A stretch of DNA of 64,000 nt. Origin: Marivivens donghaensis. GTDB taxonomy: Bacteria; Pseudomonadota; Alphaproteobacteria; Rhodobacterales; Rhodobacteraceae. The stretch covers positions 1-64,000 of the forward strand of contig NZ_JAATOP010000004.1 of assembly GCF_011806565.1 (NCBI RefSeq), in the 5' to 3' direction. This document shows positions 1-64,000 of the stretch, piece after piece (the first letter of the stretch is position 1; each line of letters begins with the position of its first letter). Position numbers and translations under genes: made by a program. A model generated the notes under the pieces. The model searched no databases, was not told where the DNA came from, and saw nothing but the letters and a program-made list of their open reading frames with translations.

Positions 1-209
1 TCGGCCAGACGCATGTTTTCGACAACACCGTCATAATCGGCTTCGGTCAGGAAGCCCTTCAGCGGGTTGAAACCGCCATTCAGCAGCAGCTCGAGGTCGC
101 AAATCTGACGGGGCGTCAAGTCATGCGACGTCAGCGATGCTGCTTCCAGCTTCAGTTTCTGGGAAGACTCGTGCGAGACATAAAGCTCGGGGATAGGGGC
201 CATATCCAT
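1..209 (-). CDS. sat: Sulfate adenylyltransferase (ATP sulfurylase), N-terminal part
   Basis: Only the first 69 codons are inside the window; the gene runs off the left edge. The reading from ATG at 209 gives [20 protein letters not shown], followed by [20 protein letters not shown] and ENMRLA. The motif NGGF-P-L-GF is the conserved N-terminal segment of ATP sulfurylase, which makes adenylylsulfate from ATP and sulfate in assimilatory sulfate activation. A second in-frame ATG lies at 203. GAGAG sits about 7 bases upstream of the first ATG. Whether the protein is fused to an APS kinase domain, as in many Rhodobacterales, cannot be seen here. Confidence 0.85.
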
Positions 210-445
210 GGACGTACTCTCAATTTGATTTCGGCAATGCCGGACTTGGACGCTGCCTAGACCCGCAAGGGGCAAGTATTCAAGCGTTTCGGCAGGATTG
301 CGGCGAAAAAGGATGCATTCGGGGGAGTCTTGCGGTCGGGCAGACACAAACATGTCGGCTTGCGCGAGTTCTGGACGGTCATCCGCGCAAATGCCGGTTT
401 AGCGGAACAAGCGTTTCGGCAACGCGCCACAGCTGCCTGTGGATA

Positions 446-480
446 AGAAAAAAGCTCCTGCGTTTGCGGCGCCGGAGCTT
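446..480 (-). terminator. Intrinsic terminator of trxB
   Basis: On the minus strand AAGCTCC (480-474) pairs with GGAGCTT (458-452) and is followed by a run of T residues, about 20 bases past the trxB stop. The rest of the gap between sat and trxB (210-445) shows no gene or other feature I can support. Confidence 0.8.
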
Positions 481-499
481 CCTGATTGGTTCAGATCGA

Positions 500-1465
500 T
501 CAGACCTTGACGATGTCGCCCTCGGGCTGGAGTTCGCCGAGGTAACGCTCTGCATCGAGCGCGGCCATGCAGCCCATGCCGGCCGAGGTGACGGCCTGAC
601 GGTAGGTGTGATCGGTCAGGTCGCCAGCAGCGAAGACGCCCGGAATGGCGGTGCGGGTCGAGCCAGCTTCAACTTTGACATAGCCGCCGTTGTGCAGCTC
701 CAGCTGGTCTTTCACCAGTTCGCTGGCAGGGGCGTGGCCGATCGCGATGAAGACGCCTGCGGCTTCGATATCGGTAATCTCGCCGGTCTGGACGTTCTTG
801 GCTTTGACGCCGGTGACGCCCTTCGGTTCGTGATCGCCGACCACTTCGTGAATTTCGTGGTTCCAGAGAACCTCGACCTTCGGGTGGTTGAACAGGCGGT
901 CCTGAAGGATCTTTTCGGCGCGCAGGCTGTCGCGGCGGTGGATCAGCGTGACCTTGGTCGCGAAGTTGGTGAGGTAGAGCGCCTCTTCGACAGCCGTGTT
1001 GCCGCCGCCGACAACGACGATTTCCTTGCCGCGATAGAAGAAGCCGTCACAGGTCGCACATGCCGAAACGCCGAAGCCCTTGAAGGCTTCCTCGGTTTCC
1101 ATGCCGAGCCACTTTGCGCGGGCGCCGGTTGCGAGCACAACGGTATCAGCGGTGTAAACGGTGCCGCTATCGCCCTTGGCAACGAACGGGCGCTGCTGGA
1201 GGTCGAGATCGACGATCAGGTCGGTGATGATCTCGGTGCCCATGGCGCGCGCGTGCTCTTCCATGTTCATCATCAGCTGCGGGCCTTGGATTTCTTTCTC
1301 GCCCGGCCAGTTCTCGACTTCGGTCGTGGTGGTCAGCTGACCGCCCGGTTCCATACCCTGCACGAGGATCGGGTTGAGCATCGCGCGGCTGGCATAAACG
1401 GCGGCAGTGTAGCCGGCAGGGCCGGAGCCGATGATGAGCAGCTTGGTGTGGCGGGTGTCGGACAT
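500..1465 (-). CDS. trxB: Thioredoxin-disulfide reductase
   Basis: A 321-residue flavoprotein that moves electrons from NADPH through FAD to thioredoxin in the cytoplasm. Visible features are the FAD-binding GSGPAG at residues 13-18, the redox-active CATC at 136-139, the NADPH-binding GGGNTA at 153-158 and the second FAD motif with GD at 281-282. Length is typical of low-molecular-weight bacterial TrxB. It is a single gene with its own terminator and is divergent from an Lrp-type regulator; the shared 192-base promoter region carries repeated TTGCGCAA-like sites. Confidence 0.96.
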
Positions 1466-1568
1466 GTCAGCCTCTTTCCTTTGCGGTTCCTACCCGATAT
1501 AGACCCGCGGCCTGCGTTCGAAAAGGGCGTGCGGCAAGCAATACATCCTGAAAAACAAATATATACTC

Positions 1569-1639
1569 TTGCGTAAGGATGTTGCGCAAGTTTGAAATAT
1601 TGTTGCGCATTGATGCGGTACTGGGTAATCTCTGCGCAA
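1569..1639. promoter_or_regulatory. Four TTGCGCAA-like sites, probable Lrp/AsnC operators
   Basis: Four related octamers are seen: TTGCGTAA (1569-1576), TTGCGCAA (1582-1589), TTGCGCAT (1603-1610) and CTGCGCAA (1632-1639). Centre spacings are about 13, 21 and 29 bases, so several lie on similar faces of the helix. Lrp/AsnC proteins bind as multimers to spaced palindromic sites and usually control their own gene, so this is inferred to be the autoregulatory region of the regulator starting at 1658, and perhaps also of trxB. Confidence 0.5.
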
Positions 1640-1657
1640 TAACCTAAGAGGAATAAA

Positions 1658-2158
1658 ATGCCGGGCAGCAAACTCGACGAAATCGATCGTATGATTCTGG
1701 CAGAACTGCAGGCGGACGGTCGCATGACCAACGTCGAGCTGGCCAAACGTGTCGGCATTTCCGCCCCTCCGTGCCTGCGCCGCGTGCGTACGCTGGAAGA
1801 GCAGGGCTACATTCGCGGTTATCACGCAGACGTCGACAGCCGCGAGCTGGGCTTTGAAGTCCAGGTCTTCGCGATGGTCGGTCTTTATAAGCAGGCCGAA
1901 GCTGATCTGTCCGCGTTCGAAGCGCTCTGCCGTGGTTGGCCGCTGGTCCGTGAATGCCACATGCTGAACGGTGAAGTGGACTTCATCCTCAAGTGCGTCG
2001 CGCCCGATCTACGCACGTTCCAGAGCTTCCTGACCAACGATCTTCTGACTGCTGACAACGTCTCGCAGGTCAAAACCTCGCTGGTGATCCGCGGTGCCAA
2101 GGACGAGCCGGGTGTGCCGTTCGAAGTGCTCGAAGAACGCCTCGCGCGCGAAGCCTGA
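1658..2158 (+). CDS. Lrp/AsnC family transcriptional regulator
   Basis: A 166-residue regulator of the feast/famine type. The N-terminal winged helix-turn-helix (about residues 5-55) has the typical DEIDRMILAELQADGR, ELAKRVGISAPPCLRRV and LEEQGYIRGY segments; the C-terminal part is a RAM ligand-binding and oligomerisation domain. AGAGGA lies 5 bases before the ATG. It is divergent from trxB, and TTGCGCAA repeats fill its promoter region. The effector amino acid cannot be read from the sequence. Confidence 0.92.
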   Translation: MPGSKLDEIDRMILAELQADGRMTNVELAKRVGISAPPCLRRVRTLEEQGYIRGYHADVDSRELGFEVQVFAMVGLYKQAEADLSAFEALCRGWPLVRECHMLNGEVDFILKCVAPDLRTFQSFLTNDLLTADNVSQVKTSLVIRGAKDEPGVPFEVLEERLAREA

Positions 2159-2180
2159 TTTTTCGGAAGTTTTACAGAAA

Positions 2181-2231
2181 AGACGACCCCGACGTCGTTG
2201 CGCGAGAGGCTTGTGCGCTGCGGGGTCGTCT
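2181..2231 (+). terminator. Hairpin after the Lrp-type gene
   Basis: AGACGACCCCG (2181-2191) and CGGGGTCGTCT (2221-2231) form a perfect 11-bp stem with a 29-base loop, followed by GTCTGTT. It lies 23 bases past the stop. The long loop and weak T tract make it a less certain terminator. From here to 2438 I see no gene. Confidence 0.45.
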
Positions 2232-2438
2232 GTCTGTTGAGTGATCCGACCTCTGGCCGGGAAAGCGGGCGAGCGATACGCCCTGAACTTGAGCCAGCGT
2301 GTGCCAGAATGTGGCAGAGGTTGTCAAACTTTTTGCATCATTGTGCTTCAATCGGCGACACACCGTAAGGTCGCACCGATCATTGTTGCCGGAGAACTTT
2401 CAATCGCCCTCGCAGTCGCGCTTCCTGTCTCCCGAATC

Positions 2439-2465
2439 GAAAAATGGCGGCCCATCGGACCGCCA
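2439..2465 (-). terminator. Intrinsic terminator of the 49-residue peptide gene
   Basis: On the minus strand TGGCGGTCC pairs with GGGCCGCCA across a GAT loop and is followed by a run of T residues, 35 bases past the stop of the small gene at 2500-2649. Confidence 0.75.
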
Positions 2466-2499
2466 GTACTCTCGAGAACAACAGGGGAGGAGAGTAGTC

Positions 2500-2649
2500 T
2501 TAGGCCGCAGCCTTTGCCTTGACCGGAGCCGAGGCAGCCTTGCGGCGAACAATCAGGTCATCGCGACGGGCGCCGCGTTCCCACGGGAGCGATACTTCTT
2601 CAGTTTCAGCAGCAGCAATGATGGTCTTGAGCCAGCGCAGTTTGGTCAT
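2500..2649 (-). CDS. Small basic protein of 49 residues
   Basis: The reading from ATG at 2649 begins MTKLRWLKTIIAAAETEEVS, then LPWERGARRDDLIVRRKA and an alanine/lysine-rich tail. AAGGG lies about 9 bases before the ATG and a strong terminator follows, so it looks like a genuine monocistronic gene. The pattern 'KLRWLK-hydrophobic-AAAE-PWERG.RR' resembles short conserved proteins I associate with Rhodobacterales, function unknown. The first 15 residues could form an amphipathic helix. Confidence 0.7.
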   Translation of the reverse strand: MTKLRWLKTIIAAAETEEVSLPWERGARRDDLIVRRKAASAPVKAKAAA

Positions 2650-2895
2650 GTCCGTTATCCCTTCTGTTCCTTGCCCGTCGGGGCGTTGAAGTCAGTTATC
2701 AGGGTTAACAGGGGCAGCACTAAGGCAGGTCTGTGCCGCAATTTTGAAATTTTTAGCGGGCGTGAAATTGATTGGTCGCTTGCCGCTATGCCTTTGTTTT
2801 CTTGGAAAATCCGCAAGCGGCGGAAACAATCGCGCACAACCTATTGGGATTGTTTTGCCGTAATTGTGGCGGGTTTCTGGCGGAAGCGTTCTAAT

Positions 2896-3651
2896 TCAGA
2901 GGCGGATCGCCGCGATGAGGCGTCCGTAGTCCGCTTCCTTGCGATGGGTCGTGCGGCGGAAGCTGTAGAAACGGTTCACGTCGGAATAGGTGCAATGGCC
3001 TGTCCACTCGGCATCGCCAATACCCGCTTCGCGTAGTTTATGGAGGCCGAACAGCGGCAGATTGAACAGGTAGCGATCCCCTTCGCCATTCGCAAAGAAC
3101 TGCGCGTATTCATCGTCTTCGACAAGAAACGCATCAAGGAATTCGGGGCCGACTTCGTAGACGCGTTGGCTGATGGTCGGGCCGATAATCGCGACGGTGT
3201 TCTTGCGATCTGCGCCAATGGCCTCCATGGCCTCAAGCGTGTTTTCAAGCACGCCGGCAAGCGCACCTTTCCACCCAGCATGAGCCGCGCCGACAACGCC
3301 CGCGTTGTGGTCGGCGAAAAGCACGGGCTGGCAATCGGCGGTCAGGATCGAGAGCGCGAGGCCGGGAACGTTCGTGACCATCGCATCGGCATCGGGGCGA
3401 GGCTCCGACGCATCGGTGATCGTCAGGACATCGGCCGAGTGGATCTGATGCACGCCGACGAGCGCGTTTTCGTCCACGTCCATCGCCTCGGCGACGCGGT
3501 TGCGATTCATCGTCACCGCTTCGCGCATGTCGGACGAGCCGTAACCGCAGTTCAGCCCTTCGAAGATGCCAGAGGACGCCCCACCTTTGCGGCCGAAAAA
3601 GCCATGCTTCAGCGTGCCAAGCGAACGGTGAGTGATGATGTCCAGAGTCAT
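2896..3651 (-). CDS. pgeF: Peptidoglycan editing factor / multicopper-type laccase-domain protein (PgeF, YfiH family)
   Basis: A 251-residue protein of the YfiH/LACC1 family. Members have purine nucleoside phosphorylase/adenosine deaminase type activity, and in E. coli PgeF keeps wrong amino acids out of peptidoglycan precursors. The zinc-site pattern is visible: HQIHSADV around H68/H71, TADCQPVLF with C107 and AAHAGWKG with H124. Its ATG overlaps the stop of the upstream methyltransferase by 4 bases, so it is the last gene of the lgt-midA-pgeF operon. The 246 bases after it (2650-2895) show no gene. Confidence 0.9.
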   Translation of the reverse strand: MTLDIITHRSLGTLKHGFFGRKGGASSGIFEGLNCGYGSSDMREAVTMNRNRVAEAMDVDENALVGVHQIHSADVLTITDASEPRPDADAMVTNVPGLALSILTADCQPVLFADHNAGVVGAAHAGWKGALAGVLENTLEAMEAIGADRKNTVAIIGPTISQRVYEVGPEFLDAFLVEDDEYAQFFANGEGDRYLFNLPLFGLHKLREAGIGDAEWTGHCTYSDVNRFYSFRRTTHRKEADYGRLIAAIRL

Positions 3652-4703
3652 GCTTCCAAGCCTGCAGGAGGTGTGCCGTTTGCGGGGTAGAGCCCGATTA
3701 CTTTAAACAGGTCGCCCATTTCTGCGGGGTGGGTCAAGCGGCGATGGGCTGCGATGTGCGATTCCAGTGCGTTACCGCTTAGTCTGGAGGCAAGTGCCCG
3801 CGCGCGGTCCGTAATCCCGAGCCGTTCGAGGAAAACGCCCTGCGGCGTCACCCGCGTGAACTTGGCCGGTGCGGAATTCATCGCGATCGCTTCGAAATCG
3901 ACGTGGCAGGTAAGGTCGGCGCTACCGGGCTCTAAGAGCGGATCGGTGCGTTCGTGGCCTTTTAGAGCCTGCAACGTATCGCCGAGCGACCGCCAATCAC
4001 CATAGTCGATGAACAACGCCATGCCGCCGTGGGTGTCGATGCGCTCTCCGATCTGCGACGTGATCGCGGGCAGGGCAGAGCAGACCTCGACCAGATCGCC
4101 GTCTTGGGTGTCGTCCAGCCGATGCTCCAGCATTTCGAGCGGGGCTGCGGTCGAAAGGCCGAACGTCAGCGCGTCGTTTTCGACGCCGATCACACGCTCG
4201 CGCCACGCCTCGCCGTCTCGGACGAATTGACGGACGGGGAGGGCGTCGAAGAACTCGTTCGCAACAACGAACAGCGGCCCCTCAGGCAGGTCCGCAACTA
4301 GGTCGTGGAAAGCTTTCACGGGAACCCGCTCGGCCTGCGCCTTGCGCAGCACTGGCGACGCTTCGACCAGATGAACGTCCAGCGCATCGTGAAAGCCGGG
4401 CACACCTTTGGTCGCGCGCAAGATGTCCGCCATCAGCGTCCCGCGACCGGGGCCAAGCTCGGCAAGAATGCCTTTGGGCTGTCCCTGATGTATCCAAGCC
4501 TGCGCGATGCAAAGGCCAATGACCTCACCGAACATCTGCGAAATCTCGGGCGCAGTGATGAAGTCGCCCCGCTGCCCGAACGGATCGCGGGTCGCGTAAT
4601 AGCCGTGCTCGGGGTGCAAAAGCGCCTCGCGCATGTAGTCGGCGAGGGTCAGCGGGCCCGTACGAGCGATACGGGCCGTCAGGATGTCCGTCAGCGCCGT
4701 CAT
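3648..4703 (-). CDS. SAM-dependent methyltransferase, MidA/NDUFAF7 family
   Basis: A 351-residue protein. ATG at 4703 (MTALTDILTA) is chosen because it overlaps the lgt stop; upstream codons in frame do not resemble the family. The SAM-binding GPGRG is at residues 84-88, preceded by the family's HPEHGYYATRDPFGQRGDFIT segment. Mitochondrial NDUFAF7 dimethylates an arginine of complex I subunit NDUFS2 during assembly; the bacterial role is inferred by family only. It sits between lgt and pgeF in a tightly overlapping operon. Confidence 0.88.
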   Translation of the reverse strand: MTALTDILTARIARTGPLTLADYMREALLHPEHGYYATRDPFGQRGDFITAPEISQMFGEVIGLCIAQAWIHQGQPKGILAELGPGRGTLMADILRATKGVPGFHDALDVHLVEASPVLRKAQAERVPVKAFHDLVADLPEGPLFVVANEFFDALPVRQFVRDGEAWRERVIGVENDALTFGLSTAAPLEMLEHRLDDTQDGDLVEVCSALPAITSQIGERIDTHGGMALFIDYGDWRSLGDTLQALKGHERTDPLLEPGSADLTCHVDFEAIAMNSAPAKFTRVTPQGVFLERLGITDRARALASRLSGNALESHIAAHRRLTHPAEMGDLFKVIGLYPANGTPPAGLEA

Positions 4704-5578
4704 GCGCGCTTCCGTGCCCAGATGACGAGGCCGACGCCGATGATAATCATGGGAAGCGACAGGAATTGCCCCATCGTCAGGCCGTAGCCGCCGATGTGAT
4801 AGGCGAGGCCCAGCGGGTTGCCCGGTGTCTGGAACTGCGCGTCGGGTTGGCGGAAGAATTCGACGATGAAACGGGAGATGCCGTAGCCCGCAAAGAATAC
4901 GCCCGTAATGAGCCACGGGGCCTTTAGCGCGCCGCGGCGAAACGCGAGGTAAAGCAGCACACCGCCGAGGATCAGCCCCTCCATCGCGGCTTCATAAAGC
5001 TGCGAGGGGTGGCGGGCGCAGACGGGCAGGAGGCACGATTGCGCCGCTTCTCCGGGGAAAACCACAGCCCACGGCACATCAGTGACGCGGCCCCAAAGCT
5101 CTGCATTCACAAAGTTCGCGATACGGCCCAGCAGCAGGCCGAACGGCGTACCGAGCGCCATGCTGTCCGCGACGGAGCCGAGCCGCAGACCCTTGACCCG
5201 CGAATAGATCAGCACTGCGAGGATCACGCCGAGGAAACCGCCGTGGAAAGACATGCCGCCCTGCCAGACCATCATGATCTCTGCGGGGTTCGCGAGGTAA
5301 TAATCCAGCCGATAGAACAGGATATACCCGAAACGGCCGCCCAAGATGACGCCGACGATGATCCACGTCATCAGGTCTTCGAGCGTCCGCTTGTCCATCG
5401 GAGGTGTGTCATTGTGCCAGAGCGCGGGCTTCGACAGTGCGCGGCGAACGGTCAGCCAGCCAAGCCCGATACCGACGATATAGGCCAGAGCATACCAGCG
5501 CAGGGCAAACTCGTTGCCAAAGAGGTTGATCGAGAAAACCTCGGGCGAAAGATCGGGAAAGGGGATCGCTGCAATCAT
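4700..5578 (-). CDS. lgt: Phosphatidylglycerol-prolipoprotein diacylglyceryl transferase
   Basis: A 292-residue inner-membrane enzyme that adds diacylglycerol to the lipobox cysteine of prolipoproteins, the first step of lipoprotein maturation. Seen are about seven hydrophobic segments, HGGF at residues 112-115, the Lgt signature GRIANFVNAELWG at 151-163 and HPSQLYEA at 190-197. The ATG at 5578 (MIAAIPFPDL) fits the family N terminus; the open frame extends farther upstream but without family similarity. It is the first gene of the operon, and its product would process lipoproteins such as Pal encoded near 46.6 kb. Confidence 0.95.
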   Translation of the reverse strand: MIAAIPFPDLSPEVFSINLFGNEFALRWYALAYIVGIGLGWLTVRRALSKPALWHNDTPPMDKRTLEDLMTWIIVGVILGGRFGYILFYRLDYYLANPAEIMMVWQGGMSFHGGFLGVILAVLIYSRVKGLRLGSVADSMALGTPFGLLLGRIANFVNAELWGRVTDVPWAVVFPGEAAQSCLLPVCARHPSQLYEAAMEGLILGGVLLYLAFRRGALKAPWLITGVFFAGYGISRFIVEFFRQPDAQFQTPGNPLGLAYHIGGYGLTMGQFLSLPMIIIGVGLVIWARKRA

Positions 5579-5680
5579 GACCGAGTGATGATGCGCCGCG
5601 CGCAAGGTGTCAACGGCTGACGGGGTTGTCACGCACGCCTTGGCAGCCCATATAAAGCCCGAGCAATGCCGGAGTGACAC

Positions 5681-5920
5681 ATGCAGACGCGTAACAAGAT
5701 CCTTGATGATTTTTCCCAGCTGATGACCAATGCCATGGGCGTGGCCCAGGGTGCCAAGGACGAAGCGAACAACGCTATGAAGTCCATGCTGGACCGCTGG
5801 CTGGCCGAGCGTGATTTCGTGACCCGCGAAGAGTTCGACGCCGTTCGCCTGATGGCCCAGAAGGCCCGCGAAGAGAACGAAGCGCTCAAGGCGCGGCTCG
5901 ACGCACTGGAAAACAAGTAA
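5681..5920 (+). CDS. ubiK: Ubiquinone biosynthesis accessory factor UbiK (BMFP/YqiC family)
   Basis: A 79-residue soluble protein. The N-terminal amphipathic part (ILDDFSQLMTNAMG) and the C-terminal coiled coil (about residues 50-78, ending in ALKARLDALENK) match the BMFP family. In enterobacteria UbiK binds UbiJ in the lipid-associated complex that makes ubiquinone under aerobic conditions. It is monocistronic, divergent from lgt and followed by a clear terminator. Confidence 0.88.
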   Translation: MQTRNKILDDFSQLMTNAMGVAQGAKDEANNAMKSMLDRWLAERDFVTREEFDAVRLMAQKAREENEALKARLDALENK

Positions 5921-5927
5921 GACATCG

Positions 5928-5949
5928 GGGCGCCATCGGGCGCCCTTTT
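5928..5949 (+). terminator. Intrinsic terminator of ubiK
   Basis: GGGCGCC (5928-5934) and GGCGCCC (5939-5945) pair across ATCG and are followed by TTTT, 8 bases past the stop. Confidence 0.85.
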
Positions 5950-6081
5950 GTTGTCCGCAAAGGGATGGTGCGGATGACACAAGCAGGGATGCAGCGCGTG
6001 ACGTCGGGATGCCATTGAGCGTGACCGCCCTATAGTCCATCCAAGTCCGGCATTTTACGGACGAATTGATTGGGGATGGCA

Positions 6082-7131
6082 ATGCCAGCGACTACGGCGC
6101 ACAAATCTGTGCTGCGCTATTTTTATCTTGCTTTTATCGTCACTGCTATCGGTCTGGTGCTGAGCACCTTTGTCGGCTGGAGCATGCACGGCACCGTCAA
6201 GGGCCTCTTGAACGTGCTGTTCATCACCGCCGTCCTCTCGGTGCTGGAAATTTCGCTTTCGTTCGACAACGCCATCGTCAACGCCAATAAACTACGGGAA
6301 ATGACGCCTGTCTGGCAGCATCGCTTCCTGACTTGGGGCATTCTGATCGCCGTCTTCGGGATGCGGATCGTGTTCCCCGTTCTGGTCGTTGCGATTGCTG
6401 CCAAGGTGGGGCCGCTACAGGCGGTCAATCTGGCTTTGTCGCATCCGCACGAATACGCCGAGATCATGGAAGGCGCCCGCGTGCCGATCAGCGCGTTCGG
6501 CGGCACGTTCCTGTTGATGGTCGCGCTGTCCTACTTCTTTGACCCCGATAAAGAGGTCCACTGGCTCCCCGGTGTCGAGCGTCTGATGTCCAAGGTTGGC
6601 GGCGCGAAGTTCCTCGTTGTGACCATCGTTCTGGGCACGATCACCTTTGTCTCCAGTCTGTTCGACCCGCTGATGAGCTCGATGTTCCTGCGCTCCGCGA
6701 TCTGGGGGCTGCTGACGTTCCTGCTCGTTGAGGTGCTGAGCGATTACCTCGATACCGGCACGAGCGGCGTAGCTGCCTCGGGTGGTCTTGGCGCGTTTCT
6801 GTACCTCGAAGTGCTGGACGCTTCGTTCAGCTTTGACGGTGTGATCGGCGCGTTTGCCCTGACACAGAACCTGTTCATCATCGCGATCGGCCTCGGCATT
6901 GGCGCGATGTACGTGCGTTCGATGACCGTGATGCTGGTCGAAAAGGGGACGCTGAACGAATACCGCTACCTCGAGAACGGAGCCTTCTGGTCGATCCTCG
7001 TGCTTGCGATTATCATGTTCGTGCAAGTCACCCACCATGTTCCCGAAGCTCTCACCGGCCTCATCGGGGGCGTTCTGATCGGAGCCTCGTTCTTTGCATC
7101 CGTCCGACACAACCGCATCCATGGAAGCTGA
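6082..7131 (+). CDS. DUF475 integral membrane protein, TerC-like
   Basis: A 349-residue polytopic membrane protein with about eight to nine hydrophobic segments. Two related acidic motifs inside membrane segments, SFDNAIVNAN (residues 60-69) and SFDGVIGAFA (from residue 250), are the hallmark of the DUF475/TerC group; TerC relatives are linked to tellurite resistance and to Mn export. The ATG at 6082 is preferred because GGGGATGG precedes it at good spacing; in-frame alternatives are ATG 6076 and TTG 6070. Its last 11 bases overlap the start of the TusA-like gene, which suggests coupled translation. The substrate is unknown. Confidence 0.85.
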   Translation: MPATTAHKSVLRYFYLAFIVTAIGLVLSTFVGWSMHGTVKGLLNVLFITAVLSVLEISLSFDNAIVNANKLREMTPVWQHRFLTWGILIAVFGMRIVFPVLVVAIAAKVGPLQAVNLALSHPHEYAEIMEGARVPISAFGGTFLLMVALSYFFDPDKEVHWLPGVERLMSKVGGAKFLVVTIVLGTITFVSSLFDPLMSSMFLRSAIWGLLTFLLVEVLSDYLDTGTSGVAASGGLGAFLYLEVLDASFSFDGVIGAFALTQNLFIIAIGLGIGAMYVRSMTVMLVEKGTLNEYRYLENGAFWSILVLAIIMFVQVTHHVPEALTGLIGGVLIGASFFASVRHNRIHGS

Positions 7132-7348
7132 TCGCGAAGTCGATGCGATCGGCCTGCTGTGTCCGCTGCCCGTGCTGAAAGCCCGCAAGGTGCTGGAAGC
7201 GATGGAAGCGGGGCAGGTACTGCGCCTGTTGGCGTCGGACAAAATGGCGGCAGTGGACCTGCCGCTGTTCTGCCGCGAAGCGGGGCATGAATTTCTGGGC
7301 ACTACCGACATCGACGGCGGCATGACCTACCTGATCCGCAGGGGCTAG
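7121..7348 (+). CDS. TusA-like sulfurtransferase (SirA family)
   Basis: A 75-residue protein with DAIGLLCPLPVLKARK, the CPxP motif of TusA/SirA sulfur carriers, whose cysteine takes a persulfide. TusA passes sulfur to tRNA thiolation and to molybdenum cofactor enzymes, and the convergent neighbour is mobA. The ATG at 7121 overlaps the end of the DUF475 gene by 11 bases, and its stop overlaps that of mobA. Whether it is canonical TusA or a paralogue with a separate partner is not decidable here. Confidence 0.88.
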   Translation: MEADREVDAIGLLCPLPVLKARKVLEAMEAGQVLRLLASDKMAAVDLPLFCREAGHEFLGTTDIDGGMTYLIRRG

Positions 7349-7887
7349 GTTTTCAGATCGTCTTGCGTGTTGAAGTTGCGGAAGACTTCTCCATCGAACC
7401 GGACTTCCTGCGCGCCGACCTGCTTTGCCCATCCCATCACACGCCGCTCGCCGCTTTCAAGATACGCACGCAAATGTGGCGCAAGGCTCGTCGGCCAGAG
7501 GCCCACCGTGGGATGCGCCCGCCATTCGCCGTCCACCAGCGAGGCTGCATAGGAGGGGGCATTCAGCCGCTCTACCAGATCGGGCGGCAGGCATACCGTA
7601 TCACCGGCGACGACCAGCACTTCGTTGCCCTCGGCCCATTCCAGTGCCGTCAGAACCCCCGACAACGGCCCGCAATCCGGCAAGCTATCCGTAATCAGCG
7701 CTCCATACCGAGCATACCGCGCCGGATCGCCGCCCGCGTTGATCGCGATATCTCCGACCTGACCCGCAAACCCTTCCAGCACATGTTCGATCAGCGGACG
7801 CCCGCGCCAGTGCATCAATGGCTTGTCGCCGCCTCCCATACGCGTGGCCTTACCGCCTGCGAGGATGACTGCCGGTGGTTTGTGCAT
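7345..7887 (-). CDS. mobA: Molybdenum cofactor guanylyltransferase
   Basis: A 180-residue nucleotidyltransferase that joins GMP to molybdopterin to form the MGD cofactor of DMSO-reductase type enzymes. The Rossmann signature ILAGGKATRMGGGDK (residues 8-22) is clear. The start at ATG 7887 has AAAGGCGAGC before it; an in-frame upstream extension to 7938 lacks family similarity. It is divergent from a DUF2478 gene that also belongs to molybdenum loci. Confidence 0.93.
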   Translation of the reverse strand: MHKPPAVILAGGKATRMGGGDKPLMHWRGRPLIEHVLEGFAGQVGDIAINAGGDPARYARYGALITDSLPDCGPLSGVLTALEWAEGNEVLVVAGDTVCLPPDLVERLNAPSYAASLVDGEWRAHPTVGLWPTSLAPHLRAYLESGERRVMGWAKQVGAQEVRFDGEVFRNFNTQDDLKT

Positions 7888-7949
7888 AGCTCGCCTTTCC
7901 TTTTCCTGCGCATCCTGCAATCCTGCGCGAACCGTCACAAGAGGAAGCC

Positions 7950-8459
7950 ATGCTCGGCTATATCATCGCGACCAAAACGCAGACCGCCAACACCACTCTG
8001 ACCGAGGTGTCCCGCCGCTTGCTAGCAGAGGGCGTCACGCTGGTCGGAGCCTGCCAGATCAACGACGATCCGCAGGACGGCTCGCCCTATCATATGGACC
8101 TGCACCTCATCCCCGACGGCGATATCATCCGCATTAGCCAGAACCTCGGCCCGCTCTCTTCAGGCTGCCGACTGGATGGCGCGGCGTTGGAACAGGCCGC
8201 AGGCAAGGTGCAGTCAAAGTTGGCGGGCGATCCGCAAATGCTGCTCGCAAACAAGTTCGGCAAACAGGAAGCCGAAGGGCGCGGTTTCCGTCCTGTGGTG
8301 GGTGAGGCGCTTGCCGCCGGCATCCCTTGTCTGCTGGCCGTGCGCGACGAAACTGTCCCCGCCTTCATCGAGTTCACCGAAGGCATGGGGGAGGAGCTTC
8401 CTAACAATGTCGATGCCGTGATGGCGTGGGCCAAACAGACGTTGCTGGAGACAGCATAA
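7950..8459 (+). CDS. DUF2478 protein, molybdenum-associated NTPase-like
   Basis: A 169-residue protein. The phrase LANKFGKQEAEGRGFRPVV and the C-terminal TVPAFIEFTEG match DUF2478, a family found with molybdate transport and cofactor genes and distantly related to THEP1-type nucleoside triphosphatases. No classical Walker A motif is seen. Divergent from mobA with about 60 bases between start codons, so the two probably share a control region. GAGGAAGCC lies just before the ATG. Function unproven. Confidence 0.8.
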   Translation: MLGYIIATKTQTANTTLTEVSRRLLAEGVTLVGACQINDDPQDGSPYHMDLHLIPDGDIIRISQNLGPLSSGCRLDGAALEQAAGKVQSKLAGDPQMLLANKFGKQEAEGRGFRPVVGEALAAGIPCLLAVRDETVPAFIEFTEGMGEELPNNVDAVMAWAKQTLLETA

Positions 8460-8481
8460 AGGGGCCCGAAGGCCCCTTTTT
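8458..8481. terminator. Bidirectional terminator between DUF2478 gene and potI
   Basis: AAAGGGGCC (8458-8466) and GGCCCCTTT (8471-8479) pair across CGAA with T residues on both strands. It overlaps the DUF2478 stop and directly abuts the potI stop, so it serves both convergent genes. Confidence 0.85.
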
Positions 8482-9290
8482 CAATTCGCTTGCTGCTCGT
8501 CTGCGATCCGCTTGAGCGTTCGGCGTTTCGACGAGAACGAGAAGATCAGCACACCTACCGTCACAATCGCGATCATGATGGTCGAGAGCGCGTTGATCTG
8601 CGGTTTCACACCGCGCCGCACTTCCGAGAAAATCTCGATCGGGAGGGTCGTCGCACCGGGACCGGTGGTGAAGGACGCAATTACGAGGTCATCGAGCGAC
8701 AGCGTGAACGCAAGCAACCAGCCTGAGATCACGGCAGGCGCGATGTTCGGCAGCGTCACATTGATGAACGTGTCGAATGCCGACGCGCCAAGGTCCGACG
8801 CGGCCTCTTCCAGCGACTGATCGAAGGTCAGCAGGCGGGACGAGACAACCACCGATACGTAGCACATCGCGAAGGTCGTATGCGCCAGCACAATAGTCAG
8901 CATTCCCATCTGGTTGAACATCGCCTTGAACAGCAACAGCAGCGACAGGCCGAGGATCACGTCCGGCATCACCAGCGGCGCGTAGGTCATGCCCGAGAAC
9001 AGCGTGCGTCCATAGAACTTGCCGCCGCGCACGAGCACATAGGCCGTGATCGTGCCGAGAACCGTGGATAGCGTTGCCGTGGCGAAGGCCACCCGCAACG
9101 TTACCCACGCGGCGTCGAGGAACTTTTCGTCGTGGAACAGCTCGCCGTACCATTTGGTCGAAAAGCCGCCCCAGATCGCCACGTTGCGGCCACCGTTGAA
9201 CGAGAAGATCACGAGGATGATCATTGGGATGTAGAGGAACGCGAAACCCAGCGTCAGCGACGTGAGGTTGAACCAGCTCATCTTTTTCAT
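8481..9290 (-). CDS. potI: Polyamine ABC transporter permease PotI-like
   Basis: A 269-residue inner-membrane permease with about six hydrophobic segments. The EAA loop that contacts the ATPase is visible as LEEAASDLGASAFDTF. Start overlaps the potH stop by 4 bases (ATGA type). With PotF, PotG and PotH it forms a putrescine/spermidine-type importer; it is the last gene of the operon. Confidence 0.9.
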   Translation of the reverse strand: MKKMSWFNLTSLTLGFAFLYIPMIILVIFSFNGGRNVAIWGGFSTKWYGELFHDEKFLDAAWVTLRVAFATATLSTVLGTITAYVLVRGGKFYGRTLFSGMTYAPLVMPDVILGLSLLLLFKAMFNQMGMLTIVLAHTTFAMCYVSVVVSSRLLTFDQSLEEAASDLGASAFDTFINVTLPNIAPAVISGWLLAFTLSLDDLVIASFTTGPGATTLPIEIFSEVRRGVKPQINALSTIMIAIVTVGVLIFSFSSKRRTLKRIADEQQAN

Positions 9291-10351
9291 TGGTCAGCCT
9301 CCGCCTGTTTTTGCTGGTTGCGCTGGAACAGCACAATCGGGACCACGAGGATCAGCAGCAGGATCACCGCCACCGCAGAGGCCACCGGCCAGTCGCGGTT
9401 GGAGAAGAACTCTTCATACAGGATCTTGCCGATCATCAGCGTGTCCGAACCGCCAAGCAGCGACGGGATCACGAATTCACCGAGCACAGGAATGAACACG
9501 AGGAAACAGCCCGCGATGATACCCGGCATCGAAAGGGGCAGGGTGACGAGCCAGAAGCCTTGTGTGCGGGTGCAGCCAAGGTCTTCGGCCGCTTCGAGCA
9601 GCGACACGTCCAGCTTTTCCAGCGTCGCATAGATCGGCAGGATCATGAACGGCAGGTAGGTGTAGACGATACCGACATAGACCGCGAAATTCGTGTTCAG
9701 CATGGTCAGCGGGTCGTCAATGATGCCGAGCCATAGCAGGAAGCTGTTCAGGAAGCCCTCGCGGCCTAGAATGCCCATCCACGCGTAGACGCGGATCAGG
9801 AACGATGTCCAGAACGGCAGGATGACCAGCATCATCAGGGTCGGGCGCCATTCCTCGGACGCTTTTGCCATGCCGTATGCAATCGGAAAGGCAACAAGCA
9901 GCGTGATCGCGGTCGAGATGATCGCGATTTTGGCCGAGGACAGATAGGCGGTGTAATAGAGTGGGTCACTGGCAAGGAATTCGAAATTCTCGAAGTCCAG
10001 ATCGCCGAAGAACGACTTGAGGCCGGTCCATCCTTCGGACAGTTCGAGCGTCGGCGTGTAGGGCGGGATCGCAATGGCGGGGTCCGACAGCGAGATCTTC
10101 ACCACGATGATGAAGGGCACGAGGAAGAACACCAGCAGCCACAGGTACGGCACGGCGATCACGGCGAGGCGGCGGTTGATGCGGTAGGCCGTAACGAACA
10201 CGGCAAAGGCAATCAGCAGGCCGCCGGTAAAGTGGCTGCCATCCGCTTGGTTCAGCCAGATTAATGCGATGCCAGCTACTGCGAGCAGGGCGGCAAGGAC
10301 CAGATCGGCCTTACTGGCGTATGCCGACTCCAGAGTTTGGGAAAAGCGCAT
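9287..10351 (-). CDS. potH: Polyamine ABC transporter permease PotH-like
   Basis: A 354-residue permease with about eight hydrophobic segments, including an N-terminal pair (residues 18-60) beyond the core of six. The EAA loop is LLEAAEDLGCTRTQGFW. It follows potG by about 10 bases and overlaps potI. The long N-terminal extension relative to classical PotH (about 317 residues) is common in alphaproteobacterial members. Confidence 0.9.
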   Translation of the reverse strand: MRFSQTLESAYASKADLVLAALLAVAGIALIWLNQADGSHFTGGLLIAFAVFVTAYRINRRLAVIAVPYLWLLVFFLVPFIIVVKISLSDPAIAIPPYTPTLELSEGWTGLKSFFGDLDFENFEFLASDPLYYTAYLSSAKIAIISTAITLLVAFPIAYGMAKASEEWRPTLMMLVILPFWTSFLIRVYAWMGILGREGFLNSFLLWLGIIDDPLTMLNTNFAVYVGIVYTYLPFMILPIYATLEKLDVSLLEAAEDLGCTRTQGFWLVTLPLSMPGIIAGCFLVFIPVLGEFVIPSLLGGSDTLMIGKILYEEFFSNRDWPVASAVAVILLLILVVPIVLFQRNQQKQAEADQ

Positions 10352-10360
10352 ACCGCCCCC

Positions 10361-11500
10361 TTACTCGGTCAGCACAACGCCGGCGGTGTCGGTCCACGAC
10401 AGCCAGACATTGTCTTCCCAAGTGAAGTCGCGGCGCGACAGGCGGCGGCTGTTGGTCATCGAGGCTTCGACCTTCTGACCGTTGCCCAACGTGACGAAGT
10501 AGCTCGACAGGTGGCCGAGGTAGCCGATGTCGAGGATCGTGCCATGCGCATGGTTCGCGCGGTCGGCCATCGGTTCAGAAGTCACAGCGATTTTTTCGGG
10601 GCGGATGGCGTAGGACACGCGCTGGCCGTCAGTGATGTGTTTGTCCGTCTTGGCATGGATCGGCGCGGCACCTTCGGCGTAGTGGATTTCGATCCCGCCA
10701 TCGACGACCTTCGCGTTGCCTTCGATGATATTCACGTCACCGATGAAGTCCGCAACGTAAACGCTGTTGGGCTCTTCATAGATGCCGGAGGGCGTGTCGA
10801 CCTGAATGAGCTTGCCGTTGTCCATAACCGCGATGCGGCTGGCGACGGTCATCGCTTCTTCCTGGTCGTGGGTCACGATGACGAAGGTCGTGCCGGTCTT
10901 TTCCTGAATGTCCATCAGTTCGAACTGCGTGTCGTTGCGCAGCTTTTTATCAAGCGCGCCAAGCGGTTCGTCGAGCAGCAGGAGCTTGGGTGCCTTGGCG
11001 AGCGAGCGGGCGAGGGCGACGCGCTGGCGCTGGCCGCCAGAAATCTGGTGGGGTTTGCGCTTGGCAAACTTCTCAAGCCGCGTGAGACGGAGCATCTCTG
11101 CAACGCGGTCCTTGATCTGGTCTTTGGGCATGTCGGAGCGGCGCAGACCGAAAGCGATGTTGTCGAACACGCTCAGGTGCGGGAACAGCGCGTAGCTCTG
11201 GAACATCATGTTCACGGGGCGCTTGTTCGGGGGAACTTTCACAATATCCTGTCCGCCAAGAAGGATCTGGCCTTCGCTCGGCATCTCGAAACCTGCGAGC
11301 ATCCGCATCAGCGTGGTCTTGCCGCAGCCCGACGGGCCGAGGAGGGCAAAGAATTCCTTGGCGTAGATGTCGAGGGTCAGGTTGTCGATCGCGGTGAAAT
11401 CGCCAAACCGCTTGGTCACGTTCTTGAACTGGATCAGCGGCTTTTCGTTGGGGTCATTCCACGGGGCAAAGACTACCGGCGTTTTGGAAAGTTCGGCCAT
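10361..11500 (-). CDS. potG: Polyamine ABC transporter ATP-binding protein PotG-like
   Basis: A 379-residue ATPase: Walker A LLGPSGCGKTTL, signature ISGGQRQRVALARS, Walker B LLLLDEPLGALD and a C-terminal TOBE domain, as usual for PotA/PotG. The ATG at 11500 (MAELSKTPVVF) is chosen; AAGGAG lies about 12 bases upstream. An in-frame extension to 11560 would run through a strong hairpin and is unlikely. It powers the PotF-PotH-PotI importer. Confidence 0.92.
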   Translation of the reverse strand: MAELSKTPVVFAPWNDPNEKPLIQFKNVTKRFGDFTAIDNLTLDIYAKEFFALLGPSGCGKTTLMRMLAGFEMPSEGQILLGGQDIVKVPPNKRPVNMMFQSYALFPHLSVFDNIAFGLRRSDMPKDQIKDRVAEMLRLTRLEKFAKRKPHQISGGQRQRVALARSLAKAPKLLLLDEPLGALDKKLRNDTQFELMDIQEKTGTTFVIVTHDQEEAMTVASRIAVMDNGKLIQVDTPSGIYEEPNSVYVADFIGDVNIIEGNAKVVDGGIEIHYAEGAAPIHAKTDKHITDGQRVSYAIRPEKIAVTSEPMADRANHAHGTILDIGYLGHLSSYFVTLGNGQKVEASMTNSRRLSRRDFTWEDNVWLSWTDTAGVVLTE

Positions 11501-11529
11501 AATTCCGAAATGCTCCTTGTAAAATAGGA

Positions 11530-11557
11530 CCCCGCGCCCGTGTTTCAGGGCGCGGGG
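11530..11557 (-). terminator. Intercistronic hairpin between potF and potG
   Basis: CCCCGCGCCC (11530-11539) and GGGCGCGGGG (11548-11557) form a perfect 10-bp stem with an 8-base loop; on the minus strand it is followed by TCCTATTTT. Inferred to end or stall part of the transcripts after potF, so that the binding protein is made in excess over the membrane parts, as in other binding-protein operons. Confidence 0.65.
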
Positions 11558-11571
11558 CAACAGGCATCAAA

Positions 11572-12654
11572 TTAGATGCCCGATTTGATCTTGGTCCACA
11601 GACGGGTCAGCGTACGCTGCGAGCGCGCATCCCACGGGGTCGTGGTGTAGAGGCTTTCGAGCGTGGCTTCGTCCGGATAGATCGCGGTGTCGCCGATGAC
11701 GTCTTCGATCAGGTACTCTTGCGAAGCGAGGTTGCCGTTCGCGTAGTAAACGTAGTTCGAAGCCGCAGCCATGTTCTCTGCGTCCATGATGAAGTTCAAG
11801 AACGCGTGCGCACCTTCGGGGTTCGGCGCGTCAGCCGGAATGGCCATCATGTCGAACCACATCATCGCGCCTTCGGCCGGAGCGTTGTAGGCGATCTCGA
11901 CGCCGTTGTCGGCTTCCCAAGCACGGTCACGCGCCTGAAGGATGTCGCCCGACCAACCCAGAGCAACGCAGATTTCGCCGTTGGCGAGCGCGTTGATGTA
12001 TTCCGAGCTGTTGAACTTCTGGATGTAGGGACGAACAGCCATGATGACTTCTTCGGCCTTCGCCAGCGATTCCTCGTCGTGGCCATCGGGGTCCATGCCT
12101 GCGTAGGCGAGCGCTGCCGGAATGACTTCGACCGGAGCGTCGAGCAGCTGGATGCCACACTCGGACAGCTTTTCTGCGTTTGCCGGATCGAAGATCAGCG
12201 ACAGGCTGTCGAGCGGAGCGTCCTCGCCGAGGATTTCCTGAACCTTGGCGACGTTCACGCCGATACCGGTGGTGCCCCACATGTAGTTGATGGCGTATTC
12301 GTTGCCGGGGTCATACTCGGCGGTGCGGTCCTTGATCAGGTCCCACAGGTTTTCAGCATTCGGCAGCTTCGAGTAGTCGAGCGGCTGGAACGCGCCCGCA
12401 GCGATCTGGCGCTGAAGGAAGGTGCCGGTCGGAACAACAACGTCATAGCCCGAACCGCCCGAAAGCATCTTGGTTTCCAGAACTTCGTTCGAGTCGAATA
12501 CGTCGTAGACCAGTTCGTAGCCGGTGTCTGCTTCGAATTTGTCCAGCAGTTCTTCGTCGATGTAGTCGGACCAGTTGTAGACGTGGACTTCTTCGGCAGC
12601 GGCGACCGAGCCGAAGGCCATCAGTGCCGCGATCGGCAGCAGCGTCTTTTTCAT
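11572..12654 (-). CDS. potF: Periplasmic putrescine/polyamine-binding protein PotF-like
   Basis: A 360-residue binding protein with a signal peptide of about 20 residues (MKKTLLPIAALMAFGSVAAA) and the family start EEVHVYNWSDYIDEELLDKF. It delivers polyamine to PotGHI in the periplasm. GGGAGA precedes the ATG at good spacing. First gene of the minus-strand operon; its promoter region contains an AATTTGATCAAA palindrome (12700-12711) and a half-site ATTTGATC at 12655-12662. PotF versus PotD specificity (putrescine or spermidine) cannot be fixed by reading alone. Confidence 0.92.
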   Translation of the reverse strand: MKKTLLPIAALMAFGSVAAAEEVHVYNWSDYIDEELLDKFEADTGYELVYDVFDSNEVLETKMLSGGSGYDVVVPTGTFLQRQIAAGAFQPLDYSKLPNAENLWDLIKDRTAEYDPGNEYAINYMWGTTGIGVNVAKVQEILGEDAPLDSLSLIFDPANAEKLSECGIQLLDAPVEVIPAALAYAGMDPDGHDEESLAKAEEVIMAVRPYIQKFNSSEYINALANGEICVALGWSGDILQARDRAWEADNGVEIAYNAPAEGAMMWFDMMAIPADAPNPEGAHAFLNFIMDAENMAAASNYVYYANGNLASQEYLIEDVIGDTAIYPDEATLESLYTTTPWDARSQRTLTRLWTKIKSGI

Positions 12655-12699
12655 ATTTGATCTCCCATGTTGTACTGTCGGTCACGTTACCGAATTTTG

Positions 12700-12711
12700 A
12701 ATTTGATCAAA
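12700..12711. promoter_or_regulatory. Putative GntR operator upstream of potF
   Basis: AATTTGATCAAA, whose core TTTGATCAAA (12702-12711) is a perfect palindrome, lies about 50 bases before the potF ATG. The same 12-mer recurs at 12975-12986 and a 10-base match lies upstream of the GntR gene (about 16911-16922). FCD-type GntR proteins bind short palindromes of this kind, so a shared operator is inferred. Confidence 0.5.
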
Positions 12712-12974
12712 GTACAGTGCGTCGTGACCGTAGTTATTGGCAGTGCCACTTTGCATCCCGCCACGGTAGCGACGAAAAAACAAGCATTGTTGTAGGTCAG
12801 TTTTGCATTATCGACAGCAGATGGCGCGAATTTAAGCGTATTGTTAAGCATGTTTCCGACAAGCGGGTGCCGCGAACGATCTAATTCGGTGCGATTGAAA
12901 ATCCATCGCCGCGTCCGCTGAAAGGTGCGATCCGGCCCCGCGATTCCCGTGCGGATGCGCTGACCTCCGACAGC

Positions 12975-13018
12975 AATTTGATCAAAATGCTTGACAGTGG
13001 TAGCGCGTAAAATATCCT
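12975..13018 (+). promoter_or_regulatory. Operator plus sigma-70-like promoter of the aminotransferase operon
   Basis: AATTTGATCAAA (12975-12986) sits 4 bases upstream of TTGACA (12991-12996), followed after 16 bases by TATCCT (13013-13018). The start codon is 69 bases further on. The adjacency of the palindrome to the -35 element fits regulation by a DNA-binding protein; the direction, repression or activation, is not clear. Confidence 0.5.
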
Positions 13019-13086
13019 CGCCACAAAGGACACCGGCCCACTAGCCGCGGACAGTCCGCCCTATTCCGCCCTTTGCAGGAGCAGCT

Positions 13087-14484
13087 ATGAACCTCATCAG
13101 CACGCAAACCCCGACCGCCGAACTTCAGGCGCTGGACGCCGCACACCACATGCACCCCTTCACCGACGCCGAAGGGCTGGAGGCCAAGGGCGCGCGGGTC
13201 ATCACCCGCGCCGAAGGTGTCTGGCTTCAGGACAGCGAAGGGCACCGCATCCTCGACGGTATGGCTGGCCTCTGGTGCATGAACATCGGCTACGGTCGGG
13301 ACTCGCTGGCCGAAGTCGCTGCGCGCCAGATGAAAGAACTGCCGTACTACAACACCTTCTTCCAGACGACCCACGTACCGGTCATCGCGCTGTCGGCCAA
13401 GCTGGCCGAGCTGGCTCCGGGTGATCTGAATAACGTGTTCTTTGCCTCGTCAGGTTCGGAAGCCAACGACACCAACCTGCGCCTCGTGCGCCGCTACTGG
13501 CAGTGCAAAGGCCAGCCCGAGCGCCGCATCGTGATCGGCCGCAAGAACGGCTACCACGGCTCGACCATGGCTGGTGCGAGCCTTGGCGGCATGGGCGGTA
13601 TGCACGTCCACGGCGGCGGCATCATCGACGGTATCGAACACATCAACCAGCCGAACTGGTGGTCCGATGGCGGTGACATGTCGCCCGAAGACTTCGGCCT
13701 CGCGCGTGCCAAGGAACTGGAGGACAAGATCCTCGAAGTCGGTCCTGAAAACGTTGCAGCCTTTATCGGTGAGCCGGTGCAGGGCGCTGGCGGCGTGATC
13801 GTTGCGCCTGACACCTACTGGCCCGAAATCCAGCGCATTGTCGACAAGTACGGCATCCTGCTGATCGCCGACGAAGTTATCTGCGGCTTTGGCCGTACCG
13901 GTGAATGGTTCGGCTCGACTACCGTTGGCATCAAGCCCGACATCATGACCATCGCGAAGGGTCTTTCCTCGGGTTACATCCCGATCGGTGGCTCGATCGT
14001 GTCTGACGAGATCGCTCAGACCGTTGGCGCGCAGGGCGATTTCAACCACGGCTACACCTACTCGGGTCACCCCGTCGCGGCGGCTGTTGCGCTGGAAAAC
14101 CTGCGTATCATGGAAGAGGAAAACCTCGTCAGCTACGTGAAGAACGATATCGGGCCGTACCTTGCCGAGAAGTGGCACAGCCTCGCGGATCACCCGATGG
14201 TCGGCGAGACCAAGATCGTCGGCCTGATGGCCAGCCTCGCGCTGACCCCGAACAAGGAAACCCGCGCTTCGTTTGCCAGCGACGAAGGCACCATCGGCTT
14301 CATGACCCGCGAGCGTTGCTTTGCCAACGACCTGATCATGCGCCACGTCGGTGACCGCATGATCATCGCTCCGCCGCTTGTCATCACTCGCGAAGAGGTC
14401 GACGAACTGATCGTTCGCGCCCGCAAGTCGCTGGATGAAGCCTACGAGCAGGTGAAAGAGCAGGGCCTCTTCGTGGCGAAGTGA
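13087..14484 (+). CDS. Class III aminotransferase, probably putrescine/polyamine-pyruvate type (SpuC-like)
   Basis: A 465-residue PLP enzyme of the omega-aminotransferase group. SSGSEANDTNLRLVRRYW (cofactor region), LLIADEVICGFGRTG and the Schiff-base lysine K291 in TIAKGLSSGY are visible. The N-terminal HHMHPFTD and DGMAGLWCMNIGYGR are typical of putrescine- and other omega-amine-pyruvate transaminases. Its position opposite a Pot importer and in front of an amine-oxidising flavoprotein supports removal of an amino group from imported polyamines or their products. GGAGCAGCT precedes the ATG. beta-Alanine or another omega-amine could also be the substrate. Confidence 0.88.
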   Translation: MNLISTQTPTAELQALDAAHHMHPFTDAEGLEAKGARVITRAEGVWLQDSEGHRILDGMAGLWCMNIGYGRDSLAEVAARQMKELPYYNTFFQTTHVPVIALSAKLAELAPGDLNNVFFASSGSEANDTNLRLVRRYWQCKGQPERRIVIGRKNGYHGSTMAGASLGGMGGMHVHGGGIIDGIEHINQPNWWSDGGDMSPEDFGLARAKELEDKILEVGPENVAAFIGEPVQGAGGVIVAPDTYWPEIQRIVDKYGILLIADEVICGFGRTGEWFGSTTVGIKPDIMTIAKGLSSGYIPIGGSIVSDEIAQTVGAQGDFNHGYTYSGHPVAAAVALENLRIMEEENLVSYVKNDIGPYLAEKWHSLADHPMVGETKIVGLMASLALTPNKETRASFASDEGTIGFMTRERCFANDLIMRHVGDRMIIAPPLVITREEVDELIVRARKSLDEAYEQVKEQGLFVAK

Positions 14485-15779
14485 TGGATTTCCTGACAGC
14501 AAACGACAAGCTCGGCGAATATCCGTCGAGCTGGTACGCCGCCACGGCAAAGCCTCTGCCCCCTCAGCCCGCGCTGCGGGGGCATGTGCATTGCGAAGTC
14601 TGCGTAGTGGGCGGCGGCTTCACGGGTCTCTCGACCGCGCTGCATCTGGCTGAACGCGGCTACAAGGTGGCCTTGGTCGAAGCGCAGCGTGTGGGCTTCG
14701 GTGCTTCGGGCCGCAACGGCGGTCAGGTGGCACAGGACCAGCGGCTTGATCAGGAAGAGCTGGAAAAGATGATGGGCAAGGACATTGCCCGCCAGCTCTG
14801 GGCCTTGGGGCAGGAGAGCGCGCAGCTTGTCCGCGACCTCGATGCGAAATGGGACTGCGGTGCCGGCTGGGTACCGGGGATCATCCACGCGGACCACAAG
14901 GAGCGGTTCGTCGGGCATTCCCACGCCTATGCCGAGAAGCTGAACCGCGAATACGATTACGATCTGATCCGTCCGCTGGACCGAGAGGAAATCCGCGAAC
15001 TGGTGGCGTCCGACGCCTACCACGGCGGCACGCTCGACATGGGCGGCGGTCACATCCATCCGCTCCGCTTTGCGCTGGGCCTTGCGCGCGCTTGCCAGCA
15101 GGGCGGCGTGACGATCTACGAACAGACGCGTGTGGTCGACATCGTGGACGACAGCCCTGCGCAGGTCATCTGTGAGCACGGCACCGTCGAAGCAGACTAT
15201 GTCGTCATGGGGTGCAACGGCTATCTGGGCAAGATGAACGGCCACGTTGCGGCCCGCGTCATGCCGATCAACAACTTCATCGTCGCGACTGAGCCGCTGG
15301 ACGATCCCGATGCGGTGCTCAGAAACAACCACGCTGTTGCAGACAGCAAGTTCGTCATCAACTATTTCCGCCTGTCCGAGGACAACCGGATGCTGTTCGG
15401 CGGGGCCGAGAGCTACGGCTACAAATTCCCGTCCGACATCGCGGCGCTCGTTCGCAAACCGATGGCCGAGATTTTCCCGCAGCTTGCCAATGCCCGCATC
15501 GACTACGCTTGGGGCGGCACGCTCGGTATCACGATGAACCGCATGCCGCATTTCGAACGGCTCTCGGGCAATGTGCTCAGCCTGTCGGGGTATTCGGGCC
15601 ACGGTGTCGCGATGGCAACCTTGGCTGGCAAACTCGCTGCCGAAGCCATCGCGGGGCAGGCTGAACGGTTCGACCTCATGGCTTCTGTTCCGACGCCGCG
15701 TTTCCCGGGTGGCGCCGCGCTGCGCTGGCCGCTGCTCGTGCTTGCGATGGTGTGGTTCAGTATGCGGGACAAGCTTTGA
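14484..15779 (+). CDS. FAD-dependent amine oxidoreductase, PuuB-like
   Basis: A 431-residue flavoprotein of the DAO family. VVGGGFTGLSTALHL with GGGFTG at residues 43-48 binds FAD, and GFGASGRNGGQV (residues 71-82) is the segment seen in gamma-glutamylputrescine oxidases. A C-terminal hydrophobic tail (about 412-427) may touch the membrane. The ATG at 14484 overlaps the aminotransferase stop (TGATG), so translation is coupled. It probably oxidises a polyamine or its gamma-glutamyl derivative; no gamma-glutamylputrescine synthetase is in the window. Confidence 0.85.
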   Translation: MDFLTANDKLGEYPSSWYAATAKPLPPQPALRGHVHCEVCVVGGGFTGLSTALHLAERGYKVALVEAQRVGFGASGRNGGQVAQDQRLDQEELEKMMGKDIARQLWALGQESAQLVRDLDAKWDCGAGWVPGIIHADHKERFVGHSHAYAEKLNREYDYDLIRPLDREEIRELVASDAYHGGTLDMGGGHIHPLRFALGLARACQQGGVTIYEQTRVVDIVDDSPAQVICEHGTVEADYVVMGCNGYLGKMNGHVAARVMPINNFIVATEPLDDPDAVLRNNHAVADSKFVINYFRLSEDNRMLFGGAESYGYKFPSDIAALVRKPMAEIFPQLANARIDYAWGGTLGITMNRMPHFERLSGNVLSLSGYSGHGVAMATLAGKLAAEAIAGQAERFDLMASVPTPRFPGGAALRWPLLVLAMVWFSMRDKL

Positions 15780-16213
15780 TCCGTCCCGCCGTATCGTCGG
15801 ACGTCGCCGCGATCACCGCCATCGCGTCGGCATCTTTCGCGCACTACGTTTCCCGCATCGGGCAGCCGCCCGCGCCGATGATTGCTGACTATGCTGCGTT
15901 GGTGAACGCGTGCAGCGCCTATGTGTTCGAGGATGAAGCGATCCTCGGCTACCTCGTTCTGGAGCCGTTGCAAGACGCCATGCTGCTCGACATCGTAGCT
16001 GTCTTCCCCGATGCGCAGGGGCGCGGGGTGGGGAAGGCGTTGATGGTCTCTGCCGAAAAGCAAACGCGCGCGGCGGGATTGAGCACGATCCGCCTCTACA
16101 CCAACGCGCTGATGCACGAGAATGTCGGCCTCTATGCCAAGATCGGATATGCCGAAACGGGCCGGAAGACCGAAAACGGTTTCGACCGCATCTACATGGA
16201 AAAGCGGCTTTAG
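15776..16213 (+). CDS. GNAT family N-acetyltransferase
   Basis: A 145-residue acetyltransferase if TTG at 15776 is used (overlapping the previous stop, TTGA); GTG at 15752 would add 8 residues. The acetyl-CoA binding motif is VFPDAQGRGVGKALM, and the C-terminal ENVGLYAKIGYAETGR is typical of GNAT folds. As the third gene of the polyamine catabolic operon it could acetylate an amine, but this is inference from position only. Its end overlaps the convergent GntR gene by 4 bases. Confidence 0.85.
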   Translation: MIRPAVSSDVAAITAIASASFAHYVSRIGQPPAPMIADYAALVNACSAYVFEDEAILGYLVLEPLQDAMLLDIVAVFPDAQGRGVGKALMVSAEKQTRAAGLSTIRLYTNALMHENVGLYAKIGYAETGRKTENGFDRIYMEKRL

Positions 16214-16860
16214 CTCATCGACGAGCGAATCTGATCAAAGCCCTGCGCGATGTCCGCATAAATCGCAGCGCCGACACCCGTCGCGTCCTTGCGGCGGAGC
16301 GCTGCAATCGCGTCCGCGTGTTTATCGTCCAGCGTTGCCGTCCCGAACCGTCCGCCCATCACCCGCAGGCTCGGCCCCATGCGCAGCCAGAGCGTATCGG
16401 CCAGCGCGACCGTGGTGCGCGCTTCGGATGCGGCGTAGAGCGTCGCGTGGAAACGGTAGTTCTGGATCAGGTAACTGCGCACGTCACCGCGGTCGATGGC
16501 GCGGTTGACCTCTTGGTCGACGGCTTCGAGTTCCAGAATAGCCTCCGGCTTGATCTTTTCCGCAGCCCAGATAGCCAGTTGCGGCTCTAGCGCGAGGCGC
16601 GCGAACGCAAGTTCTTCGACATCGTCGGCGCGCAAGACAGGCACGCAAACGCGGCGGTTGCCGAGGAATTCAAGCGCGTTTTCAGCAGTCAACCGGCGGA
16701 TCGCTTCACGCACCGGCGTCATGCCCGCGTCAAGTTCCTGCACCAGACCTTGGATCGTCACCGCTTGTCCCGGTTCCAGTTCGCCGCACAGGATCATCTC
16801 GCGCAGGCGGCGATAGACCAATTCGTGAGCGGGGACCTTCGGGCTTTGGGCGTCGTCCAA
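16210..16860 (-). CDS. GntR family regulator with FCD domain
   Basis: A 216-residue regulator: N-terminal winged helix with YRRLREMILCGELEPGQ and MTPVREAIRRLTAENALE, then an alpha-helical FCD effector domain. TTG at 16860 is chosen because AAAGGA lies at good distance; GTG codons at 16887 and 16902 are in frame but have no ribosome site. A palindrome like those in the pot and aminotransferase promoters lies 50-60 bases upstream, so it is inferred to control itself and the polyamine genes. Confidence 0.87.
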   Translation of the reverse strand: MDDAQSPKVPAHELVYRRLREMILCGELEPGQAVTIQGLVQELDAGMTPVREAIRRLTAENALEFLGNRRVCVPVLRADDVEELAFARLALEPQLAIWAAEKIKPEAILELEAVDQEVNRAIDRGDVRSYLIQNYRFHATLYAASEARTTVALADTLWLRMGPSLRVMGGRFGTATLDDKHADAIAALRRKDATGVGAAIYADIAQGFDQIRSSMS

Positions 16861-16908
16861 ACTGCGATCCTTTCGGAGGTGTTTCACGCGATAGTGGCGC
16901 ACCCGAAC

Positions 16909-16922
16909 GAAATGATCAAATT
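16909..16922. promoter_or_regulatory. Putative operator upstream of the GntR gene
   Basis: On the minus strand GAATTTGATCATTT contains AATTTGATCA, a 10-base match to the AATTTGATCAAA copies at 12700 and 12975. It is in the 70-base gap between the hemerythrin-like gene and the regulator, where the promoter must be unless the two are cotranscribed. Confidence 0.5.
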
Positions 16923-16929
16923 CGTTTTG

Positions 16930-17493
16930 TCAGGCGAGGGAGCCTTCACCGAATTTCAGGATAACAGGGACGATCAGGTCCTCTTCGTCGTCGAGGTGCC
17001 GCTGGATCAAACGGTCGAGGCGGCCAAGATCGGAGTGGAACGTTCCGGCCGCATTGCGCAGCACAATCGGGTCATCCAGCTTTTGCAGCGTATTGTTGGC
17101 GGAGTCGACAAAACCCGCCAGCAGACCGTCGAGCGATTTGTGGTCGCCGTCCAGCAGCTCGAACCCGTGCTCCAACCGCTCGTCCATCTGCGACAGGCGG
17201 GGGAAGTAGTGCATGTCCTCGATCTGGTGGTGCCCATGCAGGTTGTTCACGAACATCGAGCCATAGCGCGAAATCCGGCCCGCGAATGTCTGCGCAGACC
17301 CGCCATCAAGCAGGCTCTCTGTCTCGCCATTCATAGCCGTGAGCAGACGGCGGAACTCCATATGCTTGGACAGCCAGAATTCGACGAGGCCGCGAAAGTT
17401 CGGGTCCTGCTCCCACGCTTCACGCGGAAAATCGGCTAGCAGAACGCGAAGCGCCTCCGGCAGGCCGTCTCTGTTTTCGAGCGAAAGGTCCAT
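16930..17493 (-). CDS. Hemerythrin/HHE-domain protein
   Basis: A 187-residue all-helical protein. Candidate di-iron ligands are H44, the cluster HGHHQIEDMH (H86, H88, H89, E92, H95), H118 in LDGDHKSLD and H166 with E170/E171 in QRHLDDEED. This spacing matches bacterial hemerythrin-like proteins, which bind oxygen, nitric oxide or iron. Its start lies 1 base from the tamB stop, so it may be cotranscribed with tamAB. The biological role is not evident. Confidence 0.82.
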   Translation of the reverse strand: MDLSLENRDGLPEALRVLLADFPREAWEQDPNFRGLVEFWLSKHMEFRRLLTAMNGETESLLDGGSAQTFAGRISRYGSMFVNNLHGHHQIEDMHYFPRLSQMDERLEHGFELLDGDHKSLDGLLAGFVDSANNTLQKLDDPIVLRNAAGTFHSDLGRLDRLIQRHLDDEEDLIVPVILKFGEGSLA

Positions 17494-20400
17494 TAGTAGT
17501 CCCGTTCATAGTAAATACCGATCGAGGTCTCGCCGTCCGATCCGAAGGAGCCCTTGGCCGTGATGTCGTTGGTGACATCGAGGTTCAGGTTGATTTCGGA
17601 GGTGCCGTCGGCGCTGACCGTGACGTCGGTATAAACATTCTCGCTCAGGTATTTACCAGCCCGAACGGCAGCGTTGCCCGCGTCGTCGGTGGTGATATCG
17701 AGGTCATCGAGACCCGCGTTGATGCGGAAATCGTTGATGAAGCCGCCGTCGCCGCGACCGGCGAGCGTGCCGACAGCAGCGGCAAGCTGGACAGCTTGCA
17801 GCGGACTGATGGACGACAGGTCACGCCCGAAGATGAGCTGCGAGAGCACTTCGTCCTGCGGCAGTTCGGGCGAGCTTTCGAAGGTGACCGAAGGATCGCT
17901 GACAGGGCCAGCAATGATGATGCTCACATCGGTGCCCGTTTCCGCCTCGGTCTGTGCAACCAGTCGGATGTAGGGGTCGAAATCGCCTTGCAGCGTGATG
18001 ATGCCCTCGGACAGATCGAACCGCTGCTGGAGGATATCGAGGCGACCACGGATCAGGCTGAACTGGCCCGACGGGATGACCTGATTGGTCGTGCCGCTGA
18101 TCTGGACGCTCCCGCCAAGCTCGGCATCGAGGCCGCGACCACGGATAAATACGCGCGACGGCGCATTGATCGTCAGGTTCAGCGGATAGGCCACGCTGGT
18201 GCCGCCGCTCGTAGTGCCGCTGCTGGATGCATTGGCAGCGCCGGCGCGGCTGAGCGTGGCGCTCACATCGGCGGGGGTGTTCAGGTGGATCACCTCCGGC
18301 AGGGAGCCGAGGCTACCCACAGTGGAGGAGGGGACGCGCACTTCGGTCCGGCCAAGATTAACGACACCACCGATAACAGCGCCGCCCGTGAGGCCGCCGT
18401 TCAGGGTGACTTGGCCCGACGCGGTGGTCTCGTAAAGCAGCGGGTCACGCAGGACGATCTCTTGAAGACCGATGTTGAGGTTGGCGGGGTAGTTGCCCGA
18501 CAGACCGACACGGCCGCCCACACTGATCTGCCCGCCCTGACCGGACTGGCCGGTCAGCGTGATATCAGCCGAGCCGCCGCCGAGCGTGACGCGGGCGTCG
18601 ATGCTGTTGATCGACTGCCCCAGCGTCGGTGCAGAGATCGCAGCACCCGTCGTGGTGATCGTGCCGCTGACCGAATTCAGCGCGGCAGGGCCGTTGATGC
18701 GCAGGTTGAAGTTCGCAAGACCGCTCAGACGGCGCGGTTCAAGCAGGCCATTGATAAGGCCAAGCGGGGCGCTGCCGTCAACATTGAGGTTCAGGTTGCC
18801 GCTTGTCGAAGCCGTTCCCGCGATGTCGGCTTGCGTGCCGCCGGGGCCGGTCGCCGAAACGTCGATGGTCCAGTTGTCGCCTTGCTGGCGGGCGGAGCCG
18901 TTCGCCGTGAGCGGGCCACGGAATTCGGGCGTGAACATGCCGATGTCCGCCAGACGAAGCTGGAAGTCAGCCGCAGACTGGCCGTCGGTGTTGTCCAGAT
19001 CGCCGGTCAGCGAGATGTTCGGGAAGCTCAGATCAAGGCCGCGCACGCCGAACTGGTTGCCTTCGCGGGTGATCTGGCCAGACATGCGGCCTGTGCCGAC
19101 GAGCAGCTGGTCGACCTGCGCATTGCCGATGCCGAGGCCATTGGCGGTCGACGTCAGATCAATCACGAATTCGGACGCATCGCGGGTCGCCTGACCGTCG
19201 ATGCGGGCGTCCAGCGCGCCACTCAGCGACTGGCCGGTGAGGCCCGCGAACTGGCTGAGGTCGGTGAGGTGCAGGTCGCCTTTGACCGTGCCGAGGCCCT
19301 CTTGGGGCAGGGACAGGGTGACGGTGATCAGATCCTCAGCACGCGCAATCGATGCGTCACCGCTCACACGCCCTTCGGCGTCGAGGCTACCGCGCGCGTT
19401 GATCGCAAGCCGGTCGCTCGCACCTGGGAAGACGTTTTCGGCGTCCGTCTCGACATCGACAGCCGCCGTCAGGATCGCGTCGGTGTAGCTCAGATCGCCC
19501 GTCAGCAGCGTTTCGGGCGTTTCGATGCGCAGGCCCTCGACGCGGGTGCCTTCTTCGTCGCGGATCAGGCGCACGTTGACCGTGCCGTCACCCGCGATCA
19601 GGTTGTCCACTTGTTCGATCCCGACGGTGAGGTCGGTGGTCGCGGCATCCACGGTGATGTCGGCAGCGCTCGACAGAATGTCGATGGTGCCTGCGACCTT
19701 CATATCCGCAGAACCGCCGAGGCCCGGCAGGTTGGCGAGCGTTGCGAAACGCCCCAGACCTTGGACCGAAAGGGTCAGATCGGGGGTCACGCGGACTTCG
19801 TTTTCGAGCGTTTCGATCGTCGCGGTCAGGTCGCCGTCGACGCCCGAACCGTTCAGAGTGAACTTGCGCACGTTGATAGGCTGGCCTTCGGCATAGTCGA
19901 TGCCAAGCTCACCGCTCAGGCGGGTACCGAGCGCTTGCGCGGTACCGACATCGTCGAGTTCGATGCCATTGGCGGCGTAGTTCAGATCGACCGTCACGGA
20001 GCCGTCTTCACGGCTGATCGTACCGCCGCCGGAAAGCTCCAGTTCGGGCAGCGCCAATCCGGGGCGGCGGAAGCCGTTGGCGCGGATGTTGGCCGTCCAC
20101 GCTTCGCCCGCGTTCTGGTCGAAGCTGATGTCAAGGATCGCGTTGTCGACCTCGGTCTGCGGACCGGAGATCGGCAGGATGACGGGGGTGCCGTCGGGGC
20201 TTTGCATCGTGCCGCTCAGACGGAAGCGTTCGGGCCAGCCGTCAGCACCGATTGCAAGGTCGCCGGTCAGGTCGAGCGATTGCGCATCAAGGTTCAGGTC
20301 GGACAGGATCACGCGGCCATCGGGGTCTTTGCGGCCCTCCGCGATCAGTTCGATGTTCTCGCCAAAGAAATCGCGATATTGCGGCATGAACAGCGCGGTC

Positions 20401-21242
20401 ACGTCACCGCCGACATCCAGACGGAAGGTCTGCGTTGCGGCCTCGGTGCTGCCTTCGGCGGGTTGTTCGGTTGCCAGAACAACGTCACCAGACAGGCGTT
20501 CGACGCCGTCGGTGGCGATAGTCAGGTTCGCGGCGTAATCCGAAATCGGGCCGGAGCCTTGCAGTTCAAGCAGGACCGCTGGCTCACCGGGCAGGCCGAT
20601 GGTCGTTGCGGCCAGACCTTCGGGGCCTTCTTCGAGGCGCATGGTCAGATCAAGTTCGCGGGTCGTGTTGGAATACGCGGCGTCGATCAGGAATTCGCCC
20701 TGTTTATCATCGGTCCGGCTTGCCGCGAAATTGGCGGAACCTTCACCGCCCGCAAGGCTGGCTTGACCCGAGATATTCATCTGCACGGCTTCGCCCAGCA
20801 GCGTCTCGCCGAGGTCCAGTTCGCCAATTTCGAACTGGTCGACTTTGATCGAAACGGGGAGTTCCGGTAGCGCAAAGGGCTGCGCGGTCGGCTCTGGCGG
20901 AGCGGCTTCGGTCTGAGGGGCGCGAATGACTTCGATCCGTCCTGCGGTCAGTTCGGAAATGTCGATCTCGCCGCCCAAGAGGGCGGAGCGGTCCCAGTCC
21001 AGAACCAGATCCTGCGCGTCGAGCCAGATGCCTTCGTCATCGCCGATGGTGAGGCGGTCGATGGTCGCGCGGGAGCTTAGCGCCCCTTCGAAGCCGTAAA
21101 TCTGGACCGAACGGCCCGCGCTCGAAAGCTGATCCTGAATGAAACCTGCGATCAGGCCGCGGTCGGCGGTTTGTTGTTCTTCGTCCTGCGCCCATGCGGT
21201 GACGGGCAAGCAGGCGACTGCTGTGATAAGTATTTTACGCAT
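17493..21242 (-). CDS. tamB: Translocation and assembly module subunit TamB
   Basis: A 1249-residue envelope protein with an N-terminal signal or anchor (MRKILITAVACLPVTAWAQ), a very long beta-rich repetitive body and the conserved C-terminal DUF490/TamB domain (about residues 900-1249) ending in GIYYERDY. TamB-like proteins form a hydrophobic groove spanning the periplasm, help insert outer-membrane proteins and move phospholipids to the outer membrane. Its ATG overlaps the tamA stop by one base, so the two are coupled. Length is typical. Confidence 0.94.
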   Translation of the reverse strand: MRKILITAVACLPVTAWAQDEEQQTADRGLIAGFIQDQLSSAGRSVQIYGFEGALSSRATIDRLTIGDDEGIWLDAQDLVLDWDRSALLGGEIDISELTAGRIEVIRAPQTEAAPPEPTAQPFALPELPVSIKVDQFEIGELDLGETLLGEAVQMNISGQASLAGGEGSANFAASRTDDKQGEFLIDAAYSNTTRELDLTMRLEEGPEGLAATTIGLPGEPAVLLELQGSGPISDYAANLTIATDGVERLSGDVVLATEQPAEGSTEAATQTFRLDVGGDVTALFMPQYRDFFGENIELIAEGRKDPDGRVILSDLNLDAQSLDLTGDLAIGADGWPERFRLSGTMQSPDGTPVILPISGPQTEVDNAILDISFDQNAGEAWTANIRANGFRRPGLALPELELSGGGTISREDGSVTVDLNYAANGIELDDVGTAQALGTRLSGELGIDYAEGQPINVRKFTLNGSGVDGDLTATIETLENEVRVTPDLTLSVQGLGRFATLANLPGLGGSADMKVAGTIDILSSAADITVDAATTDLTVGIEQVDNLIAGDGTVNVRLIRDEEGTRVEGLRIETPETLLTGDLSYTDAILTAAVDVETDAENVFPGASDRLAINARGSLDAEGRVSGDASIARAEDLITVTLSLPQEGLGTVKGDLHLTDLSQFAGLTGQSLSGALDARIDGQATRDASEFVIDLTSTANGLGIGNAQVDQLLVGTGRMSGQITREGNQFGVRGLDLSFPNISLTGDLDNTDGQSAADFQLRLADIGMFTPEFRGPLTANGSARQQGDNWTIDVSATGPGGTQADIAGTASTSGNLNLNVDGSAPLGLINGLLEPRRLSGLANFNLRINGPAALNSVSGTITTTGAAISAPTLGQSINSIDARVTLGGGSADITLTGQSGQGGQISVGGRVGLSGNYPANLNIGLQEIVLRDPLLYETTASGQVTLNGGLTGGAVIGGVVNLGRTEVRVPSSTVGSLGSLPEVIHLNTPADVSATLSRAGAANASSSGTTSGGTSVAYPLNLTINAPSRVFIRGRGLDAELGGSVQISGTTNQVIPSGQFSLIRGRLDILQQRFDLSEGIITLQGDFDPYIRLVAQTEAETGTDVSIIIAGPVSDPSVTFESSPELPQDEVLSQLIFGRDLSSISPLQAVQLAAAVGTLAGRGDGGFINDFRINAGLDDLDITTDDAGNAAVRAGKYLSENVYTDVTVSADGTSEINLNLDVTNDITAKGSFGSDGETSIGIYYERDY

Positions 21243-23017
21243 TAGAATGCCTGCCCGATACCAATATAGACGTCCACGTTTTTGCCTGCGTTCTCGCCCG
21301 AGGCGGAGGTCGCAACGTCGAGCCTGATCGGGCCGATGCCGGTGTTGTAACGAAGGCCGAGCCCCGCACCCGCGTGGTCGTCGCCGTCCTGAAGCGGGAT
21401 TTCACTGCCGCCGACGTAGCCGTAGTCGTAGAAGCCCACGACGCCGATGCTGTCGGTCACGTCGAAACGCGCTTCGAGCGAGGCAACCGCTAGGCTGAGA
21501 CCGCCAGAGTAGACTCCAGGGGAGTATTCGTAGCCGAGCGACTGGTAGCTCTGGCCGCGCACGGTGCCGCCGCCGCCCGAGTAGAACAGGAAGTCGGCAG
21601 GGGCCTGATCGGCATCGACGCCAAGAACGCTGCCAACCTGTCCACGCGCGGCGAGAGTAAAGCGGTCACCTTCGCCGAAGCTGCGATAGACGCGGCCATC
21701 GAAATAGACGCGGCCGCCGGTGCCGGCGTTATCGATACCGATGAAGGGCGTCAGTTCGAGGTTGCCGTACCAGCCGTCCTTGGGGTTCAGCGCGTTGTCG
21801 CGGTAATCGACCTCTCCGGTGAGCGGGATCGTTGCTAGCACGTACTCACGGTAGCCGAAGTCATCGTCCGTTTTCGCGGCAATGAAACCGAGACCGCCTG
21901 TGATCGTGGTGTAGTCGCCGATCTGACGGTCCACGGTGATAGAGCCGGTCAGCTGATCGAGGAAATAGGTCGGCTCGTCCTTGCGTTCGAGGCCGAGTTT
22001 CACCGTCGCGGTGGTATCGATGGCGAACGGGCGGGGATATTTGAACAGCAGGTTCAGCGCATAATCGACGCCGCCGGTATCACCCGCGATGCCCGAAATC
22101 TCGCCGTCGAGGCGCAGGCTCTCCGCGCCGCCGAACACATTGCGGTTCAGCCAGTAGGCGGTCAACGACAGTCCATCGGTCGAGGATACCTCCGCACCCG
22201 CGCCCACGCGGTAGCGGGGCATCTCGGCGACTTCCATTGTGATCGGTAGGGTGTTGTTCGGGCCGATGGTGTCGCTTTCAACCATGGCCACAGACGAAAA
22301 CGCACCGGTTTTGCGGAGACGCTCGGCAACTTGGTCCAGCTTTTCAGGCGAATAGATTGCGCCGGTCGGCATTCCGGCGATACGCAGGATTTTCTGCGTC
22401 TGGACCATTTCGTTGCCTTCGACCGCCAACGGGCCAAAGGTCAGTTGCGGGCCGGAGCCGATAACGACGACGGCGTCGAGTTCGTTGTCCTGATGGCGGG
22501 CGGTGATGCGCTGGCTGTCGACTTCGGCCTTGGCGTAGCCTTCTTCGCGCCACGCGTTGATTCCGGTGCTGACAGCAGAACGGATCGCATCGACGCGGGC
22601 GACCTCGCCGCTGCGGAATTCTTCGGGCAGCTCGGTGTCTTGGGGGACGGGCGCGACTTCTGCGCGGCCAAAGTCGAAACGCGGGCCTGCGGTAACGGTC
22701 ATGATGACGTCGCTGATGTCGGAGGGGCCACCGAGCGGCGCAATCGTTGACGCCTCACGGCCATCGATCTGAATGGAAATCGTCGGGCCGTAGTAGCCTT
22801 CGGAATAAAGTCCGGTCAGCAGACGTTCGTAGTCCGCACGGGCCGCAGCGACGACGTCCTGCGTGGTCGCACCGCCTTCGTCCAGAATGCTTTTCACGAG
22901 CGAAGCGCTATCAAGTGTTTGTTGAAGATCGTCCTCGTCGACACGGATTTCGAGGTTTTGCGCAACACCCGCGGTGCCCACGCCGACTGCAAGCAGCCCG
23001 ACTACCAGTTTCTTCAC
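21242..23017 (-). CDS. tamA: Outer-membrane assembly factor TamA (BamA/Omp85 family)
   Basis: A 591-residue Omp85 protein with a cleavable signal peptide (MKKLVVGLLAVGVGTAGVAQ), POTRA domains through about residue 260 and a C-terminal 16-strand barrel ending in the aromatic F of GIGQAF. The conserved barrel-lid motif appears as VRGQSYQSLGY. It acts with TamB in outer-membrane biogenesis. First gene of the tamA-tamB operon, divergent from a TetR regulator 206 bases away. Confidence 0.94.
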   Translation of the reverse strand: MKKLVVGLLAVGVGTAGVAQNLEIRVDEDDLQQTLDSASLVKSILDEGGATTQDVVAAARADYERLLTGLYSEGYYGPTISIQIDGREASTIAPLGGPSDISDVIMTVTAGPRFDFGRAEVAPVPQDTELPEEFRSGEVARVDAIRSAVSTGINAWREEGYAKAEVDSQRITARHQDNELDAVVVIGSGPQLTFGPLAVEGNEMVQTQKILRIAGMPTGAIYSPEKLDQVAERLRKTGAFSSVAMVESDTIGPNNTLPITMEVAEMPRYRVGAGAEVSSTDGLSLTAYWLNRNVFGGAESLRLDGEISGIAGDTGGVDYALNLLFKYPRPFAIDTTATVKLGLERKDEPTYFLDQLTGSITVDRQIGDYTTITGGLGFIAAKTDDDFGYREYVLATIPLTGEVDYRDNALNPKDGWYGNLELTPFIGIDNAGTGGRVYFDGRVYRSFGEGDRFTLAARGQVGSVLGVDADQAPADFLFYSGGGGTVRGQSYQSLGYEYSPGVYSGGLSLAVASLEARFDVTDSIGVVGFYDYGYVGGSEIPLQDGDDHAGAGLGLRYNTGIGPIRLDVATSASGENAGKNVDVYIGIGQAF

Positions 23018-23223
23018 AATGCCCCCGTCACCAATTCATGCGTCGTAGAAATAAAATTCGAGTCACCATAGCGTATGGCCTATCCGGATGACATGGCCAC
23101 TACATACCACGCGGGTTCCCGCCTATCCCATCACATGTAGCTGATCCGCGAGCGGGCAGCTTCAAGACAGAGCGCATTGATACGGACAGCGGGGATTGGT
23201 ATCCAATGCGTCCGGAGGCCGAT

Positions 23224-23829
23224 ATGACCCAATCCCCCCGCCGAAAATCCATCGGCTCCCAGCGAAATCCTGAAACAATCGCGGCGGTGCGTGCAGCGGC
23301 CGAGGCGGTCCTCGAACAGAAGGGACTGGCGGGTTTCACCATCGAGGCCGTCGCCAAAGAGGCGCGGGCCGGCAAGCCGACGATCTATCGCGGATGGGGC
23401 GGACGGGCAGGGTTGCTGCTCGACATCTACCAGTCGCGGAAACCTGCGGACCTGCACCCAGATACGGGTTCGGTTCGGTCGGATATCGCGGCGTTCCTCG
23501 TCAATCTGATGGACAGCTGGGAAGGCACCAGCGCGGGGCCGATCTTCCGCTCTATCGTGGTCGAGGCACAGCAGACGGCAGCTTCCCGCAACGCGCTCGA
23601 CGGCTATTTCGTCGAGGTGATCGCAGAGACCGAGGCGATGTTATCGCGTGGCGCGGCGAGCGGCGAAATTTGCAAGGACGCCAACCTCCCGCAAGCGGCA
23701 GAGATGCTGCTGTCGATCACCGTGCAGCGTTTGCTGTCAGGGCGGAGCCTCGGGGTCAAGGACGCGGGTCTGATGGCCGACATGATCCTCAGCGGCATCG
23801 CGCCTCAGACGAACGGATCGTCTTCGTAG
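23224..23829 (+). CDS. TetR family transcriptional regulator
   Basis: A 201-residue regulator. The N-terminal helix-turn-helix spans about residues 30-60 ([20 protein letters not shown]); the C-terminal part is the ligand and dimer domain. ATG at 23224 is chosen because GGAGG lies 5 bases before it; ATG 23206 would add 6 residues. It is divergent from tamA and its end overlaps the convergent truA by 25 bases. The target genes and ligand are unknown. Confidence 0.9.
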
Positions 23830-24572
23830 CCCACGCCCGCAAGGTAGAGCCCCTCAGGCGGGCAAACGGGGCCGCAAGCCGAACGCTCTTTGGCTTCGAG
23901 CGCTTCGGTCACGTCGTCGGGCGTCCAGCTGCCTGCGCCGACGCGCTCCAATGTGCCAACGAAAGACCGCACCTGATTGTGCAGGAACGACCGCGCACGG
24001 ACGTGGAAACGGAATTCCTGCGCGTCGGGGCGTTCGATCTCCTGGACCCGCAGTTCATCCAGCGTCCGCACAGGGCTGTCGGCCTGACATATCGACGAGC
24101 GGAACGTGGTGAAGTCGTGCCGACCGAGCAGCCTGTTCGCACCTTCCTGCATCGCACCGCCGTCGAGCGGGTTTTTCACCTGCCAGACAAGACCGCCCTC
24201 ATGGACCAGCGGCGCGCGACGAACCACCAGACGGAACAGGTAGCGCCGTTCGTTGGCCGAGAACCGTGCGTGCCAGTCATCTGCCACTCGGGCGGCTCTG
24301 ACGATGGCAACGGGCTGCGGTTTGAGGTGGTAGTTCAACGCTTCCGACAGGCGGAAGGGGTCCCATTCACGCTCCATATCGCAATGCGCAACCTGATGCG
24401 TGGCGTGAACGCCCGCGTCAGTACGGCCAGCGGCGGCGATGGTGTGGGCGCGAGGCTCCAGTTTCGCCAGCGCAGCCTCGATCGCGCCCTGAACGGAGGG
24501 CTGGTCGGCCTGCCTCTGCCATCCGGCAAAGGGCGCACCATGATATTCGACCTGAAGAGCATAACGGGGCAT
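23805..24572 (-). CDS. truA: tRNA pseudouridine(38-40) synthase TruA
   Basis: A 255-residue enzyme that isomerises uridines 38-40 in the anticodon arm of tRNAs. The catalytic aspartate is D52 in [11 protein letters not shown], and the N-terminal [18 protein letters not shown] is the family start. Overlaps the TetR gene end-to-end. Divergent from the YcjX-like gene. Confidence 0.95.
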
Positions 24573-24677
24573 GTCAGCCCGATAAGCCGATGCGGCACGG
24601 ATTTCAATGCCGCGCGCACCCTACAAATGGCAGGTGTTCCGACCTATCTATCAGGCAAGGCCGAAACGGAGAGACCA

Positions 24678-26090
24678 TTGCCGCTCAATAGCATTGTGAA
24701 CGGGATCACCCGCACGATTGAAACCGCGACCGATGTGGTGACCTCGCCGTTTTCCGAACCCGTGATCCGTCTGGGCGTCACCGGCCTCAGCCGTGCGGGT
24801 AAGACTGTGTTCATCACCTCGCTGGTCGCCAATCTGATGGACCGCGGACGGATGCCGCAGTTCGTGCCCGCCGCGAACGGCGCGATCCTGTCCGCCTATT
24901 TGCAGCCGCAGCCCGACGACACCGTTCCGCGCTTTCCGTTCGAGGACCACCTCTCCAAAGTCACGTCGAAAACGCCATCGTGGCCCGAGGGGACGCGCCG
25001 CACGTCCGAACTACGGCTCTCGCTGCGTGTCCGTTCGTCTGGACTGCTGGCAGGTGTCAGTGGTCCGCGCACCATCCACCTCGATATCGTTGATTATCCG
25101 GGGGAATGGCTGCTCGATCTGGCGCTTCTCGACAAAACCTATGCGCAGTGGAGCGCCGAAACGCTCGACCGCATGAACTATCGCAAATCGGCTGACGGCT
25201 TCCGCAATACGCTCGATCAGTTCGATGCCACGGCAGAGTTCCAAGAGACCGCGCTGGGCGCACTTTCGGCGTCGTTTGCCGATTATCTGGAGGCCGCGCG
25301 GCAGGAGGGCTATTCCGACCTTACCCCCGGTCGGTTCCTGCTGCCTGGTGACCTCGAAGGCTCGCCTGTGCTGACCTTTGCGCCTTTGCCCGATGACGCG
25401 CCGCAGGGACGGGGAACGTATTGGCGTGAATGCGAGCGCCGTTTCGAGGCGTACAAAAAGCAGGTCGTCAAACCGTTTTTCCAAGAGCATTTCGCCCGTA
25501 TCGACAGGCAGATCGTTCTCGTTGACGTGCTGGGTGCGATCCACAACGGTCCGCGCGCTGTGGAGGATCTGCGAACTGCGATGGCGGATATCCTGTCGGC
25601 GTTCCGTCCGGGTCGAAACGCGTGGCTGTCGCGTATCCTCGGCGGGAAACGGGTCGAAAAGATCCTGTTCGCCGCGACCAAGGCCGATCACCTCCACCAT
25701 TCCCAGCACGCCAAGCTGACTGCGATTACCGCCGCGCTTTTGCGTGATGCCAAAGACCGCGCCGATTTTGCAGGGGCCGAGACCCAAGCCATGTCCATCG
25801 CCGCCCTGCGCGCCACGACCGAGGACACGGTCGACCACAAAGGCACCGAGCTTGATGTCGTCCGAGGTACGCTTGAAAACGGGCGGCAGGCGGCGTTCTA
25901 TCCGGGCGCTTTGCCGGATGATCCCGCGCACCTAATGGGGCCGGCCCGCGACCGCGCCGAGCAGTGGCTCGACGAGGACTACGGCATCATGAATTTCTCG
26001 CCCGCGCCGCTGACGCTTAAAGCCGGTGACGGCCCGCCGCACATCCGGCTCGACCGCGCTGCCCAATTTCTGTTCGGAGACCGCCTGTGA
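24678..26090 (+). CDS. YcjX family GTP-binding protein (DUF463)
   Basis: A 470-residue P-loop protein with GLSRAGKT at residues 36-43 and IVDYPGEWLLDLALL near 130, the pattern of the YcjX/DUF463 family. E. coli YcjX and YcjF are stress-induced (Psp-associated) proteins of unclear action. TTG at 24678 with GGAGAG four bases upstream fits the usual family start (MPLNSIVNGI); ATG 24627 is an in-frame alternative adding 17 residues. Coupled to the next gene by a GTGA overlap. Confidence 0.88.
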   Translation: MPLNSIVNGITRTIETATDVVTSPFSEPVIRLGVTGLSRAGKTVFITSLVANLMDRGRMPQFVPAANGAILSAYLQPQPDDTVPRFPFEDHLSKVTSKTPSWPEGTRRTSELRLSLRVRSSGLLAGVSGPRTIHLDIVDYPGEWLLDLALLDKTYAQWSAETLDRMNYRKSADGFRNTLDQFDATAEFQETALGALSASFADYLEAARQEGYSDLTPGRFLLPGDLEGSPVLTFAPLPDDAPQGRGTYWRECERRFEAYKKQVVKPFFQEHFARIDRQIVLVDVLGAIHNGPRAVEDLRTAMADILSAFRPGRNAWLSRILGGKRVEKILFAATKADHLHHSQHAKLTAITAALLRDAKDRADFAGAETQAMSIAALRATTEDTVDHKGTELDVVRGTLENGRQAAFYPGALPDDPAHLMGPARDRAEQWLDEDYGIMNFSPAPLTLKAGDGPPHIRLDRAAQFLFGDRL

Positions 26091-27088
26091 CCCGCAAAGG
26101 CCCGATCCTCATCGACCTCGAACCCGACCAGACGCCGAACCCCGCAGAGGCGCCGCCGATCCTTGATGACGACGTGCCGCCGCAAGGCGCGGCGATGCAG
26201 CAGCTCGCAGCTCTCTCGGTGCGGCGGCGTTCGCCGCTGTTGAAGTGGTTCTTCGGTCTGCTGGCGTCGCTGATCGGCTTCATCATTTCGCTTGCTGCGT
26301 GGGACTACGTGACGGGTCTGCTGGACCGCTCTCCCGTGTTGGGTCTGATCGCAACGGTGCTGATCGGAGCGGTGTTGCTGCTGCTCGCGCTTCTTGCGCT
26401 CAAGGAAATCTGGGCGCTTTCGCGGATGAAGCGGCTTGATCGTGTACATCAGGCAGCGATGGACGCGGCGGCCTCTCACGACCTGAAGGCGGCAAAGGAC
26501 GTGGTCGCGCAGGTCGAGGCGCTCTATGCGCACCGCGCTGACATGAAGTGGGGGCTGCAAACCCTGAAAGAGCGCAAGGACGAGGTGCTCGACGCCGATG
26601 GGTTGCTCGGTTTGGCGGAGACATCGCTGCTGTTGCCGCTCGACCAACGCGCGCGGGCCGAAGTCGAAGCGGCCTCGCGTCAGGTCGCGACAGTCACGGC
26701 CATCGTGCCGCTGGCATTGGCAGACGTGTTCACGGCGCTGAGCGCGAACCTGCGGATGATACGCCGGATTGCAGAGATATACGGCGGCCGTTCGGGCACG
26801 CTGGGATCATGGCGTCTGACACGCTCGGTCCTGTCGCACTTGGTCGCAACTGGCGCTGTGGCGGTGGGTGATGACCTGATCGGCACCGTGGCCGGAGGCG
26901 GCGCGCCGACCAAAGTCCCCCGCCGTTTTGGCGAGGGTGTGGTGAACGGCGCATTGACGGCGCGAGTTGGCCTTGCCGCTCTGGAGGTCTGCCGTCCGCT
27001 GCCCTACGTCATAGCGCAGAAGCCAACCGTTTCCGGATTGGTCGGGCGGTCGCTCACGGGCCTCTTCGGTAGGAATTCGGCATCATAG
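26087..27088 (+). CDS. YcjF/DUF697 family membrane protein
   Basis: A 333-residue protein with two adjacent hydrophobic segments (about 50-75 and 83-106) and a soluble C-terminal DUF697 part (ALADVFTALSANLRMIRRIAEIYGGR). Starts with GTG in a GTGA overlap with the YcjX gene. The pair is conserved in proteobacteria and tied to envelope stress; molecular role unknown. Confidence 0.87.
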   Translation: MTRKGPILIDLEPDQTPNPAEAPPILDDDVPPQGAAMQQLAALSVRRRSPLLKWFFGLLASLIGFIISLAAWDYVTGLLDRSPVLGLIATVLIGAVLLLLALLALKEIWALSRMKRLDRVHQAAMDAAASHDLKAAKDVVAQVEALYAHRADMKWGLQTLKERKDEVLDADGLLGLAETSLLLPLDQRARAEVEAASRQVATVTAIVPLALADVFTALSANLRMIRRIAEIYGGRSGTLGSWRLTRSVLSHLVATGAVAVGDDLIGTVAGGGAPTKVPRRFGEGVVNGALTARVGLAALEVCRPLPYVIAQKPTVSGLVGRSLTGLFGRNSAS

Positions 27089-27097
27089 ATACCGATG

Positions 27098-27129
27098 CCT
27101 CCGGCGGAGGTATTTTTATCAGAATGAAG
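27098..27129. repeat. Terminator fused to a shared intergenic repeat tail
   Basis: CCTCC (27098-27102) and GGAGG (27106-27110) pair across GGC and are followed by TATTTTT, a plus-strand terminator for ycjX-ycjF. The following GAGGTATTT (27107-27115) and TCAGAATGAAG (27119-27129) are repeated exactly at 62114-62136, with different bases between. The element ends at the base before the priA stop. Confidence 0.7.
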
Positions 27130-29325
27130 TCAGTAGAAGCTCTGCGGATCAATGTCGATCGCAAGCCGGACGTTGTTCGGGAGCTTCAGGTGCGACGTCC
27201 ACTGGGTAAGCGCCTGCTGGAGCGGCGCGGCTTTTTCGGCCTTTACCAATAGTCTGACCCTGTTGCGGCCACGGATGCGCGCGATGGGCGCGGGGGCGGG
27301 GCCGAAGACCTGCGCGCCGATGCGGCGAAGTGGTTCGGCGTTGCGGGCGAGGTGGTTTCCGAGGTCGAAAATCTCGGCCAGTTCGGGGCCGGAGATCACG
27401 ATGCCCGCCATGCGGCCATAGGGCGGCACGCCAGCGGCGCGGCGCTCTGCTGCTTCGGCTTCCCAGAACTGTTCTTCGTCGCCCGAGAGGATCGCGCGGA
27501 TGACGTGGTGTTCGGGCTGGTATGTCTGGAGGAGGGCCGTGCCCGCCTTGGCGGCGCGGCCCGCACGGCCTGCGACCTGACGCATTAGTTGGAACGTTCG
27601 TTCTGCCGCGCGCAGGTCGGAGCCCTGCAGGCCGAGGTCCGCGTCGATCACGCCAACGAGGGTCAGCAGCGGGAAGTTATGGCCTTTCGCGACGAGCTGC
27701 GTGCCGATGATGATGTCGGCCTCGCCGCTGGCGATCTCTTCGATCTTTTCTTTCAGCGCGCGGGCGGAGCCGAAGAGGTCGGACGAGAGGACGGCGACGC
27801 GGGCCTCGGGGAAGAGTTCGGTGACTTCCTCGGCCATACGCTCGACGCCAGGGCCGACGGGGTTCAGTTTTCCCTCGGCTTGGCAAGAGGGGCAGGTGTC
27901 CGGCATCGGTTTGGTTTCGCCGCATTGGTGGCACATCAGGCGCTTGAGGAAGCGGTGTTCGACCATCCGCGCGTCGCAGTGATCGCAGGCGATCTGGTGG
28001 CCGCAAGCGCGGCAGATCGTGAGCGGGGCGTAGCCTCGGCGGTTCAGGAAGACGAGCGATTGCTCCCCTTTTTCAATGCGTTCCGTGATCGCCGTTCGCA
28101 GCGAATTCGAGATCCAGCGGCCGGACGGCACCTGTTCGTTGCGCATGTCGATGGCGTTCATCTCTGGCATGACGGACTCGCCAAAGCGGGAGGTCAGGGT
28201 GATCCGCTTGTACTTCCCGAGGTCCGCATTGGCCCAGCTTTCGAGGCTCGGCGTCGCGGAGGCGAGGATGATCTGCGCGTCGTTCAGGCTGGCGCGGAGC
28301 ACGGCCATATCGCGGGCGTTATAGAGGACGCCGTCGTCCTGTTTGTAGGAGGTGTCGTGTTCCTCATCCACGACGATCAGGCCGAGGTCGCGGTAGGGCA
28401 GGAACAGCGCGGACCGTGCGCCGACGACGAGTTGCGCATCGCCTTGGCCGACCATTTTCCAGCAGCGGCGACGCTCTGTCATCGTGACGCCCGAGTGCCA
28501 CTCGGCGGGTTTCATGCCGAAGCGGGCCTCAACGCGGGTGATGAATTCGGAGGTCAGCGCGATTTCTGGCAGCAGGACCAGTGCTTGGCGGCCTTGGCGC
28601 AGACATTCGGCCACGGCTTCGAGGTAGACCTCGGTCTTGCCCGAGCCGGTCACCCCCTTCAGCAGCGTGCAGCCGTAGCGCTGGGATCTGACGCCTTCGC
28701 GCAGTTCGGCTGCGGCGGTCGCTTGGTCCTCGCTCAGGTCTTTGCCGCCGAAATCGGGGTCGAGCGGCGGGTAGGCGGTGTCGCGCGGGGCGTCCTCTTC
28801 GCTTACCGCGCCCAGCTTGACGAGGCCCTTGACCACAGAGGTTCCGCAGCCCGCCATCTCGGCCAGTTCCTTGAGCGTAAACGAGGCGCCGCCGTAGTCC
28901 CGCAGCACGTCAATCACGCGAGAGCGGGCGTCGGTCAGCTTGTTCGGGATCGCACCACCCATACGGTACACTTTGCGCATGGACGGCGCATCACCAAGGC
29001 CGGGTGCGCGTGTGCCCAAGCGCAGCATCGCGTTCATCGGGGTGAGGGTGTAGCTGCCCACGCGGATCAGGAATTCGCGCAGTTCGTCCCGCATCGGGGC
29101 GACGTCGAGGACGCGGTTGATGGGGCGGCATTTGTTGATGTCGAAGTCGCCGCGGCCACGTCCCCAGACAACGCCGAGGATCTTGCGCGGGCCGAGCGGC
29201 ACGTCGACGAATGCACCGGTCCAGCAGCCTCCGGCGGGGGCTTTATAGTCCAGCATTCGGTCCAACTGCGTCGTCAGGACCGAAACCAATTCGCCTTCTT
29301 CGAAGTAATCCGCCACGCTTTCCAC
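27130..29325 (-). CDS. priA: Primosomal replication protein N' (PriA helicase)
   Basis: A 731-residue SF2 helicase that reloads the replisome at stalled forks. Walker A GVTGSGKT is at 224-231, the DEEH box appears as VVDEEHDTSYKQ, and the zinc-binding cysteine cluster runs from CRACGHQIACDHC to CHQCGETKP and CPSC. Starts with GTG at 29325, preceded by GGAGAA. Length is typical. Confidence 0.95.
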   Translation of the reverse strand: MESVADYFEEGELVSVLTTQLDRMLDYKAPAGGCWTGAFVDVPLGPRKILGVVWGRGRGDFDINKCRPINRVLDVAPMRDELREFLIRVGSYTLTPMNAMLRLGTRAPGLGDAPSMRKVYRMGGAIPNKLTDARSRVIDVLRDYGGASFTLKELAEMAGCGTSVVKGLVKLGAVSEEDAPRDTAYPPLDPDFGGKDLSEDQATAAAELREGVRSQRYGCTLLKGVTGSGKTEVYLEAVAECLRQGRQALVLLPEIALTSEFITRVEARFGMKPAEWHSGVTMTERRRCWKMVGQGDAQLVVGARSALFLPYRDLGLIVVDEEHDTSYKQDDGVLYNARDMAVLRASLNDAQIILASATPSLESWANADLGKYKRITLTSRFGESVMPEMNAIDMRNEQVPSGRWISNSLRTAITERIEKGEQSLVFLNRRGYAPLTICRACGHQIACDHCDARMVEHRFLKRLMCHQCGETKPMPDTCPSCQAEGKLNPVGPGVERMAEEVTELFPEARVAVLSSDLFGSARALKEKIEEIASGEADIIIGTQLVAKGHNFPLLTLVGVIDADLGLQGSDLRAAERTFQLMRQVAGRAGRAAKAGTALLQTYQPEHHVIRAILSGDEEQFWEAEAAERRAAGVPPYGRMAGIVISGPELAEIFDLGNHLARNAEPLRRIGAQVFGPAPAPIARIRGRNRVRLLVKAEKAAPLQQALTQWTSHLKLPNNVRLAIDIDPQSFY

Positions 29326-29395
29326 GTTCTCCGCTCGCCTGCGACATGAGTAATCACTGACGGCGAAAAGGAAAAGGCGGACTCGCGGGTTCGTG

Positions 29396-29869
29396 TCAGT
29401 TCACGCGCTTTTCGAGGTGACCGATCACGAATAGGACGACCACCACAATGAACGTCGCCATCGCGGCGAGTGGGATCTGACCCGTGCCGCAGGCAAGGCC
29501 GATCGCGCCGGAAAGCCATAGTGACGCGCCCGTGGTGATGTTCTGGACCTTGCCGCCGGAGGTGAAAATGATGCCCGCCGCAAGAAACGCAACGCCCGAG
29601 GTCACGGCTTCGATCAGACGGAGCGGGTCGAGTTGCACATCGGCATTGGAAAAGCTCATCGTCGCAAGCTCTTGCGACACGAGGATAAACAGACAGGCTG
29701 CCAGCGCCACCAACATGTTCGTGCGCAATCCCGCAGGTTTGCCTTTGCGTTCGCGCTCAAGGCCGATGATTGAACCTAAGGTAAGAGCGGCGATCAGCCT
29801 GATGGCGGCGATCTGGGCGGGGACTTCGGGGAAGGTGTTGCTGAGTTCGTCGATGATGGCCTGAAACAT
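29396..29869 (-). CDS. MgtC/SapB family membrane protein
   Basis: A 157-residue protein with about five hydrophobic segments. The family motif LTLGSIIGLERERKGKPAGLRTNMLV (read in parts) with the conserved ER.RK and RT.. segment is clear. MgtC is linked to growth in low Mg and to ATP synthase or membrane potential control; this family member lacks the C-terminal cytoplasmic domain. Located upstream of priA on the same strand, 70 bases away. Confidence 0.88.
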   Translation of the reverse strand: MFQAIIDELSNTFPEVPAQIAAIRLIAALTLGSIIGLERERKGKPAGLRTNMLVALAACLFILVSQELATMSFSNADVQLDPLRLIEAVTSGVAFLAAGIIFTSGGKVQNITTGASLWLSGAIGLACGTGQIPLAAMATFIVVVVLFVIGHLEKRVN

Positions 29870-30055
29870 TACCGTCCCGCTGATTTGGTCGTGAATTCAA
29901 CGTGAACGAGCGGCGCGGGGTTCCGTGTCATCTGCGTTGCACTATTGCAGAGTGTGAATTGCGCGCGGGACCTTCCCCTTGCGCCAATAGTTGGAATTAA
30001 CCATACATAAAGCAGTGGTTGTGTAATATCGGGTTAGAATATGGAAGAGGCTCAG

Positions 30056-30763
30056 ATGAGCGGCAGGCCGCAAATCGACTCTCGTACGCGCGAAATGATC
30101 CTCACGGATCCCGGCGTTGTGCTGGATGACAAGGATCTCATGCAGGCTCTGGTAGCCGGCAACGAGCGTGCGATGGGGAATAACATCGTGGATCTGCGCG
30201 GCATCGCTATGTCGCGTCTGGAAACACGTCTGGACCGCCTCGAAGAAACCCACCGCAACGTTATTGCCGCTGCGTACGACAATCTTGCGGGCACCAACCA
30301 GATCCATCGCGCCACGCTGCGCGTTCTGGAAGCAAACACGTTCGAAGAATTCATTGCCGAACTGAGCGGTGAAATCCCCGAAATCCTGCGCCTCTGCGCG
30401 ATGCGCCTCGTGCTTGAAAGCGGGGCGGAGGAAAACGATCCGGCCGTTCAGCGCCTCGACAGCACTTTGCGTATCGTTGCTGCCGGTTTCGTCGACGACT
30501 ATCTGACCCGCGGTCGCCAATCGCCGATCCGTTATGTCACGCTCCGTCAGGTCGTGCCGCAGGCGGAGGGCATCTACGGCGACAAAGCTGCCGACATCCG
30601 CTCGGAGGCTTGTCTGCGTCTTGATCTGGGGCAGGGGCGTTTGCCGGCGATGCTCGCGATGGGCGCCGAAGATCCGCACCAGTTCACCCCGCAGCAAGGC
30701 ACCGATTTGCTTGCCTTCTTCGGCGGTGTTTTCGAACGCGCCATGCGGCGCTGGCTGGATTGA
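30056..30763 (+). CDS. DUF484 family protein
   Basis: A 235-residue protein with a GAF-like fold expected for DUF484. In E. coli the DUF484 gene (yigA) lies directly upstream of xerC, and the same order is seen here. ATG at 30056 has AGAGG upstream; ATG 30041 would add 5 residues. Residues 60-75 (RLETRLDRLEETHRNVI) suggest a coiled coil. Its stop overlaps the xerC TTG start (TTGA). Function unknown. Confidence 0.85.
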   Translation: MSGRPQIDSRTREMILTDPGVVLDDKDLMQALVAGNERAMGNNIVDLRGIAMSRLETRLDRLEETHRNVIAAAYDNLAGTNQIHRATLRVLEANTFEEFIAELSGEIPEILRLCAMRLVLESGAEENDPAVQRLDSTLRIVAAGFVDDYLTRGRQSPIRYVTLRQVVPQAEGIYGDKAADIRSEACLRLDLGQGRLPAMLAMGAEDPHQFTPQQGTDLLAFFGGVFERAMRRWLD

Positions 30764-31692
30764 TCTCGCCCGCGCTGACAGACGCTTTGGGCCGCTGGCT
30801 CGACCACACCAGAGCAATTGACGGCGCGGCGGACAACACCGTCAAAGCCTACCAGACAGATGTGCTGGCTTTTCTGGCTTTCATTTCCGAACATCATGGC
30901 GGGGCAGAGGGGCTGGGCCCCCTCTCGAAATTGACAATTTCCGACATGCGGGCGTGGATGGCGCACGAGCGGTCGCGCGGTGTCGCGGCCCGTTCGCTCG
31001 CGCGGATGCTTTCAGCGGTGAAATCGTTCTACAAATGGCTCGCCGCCCGTGAAGGGTTCGATGCGAGCGCCGTACTCATGGCCCGTGCGCCCAAATACCA
31101 GAAGAAGCTTCCGAGGCCGCTGGCCGAAGAGGCGGCGGCGAAGCTACTTGATACGATCGAACTCCAGCACGAAACGCCGTGGGTCGCGGCTCGCGATGTG
31201 GCGGTGATCACGCTGCTCTACGGATGCGGCTTGCGGATATCCGAGGCGCTGGGCTTGGCCGGAGAAGATGCGCCATTGCCCGAGGTCCTGCGGATTGTCG
31301 GGAAGGGCGGGAAAGAGCGGATCGTGCCTGTGATCCACAGGGCGCGGGACGCTGTTCGCCTCTATACCGAGCTTTGTCCGTATGAACTGGAAGCGGGCAA
31401 ACCGCTATTCCGCGGTGTCCGCGGCGGCGCGTTGCAACCTGCCATCGTGCAAAAGGTCATGGCGCGCACCCGCATGCAGCTTGGCCTGCCTGCGACGGCG
31501 ACGCCGCACGCGCTGCGCCACTCCTTCGCGACGCATCTCCTGAATGCCGGAGGCGATCTGCGCGCCATCCAGGAACTGCTCGGCCACGCCTCGCTCAACA
31601 CAACGCAGGTTTACACGGCCGTCGATACAGCGCGGCTGATGGAAGTGTACCAACGCGCGCATCCTCGCGCTAACGAGAGCGAGAAGAATTGA
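30760..31692 (+). CDS. xerC: Tyrosine recombinase XerC
   Basis: A 310-residue integrase-family recombinase that resolves chromosome dimers at dif with XerD. The catalytic set is complete: R159 (CGLRISEAL), a lysine in GKGGKERI (182-185), H250 and R253 (HALRHSFATH), H276 (LLGHASL) and Y285. XerC rather than XerD is favoured by the DUF484 neighbour. Starts with TTG overlapping the previous stop. Confidence 0.92.
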   Translation: MISPALTDALGRWLDHTRAIDGAADNTVKAYQTDVLAFLAFISEHHGGAEGLGPLSKLTISDMRAWMAHERSRGVAARSLARMLSAVKSFYKWLAAREGFDASAVLMARAPKYQKKLPRPLAEEAAAKLLDTIELQHETPWVAARDVAVITLLYGCGLRISEALGLAGEDAPLPEVLRIVGKGGKERIVPVIHRARDAVRLYTELCPYELEAGKPLFRGVRGGALQPAIVQKVMARTRMQLGLPATATPHALRHSFATHLLNAGGDLRAIQELLGHASLNTTQVYTAVDTARLMEVYQRAHPRANESEKN

Positions 31693-31731
31693 AACCTTGT
31701 GTCAAAAGACCGTTTCGTCCATGAGGACCGG

Positions 31732-32430
31732 ATGACACTGACACACAAAGCTCTTGGCGTTCACCTTCTGACTGCAACCGGATCGGTTTTCGCAATGCTG
31801 TCCATGCTGGCGGCGGTGGAAAACCAGTGGAGCCTCATGTTCCTCTGGCTCGTGGTTGCGTTCTTCGTGGACGGGATCGATGGTCCGCTTGCGCGCAAGT
31901 ACGACGTGAAAAAGAACGCACCAGTTTATGACGGTGTGCTGCTCGATCTCATCATCGACTACCTGACTTATGTGTTTGTGCCGGCTTACGCCCTTTTCAA
32001 ACATCCCGAGCTTCTGCCGGGTTGGGCTGGCTGGTTCGCAATCCTCGTCATCACCTTTACGTCGGCGCTCTATTTCGCTGATACGCGAATGAAAACAAAG
32101 GACTATTCATTCAGCGGCTTCCCCGGTTGCTGGAATATGTTCGTCCTCGTGGTGTTCGCGGTGAAGCCCGATTACTGGGTCATTCTCGCGCTCGTCGCAC
32201 TGCTGTCGGTGTCGATGTTCTTGCCGATCAAGTTCGTCCACCCGACCCGCACGGCGCGCTGGCGCAAGGTCACGTTGCCGATGGCGATCCTCTGGACAGT
32301 CTTTGCGGGCTGGGCGGCTTGGGTCGATTTCCACCCGCAGAGCTGGGCGCACTACGGGCTGGTCATCACTTCGATCTACCTTGTCGCGGCTGGCGCGCTC
32401 CAGCAGATTATCTACGGAAAAGAAGGTTAA
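31732..32430 (+). CDS. pcsA: Phosphatidylcholine synthase (CDP-alcohol phosphatidyltransferase)
   Basis: A 232-residue membrane enzyme with about eight hydrophobic segments. The CDP-alcohol phosphotransferase motif is complete: DGIDGPLAR (47-55), G68, D72 and D76. The segments FSGFPGCWNM and FLPIKFVHPTR match bacterial Pcs, which condenses choline directly with CDP-diacylglycerol and releases CMP. ATG at 31732 with AGGA upstream is preferred to GTG 31699. Phosphatidylcholine is a common lipid of Rhodobacterales. Confidence 0.88.
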   Translation: MTLTHKALGVHLLTATGSVFAMLSMLAAVENQWSLMFLWLVVAFFVDGIDGPLARKYDVKKNAPVYDGVLLDLIIDYLTYVFVPAYALFKHPELLPGWAGWFAILVITFTSALYFADTRMKTKDYSFSGFPGCWNMFVLVVFAVKPDYWVILALVALLSVSMFLPIKFVHPTRTARWRKVTLPMAILWTVFAGWAAWVDFHPQSWAHYGLVITSIYLVAAGALQQIIYGKEG

Positions 32431-32846
32431 AGCTTCTTGCGCATGAGGCGATGCGGGATGCCCGCGTCGTCGAATTCCGGCCCTTCGGCCTTGAACCCCA
32501 GCTTTTCGTAGAACGGGATCGCGTAGACCTGCGCATCAAGGCGCGCTTCGCTCTTACCCAGTTCCATCGCGCGGTCGAGCATCGCTTGCACCAGCGCACG
32601 GCCAAGGCCGGTCCCGCGTGCATCCTTCGACACTGCGATGCGTTGCAGCTTGGCGTAGCCCTTGTCCATCAGCCGTGCGGTGCCCATCGGCTGCCCGTCG
32701 ATCCGCGCGATAAAGTGGACGCATTCGTCCTCGTGCTCGTCGATCTCCAGATCGAGCGGGACGTTCTGTTCATCGACGAAAACCTGCGTGCGGATGTCAT
32801 AGCAGAGCTGGCGTTCGTCGGCGGTGGCGATGCGGATATCGGTCAT
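32427..32846 (-). CDS. GNAT family N-acetyltransferase, ElaA/YjcF-like
   Basis: A 139-residue acetyltransferase. The acetyl-CoA motif is VSKDARGTGLGRALV, and the N-terminal YDIRTQVFVDEQNVP plus the acidic EIDEHEDECVHF are typical of the YjcF/ElaA group. Convergent with and overlapping pcsA by 4 bases. Substrate unknown. Confidence 0.88.
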   Translation of the reverse strand: MTDIRIATADERQLCYDIRTQVFVDEQNVPLDLEIDEHEDECVHFIARIDGQPMGTARLMDKGYAKLQRIAVSKDARGTGLGRALVQAMLDRAMELGKSEARLDAQVYAIPFYEKLGFKAEGPEFDDAGIPHRLMRKKL

Positions 32847-32915
32847 GGCGGAGGTCCTTCTTAACTTGCTCCGACCCTGATCCTGCGCGTCTGCGATGAC
32901 AAGGTGCCCGAATGC

Positions 32916-32952
32916 AAAAAGGCCCCTGCGCTATAGCAGGGGCCTTTCTTTT
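32916..32952. terminator. Bidirectional-type terminator, mainly for ileS
   Basis: AAAGGCCCCTGC (32918-32929) and GCAGGGGCCTTT (32936-32947) form a perfect 12-bp stem with a 6-base loop. On the minus strand it is followed by T residues, 17 bases beyond the ileS stop; the plus-strand side also ends in CTTTT. Confidence 0.88.
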
Positions 32953-32969
32953 GGTTGTGTCGCGGGCGA

Positions 32970-35873
32970 TCAGCCGAGTGCGGCGTCACAGCGGGCGCAA
33001 ACGCCCTCGTGCTTGTGGGTGCCGACGTCGGGCAGGATCTTCCAGCAGCGCTGGCACTTCTCGCCCTCGGCCTTTTCGAACACTACAGCCACGCCTTCCA
33101 CTTCGCCCATGCGGTAAGCCTCAGCGGGGGCAGCGTCGTTGGTCAGCTCGATGCCCGAGGTGATGCAGAGATCCTCGAAGGTGACGGTCTTGAGCGCTGC
33201 GAGCGTACCCGCATCCTCGACGTGCACCACAGGAGCCGCTTCGAGCGAGGCGCCGATGACCTTGTCACGGCGCTGCACTTCGAGAGCAGCGGTCACAACG
33301 CGGCGCACCTTGCGGATGGCGGCCCACTTGGCGGCCAGTTCGGGATCGAGCCACTCCGACGGGGTGTCGAAGAAGTCGACGAGGTGAACCGAAGCGCCTT
33401 CGTCCTTGTGCCGCTCGAGCCAGACCTCTTCCATCGTAAAGGCGAGGATCGGAGCGAGCCACGTGGTCAAACGCTTGAACAGGATGTCCAGAACGGTGCG
33501 CGACGCACGGCGCTGGAGCGTGTCGCCATCGCAATACAGCGCATCCTTGCGGATATCGAAGTAGAACGCGGACAGATCGACCGTTGCAAAGTTGAATAGC
33601 GCCTGGAACACGCCCTGGAAGTCGTAGGCGGAATAACCTTCGCGCACGACCTTATCCAGCTCGGCCAGGCGGTGCAGAACCCAGCGTTCCAGTTCCGGCA
33701 TATCCGCCGGCGCAACGCGGTCGGCTTCGGTGAAGTCGTTCAGCGAACCGAGCATGAAGCGCATGGTGTTGCGCAGACGGCGGTAGCTGTCGGCAACGCC
33801 CTTGATGATCTTGTCACCGATGCGCTGGTCGGCGGTGTAGTCGGTCTGGGCGACCCACAGACGCAGGATGTCGGCACCGTATTGGTCGATGACTTCCTGC
33901 GGAACGATGGTGTTGCCGAGCGACTTAGACATCTTCATGCCCTTTTCGTCGAGCGTGAAGCCGTGGGTCAGCACGCCCTTGTACGGCGCGCGGCCTTTGG
34001 TGCCACAGGCTTGGAGCATCGACGAGTGGAACCAACCGCGGTGCTGGTCGGTGCCTTCGAGGTACAGATCGGCGATGCCGTCAGCGGCGCCGTCGGGACG
34101 GTCGCGCAGAACGAAGGAGTGGGTCGAGCCGGAGTCGAACCACACGTCCAGAACGTCGAACACCTGATTGTAGTCCTCGGGGTTCGCGTCGCTGCCGAAG
34201 ACCTTTTCCTTGAAGCCTTCGGTGTACCAGACGTCAGCGCCTTCGGCCTCGAACGCTTCGCAGATGCGGGCATTGATGGCCTCATTACGCAGCAGGAAGT
34301 CCGGATCGGTTGGCAGGGTGTCTTTCTTGACGAAGCAGGTGAGCGGTACGCCCCACGCACGCTGGCGCGAGAGAACCCAGTCAGGGCGCGCTTCGATCAT
34401 CGAATAGATACGGTTGCGACCGGTTTGCGGGGTCCACTTGACCAGTTTGTCGATGGAAGTCAGCGCGCGTTCGCGGATCGTCTTGCCGTAGGTGTCCTGA
34501 CCGTCGTTGACGTCCTTGTCGATCGCCGCGAACCACTGCGGGGTGTTGCGGTAGATGACCGGAGCTTTCGAACGCCACGAGTGCGGGTAGGAGTGCTTGA
34601 GCTTAGCTTTGCCGAACAGCGCTTTGGTGTAGGCCATCTGCTTGATGTTGGCGACGTTTGCCGGACCTTCTTTGCCGTCGGGCAGGATGATGTGCATCCC
34701 TGCGAAGATCGGCAGGTCTTTGCGGTAGCTCGAGTCCTCGGTGACGTTGTAGGTCATCGGCAGGCCGAACTTCAGGCCAAGCTGGTAGTCGTCGTCACCG
34801 TGCGACGGCGCGGTGTGGACAAAGCCCGTACCCGCTTCTTCGGTAACGTGATCACCCGGAAGCATCGGAACATCGTAGTCCCACTCGCCGTTGGCGTCTT
34901 CGGCACCGCGATAGGGGTGTGCGAGGACCATACCTTCGAGGGCATCGGCAGCCACATCGGCAACCTTTTCGAACGCAGTGACGCGAACGCCCTGCATCAC
35001 GCTTTCGGCCAGCGAATTGGCGAGCAGAACGACCTCACCGACGGTCGCAGCCGAGTGCTCGTGCACTTCGGTCACTTTGTAGAGGCCGTATTCGATGGTC
35101 GGACCGAACGCGACGGCGCGGTTCTGCGGGATGGTCCACGGGGTGGTGGTCCAGATCACGACGCTGAAGTCCTCGCTCGAGATCTTCTCGCCGCCCGAAA
35201 CCGGCTTGAAGCGCACCCAGACCTGATGGCTGGTGTGGTCGTGGTATTCGACCTCGGCTTCGGCCAGAGCTGTTTTCTCGACAGGCGACCACATGACCGG
35301 CTTCGAGCCCTGATAGAGCGTGCCGTTCATGAGGAACTTCATGAATTCTTCAGCGATCACGCGCTCGGCGTGGAAGTCCATCGTCAGGTACGGCTGCGGC
35401 CAGTTGCCGGTGATGCCGATGCGCTTGAACTCTTCGCGCTGGATGTCGACCCAGCCCTCGGCGAACTTGCGGCATTCCTGACGGAAGTCGACGACGTTCA
35501 CTTCGTCCTTGTTCTTGCCCTCGGCGCGGTACTTTTCTTCAATCTTCCATTCGATCGGAAGACCGTGGCAGTCCCAACCCGGAACATAGCGCGCGTCTTT
35601 GCCGAGCATCTGCTGCGAGCGGACGATGAAGTCTTTCAGAACCTTGTTCAGCGCGTGGCCGATGTGCAGGTGGCCGTTGGCGTAGGGAGGGCCGTCGTGC
35701 AGGATGAACGGCGTGCGGCCTTCTTTTTCACGCAGGCGATCGTAGATGCCGATCTCGGCCCAGCGGGCCAGCCATTCGGGTTCGCGCTGCGGAAGGCCTG
35801 CGCGCATCGGGAAATCGGTTTCCGGCAGGTTCAGGGTGTCTTTGTAGTCGACTGCTGTGGTGTCAGCACACAT
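32970..35873 (-). CDS. ileS: Isoleucyl-tRNA synthetase
   Basis: A 967-residue class I synthetase that charges tRNA-Ile and edits valine. HIGH is at residues 70-73 ([10 protein letters not shown]), KMSKS appears in [10 protein letters not shown], and the C-terminal zinc finger is [11 protein letters not shown]...VCARCDAAL, the bacterial IleS1 type. ATG at 35873 ([10 protein letters not shown]). Single gene with its own terminator. Confidence 0.97.
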
Positions 35874-36204
35874 GTCAGGGGGATCCTTGGATAGGCTGTG
35901 TCACTTCAAATACGGTGGGGCGGCGCGGTATGCATACGCCATTGGCCCGGCGGCTCAATCTCAGAGCGCCGGGTTAATAATTCGAATAATGAAGTGCGCC
36001 ACGTAGAACATGCCCGCGTATATAGGCGGCAATAAACCAAGGGTAAACCCGCATCAGAGGGCAACTTTCAAAAAGCCATCGGGGTAGGTTGGCGCGCGCG
36101 AGGTTGGCTCGGATGACGCGTTGCGCAAATGAGCAGACATGAGGCGCACCGCACCGCCGCTCAAAATTCTAGGCAGACTGCGGGAAAAGGCGTATCGGCA
36201 AAGC
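35874..36204. other. Divergent region between ileS and the MFS gene
   Basis: No RNA gene or riboswitch is recognisable. An AT-rich patch around 35972-35992 (TAATAATTCGAATAATG) contains the palindrome ATTCGAAT, and another, GCGTATATAGGC, is near 36015. Either could be part of a promoter; I cannot assign one. The start of the MFS gene may lie within this region (ATG 36139). Confidence 0.35.
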
Positions 36205-37437
36205 ATGGCACGCATTGTTCCGCTCTCCGAAGCACATCACCTTCCTCTTTGGCGCCAACCCCGTTCGCTCCTGTTTCTCATGGCTATGGCCATGCCTGTG
36301 GCGTTCAACGTGTGGTCCGCGCTTCTTAATAACTTTGTCATCGAAGCTGCCGATTTTCACGGCGAGGATATCGGCCTGCTGCACACGGTCCGAGAGATCC
36401 CCGGCTTCCTCGCAATCGGCGTGATCCTCGTTCTGTGGGTCGTGCGCGAACAGAAGCTGGCGTTGTTTTCGCTGATGCTGCTCGGCATCGCGACGGGCGT
36501 GACGGCTTGGTTCCCGACGCTCGGGGGCATCCTGATCATCACTCTGCTGTCCTCGATCGGGTTCCATTACTACGAAACCGTCAACCAGTCGCTCCAGCTT
36601 CAATGGATCGAAAAGGAGAGGGCGCCCCAGACCATCGGCTGGCTGCTCGCGGCGGGGTCGGGGGCAACGCTGGTCGCTTACGGCTTGCTTGTCCTGACGT
36701 GGAAGACTTTCGATCTGTCCTACAACTTCGTCTATATGATCGGGGGCGGCTTCACGTTCATCGTGGCGTTGATCGCGCTCTTTGCCTATCCGCAGTTCGA
36801 AGCGCCGCATCCGCAAAACAAATCGTTCGTCCTGCGCCGCCGCTACGGCCTCTATTATGCGCTGCAATTCATGGCGGGCGCGCGCCGTCAGATCTTTGTC
36901 GTTTTCGCGGGCTTCATGATGGTTGAGCGCTTCGGCTTCGAAGTGCACGAAGTGACGGGTCTGTTCCTCATCAACCTCGTCGCCAACATGATCATCGCGC
37001 CGCAGATCGGCCGCCTTGTCCACCGTTGGGGCGAGCGCCGTGCGCTGCTGATCGAATACGCGGGTCTCGTTATCGTCTTCTCGCTCTATGGCGGGGTCTA
37101 CTGGTTCGGCTGGGGCGTCGTGCTGGCCTCGGCGCTCTATGTCGTCGACCACATGTTCTTTGCGATGTCGCTGGCGCTGAAGACCTACTTCCAGAAAATC
37201 GCCGATCCCAAGGACATTGCGCCCACCGCAGCGGTCGCTTTCACGATCAACCACATCGCGGCCGTGTTCCTGCCTGTATTGCTCGGCCTGTTGTGGATGT
37301 CGTCGCCGATGTGGGTATTCCTGCTTGCGGCGGGGATGGCTGGTACTTCCTTCTGTCTGGCGCTTCTGATACCTCGCCATCCAGAACCGGGGCATGAAAC
37401 CGTGTTTACCCGACCGATTGCCGCCCCCGCTGAATAA
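36205..37437 (+). CDS. Major facilitator superfamily transporter
   Basis: A 410-residue permease from ATG 36205 (MARIVPLSEAHHLP), with about twelve hydrophobic segments; the in-frame ATG at 36139 would give 432 residues with a basic N-terminal addition. No strong ribosome site marks either start. Charged loops such as GRLVHRWGERRALL fit the MFS pattern between helices. It lies 10 bases before prmA, so the two may be cotranscribed. Substrate unknown. Confidence 0.85.
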   Translation: MARIVPLSEAHHLPLWRQPRSLLFLMAMAMPVAFNVWSALLNNFVIEAADFHGEDIGLLHTVREIPGFLAIGVILVLWVVREQKLALFSLMLLGIATGVTAWFPTLGGILIITLLSSIGFHYYETVNQSLQLQWIEKERAPQTIGWLLAAGSGATLVAYGLLVLTWKTFDLSYNFVYMIGGGFTFIVALIALFAYPQFEAPHPQNKSFVLRRRYGLYYALQFMAGARRQIFVVFAGFMMVERFGFEVHEVTGLFLINLVANMIIAPQIGRLVHRWGERRALLIEYAGLVIVFSLYGGVYWFGWGVVLASALYVVDHMFFAMSLALKTYFQKIADPKDIAPTAAVAFTINHIAAVFLPVLLGLLWMSSPMWVFLLAAGMAGTSFCLALLIPRHPEPGHETVFTRPIAAPAE

Positions 37438-37447
37438 AGAGCCTGCC

Positions 37448-38329
37448 ATGTCCGACGAAATGACCTACTCCGCCATCGCAGTCTGCTCCTCGTTGGAGCA
37501 GGCCGAAGCCCTCGCAGCTTCCTGCGATAACCTGTTCCCCGAACCGACAGGTGTCGGCTCGTTCGAGATCGAGGATGGATCGGGTCTGTTCGAGGTCGCG
37601 TGCTACTTCACCGAAGAGCCCGACCGCGCCGGACTGTCGCTGCTGGCGACGATGTACGGCTCCAAGGACTTCGTCGTCTCCGAAGTTCCGCAGATCGACT
37701 GGGTTGCCCATGTGCGCCGCGAACTTGCGCCGGTCGAGGCTGGCCGCTTCTTTGTCTACGGTAGCCACGACGCCGACAAACTGCCCGAGGGCCGCATCGG
37801 TCTGCTGATCGAGGCCGCAATGGCATTCGGCACCGGCCACCACGGCACCACGCTTGGCTGTCTGCGCGCGCTGAACCGTCTGGTGGAGGAGGGCGTGAAG
37901 CCTGAACGCGTGATCGACGTCGGTTGCGGCACCGCCGTTCTGGCAATGGGTGCCGCCCGCGTCTGGCCCGAAGCCGCAACGCTCGCATCCGACATCGATC
38001 AGGTCGCTGTCGACGTGGCAGAGGCGAACCTTGCCGCAAACGGCATGTCGGGCGCGATTTTCTGCCTCGAAGCGGCAGGCTTCAACGCCAAGGAAATCGA
38101 ACAGGCTGCGCCGTTCGATCTGATCTTTGCGAATATTCTGAAGGGGCCGCTGGTCGCTCTGTCCCCCGACATGGCCAAGCACATCGCCGCTGGCGGCCAT
38201 GCAATCCTGTCGGGCATCCTGAACGAGCAGGCCGATGCTGTGCTTGCGACTTATCTGGACAACGGTTTTGCCCTGAAAGAACGCGAAGTGATCGGCGATT
38301 GGACCACGCTCACCCTGACGCACGGCTAA
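37448..38329 (+). CDS. prmA: Ribosomal protein L11 methyltransferase
   Basis: A 293-residue SAM enzyme that methylates L11. The N-terminal recognition part is followed by AMAFGTGHHGTTLGCL and DVGCGTAVLAMGAA, and the catalytic-loop FDLIFANILKGPL, all PrmA signatures. ATG at 37448 (MSDEMTYSAI) is chosen; the open frame extends 54 bases upstream into the end of the MFS gene without similarity. Confidence 0.94.
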   Translation: MSDEMTYSAIAVCSSLEQAEALAASCDNLFPEPTGVGSFEIEDGSGLFEVACYFTEEPDRAGLSLLATMYGSKDFVVSEVPQIDWVAHVRRELAPVEAGRFFVYGSHDADKLPEGRIGLLIEAAMAFGTGHHGTTLGCLRALNRLVEEGVKPERVIDVGCGTAVLAMGAARVWPEAATLASDIDQVAVDVAEANLAANGMSGAIFCLEAAGFNAKEIEQAAPFDLIFANILKGPLVALSPDMAKHIAAGGHAILSGILNEQADAVLATYLDNGFALKEREVIGDWTTLTLTHG

Positions 38330-38354
38330 GTCGTCAGATCCGAGCTCTCGAAAT

Positions 38355-38390
38355 CAAAAAGGCCGCCTCATCGAGGCGGCCTGTGTGTTT
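38355..38390. terminator. Bidirectional terminator between prmA and the DUF1127 gene
   Basis: AGGCCGCCTC (38360-38369) and GAGGCGGCCT (38373-38382) pair perfectly with a 3-base loop. On the minus strand it is followed by TTTTTGATTT, on the plus strand by GTGTGTTT. It ends the DUF1127 gene and probably prmA. Confidence 0.88.
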
Positions 38391-38407
38391 CCAGAGGTCC
38401 TCGGGGA

Positions 38408-38617
38408 TCAGAAGCGGGCGCGCGCTTCGAGCTTAGCGATGTCTGCACGAACAAGGCCGATATCGTCCAGCTCGCGGTCTGTCAGCTTACGCAGCTGCTT
38501 GGCCGTAGTTTTCGCATTATAAGCGAACTCGATACGGTCGAGCAGGTCGTAGAAGAAGCCGGTGACCAGGTAGGTCAGGCGCGGGCTGACGGCGCGGGTG
38601 TTGTCGATAGTAACCAT
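38408..38617 (-). CDS. DUF1127 small protein
   Basis: A 69-residue protein from ATG 38617, with GGAG 7 bases upstream. The C-terminal part KQLRKLTDRELDDIGLVRADI is the DUF1127 (YjiS-like) signature, an arginine-rich amphipathic helix; the N-terminal half has a longer hydrophobic segment (LTYLVTGFFYDLLDRIEF). DUF1127 proteins in alphaproteobacteria have been connected to RNA turnover and phosphate or carbon responses. Monocistronic. Confidence 0.88.
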   Translation of the reverse strand: MVTIDNTRAVSPRLTYLVTGFFYDLLDRIEFAYNAKTTAKQLRKLTDRELDDIGLVRADIAKLEARARF

Positions 38618-38952
38618 GAGGCACTCCAAGAAGTCTGCTGCATCGCAGCGCTATGTGTTGTTCATGTCGCCCAATTAGTCAGCAGTTTGAAAACGCGAAA
38701 GAGTGCGTTTTGCATGACTGATATGCGACTTGCGCATGGCGAAAAATCGACGATTTGCCTTGTAAAAACGGCCTATCGCGTCGCGATTGGTCAAATGGCG
38801 ACAAATGTCGTTTTTGGATTTCGGAGGGTCGCCGCCAAATCCGAAATCGCGGATTCTGCGGCGCAGCATCACGGCGATTTCAAAACGAACTTGGTTTATG
38901 TTCGCGTTTTGTGCTAGTGAGGCTCAACAACAATAATTTTCAGAGGCAGACC
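38618..38952. other. Divergent region between DUF1127 gene and ruvC
   Basis: No gene is supported in these 335 bases. It contains an 8-bp inverted repeat, ATTTCGGA (38818-38825) and TCCGAAAT (38840-38847), and near ruvC a dyad CGAAC...GTTCG (38886-38904) overlapping a LexA-like box. Confidence 0.45.
38900..38914 (+). promoter_or_regulatory. Imperfect LexA-like box upstream of ruvC
   Basis: GTTC (38900-38903), seven bases, then GTGC (38911-38914) matches the alphaproteobacterial SOS box GTTC-N7-GTTC in 7 of 8 positions. It is 39 bases before the ruvC ATG. TTGGTT (38891-38896) and CTAGTG with 17-base spacing could be the promoter it overlaps. Confidence 0.35.
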
Positions 38953-39462
38953 ATGCGCGTCATCGGTATCGACCCCGGTTTGCGAAATATGGGCTGGGGC
39001 ATCATCGAATCGGTCGGTTCGCGACTCACCCATGTGGCGAACGGCACCTGCAAATCGGATGGCAAAGCGGACCTGTCGGAACGCCTTCTGTCGCTCTACG
39101 ACCAGCTCAACGACGTTTTCCAGACCTACCAACCCGACGCCGCTGCCGTCGAACAGACCTTCGTCAACAAAGACGCCGTCGCGACCCTGAAACTGGGGCA
39201 GGCGAGGGGCATCGCGCTGCTCGTTCCAGCGCAGGCGGGTTTGCGGGTAGGGGAGTATCTGCCCAACGCAGTGAAGAAAGCTGTGGTGGGCGTAGGCCAT
39301 GCCGACAAAAAACAGATCGGCCATATGGTCGGTGTCTACCTGCCTGGCGTCAAAGTCCACGGACCCGATGCTGCCGACGCGCTCGCCATCGCGATCTGCC
39401 ACGCCCACCACTGTCAATCCGCGAACCATCTGTCGCGCGCAGTCATGAAGGCAGGCGCATGA
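38953..39462 (+). CDS. ruvC: Holliday junction resolvase RuvC
   Basis: A 169-residue endonuclease that cuts Holliday junctions symmetrically. The four acidic catalytic residues are D7 ([12 protein letters not shown]), E67 (AVEQTF), D139 and D142 (GPDAADALA). ATG at 38953 follows GAGGCAGACC. First gene of ruvCAB; its end overlaps ruvA by ATGA. Confidence 0.96.
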
Positions 39463-40118
39463 TCGGGAAAATCTCTGGCATCGTTGACTACAAAGGCCTC
39501 GACCACGTTCTCATCGACGTGCGCGGCGTGGGCTATGTCGTTTACTGCTCCGACCGCGTCATGGCGGCTCTTCCGCCGATCGGAGAGGCAACGGCTCTCT
39601 ATACAGATATGCTCGTGCGCGAGGATCTGCTGCAACTCTTCGGCTTCACGACCCTCGTGGAAAAAGAATGGCATCGCCTGCTGACGGGTGTGCAGGGCAT
39701 CGGCCCGAAGGCATCGCTCGCGATCCTCGGCACCCTCGGTCCCGAAGGCGTCAGCCGCGCCATTGCGCTCGGCGACTGGTCCGCGATTGCCAAAGCCAAA
39801 GGCGTCGGCCCCAAAACCGCGCAGCGCGTGACGATGGAGCTGAAGAACAAAGCGCCCACCGTCATGGCCATGACCGGCGCAGAGGCGACCGTGAATGACA
39901 ATGTGATCGAGCCAGACACGCCCGCCAAGCCGCGCAAACGTGCCGCTCCGCCCAAACAGTCCGCCGCCCAGCCCGAAGCCCTCTCGGCTCTGGCCAACCT
40001 CGGCTATCAACCGTCCGAAGCTGCGGGCGCCGTCGCTCAGGCCTTGGCCGATGATCCGGACCTTGATACCGGTGCCCTGATCAAGACAGCGCTCAAGCTG
40101 CTCGCACCGAAAGGCTAA
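39459..40118 (+). CDS. ruvA: Holliday junction DNA helicase subunit RuvA
   Basis: A 219-residue junction-binding protein that tetramerises and loads RuvB. Domain I starts [20 protein letters not shown]; helix-hairpin-helix motifs are [17 protein letters not shown] and [14 protein letters not shown]; a Pro/Lys-rich linker (about 145-168) leads to domain III ([13 protein letters not shown]), which contacts RuvB. Typical length is about 200; the longer linker explains the difference. Confidence 0.96.
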
Positions 40119-40121
40119 CGG

Positions 40122-41138
40122 ATGGAACGGCAGGAAGACCTCAATCCCGAGCGCAAGCCCGAGGACCGCGACCGCGCTTTGCGTCCGCAGGGTCTCGAAG
40201 AGTTCATCGGTCAGGCCGAAGCCCGCGCTAACCTCCGCGTTTTCATCGAATCCGCCAAACGCCGCGGCGAGGCGATGGACCACACCCTGTTCCACGGTCC
40301 TCCCGGTCTGGGGAAAACGACCCTCGCACAGATCATGGCCCGTGAACTCGGCGTCAATTTCCGCATGACATCCGGCCCCGTGCTGGCCAAAGCGGGCGAC
40401 CTCGCGGCGATCCTGACGAACCTCGAAGCGCGCGATGTCCTCTTCATCGACGAAATCCACCGCATGAACCCTGCGGTCGAAGAAGTGCTCTATCCCGCGA
40501 TGGAAGACTACGAACTCGACCTCGTGATAGGTGAGGGCCCCGCCGCGCGAACCGTTCGCATCGAACTCCAGCCCTTCACGCTGGTCGGCGCGACAACCCG
40601 CCTCGGCCTGCTGACCACGCCCCTGCGTGACCGTTTCGGCATCCCGACCCGCCTACAGTTCTATAACGTCGACGAGCTGCACCAGATCGTGCAGCGTGGT
40701 GCCCGCCTCATGGGCGCTCCTGCCGACGACGACGGTGCCCGCGAGATCGCGACCCGCGCACGCGGCACGCCCCGTATCGCAGGCCGCCTGCTGCGCCGCG
40801 TCGTGGACTTCGCCATCGTCGAAGGCGACGGCCGCGTGACCCAAGCGCTCGCCGACCGCGCCCTGACACGTCTCGACGTCGATCACCTCGGCCTCGATGG
40901 TGCCGATCGCCGCTACCTCAGGCTCATCGCCGAAAGTTATGGCGGCGGCCCCGTCGGGATCGAAACCCTCTCCGCCGCGCTCAGCGAAAGCCGCGACGCG
41001 CTCGAAGAAGTCATCGAACCCTACCTCCTCCAGCAGGGCCTCATCCAGCGAACCCCCCGCGGACGTATGCTTACTCGCGCCAGCTGGCGGCACCTCGGCC
41101 TCGAAGCGCCGAAATCGGAAAGTGATCTCTTCGGCTGA
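40122..41138 (+). CDS. ruvB: Holliday junction branch-migration ATPase RuvB
   Basis: A 338-residue AAA+ motor. Walker [14 protein letters not shown], Walker [11 protein letters not shown], sensor [18 protein letters not shown] and the C-terminal winged helix ([17 protein letters not shown]) are all visible. It drives branch migration with RuvA. Starts 3 bases after ruvA. Confidence 0.97.
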
Positions 41139-41146
41139 CCTGCCTT

Positions 41147-41208
41147 TGTGCCTCAAATATCCCGGGGGTGAATTGGCGAAGCCAAGAGGGGGCAGCGCCC
41201 CCGCCGCG
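41147..41208. repeat. Intergenic hairpin repeat after ruvB
   Basis: Ordered elements are CCTCAAATATCCCGGGGGTGAA, split here as CCTCAAATATCCC and GGGGGTGAATT, then TTGGC-GAA-GCCAA and GGGGGC-AGC-GCCCCC hairpins. The same order, in reverse orientation, is present at 62071-62136. It probably acts as a processing or termination structure; no T tract follows on the plus strand. Confidence 0.65.
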
Positions 41209-41247
41209 CCATTGAACTGAAACCAACCTCGGGTTAATTGCGATCCC

Positions 41248-41865
41248 ATGACGCCAGAAGATATTACCGCACTGTTCACCCGCAAAGACGGCTCCTACCT
41301 CTGCGCCCGCTGGGGCAGGCCGATTGTGCCTGTCGTTTTCGGGGTCGAGGATGAAACGCTCCAGACCGTGAAAGGCGCGATCGAAGCTATCGTTGCGTTG
41401 GCCGGCCACAATATGGACGAGACCGATACGGAGCTCGGTGCCAACCTCATGGTATTCTTCTGCCGCGAGTGGAGCGAGCTTGAGGGCGTGCCGAACCTTG
41501 GCCAACTGATCGACGGGCTGCCGAACCTCGTGCAGCGCCTCGATGCTGCGGGTGCCAACCAGTACCGGACTTTCCGTTTCGACGAGCAGGGCGCGATCAA
41601 GCTATGCATCGTGTTCGTGCGCATGGACGCGGAACTGACCAAACAGCCCGCTGAAACGATCGCTCTCGCGCAGGCGGCCCAGTTGATGCTGACGTGGTCG
41701 GATCAGGCATTTGTGGATCGCTCCCCGCTGGCATTGGCCAACGGCAACGCCGTCCTCCGTCCCGAAATCGGCGCGGTCATTCAGGCCGCCTACGATCAGG
41801 TAATGCCGGTGAGCGCGCAGGACAGCAGTCACGCCCTGCGGCTATACGCCCGCACGCTGGCCTGA
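41248..41865 (+). CDS. Hypothetical protein between ruvB and ybgC
   Basis: A 205-residue soluble protein that I do not recognise. It has no signal peptide or membrane segment. The body is rich in acidic residues and helical stretches (LQTVKGAIEAIVALAGHNMD; ETIALAQAAQLMLTWSDQAF) with a beta-rich middle (QYRTFRFDEQGAIKLCIVFVRMD), giving the look of a small alpha/beta domain. Codon use is like its neighbours, so a real gene is likely. It sits between the ruv operon repeat and the tol-pal operon. Confidence 0.75.
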   Translation: MTPEDITALFTRKDGSYLCARWGRPIVPVVFGVEDETLQTVKGAIEAIVALAGHNMDETDTELGANLMVFFCREWSELEGVPNLGQLIDGLPNLVQRLDAAGANQYRTFRFDEQGAIKLCIVFVRMDAELTKQPAETIALAQAAQLMLTWSDQAFVDRSPLALANGNAVLRPEIGAVIQAAYDQVMPVSAQDSSHALRLYARTLA

Positions 41866-41919
41866 GTGCTGGACGCAGCGCGGAGGGCACCCTAACGTGC
41901 CGGCAATTCTGGAGGCCCG

Positions 41920-42309
41920 ATGATCCACTCGTTCAACTGCCGCGTTTACTACGAAGACACCGACCTAGCCGGTATCGTCTATTATGCGAACTACCTGCGG
42001 TTCATCGAGCGGGCCCGCTCCGAATGGGTACGTGCGCGCGGTGTTGACCAGCGTGCGCTGAAAGAGACCGAGGGCGTGGTTTTCGCCGTCCGCCGCGTTG
42101 AAGCCGACTACCTTCAGCCCGCCAAATTCGACGACGAACTCACTGTGCTGACCGAGGTTGAAAACATCGGCGGCGCGAGCATGACGCTGAAGCAATCTGT
42201 AACACGGGATGGTGTGATCCTGTTTACTGCGGTGGTGACGCTTGTCGCAATCAACGCAAACGGGGCACCGGTCCGACTGCCCGCAATTCTGCGCAAGCCT
42301 TTGCACTGA
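41920..42309 (+). CDS. ybgC: Tol-Pal associated acyl-CoA thioesterase YbgC
   Basis: A 129-residue hot-dog thioesterase. YYEDTDLAGIVYYANYLRF holds the catalytic aspartate D15 of the family. YbgC hydrolyses acyl-CoA or acyl-ACP thioesters and belongs to the Tol-Pal gene group in most proteobacteria. Followed by a 171-base gap with the likely tolQ promoter. Confidence 0.93.
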   Translation: MIHSFNCRVYYEDTDLAGIVYYANYLRFIERARSEWVRARGVDQRALKETEGVVFAVRRVEADYLQPAKFDDELTVLTEVENIGGASMTLKQSVTRDGVILFTAVVTLVAINANGAPVRLPAILRKPLH

Positions 42310-42480
42310 TTGAATAAACGGCGTGTCGAAGTGCCTTTCGTGCCCTCCGCAACATCACCCTGATTGGCCGCTTTTTGCTCACGCGGAACCGTGATGCAGG
42401 ATATCTAGCCTTGGTTCTGCAATTCCTGTATTTGTTGGTAAAAATGCGGCCAAAGTGAGCCGCCCGAAACGAGCAGGCAG

Positions 42481-43155
42481 ATGGAAGCAGCAACCGATTA
42501 TACGATGTGGGCACTCTTTGCCCGCGCGACTCTTCTTGTAAAACTCGTGATGATCCTTTTGGTCATGGCATCCATTTGGTGCTGGGCCGTCATCGTCGAC
42601 AAGATCCGCCAATACCGCAAAGCCCGCGCAGAAGCCGCCGAGTTCGATCGTGCGTTCTGGTCGGGTGAACCCCTCAACGAACTCTACGACCAGATCGGCA
42701 ACAATCCCGAAGGTCCTGCACAGCGCATCTTCGTGGCAGGTATGCTCGAATGGCAGCGCAGCATCCGTGATGACGGACGTTTTATCGCCAACGCGCAGGC
42801 CCGTATCGACCGTTCCATGGACGTTGCGATCGCGAAAGAGGCCGCGAACCTTCAGAAAGGTCTGCCGGTTCTGGCGACCGTCGGTTCGACCGCGCCGTTC
42901 GTTGGTCTTTTCGGTACCGTCTGGGGTATCATGAACTCCTTCATCGAGATTGCCGAAGCGCAGAACACCAACCTCGCCGTCGTTGCGCCAGGTATTTCCG
43001 AAGCGCTGCTCGCGACCGGTCTGGGCCTTCTGGCTGCGATCCCTGCGGTTATCTTCTACAACAAACTCTCGAACGACAGCGATCATATCATCGCGGGTTA
43101 CGAGGCGTTTGCCGACGAATTCTCGACCATCCTCGGTCGCCAGCTGGATAGCTGA
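42481..43155 (+). CDS. tolQ: Tol-Pal system proton channel subunit TolQ
   Basis: A 224-residue inner-membrane protein with three hydrophobic segments (about 17-37, 127-150 and 163-185), like MotA/ExbB. LPVLATVGSTAPFVGLFGTV and SEALLATGLGLLAAIPAV are the conserved channel helices. With TolR it uses the proton gradient to energise TolA. GAGCAGGCAG precedes the ATG. Confidence 0.95.
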   Translation: MEAATDYTMWALFARATLLVKLVMILLVMASIWCWAVIVDKIRQYRKARAEAAEFDRAFWSGEPLNELYDQIGNNPEGPAQRIFVAGMLEWQRSIRDDGRFIANAQARIDRSMDVAIAKEAANLQKGLPVLATVGSTAPFVGLFGTVWGIMNSFIEIAEAQNTNLAVVAPGISEALLATGLGLLAAIPAVIFYNKLSNDSDHIIAGYEAFADEFSTILGRQLDS

Positions 43156-43157
43156 TC

Positions 43158-43634
43158 ATGGGTGCCGGTGTCATGAACAAGGGCGGAGGAGGCGGAAGCC
43201 GCCGTCGCCGTCGCCGCACTTCGGGTGGCAGCAAGGCCATGGCCGAAATCAACATCACGCCGTTCGTGGACGTGATGCTGGTTCTGCTCATCATCTTCAT
43301 GGTGGCTGCGCCGCTCATGACGGTGGGCGTGCCTGTCGAACTACCCAAAACCCAAGCCAGCGCGCTGCCGACCGATGAGGAAGAGCCGCTGACCGTCACC
43401 ATCACCGCCGAAGGTGTGCTGCTGATCCAGAATACCGAAACGGAAGAGGGTGAACTGGTTGCCAAACTGCAAGCCATCGCCGCAGAGCGTTCTTCGGACC
43501 GCATCTATCTGCGTGCGGACGGCAGCAACGCTTGGAATAACGTGGCCGAGGTTATGGGCCTTCTGAACGCTGGTGGTTTCTCCAACATCGGTCTTGTGAC
43601 CGATGTCGCATCCCCCGCGGGGACGGACGGGTAA
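43158..43634 (+). CDS. tolR: Tol-Pal system protein TolR (ExbD family)
   Basis: A 158-residue protein with one membrane segment (about 36-56: DVMLVLLIIFMVAAPLM) preceded by the conserved MAEINITPFVDV, in which the aspartate takes part in proton flow, and a periplasmic domain. The N terminus has an unusual basic and glycine-rich stretch (GGGGGSRRRRRR). Starts 2 bases after tolQ. Confidence 0.94.
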   Translation: MGAGVMNKGGGGGSRRRRRRTSGGSKAMAEINITPFVDVMLVLLIIFMVAAPLMTVGVPVELPKTQASALPTDEEEPLTVTITAEGVLLIQNTETEEGELVAKLQAIAAERSSDRIYLRADGSNAWNNVAEVMGLLNAGGFSNIGLVTDVASPAGTDG

Positions 43635-43637
43635 GCC

Positions 43638-44777
43638 GTGGACTTCCGTCGTTACAGCGCCGGTACTTACGTTTCAGCAGCAGGGCACTCGGCTTTGCTG
43701 TTCTGGCTCCTATTCGGCTGGGGCCTGAACAACGAGCCGATGGATTTCGACATCACCGAAGTGTCTGTCGTGTCAGGGGCGGAGTATGACGCGATCGTCG
43801 CCGCTTCGACTCCGCAGGCGACCACGGAAGAGCCTGCGCCGATGGCTCCGCCGATTGTTGATGACACGCTGCCCGAGCCGACACCCGCCGAGGAAGCGCC
43901 ACAACAGTCGCAGCCCGACGTGCCTGCCGCGCCGGTTGAGGAAACTCCGCCGCCAGAGCCGCCGAGCCGCCCCGAGCCGCCCGCCCAGATTGCCGAGGAC
44001 GTGCCTGTTCTGCCCGCACCGCCAGCGCCGCCTGCGGCTGCGCCTGATTTGCCGCCGTCGGACCGTCCGGTTCCGCGTCCGGCTGAGCGTGTCGCGAGCG
44101 AGGCCACGCCGCCTCCGCCGCCCGAGGCCGAGATTGCGCCTGATGCCCAGCAGGAAGTCGCAGAGGATGCCGAGGTCGTTCTGCCCGAGCCGGTAGAGGA
44201 AGAGCAGAGCGCCGCTGCGCCCGAGGAGTCGACGACCGAGATCGTGACCGAAGCGGAAACGCCTGCGGGTGCAGTCCAGAGCTCGCCGCGTCCGCCGTCG
44301 CGCCCGAACCGTCCGACGCCTCAGCCGGTCCAGACCGCAGAGACGGAGCCGGAAGAAGAACCCGAACCTACGCCGCAGCAGACCGAAGACGAAGCTGCCG
44401 CCTTGGCCGCCGCGCTTGCCGCTGCCAGTACGCCGACCGAAACGACGGCTCCCGCTGGTCCGCCGCTCACGGGCGGCGAGCAGGAAGCGTTCCGTCTGTC
44501 GGTCCAGAGCTGCTGGAACGTGGACACGGGTGCCGAATGGGCGAACGTGGTTGTTACAGTCGGTTTCAGTCTGTCACGCGAAGGGCAGGTCATCGGCGAG
44601 ATCGAGATGCTGAACTCGTCGGGCGGCACCTCCGCGCAAGCCAACACCGCGTTTCAGGCTGCACGCCGCGCTGTGCTGCGTTGCCAGTCGAGCGGTTACA
44701 ACCTTCCGGCGGAAAAATACGATAGCTGGAAAGAGGTTGAGATCACCTTTGACCCCTCGCAGATGGTGTACCGATGA
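43638..44777 (+). CDS. tolA: TolA-like envelope protein
   Basis: A 379-residue protein with an N-terminal membrane anchor (about 12-28), a long Pro/Glu/Ala-rich periplasmic linker (about 50-280, many PEP and PPP runs) and a C-terminal globular domain (SVQSCWNVDTGAEWANVVVT ... CQSSGYNLPAEKYDSW). Position between tolR and tolB defines it as TolA, the arm that reaches Pal. The linker is Pro-rich rather than the Ala/Lys helix of enterobacteria, as in other alphaproteobacteria. Starts with GTG. Confidence 0.88.
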   Translation: MDFRRYSAGTYVSAAGHSALLFWLLFGWGLNNEPMDFDITEVSVVSGAEYDAIVAASTPQATTEEPAPMAPPIVDDTLPEPTPAEEAPQQSQPDVPAAPVEETPPPEPPSRPEPPAQIAEDVPVLPAPPAPPAAAPDLPPSDRPVPRPAERVASEATPPPPPEAEIAPDAQQEVAEDAEVVLPEPVEEEQSAAAPEESTTEIVTEAETPAGAVQSSPRPPSRPNRPTPQPVQTAETEPEEEPEPTPQQTEDEAAALAAALAAASTPTETTAPAGPPLTGGEQEAFRLSVQSCWNVDTGAEWANVVVTVGFSLSREGQVIGEIEMLNSSGGTSAQANTAFQAARRAVLRCQSSGYNLPAEKYDSWKEVEITFDPSQMVYR

Positions 44778-45028
44778 TGCGCGGGGTCGTGGTCGCAGTG
44801 GTTGTGGTTCTGGCAGCGGCGGTCACCGCCGCTCCCCAAAGCCGCGCGCGACCGGTGCCGAACGAGAAAGTGCTTTGCCTGAATACGCATCATTCTGACG
44901 ATAGCGTTATTCGCAAAGATAACGTCTTGCGCTGTCAGTCCGTGGATGCGGTTCTATCTACAGCGCAAAAGAAATTTCAGACGGAGGAGTGGATGAAGAT
45001 CGACGCAGCCAAGGACGGGGCAAACTGA
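44774..45028 (+). CDS. Small hypothetical secreted protein between tolA and tolB
   Basis: An 84-residue ORF that overlaps the tolA stop by 4 bases. It begins with a convincing signal or anchor (MMRGVVVAVVVVLAAAVTAA) and continues with two cysteines (VLCLNTHH and VLRCQSVD). No known family recognised. Third-position GC drops in its second half (44880-44960) compared with tolA and tolB. Could be a real accessory of the Tol-Pal operon or an ORF by chance. Confidence 0.5.
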   Translation: MMRGVVVAVVVVLAAAVTAAPQSRARPVPNEKVLCLNTHHSDDSVIRKDNVLRCQSVDAVLSTAQKKFQTEEWMKIDAAKDGAN

Positions 45029-45142
45029 TGCCAGCGTTTTGCTGCACGAGAACTACGCAAACGCAGCCTACAGATATGCTAGGCGCGTCAGCGAATTCCC
45101 GTTCGACATCCGTTCGTTTTGTCCATTTAAACGAGGAAGCCC

Positions 45143-46468
45143 ATGTTTAAACGACTGTTGGCCCTGCTCTGCGCAATCGTGCTGGCCGGCCCTGTGATGG
45201 CCCAGACGCCGCTGCGCCTGACGATTACCGATGGTGTGATCGAGCCGCTGCCGTTCGCCGCCCCCACCTTCACCGCCGAAGTCGGCGGATCGGAGCAGAT
45301 GGCCGCCGACATCACGCGCGTCATGTCCGAGGATCTGGTCAACACCGGTCTGTTCCGCCAGATCCCGTCGACCGCCTTCATCAGCCAGCACACCTTTGGC
45401 GTTGCGCCGTCCTTCTCTGACTGGCGCGCTGTGAATGCGCAGGCGCTGGTTTCGGGCGCCGTGTCGGTCCAAGGCGATCAGGTTGTCGTCAAGTTCCGCC
45501 TCTATGACGTGTTCTCGGGTAACGAGCTTGGCGAAGGTCAGCAGCTTGTCGCATCGACGAACGGCTGGCGCCGCCTCGCGCACAAGGTTGCCGATCAGGT
45601 CTACAGCCGCATCACGGGTGAGGCCGGCTACTTTGACAGCCGCATCATCTATGTCGCTGAGAGCGGTCCGAAGGATAAGCGCCGCAAAGTCATCTCGATC
45701 ATGGACTACGACGGCAACCCGAGCAGCGTCACCCAGCTGACCACTGGCAGCTCGCTGGTGCTCGCGCCGCGTTTCTCGCCGACCGGCGACCGCGTTCTGT
45801 ACACCGACTACGTATCGGGCAGCCCGCGCATCAACATGATCAACGTGGCTAACCCTGCACCGATCCAGATCCAGACCGCACCGGGCAACATGGCGTTCAC
45901 CCCGCGTTTCTCGCGCGATGGCTCGAAGGTGATTTACTCGCTGGAAACCGGCGGTAACACCGACATCTGGATCACCGATATCGCCAGCGGCCAGCACACC
46001 CGCCTGACCAACGCCCCGTCGATCGAAACCGCACCGTCGCTGTCGCCGGATGGCTCGCGCATCGTGTTCGAAAGCGACCGTTCGGGCTCGCAGCAGCTTT
46101 ACGTCATGCCGATCACCGGCGGTGAGCCGCAGCGTATTTCCTTCGGCGAAGGCCGCTACGGTACGCCGGTCTGGTCGCCGCGCGGTGACCTGATTGCCTT
46201 CACCAAGCAGAACGCGGGCGCTTTCCACATCGGCCGCATGCGCACCGATGGTAGCGACGAACGTCTGCTATCGTCTGCGTCGGGCAGCTTCCTTGATGAA
46301 GGTCCGACCTGGGCGCCGAACGGCCGCGTGATCATGTTCTTCCGCGAACGCCTTGGCACTGACGGTGGCCCGTCGCTCTACACGGTAGACGTGTCGGGCC
46401 GGAACCTGCGCCAGATCCCGACCAACGGCTTTGCATCGGACCCGTCGTGGGGGCCGCTCCGCAATTAA
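45143..46468 (+). CDS. tolB: Periplasmic Tol-Pal protein TolB
   Basis: A 441-residue protein: signal peptide [20 protein letters not shown], an N-terminal domain (about 25-165) and a six-bladed WD40-like propeller with repeats such as [38 protein letters not shown] and [19 protein letters not shown]. It shuttles between TolA and Pal during outer-membrane constriction. GAGGAAGCCC precedes the ATG. Confidence 0.96.
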
Positions 46469-46479
46469 CCCCCTTCGGT

Positions 46480-46508
46480 ATGGGAGATTCCCAAGTGGCG
46501 TCTCCCAT
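46480..46508. other. Intercistronic hairpin between tolB and pal
   Basis: ATGGGAGA (46480-46487) and TCTCCCAT (46501-46508) form a perfect 8-bp stem with a 13-base loop, 47 bases before the pal ATG. There is no T tract, so an mRNA processing or stabilising role for the abundant pal message is more likely than termination. Confidence 0.5.
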
Positions 46509-46554
46509 GCTACCTTGAAATAAAACGAGCATTCGAATTTACAGGAATCCCACC

Positions 46555-47079
46555 ATGCGTAGCACCCTGACCAAAGCGGCTCTCGCCGTCCTCGTCCTTG
46601 GCACCGCCGCTTGTACCAACCCCAACCGTTTCGGCGCGAATAGCAACAGCGTCGACCTGAACGCGAACGGCGCCTACGGCGCTGGTGCGAACGGCATGGC
46701 TGCCGATCCGTCGAGCCCTGCCTACTTCCAGCAGACCATCGGCGACCGCGTTCTGTTCAACGTCGACCAGTCGACCCTGACGCCCGCTGCGATGCAGACC
46801 CTCGACGGTCAGGTCCAGTGGCTGATGACCAACCTCGACTACACCGCAGTGATCGAAGGCCACGCCGACGAACAGGGCACCCGCGAGTACAACCTTGCTC
46901 TGGGCGCACGCCGTGCGAACGCCGTCTACGAATACCTTGTCAGCAAAGGCATTCCGGCATCGCGCATCCGCACCGTTTCGTATGGCAAAGAGCGTCCGGC
47001 TGCGACCTGCGCGAACGAAAGCTGCTACACGCAGAACCGCCGCGCCGTCACCGTGATCAACATCGCGGCGCTGAGCTAA
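46555..47079 (+). CDS. pal: Peptidoglycan-associated lipoprotein Pal
   Basis: A 174-residue lipoprotein with a signal ending in the lipobox LGTAAC (C20), a short linker and an OmpA-like domain. The peptidoglycan-binding residues are in YTAVIEGHADEQGTREYNLA and ALGARRANAVYEYL. It ties the outer membrane to the cell wall and is pulled by TolB/TolA. Lgt at 4700-5578 would modify C20. Confidence 0.96.
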   Translation: MRSTLTKAALAVLVLGTAACTNPNRFGANSNSVDLNANGAYGAGANGMAADPSSPAYFQQTIGDRVLFNVDQSTLTPAAMQTLDGQVQWLMTNLDYTAVIEGHADEQGTREYNLALGARRANAVYEYLVSKGIPASRIRTVSYGKERPAATCANESCYTQNRRAVTVINIAALS

Positions 47080-47102
47080 GCTAAAACGAAGGGGAGAGAG
47101 CC

Positions 47103-47927
47103 ATGATCCGCAAGTCTATCGTTGCGCTCGCGCTATCTGTCGCTCTGCCGTGTGCCGCTTTGGCGCAGGACGGATCACTTGCTGACGTGCGTCAGCAGCT
47201 CACGACCCTTTACGTCGACGTGCAGTCGCTCAAAGCGGAGATGACAACGACCGGTGAACTGACCATGGGCACCGTCGGAAACACTCCGCTTGAGCGTCTG
47301 GACTCGATTTCGGCGCAGCTTCAGGTTCTGACGTCCAAGACCGAAGAGCTGGAGTTCCGCATCAATCGCATCGTGCAGGATGGCACCAACCGCATCGGCG
47401 ACCTCGAATTCCGCCTGTGTGAGCTGGAAGAAAGCTGTGACATCTCGACCCTCGGTGACACCCCGTCGCTGGGCGGGAACATCGGAGCGGGCAGCCAGCC
47501 CGTCGCGCAGGAGCCGATCGACATCTCGCCGCAGCCCGAAATGGCGATGAGCGAGCAGTCCGATTTCGACAACGCGGTGGCCGCGATGGAAGAGGGTGAC
47601 TTCGACGGTGCAGCCCAGATGTTCGAGAGCTTCACGAACACCTATCCCGGCAGCACCCTGTCGCAGCAGGCCCACTACTTCCGCGGCGAAAGCTACGAGT
47701 CGCTCGGTCGTCTGACCGATGCGGCGCGTGCCTACCTCGATGCCTATTCCACCGACCAGAACGGTGTGATGGCTGCTGACGCGATGTTCAAACTCGGCAT
47801 GTCGCTGGGCGCGATCGGTCAGGTGCAGGACGCTTGCGTCACGCTCCAGCAGGTCGGACTGAAGTTCCCCGGTAGCGAGGCGGTCTTGGACGCCGAAGCC
47901 GCGATGCAGAACCTGTCGTGCCAGTAA
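47103..47927 (+). CDS. cpoB: Cell division coordinator CpoB (YbgF)
   Basis: A 274-residue periplasmic protein with a signal peptide (MIRKSIVALALSVALPCAALAQ), a coiled-coil trimerisation part (about 23-110, with two cysteines in CELEESCDIS) and C-terminal TPR repeats (FDNAVAAMEEGDFDGAAQMF; HYFRGESYESLGRLTDAARA). CpoB links Tol-Pal to peptidoglycan synthesis at the septum. Last gene of the tol-pal set; overlaps tilS by 10 bases. Confidence 0.94.
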   Translation: MIRKSIVALALSVALPCAALAQDGSLADVRQQLTTLYVDVQSLKAEMTTTGELTMGTVGNTPLERLDSISAQLQVLTSKTEELEFRINRIVQDGTNRIGDLEFRLCELEESCDISTLGDTPSLGGNIGAGSQPVAQEPIDISPQPEMAMSEQSDFDNAVAAMEEGDFDGAAQMFESFTNTYPGSTLSQQAHYFRGESYESLGRLTDAARAYLDAYSTDQNGVMAADAMFKLGMSLGAIGQVQDACVTLQQVGLKFPGSEAVLDAEAAMQNLSCQ

Positions 47928-49156
47928 CGCCTCAGCGCGAATTGGACGACATCTTACATAAGTTGGAACAGCGGGCCGGAGACGGCCCGTTTGCTATTGC
48001 GGTCTCCGGCGGCGGGGACTCGATGGCATTGCTCGACATGGCTATCCGCTTAGCGCCGGATCGCGTGAAGGCAGTGACGGTCGATCACGGCCTGCGCGCC
48101 GAAGCTGCGGGGGAGGCGGAAGCGGTCGCGGCCTTTTGCGCCGAGCATGGCGTGCCGCATACGGTGCTTCACTGGAAAGGCGCCGCAGCCGAAGGCAACC
48201 TGATGGAGGCAGCGCGGCACGCCCGCTACCAGCTGATTGCCGACTGGGCCAAAGGGCAGGGGATCGACACCGTCCTCTTGGGACACACCAAGGATGACCA
48301 GTCCGAAACGTTCCTCATGCAGCTGACCCGAGGCGCGGGCGTCGACGGTCTATCAGCGATGTCCGACGCGTTCGATGTGGGCGGGGCAAAGTTCATCCGC
48401 CCGCTGCTTAGTGTCACCCGTCAGGAGCTACGCCACTATCTGACCGACCGAAACATCGCTTGGGCCGACGATCCGACCAACGACAATCCTAAATACGCGC
48501 GCGTCCGTTTCCGTCAGGCGATGCCCACCCTTGCGGACCTTGGGCTGACCCATGACGCGCTGGCCAAAACCGTGGCCGCCATGCAGTCGGGCAAAGACGC
48601 GCTGGACCACTATGCGGCAATCGAGGCCGCGCGGCTTGTCACCATCGTTGATGGCGACGTGGTCATTCCGCAGCACATCCAGCCCGCCATCCCTGCGGAC
48701 ATCGAACGGCGTATCTGGCTCGCGATACTGATGTGGATCGGTGGCGGCACTCATACGCCGCGCCAAAGCGCTCTTGATGAACTTGCCGCAGCTATTGCCG
48801 ATGGGCGCGGGCACACGGTCAACGGTTGCCAGATCACCATCAAATACGGCGCCGTCAGGGTCACGCGCGAACTGAGCGCGATCAGCGGAAAAAGAATCGC
48901 TTCTACCGAAACCTGGGATCGTAGGTGGCGCCTGAATGGTCCCCACGAAGCCGGATTGGAGATTGCGCCGCTCGGTGAACAGGGTCTGCGCGATTGCCCC
49001 GATTGGCGCGAAACCCGTCAACCAAGGCACACTCTGATCGCTTCGCCTGCGGTTTGGCGGCAAGAACGGCTTGTTTCCGCGCCTTTGGCAGGATTTTCGA
49101 ACGATTGGGAAGCGCAGATTGTCACGCCTTTCACTGTGGGGAAGAAGGTCCATTGA
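47918..49156 (+). CDS. tilS: tRNA(Ile)-lysidine synthase TilS
   Basis: A 412-residue N-type ATP pyrophosphatase that adds lysine to C34 of the tRNA-Ile with anticodon CAU. The PP-loop SGGGDSMALL is at residues 30-39 and LLGHTKDDQSETFLMQLTRG is the following family motif. Starts with GTG inside the end of cpoB. The C-terminal half is more divergent than the catalytic part. Confidence 0.92.
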   Translation: MPVTPQRELDDILHKLEQRAGDGPFAIAVSGGGDSMALLDMAIRLAPDRVKAVTVDHGLRAEAAGEAEAVAAFCAEHGVPHTVLHWKGAAAEGNLMEAARHARYQLIADWAKGQGIDTVLLGHTKDDQSETFLMQLTRGAGVDGLSAMSDAFDVGGAKFIRPLLSVTRQELRHYLTDRNIAWADDPTNDNPKYARVRFRQAMPTLADLGLTHDALAKTVAAMQSGKDALDHYAAIEAARLVTIVDGDVVIPQHIQPAIPADIERRIWLAILMWIGGGTHTPRQSALDELAAAIADGRGHTVNGCQITIKYGAVRVTRELSAISGKRIASTETWDRRWRLNGPHEAGLEIAPLGEQGLRDCPDWRETRQPRHTLIASPAVWRQERLVSAPLAGFSNDWEAQIVTPFTVGKKVH

Positions 49157-49233
49157 ACCTCCCCGCACGATCCCTATTTTAAGACGGAAGCATGCCGTGC
49201 GTATAAGCGGCACGAAGTCAAAGGAGTTCCCCC

Positions 49234-51144
49234 TTGGGTAACGCAAGAAACATCGTCTTCTGGCTCGTCCTCTTTGTGTTGGTCGTGTCACTGTTCAACG
49301 TCATCTCTTCGCCGCCGTCGTCGCTTCAGTCGACCTCGCGCAGCTACTCGGAATTCATCGAGGCTGTTGAGAATGACCAAGTGGCCAGCGTCGAGCTGGA
49401 CGGTGAGCGCGTCACCTATGTCGGAACCGACGACCGCACCTATTCGACGGTCAAACCCGAAGACGCATCGGTCACCGATATCCTGATCGCGAACGACGTT
49501 CCGGTTTCGGCTGATCCGCAAGAGCAGTCGATCTTCCAAGCGATTCTCGTGAGCCTGCTGCCGTTCCTGCTGCTGATCGGTGTCTGGATCTACTTCATGA
49601 ACCGTATGCAAGGCGGCGGTCGTGGCGGCGCGATGGGCTTTGGCAAATCGAAGGCCAAGATGCTGACCGAAAAGCATGGCCGCGTGACCTTTGACGACGT
49701 TGCCGGTATCGACGAAGCCAAGGAAGAGCTCGAAGAGATCGTAGAATTCCTGCGCAACCCGCAGAAGTTCTCGCGCCTCGGCGGCAAGATCCCCAAAGGT
49801 GCGCTGCTCGTAGGCCCTCCGGGTACCGGTAAGACCCTGCTTGCCCGCGCAATCGCTGGCGAGGCTGGCGTGCCGTTCTTCACCATTTCCGGTTCGGACT
49901 TCGTCGAAATGTTTGTCGGTGTGGGTGCGTCCCGCGTCCGCGATATGTTCGAACAGGCCAAAAAGAACGCGCCGTGTATCGTCTTCATCGACGAAATCGA
50001 CGCAGTGGGTCGTCACCGTGGTGCAGGTTATGGCGGCGGTAATGACGAACGCGAACAAACCCTCAACCAGCTTCTGGTCGAGATGGACGGTTTCGAAGCG
50101 AATGAAGGCGTTATCATCGTTGCTGCGACCAACCGCCGTGACGTGCTCGACCCCGCACTGCTGCGTCCGGGCCGTTTCGACCGTCAGGTCACCGTTCCGA
50201 ACCCCGACATCAAAGGCCGCGAGAAAATCCTTGCTGTTCACGCTCGCAAGACCCCGCTGGGCAAAGACGTCGACCTGCGCATCATCGCGCGCGGCACGCC
50301 GGGTTTCTCGGGTGCTGACCTGATGAACCTCGTGAACGAAGCTGCCCTGATGGCTGCCCGCGTTGGCCGCAGCTTTGTCACCATGGTCGATTTCGAGAAC
50401 GCCAAAGACAAGGTCATGATGGGTGCGGAGCGTCGCTCGATGGTTCTGACGCAGGACCAGAAAGAAAAGACCGCATACCACGAAGCAGGCCACGCCGTTG
50501 TCGGTCTGACCCTGCCGAAGTGCGACCCTGTCTATAAAGCCACCATCATTCCGCGCGGTGGTGCACTGGGTATGGTTGTCTCGCTGCCGGAAATGGATCG
50601 CCTGAACTGGCACAAATCGGAATGTCACCAGAAGCTGGCGATGACGATGGCTGGTAAGGCGGCCGAAATCATCAAATACGGTGAGGATGAAGTGTCCAAC
50701 GGTCCGGCTGGCGACATCCAGCAGGCATCGCAACTGGCGCGCGCCATGGTACTGCGTTGGGGTATGTCAGACAAGGTCGGCAACCTCGACTACTCGGAAG
50801 CCCACGAAGGTTACTCGGGTAACACGGCCGGCTTCTCGGTTTCGGCTCGTACCAAAGAGCTGATCGAGGAAGAGGTCCGCGACTTCATCCAGCACGGCTA
50901 TGAAGAAGCCTACCGCATCCTGACCGAAAAGAAGGATGAGTGGGAGCGTCTGGCTCAAGGTCTGCTCGAGTACGAGACCCTGACCGGTGAAGAGATCAAG
51001 CGCGTCATGAAAGGTGAGCCGCCGCAAGGAAACGGCGACGATCAGGACAAGGACGACAGCGGTTCGGTCCACGCGATGCCGAAGACACGCAAGGCCAAGA
51101 AGCCAAGCGATGACAACGGCCTCGAACCGGAGCCGACGGCTTGA
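49234..51144 (+). CDS. ftsH: ATP-dependent zinc metalloprotease FtsH
   Basis: A 636-residue membrane protease. Two membrane segments (about 7-24 and 102-122) flank a periplasmic domain; Walker A GPPGTGKT is at 194-201, SRH region follows with [10 protein letters not shown], and the zinc site HEAGH is at 416-420. Starts with TTG at 49234; AAGGAG lies 8 bases upstream. It degrades membrane and regulatory proteins. A terminator-like hairpin follows inside the next gene. Confidence 0.96.
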
Positions 51145-51152
51145 CCCCGACG

Positions 51153-51929
51153 ATGAAAAACGACTGGCGCCCCGAAACCTACACAAGGTTTCGGGGCGTT
51201 CGTTTAAGGCCAGCTCTCGATCTGCTGGCGCAGATTGGCGAGTTGCCCGATGGGGACGTGATCGACCTTGGGTGCGGAGATGGCGCGGTGGCAGAGGCGC
51301 TCGCCCTGCGGTTTGCCGACAAGGCAATCAAGGGCGTCGATAGCAGCCCTGTGATGCTGGCCAAGGCGTCCGAAACGCGCTCCTACGATGACCTTATTCA
51401 CGCGGACATCGTACACTGGGAGCCTGCGGACACGCCCGCAGTCATCTTTTCGAACGCTGCACTCAATTGGGTTGCCGACCACAAGCAGATGATGCCGCGC
51501 ATCGCTGCGTTCCTGCCGCAGGGCGGAGTGCTCGCCGTACAGATGCCGGGACAACACGATGTGCCGTCCCACGCGCTGGCCCGCAAGATCGCCAAGCGCA
51601 TGTTCCCCGACCGCTATCCGTGGCCCGATCCCGCTGCGCACGTTCTGGACCCCGCGGACTACCTCGACCTTTTGGAGCCGCTCGGCACTGTCGAGGCGTG
51701 GGAGACGACGTATATCCAGACGCTCTCCGCTGACGATGGTAGCCATCCGGTTCGACGTTTTACCGAAGCGACCTACCTCCGTCCTATCCTCGACGTGCTC
51801 ACCGATGAGGAGACCGACAGCTATATTTCCGAGTACGAAGCCGAACTTGGCAAGGCATATCCCGTCAGCTACCAAGGCGTGTGCCGCCTGCCATTCCGGC
51901 GCGTATTCTTTGTATTGACGAAAGACTGA
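51153..51929 (+). CDS. tam: Trans-aconitate 2-methyltransferase-like SAM enzyme
   Basis: A 258-residue methyltransferase. The N-terminal DWRPETYTRFRGVRLRPALD aligns with Tam (W-P--Y--F--R-RPA), followed by VIDLGCGDGAVAEAL (SAM site), IFSNAALNWVADH and VLAVQMPG, all typical of Tam, which methylates trans-aconitate to detoxify it. ATG at 51153 is chosen over TTG 51141. A perfect 12-bp hairpin lies within codons 6-16. Stop overlaps the MOSC gene start (TGATG). Confidence 0.85.
   Translation: MKNDWRPETYTRFRGVRLRPALDLLAQIGELPDGDVIDLGCGDGAVAEALALRFADKAIKGVDSSPVMLAKASETRSYDDLIHADIVHWEPADTPAVIFSNAALNWVADHKQMMPRIAAFLPQGGVLAVQMPGQHDVPSHALARKIAKRMFPDRYPWPDPAAHVLDPADYLDLLEPLGTVEAWETTYIQTLSADDGSHPVRRFTEATYLRPILDVLTDEETDSYISEYEAELGKAYPVSYQGVCRLPFRRVFFVLTKD
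51168..51205 (+). terminator. Terminator-like hairpin inside the start of tam
   Basis: CGCCCCGAAACC (51168-51179) and GGTTTCGGGGCG (51187-51198) form a perfect 12-bp stem with a 7-base loop, then TTCGTTT. It begins 24 bases past the ftsH stop, the usual place for its terminator, yet encodes conserved Tam residues. Confidence 0.7.
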
Positions 51930-52513
51930 TGCCCGCACTCGTTCCGACCGACTATTACGGCAAAATCACCTGGCTGGGTTTCATGCCCGTCATGTCCGAC
52001 CGCACCATCACCTCTGAAGGGGTGACCGAGATGCCGCTGGACCTCAACGGTTTTGAAAAAGACGCCCACTATGGCCGCACACGCCCGTCGTGCAGTCGCG
52101 TGACGCTCCAGCACCCCAAGAACACCGAGATCGCGAATGTGCGCCAGCTGTCGATCCTGTCGGCCGAAGAGATGGCCGCCATCGCGCTGAAGCTGGATCT
52201 GGAAGAGCTCAATCCGCTCTGGTTGGGTGCGACCGTTGTCGTGTCTGGTATCCCCGATTTCACCCATATCCCCCCGTCGAGCCGCCTTCAGGCGCCGAAC
52301 GGCACAACGCTAATTGTCGATATGGTGAACCAGCCGTGCAACATCGTTTCCATGACGATCGAGCAGGACAAACCCGGTCACGGCAAGAAATTCCGGCAGG
52401 CTGCCCAAGGCCGCCGCGGAGTGACTGCGTGGGTCGAACGCGAAGGCGGGTTGAAGATCGGTGACCTCCTGCGGCTCCATGTTCCGCAGCAGCGTGCGTG
52501 GTCGCCCGACTAA
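51929..52513 (+). CDS. MOSC domain protein
   Basis: A 194-residue protein of the MOSC (molybdenum cofactor sulfurase C-terminal) family. GADAHYGRT-like region appears as EKDAHYGRTRPS, with NVRQLSILSAEE in the middle and the conserved cysteine in MVNQPCNIV. MOSC proteins bind molybdopterin or carry sulfur. Start ATG 51929 overlaps the tam stop, so the two are coupled. Substrate unknown. Confidence 0.85.
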   Translation: MPALVPTDYYGKITWLGFMPVMSDRTITSEGVTEMPLDLNGFEKDAHYGRTRPSCSRVTLQHPKNTEIANVRQLSILSAEEMAAIALKLDLEELNPLWLGATVVVSGIPDFTHIPPSSRLQAPNGTTLIVDMVNQPCNIVSMTIEQDKPGHGKKFRQAAQGRRGVTAWVEREGGLKIGDLLRLHVPQQRAWSPD

Positions 52514-52616
52514 AACGCGAGTTTCCTATACGAAAATAACGGACCTGCCTTGGCCGATTCCACGCCTGAAAACGTCGGAAATCGCGCTCGTTCCTTATTT
52601 CGTTGAAGCTAGGAGT

Positions 52617-52664
52617 GTGGCAACTCAACGCCGCAGCAGCAGAGTGTGCGCCTGCCGCTGCCAC
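52617..52664 (+). other. Possible structured leader upstream of folD
   Basis: GTGGCA (52617-52622) and TGCCAC (52659-52664) can pair around an inner GCAG...CTGC stem, ending 27 bases before the folD ATG. It does not match a riboswitch class I recognise. Confidence 0.25.
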
Positions 52665-52690
52665 CAACTGACCAGAACGAAGAGGACCCG

Positions 52691-53581
52691 ATGAGCGCGA
52701 AAGTAATCGACGGCAAAGCGTTTGCGGCAAACGTCCGCGAAAAGGTTGCGGGCCATGTGACCCGCCTCAAGGAAGAGAACGGCATCACGCCCGGTCTCGC
52801 GGTTGTTCTGGTCGGTGAAGACCCCGCGTCGCAGGTCTACGTCCGCATGAAGGGCAAGCAGACGGTCGAAGTCGGAATGAACTCCTACGAACACAAGCTC
52901 GACGCCGACACCTCGGAAGAGGCGCTGCTCGCGCTGATCGACCAGTTGAACAACGATCCGGCTGTTCACGGCATCCTCGTCCAGCTTCCGCTGCCGTCGC
53001 ATCTGAACTCCGACCTCGTGATCAACTCGATCTCGCCTGCGAAGGACGTGGACGGCTTCCACACCTCGAACGTGGGTCTGCTTGGCACCGGTCAGAAGTC
53101 GATGGTGCCCTGCACGCCGCTCGGCTGCCTGATGATGCTCCGCGACCACCACGGCTCGCTTTCGGGCATGAACGCCGTTGTCATTGGCCGCTCGAACATC
53201 GTGGGCAAACCCATGGCGCAACTGCTGCTGAACGACAGCTGCACCGTCACCATCGCGCATAGCCGCACCAAGAACATTCAGGACGTGGTCAAGCAGGCGG
53301 ACATCGTTGTCGCCGCTGTCGGCCGCCCCGAAATGGTCACCGGCGCGTGGATCAAGGACGGCGCGACCGTCATCGACGTGGGCATCAACCGCATTGAGCG
53401 CGACGGCAAGACCAAGCTGGTCGGTGACTGCGAGTATGATTCCTGCGCCGAAGTGGCTGGCGCGATTACACCTGTTCCAGGCGGTGTCGGTCCGATGACC
53501 ATCGCCTGTCTGCTCGCGAACACCGTGACGGCCTGCTGCCGCGCAAACAATCTGGCAGAGCCTGAAGGGCTTACGGCCTGA
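52691..53581 (+). CDS. folD: Bifunctional methylenetetrahydrofolate dehydrogenase/cyclohydrolase
   Basis: A 296-residue enzyme that interconverts 5,10-methylene-, methenyl- and 10-formyl-tetrahydrofolate with [18 protein letters not shown] holds the catalytic Y and [11 protein letters not shown] and [16 protein letters not shown] are FolD signatures, and [15 protein letters not shown] is the C-terminal one. ATG at 52691 has GAGGACCC before it. Followed by a clear terminator. Confidence 0.96.
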
Positions 53582-53605
53582 TCTGGTAGGACATTCTGGC
53601 CAAAA

Positions 53606-53628
53606 CCGGGCCTTCGGGCCCGTTTTTC
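53606..53628 (+). terminator. Intrinsic terminator of folD
   Basis: CGGGCC (53607-53612) and GGCCCG (53617-53622) pair across TTCG and are followed by TTTTT, 25 bases past the stop. Confidence 0.88.
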
Positions 53629-53810
53629 ATTTTGTCGCTACGTATCCCTTGCCGCGACCCAATGTCATGTGTGCAAAGTGAATCACATTTAGCGTAAAAA
53701 ATTTGCATCGTTCCAAAGTGCGCCTGGTAACCTGTCTTTTGTGCAATATTGCCGACTTTACCCAGTGAATCGCAGTTTTCGTGCATTTGAGCAAAGCATC
53801 GGGGGATACC

Positions 53811-54641
53811 TTGCCAAGTTATCGCGAGGCGCCATTGCCATCTTTTCTTCCGCGCGTGCGGATCGCAGCAATTATGAGTGTAATTGTCGGCTGGACCGCG
53901 CCGTTCAACACTATTTGGATCCAGCCTGTTGCGCTGCGGCTGTTGTTCTGGGCGTGCATCTGTTTCGGCGCGATCTTTGTTGTTCAGGGCATCCGCATGG
54001 TCGTTGTCCGCGTCGTGCCAGACTGGATGCGGTACAAGGTCGACATCCTGTCGATGTTCCTGATGACCTTCATCGCCGCACCCGCCATCTATTTCGGATT
54101 GAAAATTGTGGGCGCACCGGAGGCTTTGCGCCCAGATCTACTGGTCCTGTGGCTCGACATCTTTGTGGTTTGCGTAGCAATTGCGCTGATCCGCACCGTT
54201 GTTCTTCGCCAGCGTTGGCAGCCTGTGCCCGTGGTTACCATCGCGGCGAATGTGGCTCAGGAATTCGCAGCGCCGGTGAAAGTGCAGATGCTGGAGCGTC
54301 TTGAGGGTGTCGAGGATGCCAGCAAGATCATTCGCCTCAATAGCGACAACCACTACGTCGTTGTGACCATCGTGGGGGAGGAGCAGCAGCGCGTTCTTAT
54401 GCGCCTCGGCGATGCGGTGAAGGAAATGACGGGCGTCGACGGAATTCAGGTCCACCGTTCGCACTGGGTCGCCCGCGCCGCGATCGAGCGCACTGGCCGC
54501 GAGGATGCTCGCGATTACGTCTGGCTGACCGATGGCTCGCAGGTGCCTGTCTCCAAGAGCGGCAAGGAAAGCCTGCGCGAGGCGGGGATTACCTTCGACG
54601 CGCAGCCTTCAACGGCACAGCAAGGCATCGCGGCCCAGTAA
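53811..54641 (+). CDS. Membrane-anchored LytTR-family transcription regulator
   Basis: A 276-residue protein from TTG 53811, which has GGGGGATACC before it; GTG 53781 would add 10 residues. Four hydrophobic segments (about 17-35, 42-66, 78-100 and 110-132 from TTG) precede a cytoplasmic C-terminal LytTR DNA-binding domain (about 175-265), with IIRLNSDNHYVVVTIVG and GIQVHRSHWVARAAIE. No receiver domain is present. Ends with a 53-base convergent overlap with pdeM. Ligand and targets unknown. Confidence 0.85.
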   Translation: MPSYREAPLPSFLPRVRIAAIMSVIVGWTAPFNTIWIQPVALRLLFWACICFGAIFVVQGIRMVVVRVVPDWMRYKVDILSMFLMTFIAAPAIYFGLKIVGAPEALRPDLLVLWLDIFVVCVAIALIRTVVLRQRWQPVPVVTIAANVAQEFAAPVKVQMLERLEGVEDASKIIRLNSDNHYVVVTIVGEEQQRVLMRLGDAVKEMTGVDGIQVHRSHWVARAAIERTGREDARDYVWLTDGSQVPVSKSGKESLREAGITFDAQPSTAQQGIAAQ

Positions 54642-55251
54642 GCACGGCAATCGCGGCCGCGCTGAACATCTGCACAAGCGGCGCGCGGTTGGCGAACATG
54701 CCGCCTGTGTATGTACCGAAAGCGGGCATGATCAGGCGGTTTTCGTCATAGACAAACGCAGGGCGTGACTGTCCGGAGATGCTGTGTTTCGGGTGGTAGT
54801 GGCCCGAAACCTCGGCCACCGCGCCGTCCTCGGCGATGTGGCGGAAAACCAGCGGTCCGACCTTGTATTCAGCGAGGTAGTCACCGCCAAGCTCGACCGG
54901 CCCCGCATCATGGTTGCCCGCGATCCAGATCCACTCGCGACCGGCCTGCATCCGCGTGAGCCAAAGGCGTTCGTTGTCGGGCATCGCCTCGATCGCTTCG
55001 ACGTCATCGAAGCTGTCACCAAGGCAGACGACACACGCCGGATCGTAAAGCTGGATATCATCGTCGAGCCGCGCGAGCGTATCGCGGGTCTCGTAGGGCG
55101 GTAGCATCCCGCAGCCCTTGCGTGCAAACCGTTCGGCTTTGCACAGGTGCAGGTCCGACACGACGAGGGTCCGCGTCTCCGCAAGCCACAGCGCACCCGA
55201 TGGCAGGGCGGTCAGATGGATACCGGCGAGAGTGAAGGCGTGAGTGGTCAT
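54589..55251 (-). CDS. pdeM: Calcineurin-like phosphoesterase PdeM
   Basis: A 220-residue metallophosphoesterase with VVSDLHLCKAERFARKG (motif I), CLGDSFDD (motif II), IAGNHDAGP (motif III) and SGHYHPKH (motif V). This is the ligase-associated DNA damage response endonuclease group (PdeM). Start ATG 55251 (MTTHAFTLAG); the longer frame to 55278 lacks support. The ligase and Lhr-type helicase that usually accompany it are not in the window. Confidence 0.83.
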   Translation of the reverse strand: MTTHAFTLAGIHLTALPSGALWLAETRTLVVSDLHLCKAERFARKGCGMLPPYETRDTLARLDDDIQLYDPACVVCLGDSFDDVEAIEAMPDNERLWLTRMQAGREWIWIAGNHDAGPVELGGDYLAEYKVGPLVFRHIAEDGAVAEVSGHYHPKHSISGQSRPAFVYDENRLIMPAFGTYTGGMFANRAPLVQMFSAAAIAVLTGPRCLAVPLKAARRR

Positions 55252-55299
55252 GCCGGTTTTCTTGAGCCTTTCCCGCAAATGGTCAAGTGCACGGAAGCG

Positions 55300-56325
55300 T
55301 CAGAACGGGCGAAGGTGGCAGGGGATGCGGATCGGATCGGCCTGCTTGGGCTTTTTGCCGATGAGGCCGAAAAGAGCCTCCAGCATCGCCGGCACGTCCT
55401 GTTCGACCATCCCGACATTGCCGGGAAGGTAGGAGCCGAAGGGGTCCCAGTCGAAACAGCCGTAGCGAACTTGGGCAGCCGCATCGCCAAGGCCACTGTG
55501 CCACCGCACCACACCTTCGAGCGAAATGGTGGAGTTCACGAAAATCCCCATCGGCCCGTCGGGGTGCAGATCGGCGAGCCGTCCGGCGGCGCTGTTGGCC
55601 GAATAGCCTGCGGCCATGACGTGATTGTCGGGGACTTCGATGCCGCGTTCGTTGTGAGCGCGGAAAAACCCGTCGAGACGCGCGGCGGTGTTGTTATCCG
55701 AAAGGCGACCACCGACGAAACGCAGCGGGCCTTCCCAACTCAGTTCGGCCTTGCAGCGATCCAGAATGAGGTTCGTAAGCGCATGGGCGGCGTTGCCGTT
55801 GTCCGAAATAACCGAGGGCGCATCGTGGCCGGGCAGGTCTAGGTTCAGCGACTGCACTCCGTTGGCCGCACATAGCGCGGTAATACGGTCGGGGTCGGTC
55901 GCACCGGTCGAGATCAGGCAATCCACTTGATAGGACAGCAGCTCGCGCGCGGCCTCGACTTCGAGGTCGGGGTCACGCTGCGTGCAGGTGATGACGGGAA
56001 ACATGTTGTTGGCGCGGGCGAGGGCTTCGAACTGTTCGGCAATCGCTCCGAAAAAGCGGTTGTCGTACTTGGGCATGATCATCCCGACGATGTTCGAGCG
56101 GTCCTTGCGCAGGGCGCTCGCCTGCATGTTCACCGCGTAGCCCTGTTCCTCGGCCACCTTGAGGATTCGTTGCGCAAGTTTCTCGCTGATTCGACGCTTC
56201 TTCCACGATCCGTTGATCACCGAACTGACCGCCGTGGGCGAAGTTTCGGCGATTTTCGCAAGATCGTAGATCGTTGGCCTCTTTGAAGAATTCGTCTCGT
56301 TCAACGCCTTACACGCCCTGTCCAA
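55300..56325 (-). CDS. LacI family regulator of the ribitol operon
   Basis: A regulator of about 341 residues from TTG 56325, or 334 from TTG 56304; no ATG or GTG is near the frame start. The helix-turn-helix is TIYDLAKIAETSPTAVSSVI, followed by NGSWKKRRISEKLAQRIL, and a periplasmic-binding-like sugar domain begins at about 75 (SNIVGMIMPKYDNRFFGAIA). It is divergent from the transporter and ribitol genes, with an operator-like palindrome directly upstream. Confidence 0.85.
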   Translation of the reverse strand: MDRACKALNETNSSKRPTIYDLAKIAETSPTAVSSVINGSWKKRRISEKLAQRILKVAEEQGYAVNMQASALRKDRSNIVGMIMPKYDNRFFGAIAEQFEALARANNMFPVITCTQRDPDLEVEAARELLSYQVDCLISTGATDPDRITALCAANGVQSLNLDLPGHDAPSVISDNGNAAHALTNLILDRCKAELSWEGPLRFVGGRLSDNNTAARLDGFFRAHNERGIEVPDNHVMAAGYSANSAAGRLADLHPDGPMGIFVNSTISLEGVVRWHSGLGDAAAQVRYGCFDWDPFGSYLPGNVGMVEQDVPAMLEALFGLIGKKPKQADPIRIPCHLRPF

Positions 56326-56339
56326 TGTAAGTTTTTACA
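56326..56339. promoter_or_regulatory. LacI-type operator of the ribitol operon
   Basis: TGTAAGTTTTTACA is a near-perfect palindrome (TGTAA/TTACA arms, 4-base centre), similar to LacI-family sites. It abuts the TTG of the regulator and lies 8 bases upstream of TTGACA (56348-56353), which with AATCAT after 18 bases could be the promoter of the forward operon. Confidence 0.55.
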
Positions 56340-56567
56340 ACCCCATGTTGACAGGATGCGCAAGCGGTGGCAATCATGCTCCATCGGTTGAGCAAATGTT
56401 GGAGCAAATGCACAATCGGTGTAGCAGCCCGAGGAGGGGCGAGGGAGGACATCGCTGATACCGGAAGTCGTGTGCGCGGCTTTCCTGTTGCGCGGCCCAC
56501 AGTTGTGGCGCCGGTCCCCCTTCGTTTGGCCGCAAAAACGGGCATCAAAAAACCGGAGGAGATTGGA

Positions 56568-57608
56568 ATGAAATTCCGTAAGACATCGCTGGCCGCAGCT
56601 TCGACCGTCGTCGCTGCACTTTTCACCACCGCCGCCGCGGCTGAGACCGTTGCGTTCCTGATGCCCGACCAGGCATCGACCCGCTATGAGCAGCACGACT
56701 ATCCCGGCTTTCAGGCCGCTATGGACGAGCTGTGCGCCGACTGCACCGTGATCTACCAGAACGCTAACGGCGACGTTGCTCTCCAGCAGCAGCAGTTCAA
56801 CTCGGTCATCGCGCAGGGCGCGAGCGTCATCGTCCTCGACCCCGTCGACTCGTCGGCTGCTGCGGCTTTGGTTCAGATCGCACACTCGCAGGACGTCAAA
56901 GTCGTGGCCTATGACCGCCCGATCCCGGACGTTCCGGCTGACTTCTACGTCTCGTTCGACAACGAAGGCATCGGCCGTGCTATCGCCCAGTCGCTCGTTG
57001 ACCACCTCGAAGACATGGGTGTCGAAGAAGGCGCCGGCGTTCTCCAGATCAACGGCTCGCCGACCGACGCAGCTGCCGGCCTGATCCGCGACGGTATCGA
57101 CTCGGCTCTGGACAACTCGATCTACGTGACCCTGTCCGAGTTCGACACTCCGGATTGGGCTCCGCCGAAGGCACAGGAATGGGCTGCTGGTCAGATCACC
57201 CGTTTCGGTGCTGACATCAAAGGCATCGTTGCTGCAAACGACGGCACCGGTGGCGGCGCGATCGCTGCTCTGAAAGCTGCCGGTGTTGACCCGCTTCCGC
57301 CGGTCACCGGTAACGACGCAACCATCGCTGCTCTTCAGCTGATCATCGCTGGCGACCAGTACAACACCATCTCGAAGCCGTCGGAAATCGTTGCCGAAGC
57401 TGCCGCACACGTTGCCATGCAGCTGATCAACGGTGAGACCCCTGAAGCGACCTCGACCCTGTACGACACGCCTTCGCAGCTGTTCGTTCCGGCCGTTGTC
57501 ACTCAGGAAAACATCAAGGCCGAAATCTTCGACAAGGGCATCCAGACTGCTGAAGAAGTCTGCACCGGCGAATACGCTGACGCCTGCGCCGAACTGGGTA
57601 TCGAGTAA
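56568..57608 (+). CDS. Sugar-alcohol ABC transporter substrate-binding protein
   Basis: A 346-residue binding protein of the ribose/xylose type (periplasmic-binding-protein 4 group). Signal peptide about 1-24 ends in TTAAAAE, followed by TVAFLMPDQASTRYEQHDYP. GGAGGAGATTGG precedes the ATG at 56568. Given the dehydrogenase and kinase downstream, ribitol is the likely ligand, by inference. First gene of the operon. Confidence 0.88.
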   Translation: MKFRKTSLAAASTVVAALFTTAAAAETVAFLMPDQASTRYEQHDYPGFQAAMDELCADCTVIYQNANGDVALQQQQFNSVIAQGASVIVLDPVDSSAAAALVQIAHSQDVKVVAYDRPIPDVPADFYVSFDNEGIGRAIAQSLVDHLEDMGVEEGAGVLQINGSPTDAAAGLIRDGIDSALDNSIYVTLSEFDTPDWAPPKAQEWAAGQITRFGADIKGIVAANDGTGGGAIAALKAAGVDPLPPVTGNDATIAALQLIIAGDQYNTISKPSEIVAEAAAHVAMQLINGETPEATSTLYDTPSQLFVPAVVTQENIKAEIFDKGIQTAEEVCTGEYADACAELGIE

Positions 57609-57668
57609 TCCAACGGCGGGGGCGGCGTTCAGTCGCCCCCAATGCCATTTTTAAGGGGAGGGGAGCCA

Positions 57669-58451
57669 ATGACGGCTGATAAAGGCGAGCTTATTCTCAA
57701 GCTTCGTGGAGTTTCGAAACAGTTCGGAGCGGTGACTGCGCTCAAGGACATCGAACTGGACGTACACGCCGGAGAGGTTGTTGCTCTGGTCGGTGACAAC
57801 GGCGCGGGCAAATCCACGCTGATCAAGGTTCTGGCGGGTGTTCACCAGCCGACCGAAGGCACGATCGAATGGTGCGGCAAGCCCGTGTCGCTCGACAGTC
57901 CGGGTACGGCGCTGGAGCTTGGCATCGCGACCGTATTCCAGGATCTCGCGCTCTGCGAAAACCTCGACGTTGTGTCGAACCTCTTCCTCGGTCATGAAAT
58001 CAACCCGTGGCAGCTGGACGAAGTGCAAATGGAGGTCCGTGCATGGACGCTTCTGCGCGAGCTGGCCGCCCGTATCCCGTCGGTCCGCGAACCCATCGCT
58101 TCGCTCTCGGGCGGTCAGCGCCAGACGGTCGCGATTGCGCGTTCTCTGCTGCTCGACCCCAAAATCATCATGCTCGACGAGCCGACCGCTGCGCTGGGTG
58201 TTGCCCAGACCGCCGAGGTTCTCAACCTCATCGAGCGCGTCCGTGACCGTGGTCACGGCGTCATCCTGATTTCGCACAACATGGAGGATGTTCGTGCGGT
58301 GGCCGACCGTATCGTCGTGCTGCGTCTGGGACAGAACAACGGTGTCTTCACCAACGAGACCTCCCATCAGGAACTGGTCGCCGCGATCACCGGCGCGTCC
58401 GAAAATTCCGTGTCACGCCGTATGGCCCGCAAACAGGAGGAAGCGGTATGA
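57669..58451 (+). CDS. Sugar-alcohol ABC transporter ATP-binding protein
   Basis: A 260-residue single ATPase domain: Walker A VGDNGAGKSTLIKV, signature LSGGQRQTVAIARS, Walker B IIMLDEPTAALG. Many sugar ATPases of this group (RbsA, XylG) have two fused domains of about 500 residues; this is the short FrcA-like form. ATG 57669 follows GGGGAGCCA. Overlaps the permease start by 4 bases. Confidence 0.92.
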   Translation: MTADKGELILKLRGVSKQFGAVTALKDIELDVHAGEVVALVGDNGAGKSTLIKVLAGVHQPTEGTIEWCGKPVSLDSPGTALELGIATVFQDLALCENLDVVSNLFLGHEINPWQLDEVQMEVRAWTLLRELAARIPSVREPIASLSGGQRQTVAIARSLLLDPKIIMLDEPTAALGVAQTAEVLNLIERVRDRGHGVILISHNMEDVRAVADRIVVLRLGQNNGVFTNETSHQELVAAITGASENSVSRRMARKQEEAV

Positions 58452-59686
58452 CCAATATTTCCGATCAACTCGACCGCGAAGACAGCCGCGTCCGCCACGA
58501 CCAAGGCATCGGCGGTGCCGTGCGTGCATTCCTTGACCGCGTGAAATCCGGCGACCTCGGTATGCTGCCGGTCTTCATCGGCCTTCTGCTGATTTCGGTC
58601 GTGTTCAGCTCCCTGAACCCCGTATTCTTGGCACCCAATAACCTTGTGAACCTGCTGTTCGATGCGGCCGCTATCGGTCTGATTTCGCTGGGTGTTGTCT
58701 GCGTTCTGCTGCTGGGCGAGATTGACCTGTCCATCGGTTCGATGAGCGGTCTGGCCTCTGCGCTGATCGGCGTGCTTTGGGTGAATGCAGGTCTTCCGTG
58801 GCCGTTCGCTGTTGTGCTTGCAGTGCTCGCCGGTGCCGCAGTCGGTCTGCTCTATGGCTTCCTGCGCAACAAGTTCGAGATGCCCTCGTTCGTTGCGACC
58901 CTCGCCGGTCTGCTCGCGCTGCTCGGCCTCCAGCTTTACCTCTTGGGTTCGACGGGTTCGATCAACCTGCCGTACACCTCGACCCTCGTGAAGTTCGGCC
59001 AGATCATGATCATGCCCGCTTGGCTGAGCTACATCTGCGCGCTGCTGCCGGGTGCGGTCATCGTCTACACCGGCATGAACACCAACAACCGTCGCCGCGC
59101 TGCCAACCTGTCGAGCCCGGGTATGTCGGTGGTCTTTGCGAAGGCGATCATCATCACCGTCGCGCTGGTCTTCTGCGTCTACTACCTCGAACTTGGCCGC
59201 GGTGTGCCGTGGATGTTCGCTGTCTTTACCGTCTTCGTGATCGCTCTCGAATACGCACTGCGCCGTACCAAATGGGGCCGCTCGATGTTCGCCGTCGGTG
59301 GTAACGCCGAAGCTGCCCGCCGCTCGGGTATCAACGTTCGCGGCATCCGTATGTCGGCCTTCATGATCTGTTCGGCCTTCGCCTCGCTCGGCGGTGTGTT
59401 TGCGGCCTCGCGTCTTGCCTCCGCCAGCCAGCAGGCCGGTACGGGTGACGTGAACCTCAACGCGATTGCTGCGGCTGTGATCGGTGGCACCTCGCTCTTC
59501 GGTGGTCGCGGTTCGGCTTGGTCCGCGCTACTCGGTGTGATCGTGATCCAGGCAATTTCGAACGGTCTGACCCTTCTGAACCTCAGCTCTTCGCTGCGCT
59601 ACATGATCACAGGTGCCGTTCTGGCCATCGCCGTGATCGTTGACTCTCTTGCTCGTCGCTCTCGCGCCAGCCACGGTCGTGCGTGA
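58448..59686 (+). CDS. Sugar-alcohol ABC transporter permease
   Basis: A 412-residue permease of the RbsC/XylH family with about ten to twelve hydrophobic segments. The conserved LLGEIDLSIGSMSGLASAL and GGTSLFGGRGSAWSALLG motifs are present. Overlaps the ATPase gene (ATGA) and is followed after 15 bases by the ribitol dehydrogenase. Confidence 0.92.
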   Translation: MTNISDQLDREDSRVRHDQGIGGAVRAFLDRVKSGDLGMLPVFIGLLLISVVFSSLNPVFLAPNNLVNLLFDAAAIGLISLGVVCVLLLGEIDLSIGSMSGLASALIGVLWVNAGLPWPFAVVLAVLAGAAVGLLYGFLRNKFEMPSFVATLAGLLALLGLQLYLLGSTGSINLPYTSTLVKFGQIMIMPAWLSYICALLPGAVIVYTGMNTNNRRRAANLSSPGMSVVFAKAIIITVALVFCVYYLELGRGVPWMFAVFTVFVIALEYALRRTKWGRSMFAVGGNAEAARRSGINVRGIRMSAFMICSAFASLGGVFAASRLASASQQAGTGDVNLNAIAAAVIGGTSLFGGRGSAWSALLGVIVIQAISNGLTLLNLSSSLRYMITGAVLAIAVIVDSLARRSRASHGRA

Positions 59687-59701
59687 TCGAAAGGACCAAT
59701 C

Positions 59702-60424
59702 ATGCTCATGAAAGATAAAACCGCCGCCATTACCGGAGCCGCCTCTGGCATCGGTCTGGCCTGTGCCAAGAAGCTGCTCGAAGAAGGTGCCAAGGTCGTT
59801 CTGATCGACCGCGATGCCGAAAAGCTCGAAAAGCTCTGCGGCGAGCTCGGCGAGAATGCCAAGCCGATGGTCCTCGATCTGTTCGACGGTGCTGCGGTGT
59901 CCGGCATGATGCCGAAGATCGAAGAACTGGTCGGCCCGCTCGATATCTTCCACGCCAACGCCGGTGCATACATCGGCGGGGCGGCGGCCGAGGGCGATCC
60001 CGACGCTTGGGACCGTATGCTGAACCTCAACATCAACGCGGCCTTCCGCTGTGTGAATGCGGTTCTGCCCAAGATGATCGAACGCAAAACTGGCGACGTG
60101 ATTTTCACGTCGTCGGTGGCGGGCGTCGTCCCCGTCGTGTGGGAGCCGATCTACACCGCATCGAAATTCGCGGTTCAGGCGTTCATGCACGCGACGCGCC
60201 GTCAGGTTTCCGAACACGGCATCCGTATGGGTGCCGTCCTCCCAGGGCCAGTCGTCACAGCACTGCTGGATGACTGGCCCAAAGCGAAAATGGACGAAGC
60301 TCTGGCCAACGGCTCGCTGATGCAGCCTGTCGAAGTGGCCGAAGCCGTTCTGTTCATGCTCAGCCGTCCGCGCAATGTGGTGATCCGTGACCTCGTGATC
60401 CTGCCCAACAGCGTCGACCTCTAA
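59702..60424 (+). CDS. rbtD: Ribitol 2-dehydrogenase (short-chain dehydrogenase)
   Basis: A 240-residue SDR. NAD site TGAASGIG at 11-18, NAG at 86-88, catalytic S137/S138, Y151 and K155. Long stretches such as [24 protein letters not shown] and [20 protein letters not shown] resemble the ribitol dehydrogenase of Klebsiella as I remember it, so conversion of ribitol to D-ribulose is the favoured reaction. AAGGA precedes the ATG at 59702; ATG 59708 is an alternative. Confidence 0.87.
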
Positions 60425-60444
60425 GGCCCGCGAAGGAGAAAACC

Positions 60445-62064
60445 ATGACTGGAGGAGAGGGCGGCTACGTCGTCGGTGTCGATGTCGGCACCGGTAGCGC
60501 ACGGGCCGGTATCTTTACGCTCGCGGGGGAAATGGTCGGCACCGACAAGTGCGCGATCACGCTCTACCGCGATCCGGGTTCGATCGTCGAACAGTCGAGC
60601 GACGAAATCTGGCAGGCCGTCGTCAAATCGGTGCGCGGCGCAGTCGCAGCCGCCAAGGTCGATCCGGCGGACATCAAGGGCATCGGTTTCGACGCTACCT
60701 GTTCGCTGGTGGTGCTGGGCGAGAACGGTCAGTCCATGCCCGTCGGTGATCCGGCCAAACCCGAGCGCAACATCATCGTCTGGATGGACCACCGCGCGCT
60801 CGAACAGGCCGAACGGATCAACGCCAAGGGACACCGCGTTCTCGACTACGTCGGGGGACGCATCTCGCCCGAGATGGAAACGCCCAAACTGCTGTGGCTC
60901 AAGGAAAATCGTCCCGAGATCTTCGCCACCGCCTGGCAGTTCATGGACCTCACGGACTTCCTGACATGGCGGGCCACGGGGGACGTGTCGCGGTCTGTCT
61001 GCACGGTGACGTGCAAGTGGACCTACATGGCGCACGAGGATGCGTGGGATGCGAGCTACTTCAACTCTGTCGGTTTGGAAGAACTGACCGAGGACGGGTT
61101 CAAGCGTATCGGCGACACCGTTGTGCCTGCCGGTCAGGCACTGGGGCAGGGGCTTGATGCGCGCGCTGCCGAAGAGCTGGGGTTAGTCGTTGGTACGCCC
61201 GTTGGCGCAGGACTGATCGACGCCCATGCGGGCGGGATCGGCACCGTTGGCGCGGCCGGTGGTGGCGGGGCAGAGGCGAACCTCGCCTATGTGTTCGGCA
61301 CCTCGTCCTGCACCATGACCTCGACCGCAGAGCCTGTCTTCGTGCCGGGTGTCTGGGGGCCGTACTATTCGGCGATGGTGCCGGGTCTGTGGCTGAACGA
61401 AGGTGGCCAGTCCGCTGCGGGCGCTGCCATTGATCATCTGCTGGAGCATCATCCCGCGACCGCCGAAGCGCGGGAACTGGCGGCTGCTGACGGCAAGTCC
61501 TTGCCCGAGTGGTTGGCGGACCGCGCGGCCGCATCGCTTAAATCGGGTGGTCATGCCGCCGACCTCGCAAGCGGTCTGCATGTGGTGCCCGAGTTCCTCG
61601 GTAACCGTGCGCCCTATGCCGATCCGCATACCCGTGCGGTGATCGCAGGCCTCGGAATGGAGCGGGACGTGGATAGCCTCGTTTCCCTCTATATCGCGGG
61701 TCTTTGCGGTATCGGTTACGGCCTTCGCCAGATCGTCGAAGCGCAGGATCGCGCTGGTGCAAGCATCGACAGCATCGTCATCAGTGGCGGCGCAGGTCGG
61801 AGCGAGATGATCCGCCAACTCCTCGCCGATGCAACGGGTAAGGAAATTGCGGTGCCTGCTGTGGACGAACCTGTTCTCCTCGGTTCGGCTATCCTCGGCG
61901 CTGTGGCGGCAGGCATTCATGCGGACATTCCCTCGGCGATGACCGCGATGTCGCATTTCGCCAATCGCTATGCCGCCGAGGCAGAGGCGCGCGAAGTGCA
62001 CGAGAGCCGTTTCCGCACGTTCGAGCAGTTGCAAGCTGTTGCCCGCGCGGCGGCTATTCGTTGA
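60445..62064 (+). CDS. FGGY-family pentulose kinase, probably D-ribulokinase
   Basis: A 539-residue sugar kinase. The N-terminal VVGVDVGTGSARAGIF is the ATP-phosphate site, VWMDHRALEQAERIN and the glycine-rich SGGAGRSEMIRQLLADATG belong to the FGGY fold, and the size fits the pentulose kinase branch. It would phosphorylate D-ribulose made by the dehydrogenase upstream. It lies 20 bases after rbtD and ends the operon, followed by a hairpin repeat. Confidence 0.87.
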   Translation: MTGGEGGYVVGVDVGTGSARAGIFTLAGEMVGTDKCAITLYRDPGSIVEQSSDEIWQAVVKSVRGAVAAAKVDPADIKGIGFDATCSLVVLGENGQSMPVGDPAKPERNIIVWMDHRALEQAERINAKGHRVLDYVGGRISPEMETPKLLWLKENRPEIFATAWQFMDLTDFLTWRATGDVSRSVCTVTCKWTYMAHEDAWDASYFNSVGLEELTEDGFKRIGDTVVPAGQALGQGLDARAAEELGLVVGTPVGAGLIDAHAGGIGTVGAAGGGGAEANLAYVFGTSSCTMTSTAEPVFVPGVWGPYYSAMVPGLWLNEGGQSAAGAAIDHLLEHHPATAEARELAAADGKSLPEWLADRAAASLKSGGHAADLASGLHVVPEFLGNRAPYADPHTRAVIAGLGMERDVDSLVSLYIAGLCGIGYGLRQIVEAQDRAGASIDSIVISGGAGRSEMIRQLLADATGKEIAVPAVDEPVLLGSAILGAVAAGIHADIPSAMTAMSHFANRYAAEAEAREVHESRFRTFEQLQAVARAAAIR

Positions 62065-62070
62065 AACCTT

Positions 62071-62136
62071 GGCTGGAGGGGCGCTGCCCCTCTGGCCTGC
62101 GGCCATTCACCCCGAGGTATTTGGGTCAGAATGAAG
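62071..62136. repeat. Intergenic hairpin repeat after the kinase gene
   Basis: GAGGGGC-GCT-GCCCCTC (62076-62092), GGCC-TGC-GGCC (62094-62104), then CACCCC, GAGGTATTT (62114-62122) and TCAGAATGAAG (62126-62136). The order is the reverse complement of the element at 41147-41208, and the tail is shared with 27107-27129. Probable operon-end structure. Confidence 0.65.
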
Positions 62137-62176
62137 AGCCGCTTGCGCGAGCGTAAATGCTATCGCACAAGGGCTT

Positions 62177-62626
62177 ATGGTCTTTCGCAGTTATATGTCG
62201 GATGCGCTAGAAGAAGCGCGGCTTGCCGGAGCGCGCGGCGAGGTGCCCGTGGGCGCCGTTGTCGTAGCGCCTGACGGCAGCGTCGTTGCGCGTGCGGGGA
62301 ACCGGACGCGCGAGTTGTCGGACCCGACGGCCCATGCGGAGACGTTGGCCATCAGGGCGGCCTGCGCTGCCGCGGGTTCCGAGCGGCTTACTGGCTATGA
62401 TCTTTACGTGACGCTTGAGCCGTGTCCGATGTGCGCCGCGGTCATATCATTTGCACGGATCGGGCGGCTGTATTACGGGGCATCCGATCCGAAGTCGGGC
62501 GGCGTGGCGCAAGGTCCGCGTGTTTTTTCCCACTCGCAGTGCCACCACGTTCCCGAGGTTTATGACGGGATCGCAGCACCCGAGGCGGAACGGATGCTGC
62601 GGGAATTCTTTGCCAGCCGCCGTTAG
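62177..62626 (+). CDS. tadA: tRNA(Arg) adenosine(34) deaminase TadA
   Basis: A 149-residue zinc deaminase that makes inosine at the wobble base of tRNA-Arg(ACG). The zinc ligands are H53 with catalytic E55 (HAE) and the cysteines C83 and C86 in PCPMC. ATG 62177, or 62195 (MSDALEEA), could be the start. Ends overlapping the convergent hydrolase gene. Confidence 0.94.
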   Translation: MVFRSYMSDALEEARLAGARGEVPVGAVVVAPDGSVVARAGNRTRELSDPTAHAETLAIRAACAAAGSERLTGYDLYVTLEPCPMCAAVISFARIGRLYYGASDPKSGGVAQGPRVFSHSQCHHVPEVYDGIAAPEAERMLREFFASRR

Positions 62627-63315
62627 AGCGTGATGGTTTCCATCACGTCGGGCGAGAGGACATCGACGTTCGGAAGTGCTTCGATCAGTTCGGTCGGCTC
62701 CTGAGCCAGCAGCGGGAAGGTGCGGTAGTGGCAGGGGATCACGGTTTTGAAATCGAAGAACCGTTTCGCCGCATAGGCCGCGCCTTCCATGTCCATCGTG
62801 AAGTGACCGCCGCAGCACAGAATGCCGATATCGGGTTTGTAGCGGTCGGCGATCAGTTCCATGTCCATCATGACGTCGGTATCGCCGGTGAAGTAGATCG
62901 AGCGCCCTTCGGCGCGGACGACGAAGCCTGCCTCGCCGCCGGCGTAGACAGGCATTCCGCCTTTGTAGTCGATGCTCGACGAATGGACTGCATTCACCAT
63001 CGTCACGCGCACGTCGCCGAGCGTGATCGTGCCGCCTTTGCCGAAGCCGTTCGTTTTTGCGCCGTCCTCGGTCAGGATGTCCGAGAGTTCGTGCATGCAC
63101 AGGATCGGGATATCGAGTTCTTTGGAGATGCCGACGCAATTGCTCGCGTGGTCGCCGTGTCCGTGGGACAGCAGGATGGCCGTCGCGCCATTGATCGCAT
63201 CGTCGCGGCGGTCTTCGGGGAAGGCGGGGTTGCCCGAGAGCCAAGGGTCGATCAGCAGGATCTGGTCTGCGATTTCGAGTCGGAAGCTGGAGTGTCCAAG
63301 CCAGGTGAGTTTCAT
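62623..63315 (-). CDS. Metal-dependent hydrolase, UPF0173/beta-lactamase fold
   Basis: A 230-residue metallo-beta-lactamase fold protein. MKLTWLGHSSFRLE and SHGHGDH (residues 50-56, H51, H53, D55, H56) are the metal site, and FTGDTD gives the later ligand. The exact substrate of this family is not known. GGAG lies 6 bases before the ATG at 63315; ATG 63327 is an in-frame alternative. From here to 63517 I see no gene. Confidence 0.88.
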   Translation of the reverse strand: MKLTWLGHSSFRLEIADQILLIDPWLSGNPAFPEDRRDDAINGATAILLSHGHGDHASNCVGISKELDIPILCMHELSDILTEDGAKTNGFGKGGTITLGDVRVTMVNAVHSSSIDYKGGMPVYAGGEAGFVVRAEGRSIYFTGDTDVMMDMELIADRYKPDIGILCCGGHFTMDMEGAAYAAKRFFDFKTVIPCHYRTFPLLAQEPTELIEALPNVDVLSPDVMETITL

Positions 63316-63517
63316 CGAAAGCTCCATTTGTTTGCCCCAATGGTAACGCAACGAGAACATTCGGCAATTATTGGTCGGGTTTCTAACCTCAGGGTTGCAA
63401 TCACGTCCAAGTTCTCGCAAGGGAATGTAATGGTAGGCCGATTTGCGGCTGCCGACTCCTGACATAACCGCAAGTAACCACCGAAAGGGTGTGTGACTCT
63501 TATTCCAAGGGACGCAT

Positions 63518-63766
63518 ATGGCCGTACTCCGTCGTAATGCCTTTGAAGAAACGCTGAAGAACCTCGCGCTGGGGTTGGGCATCCTCTCTACCGTCGCCAT
63601 CGTTCAGGACTGGTATCCGCTGAACATGTTTCTATCGCTGCCGTTCTGCGTGATCTGGTGGTATCTGGCATGGCTGCGAACGGAACCGCAGCTCAAGTGG
63701 GTCAATATCCTCTTCACTGGCTTCTATCTCTACGGAATCGGCAGATATGTGGTTCTAGGCGTCTGA
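63518..63766 (+). CDS. Small membrane protein of unknown function
   Basis: An 82-residue protein with a first hydrophobic segment (LGLGILSTVAIV), a second (MFLSLPFCVIWWYLAW) and a third (NILFTGFYLYGIGRYVV), that is, two or three membrane helices. AAGGGA lies 6 bases before the ATG. It sits 72 bases before gatC. No family recognised. Confidence 0.75.
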   Translation: MAVLRRNAFEETLKNLALGLGILSTVAIVQDWYPLNMFLSLPFCVIWWYLAWLRTEPQLKWVNILFTGFYLYGIGRYVVLGV

Positions 63767-63838
63767 TTTTCAGCGCTGGCCTTGCGAGGTGCGCGTCAGA
63801 GCGGTAAACGCCATTCGACCCATAATACGGAGAGGCCC

Positions 63839-64000
63839 ATGTCGATCGACACGGAAACCGCCCGCCGCGTGGCCAAGCTGGCCCGTATCAAGGTGGAAGA
63901 CGACGCGCTGCCTGAGCTGGCGCAGGAATTTAACGCTATTCTCGGCTTCATCGAGCAACTCGAAGAAGTCGACGTTGATGGTGTGGAGCCGATGACTTCG
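63839..64000 (+). CDS. gatC: Aspartyl/glutamyl-tRNA amidotransferase subunit C, N-terminal part
   Basis: The first 54 codons are in the window. [20 protein letters not shown] and [20 protein letters not shown] are typical of GatC, the small stabilising subunit of the amidotransferase that makes Gln-tRNA(Gln) and/or Asn-tRNA(Asn). AGAGG lies just before the ATG. gatA is expected to follow outside the window. Confidence 0.92.

Follow-up and report, generated by a model that had tools for sequence, protein, structure and literature searches.

A Probable Ribitol Utilisation Operon with a CUT2-Type ABC Importer in Marivivens donghaensis

In the rbt operon of Klebsiella aerogenes and Escherichia coli (LR134127.1, CP137936.1), the gene of a LacI-type regulator, RbtR, is divergent from rbtD and rbtK, and an MFS permease gene lies downstream of the kinase; the K. 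aerogenes record annotates these genes as ribitol operon repressor, ribitol 2-dehydrogenase, D-ribulokinase and MFS transporter. An ABC route for the import of ribitol (adonitol) is described for MptABCDE of Sinorhizobium meliloti (PMC10433430, PMC3599248), whose genes lie in the erythritol locus and are considered here with lalA-rbtABC and eryA; the importer is common to erythritol, ribitol and L-arabitol, and the erythritol kinase EryA serves for adonitol as well. On pSymB of the same species an RbtR has been named together with ribitol transport and metabolism (PMC4560400), and ribitol is reported as a LacI-family effector (PMC4052901). Sphingomonas sp. PAMC 26621 carries an ABC-linked ribitol dehydrogenase/ribulokinase operon, whose dehydrogenase, SpRDH, belongs to the medium-chain family and is 15-17% identical to short-chain ribitol dehydrogenases; a table in the same article includes a ribitol dehydrogenase of 25 kDa that was purified from Rhodobacter sphaeroides (PMC7343156). 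In Citrobacter rodentium, the Rbl system joins an ABC importer specific for D-ribulose to a D-ribulokinase; its named genes include an isomerase and lack a polyol dehydrogenase (PMC12307932).

Here, we analyse a locus near the end of a 64,000-nucleotide stretch of Marivivens donghaensis DNA (hereafter the window), which is very probably a ribitol utilisation operon. It has in common with the enterobacterial operon the divergent RbtR-type regulator, the operator and the enzyme pair, whereas its transporter genes are of the CUT2 ABC class and lie upstream of the dehydrogenase; because ABC genes replace the MFS gene, we file it as a transporter-swapped relative and not as the enterobacterial operon itself. 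With S. meliloti it would share ABC import of ribitol in an alphaproteobacterium, although there the importer serves several polyols; unlike SpRDH, its dehydrogenase is a short-chain enzyme, and unlike Rbl, it carries a polyol dehydrogenase.

Gene Content, Conservation and Enzymes of the Locus

Six genes, all with intact open reading frames, occupy positions 55300-62064, a minus-strand LacI-family gene being divergent from five plus-strand genes. The features of the locus are the following:

55300..56325, minus strand, RbtR-like LacI-family regulator, start probably TTG at 56304 (profile matches and identity)
56348..56377, plus strand, sigma-70-like promoter, TTGACA, 18 bp, AATCAT (promoter scan)
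56377..56394, no strand assigned, candidate operator O1, TGCTCCATCGGTTGAGCA (motif search)
56409..56426, no strand assigned, candidate operator O2, with 3 mismatches, 32 bp from O1 (motif search)
56568..57608, plus strand, XylF-like periplasmic binding protein, CUT2 (profile and structure-relative matches, alignment)
57615..57653, plus strand, strong hairpin with a short T run in the gap between the binding-protein and ATPase genes (fold without shuffle control)
57669..58451, plus strand, single-domain ABC ATPase, 260 aa (profile matches)
58448..59686, plus strand, CUT2 permease (profile matches)
59702..60424, plus strand, RbtD-like ribitol 2-dehydrogenase, SDR (identity to RbtD, characteristic stretches)
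60445..62064, plus strand, RbtK-like D-ribulokinase, FGGY (TIGR01315, identity, motif)

The gene order is the one read by the first-pass annotation, which had placed a binding protein, a short single-domain ATPase and a permease before the dehydrogenase and an FGGY kinase last. The start of the binding protein is the ATG at 56568, after GGAGGAG, a longer GTG frame from 56367 being mechanical only; for the regulator there are two start candidates, at 56304 and 56325 and each a TTG, from the second of which the E. coli homologue aligns. The flanking genes, PdeM-like (minus strand) and TadA-like, are unrelated to the operon, and nothing stands out in the base composition of 50-64 kb. In G117, the sole genome of the same genus examined, the two flanking genes have their homologues on separate contigs, so that it offers no empty site for comparison, and the PdeM homologue (G117:C5:386127-386795) has an in-frame TAG inside the matched stretch. 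Elsewhere in the window, the C-terminal part of the frame at 53781-54641 resembles, by eye, a DNA-binding domain of LytTR type and is preceded by membrane-like segments. The hairpin at 57615-57653 is absent from the terminator-scan list; the corresponding gaps of nine orthologs, also folded without shuffle control, give strong stems of other sequence.

Eighty loci were fetched by similarity to the dehydrogenase, and in 75 of them the five genes keep the same order and strand; of the others, L009 and L021 end at a contig edge, and L028, L057 and L068 have CUT1-type parts. The arrangement is thus common among the fetched loci of Rhodobacterales and Rhizobiales, and the operon is a widely conserved and fairly ordinary alphaproteobacterial type, not a new kind of system. 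The pairing of an RbtD-like enzyme with an ABC importer had been singled out at first in contrast to the MFS transporter of Klebsiella: the contrast stands, since K. aerogenes does have an MFS gene 3' of the kinase, but the implied novelty is slighter than it seems, given how common the arrangement is and that ABC-linked ribitol systems have been published (PMC10433430, PMC3599248, PMC7343156). Since ABC uptake of ribitol, an ABC-linked dehydrogenase/ribulokinase operon and the RbtR of S. meliloti were already described, what is new is modest: neither the six-gene operon nor an operator shared with Klebsiella was found in the largely open-access literature searched by title and abstract. The analysis does assign a function to a cluster that goes by generic names in the annotated plasmid records examined (SDR family oxidoreductase, FGGY-family carbohydrate kinase, sugar ABC transporter).

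The dehydrogenase, judged by eye in the first-pass annotation to be close to enterobacterial RbtD, shares 73% identity over 238 aa with its K. aerogenes counterpart encoded on plasmid LR134127.1, and its adh_short domain match places it in the short-chain family; over the K. aerogenes and E. coli operons together, identity to the window proteins is 73-75% for the dehydrogenase and 62-63% for the kinase. Among solved structures, 9x6o, a 'ribitol 2-dehydrogenase', shares 94% identity with K. aerogenes RbtD and 74%, over the aligned fragment, with the window enzyme. Moreover, two stretches of 26 and 15 protein letters are common to the window enzyme and RbtD, while 5jo9, a third solved relative, differs there. 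By identity and by these stretches, the enzyme is predicted to be an RbtD-type ribitol 2-dehydrogenase. The kinase scores 699.7 bits against the pentulose kinase model TIGR01315 (cut-off 408.7), being the one match above the cut-off in the genome, and is 63% identical over 532 aa to the K. aerogenes D-ribulokinase, so that by score and identity it would be a D-ribulokinase of the FGGY family. The motif TCSLV, which we take to be a D-ribulokinase signature, is found in 80/80 kinases (the window and 79 loci). A protein named ribitol dehydrogenase, RLV_2389, appears in the pea-versus-lentil differential protein profiles of endosymbiotic cells of Rhizobium leguminosarum (PMC7950203).

Regulator and Shared Operator

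The regulator is 53% identical over 337 aa to the complete LacI protein adjoining the E. coli ribitol locus and, over 289 aa, 51% identical to the protein annotated as ribitol repressor in K. aerogenes. The latter, as annotated (L089, 4611-5650), is without its DNA-binding part, which matches as an adjacent separate piece. The operator motif was derived from the regulator-to-binding-protein regions of 75 fetched loci and the window, two enterobacterial regions being also included in the word count. These regions have in common an 18-bp near-palindrome, TGCTYMATCGRTTGAGCA, which lies 5' of the binding-protein gene and, in the enterobacteria, 5' of rbtD, in two copies 29 bp apart in K. aerogenes and in one copy in E. 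coli. The own LacI regulator and candidate operator proposed by the first-pass annotation, which gave no coordinates for the latter, can now be located: the sites are those at 56377-56394 and 56409-56426, and the four strand matches of the window compare with a mean of 0.29 expected, four being reached in 0/100 shuffles.

With no more than 2 mismatches, the site is present in 78/78 regulator-promoter regions, those of K. aerogenes and E. coli among them, and in none of 20 rounds of dinucleotide shuffles, a count that is partly circular because the motif was read from the regions in which it was counted. A better test is therefore offered by loci with and without an RbtR homologue, for which 16 other or enterobacterial loci were used, L098 being left out as its contig ends before the promoter. 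The operator is present in 4/4 loci with an RbtR homologue (L089 and L091, which belong to the 78 as well, and L105 and L107) and absent in 11/11 testable loci that have the same enzymes and no close RbtR homologue. Distant partial LacI matches (26-36%) occur in five of these 11 operator-less loci, so that the absence of RbtR means here that of a close homologue within the fetched stretch. Close homology, divergent placement and an operator common to the enterobacterial ribitol loci all point to the regulator being an RbtR, and the operator may be used for calling RbtR regulons. When a genome-wide search was run with the pattern TGCTYCATCGRTTGAGCA, three extra matches with 3 mismatches were obtained against one forward and no reverse match for the reversed control, and we claim none of them.

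When up to 4 mismatches are allowed, 75/78 regions have a second site, at a spacing of 22 bp in 70, 32 bp in three (the window and the Salipiger loci L002 and L004), 29 bp in one and 23 bp in one; E. coli, L054 and L055 have a single site. The 22- and 32-bp spacings differ by one turn of the helix, which would be expected if two repressor dimers sat on one face of the DNA. O1 begins on the last base of the sigma-70-like promoter, a feature not above chance by itself (one promoter-like site found, 1.3 in shuffles); this overlap is naturally read as repression by blocking.

The Importer and Its Probable Ligand

The domains of the three transporter proteins (Peripla_BP_4 in the binding protein, BPD_transp_2 in the permease and an ABC ATPase) give the composition of a CUT2 importer, and their best matches are to the XylF, YtfR and GguB models, yet under the curated cut-offs of those models. 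The ATPase, of 260 aa, has one nucleotide-binding domain, its alignment covering the first half of the ~500-residue CUT2 ATPase models; it is thus not a fused double-domain protein, and the ATPases of the 75 complete loci measure about 260-271 aa. The double-domain form is usual for CUT2 ATPases but not universal, FrcA of S. meliloti being a single-domain case. The single domain lowers the claim to a typical CUT2 form, not that to function. The closest solved relative of the binding protein is the D-xylose-binding protein XylF (3m9w), which has GGSPVDNNAKLFRAG and SGQDAD where the window protein has NGSPTDAAAGLIRDG and TGNDAT; from XylF, we take these positions to line the ligand site. In 76 binding proteins, that of the window included, both motifs of the window protein are invariant (99% or more). 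No match to an RbtT-like MFS protein was obtained in the genome, in a search run without a positive control.

Among 248 genomes of the family, the dehydrogenase (at least 60% identity) is present in 19 and the binding protein in 13, the window's own genome included. In 13/13 of the latter a dehydrogenase of at least 68% identity lies ~3 kb from the binding protein, and the binding protein without the dehydrogenase occurs in 0 of 248. Five of the six genomes with the dehydrogenase and no binding protein have CUT1-type ABC genes nearby, and in the sixth (G212, L098) a cut contig keeps the permease. The 13/13 co-occurrence ties the importer to the ribitol enzymes and supports, although it does not prove, ribitol as the ligand.

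Sequence is a poor guide to the ligands of CUT2 binding proteins, and the importer might mainly take up D-ribulose, or another pentose or pentulose, the kinase acting on imported D-ribulose and the dehydrogenase working in reverse or on ribitol that enters otherwise, with ribitol a secondary substrate. The kinship of the binding protein with XylF, of a family of sugar binders, would suit such an importer, as would the precedent of C. rodentium Rbl, but Rbl carries an isomerase where the window operon has its polyol dehydrogenase (PMC12307932). A pure D-ribulose system would have no need of RbtD, which accompanies the binding protein in the 13 family genomes and in the 75 complete loci, and the invariant motifs of the 76 binding proteins differ from those of XylF; we consider this explanation improbable. 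Still less likely, in our judgement, is that an RbtD-like enzyme of shifted specificity serves another polyol, such as xylitol, D-arabitol or D-sorbitol. It is true that 5jo9, whose database name is ribitol 2-dehydrogenase, is presumably a D-sorbitol dehydrogenase. Promiscuity is also described for alditol dehydrogenases of the same family (PMC12193009). However, in the compared stretches the window enzyme follows RbtD and not 5jo9, the operator is that of ribitol loci, and the neighbouring kinase, a D-ribulokinase by identity, would misfit the products of xylitol and D-arabitol (D-xylulose) and of sorbitol (fructose).

The ribitol reading is thus supported by three matched parts (regulator, dehydrogenase and kinase) and the common operator, and is firmer than the first-pass annotation could know. 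Its basis lies in the gene identities, in synteny and in the conservation of the operator and its link to RbtR, from which we infer the ligand of the importer, the direction of regulation, the inducer and a growth phenotype. In the proposed mechanism, the binding protein would catch ribitol, rather than for example D-ribulose, in the periplasm, and the CUT2 transporter, with one permease gene and one single-domain ATPase gene whose products presumably each form a homodimer, would import it unmodified. RbtD would oxidise ribitol with NAD+ to D-ribulose, which RbtK would convert to D-ribulose 5-phosphate for entry into the pentose phosphate pathway. RbtR, bound to two operators, one at the promoter and one a little downstream of it, would block transcription until an inducer frees it from them. 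In Klebsiella the inducer is D-ribulose, and it is probably the same here.

Proposed Exchange of Transporters around the Enzyme Pair

The RbtD/RbtK-like pair is seen with MFS genes, with CUT2 genes, as here, and with CUT1-type genes. In a tree of concatenated proteins from 28 chosen loci and the window, CUT1 and CUT2 loci interleave, and mixed sister pairs are formed by L090 and L063 (support 1.0), L028 and L005 (0.999) and L093 and L010 (only 0.356). As the loci were chosen, the rooting was by midpoint and many nodes are weak, the order and the number of swaps are not claimed. We nevertheless favour, with some reserve, the view that RbtR, its operator, RbtD and RbtK form an old plug-in module, whose switch was kept across Alpha- and Gammaproteobacteria while the means of uptake was replaced on several occasions, enterics having MFS, other rhizobia and Rhodobacterales CUT1 and the present locus CUT2, and that the window importer is a pentitol-specific CUT2 system derived from an XylF-like pentose binder. 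This would be a tidy case of a catabolic core whose enzymes stay, as does the switch in many loci, while the pump changes. Such a regulator and operator shared by Alpha- and Gammaproteobacteria, around one enzyme pair with CUT2, CUT1 and MFS transporters, were not found in the literature searched.

The same CUT2 importer and enzymes also occur in Caballeronia (L104) and Roseibium (L106) in stretches where the operator and a close RbtR are absent, L106 having only a distant LacI gene (27%) upstream. On plasmid pRL9 of Rhizobium johnstonii 3841 (L090, 2134-9412), the RbtD-like (77%) and RbtK-like (65%) pair is like that of the window, but it follows a CUT1-type ABC importer, a glycerophosphodiester phosphodiesterase and an HAD hydrolase, with a sugar-binding regulator that is not RbtR and no operator; this gene set suggests the uptake and cleavage of a ribitol-phosphate-type compound.
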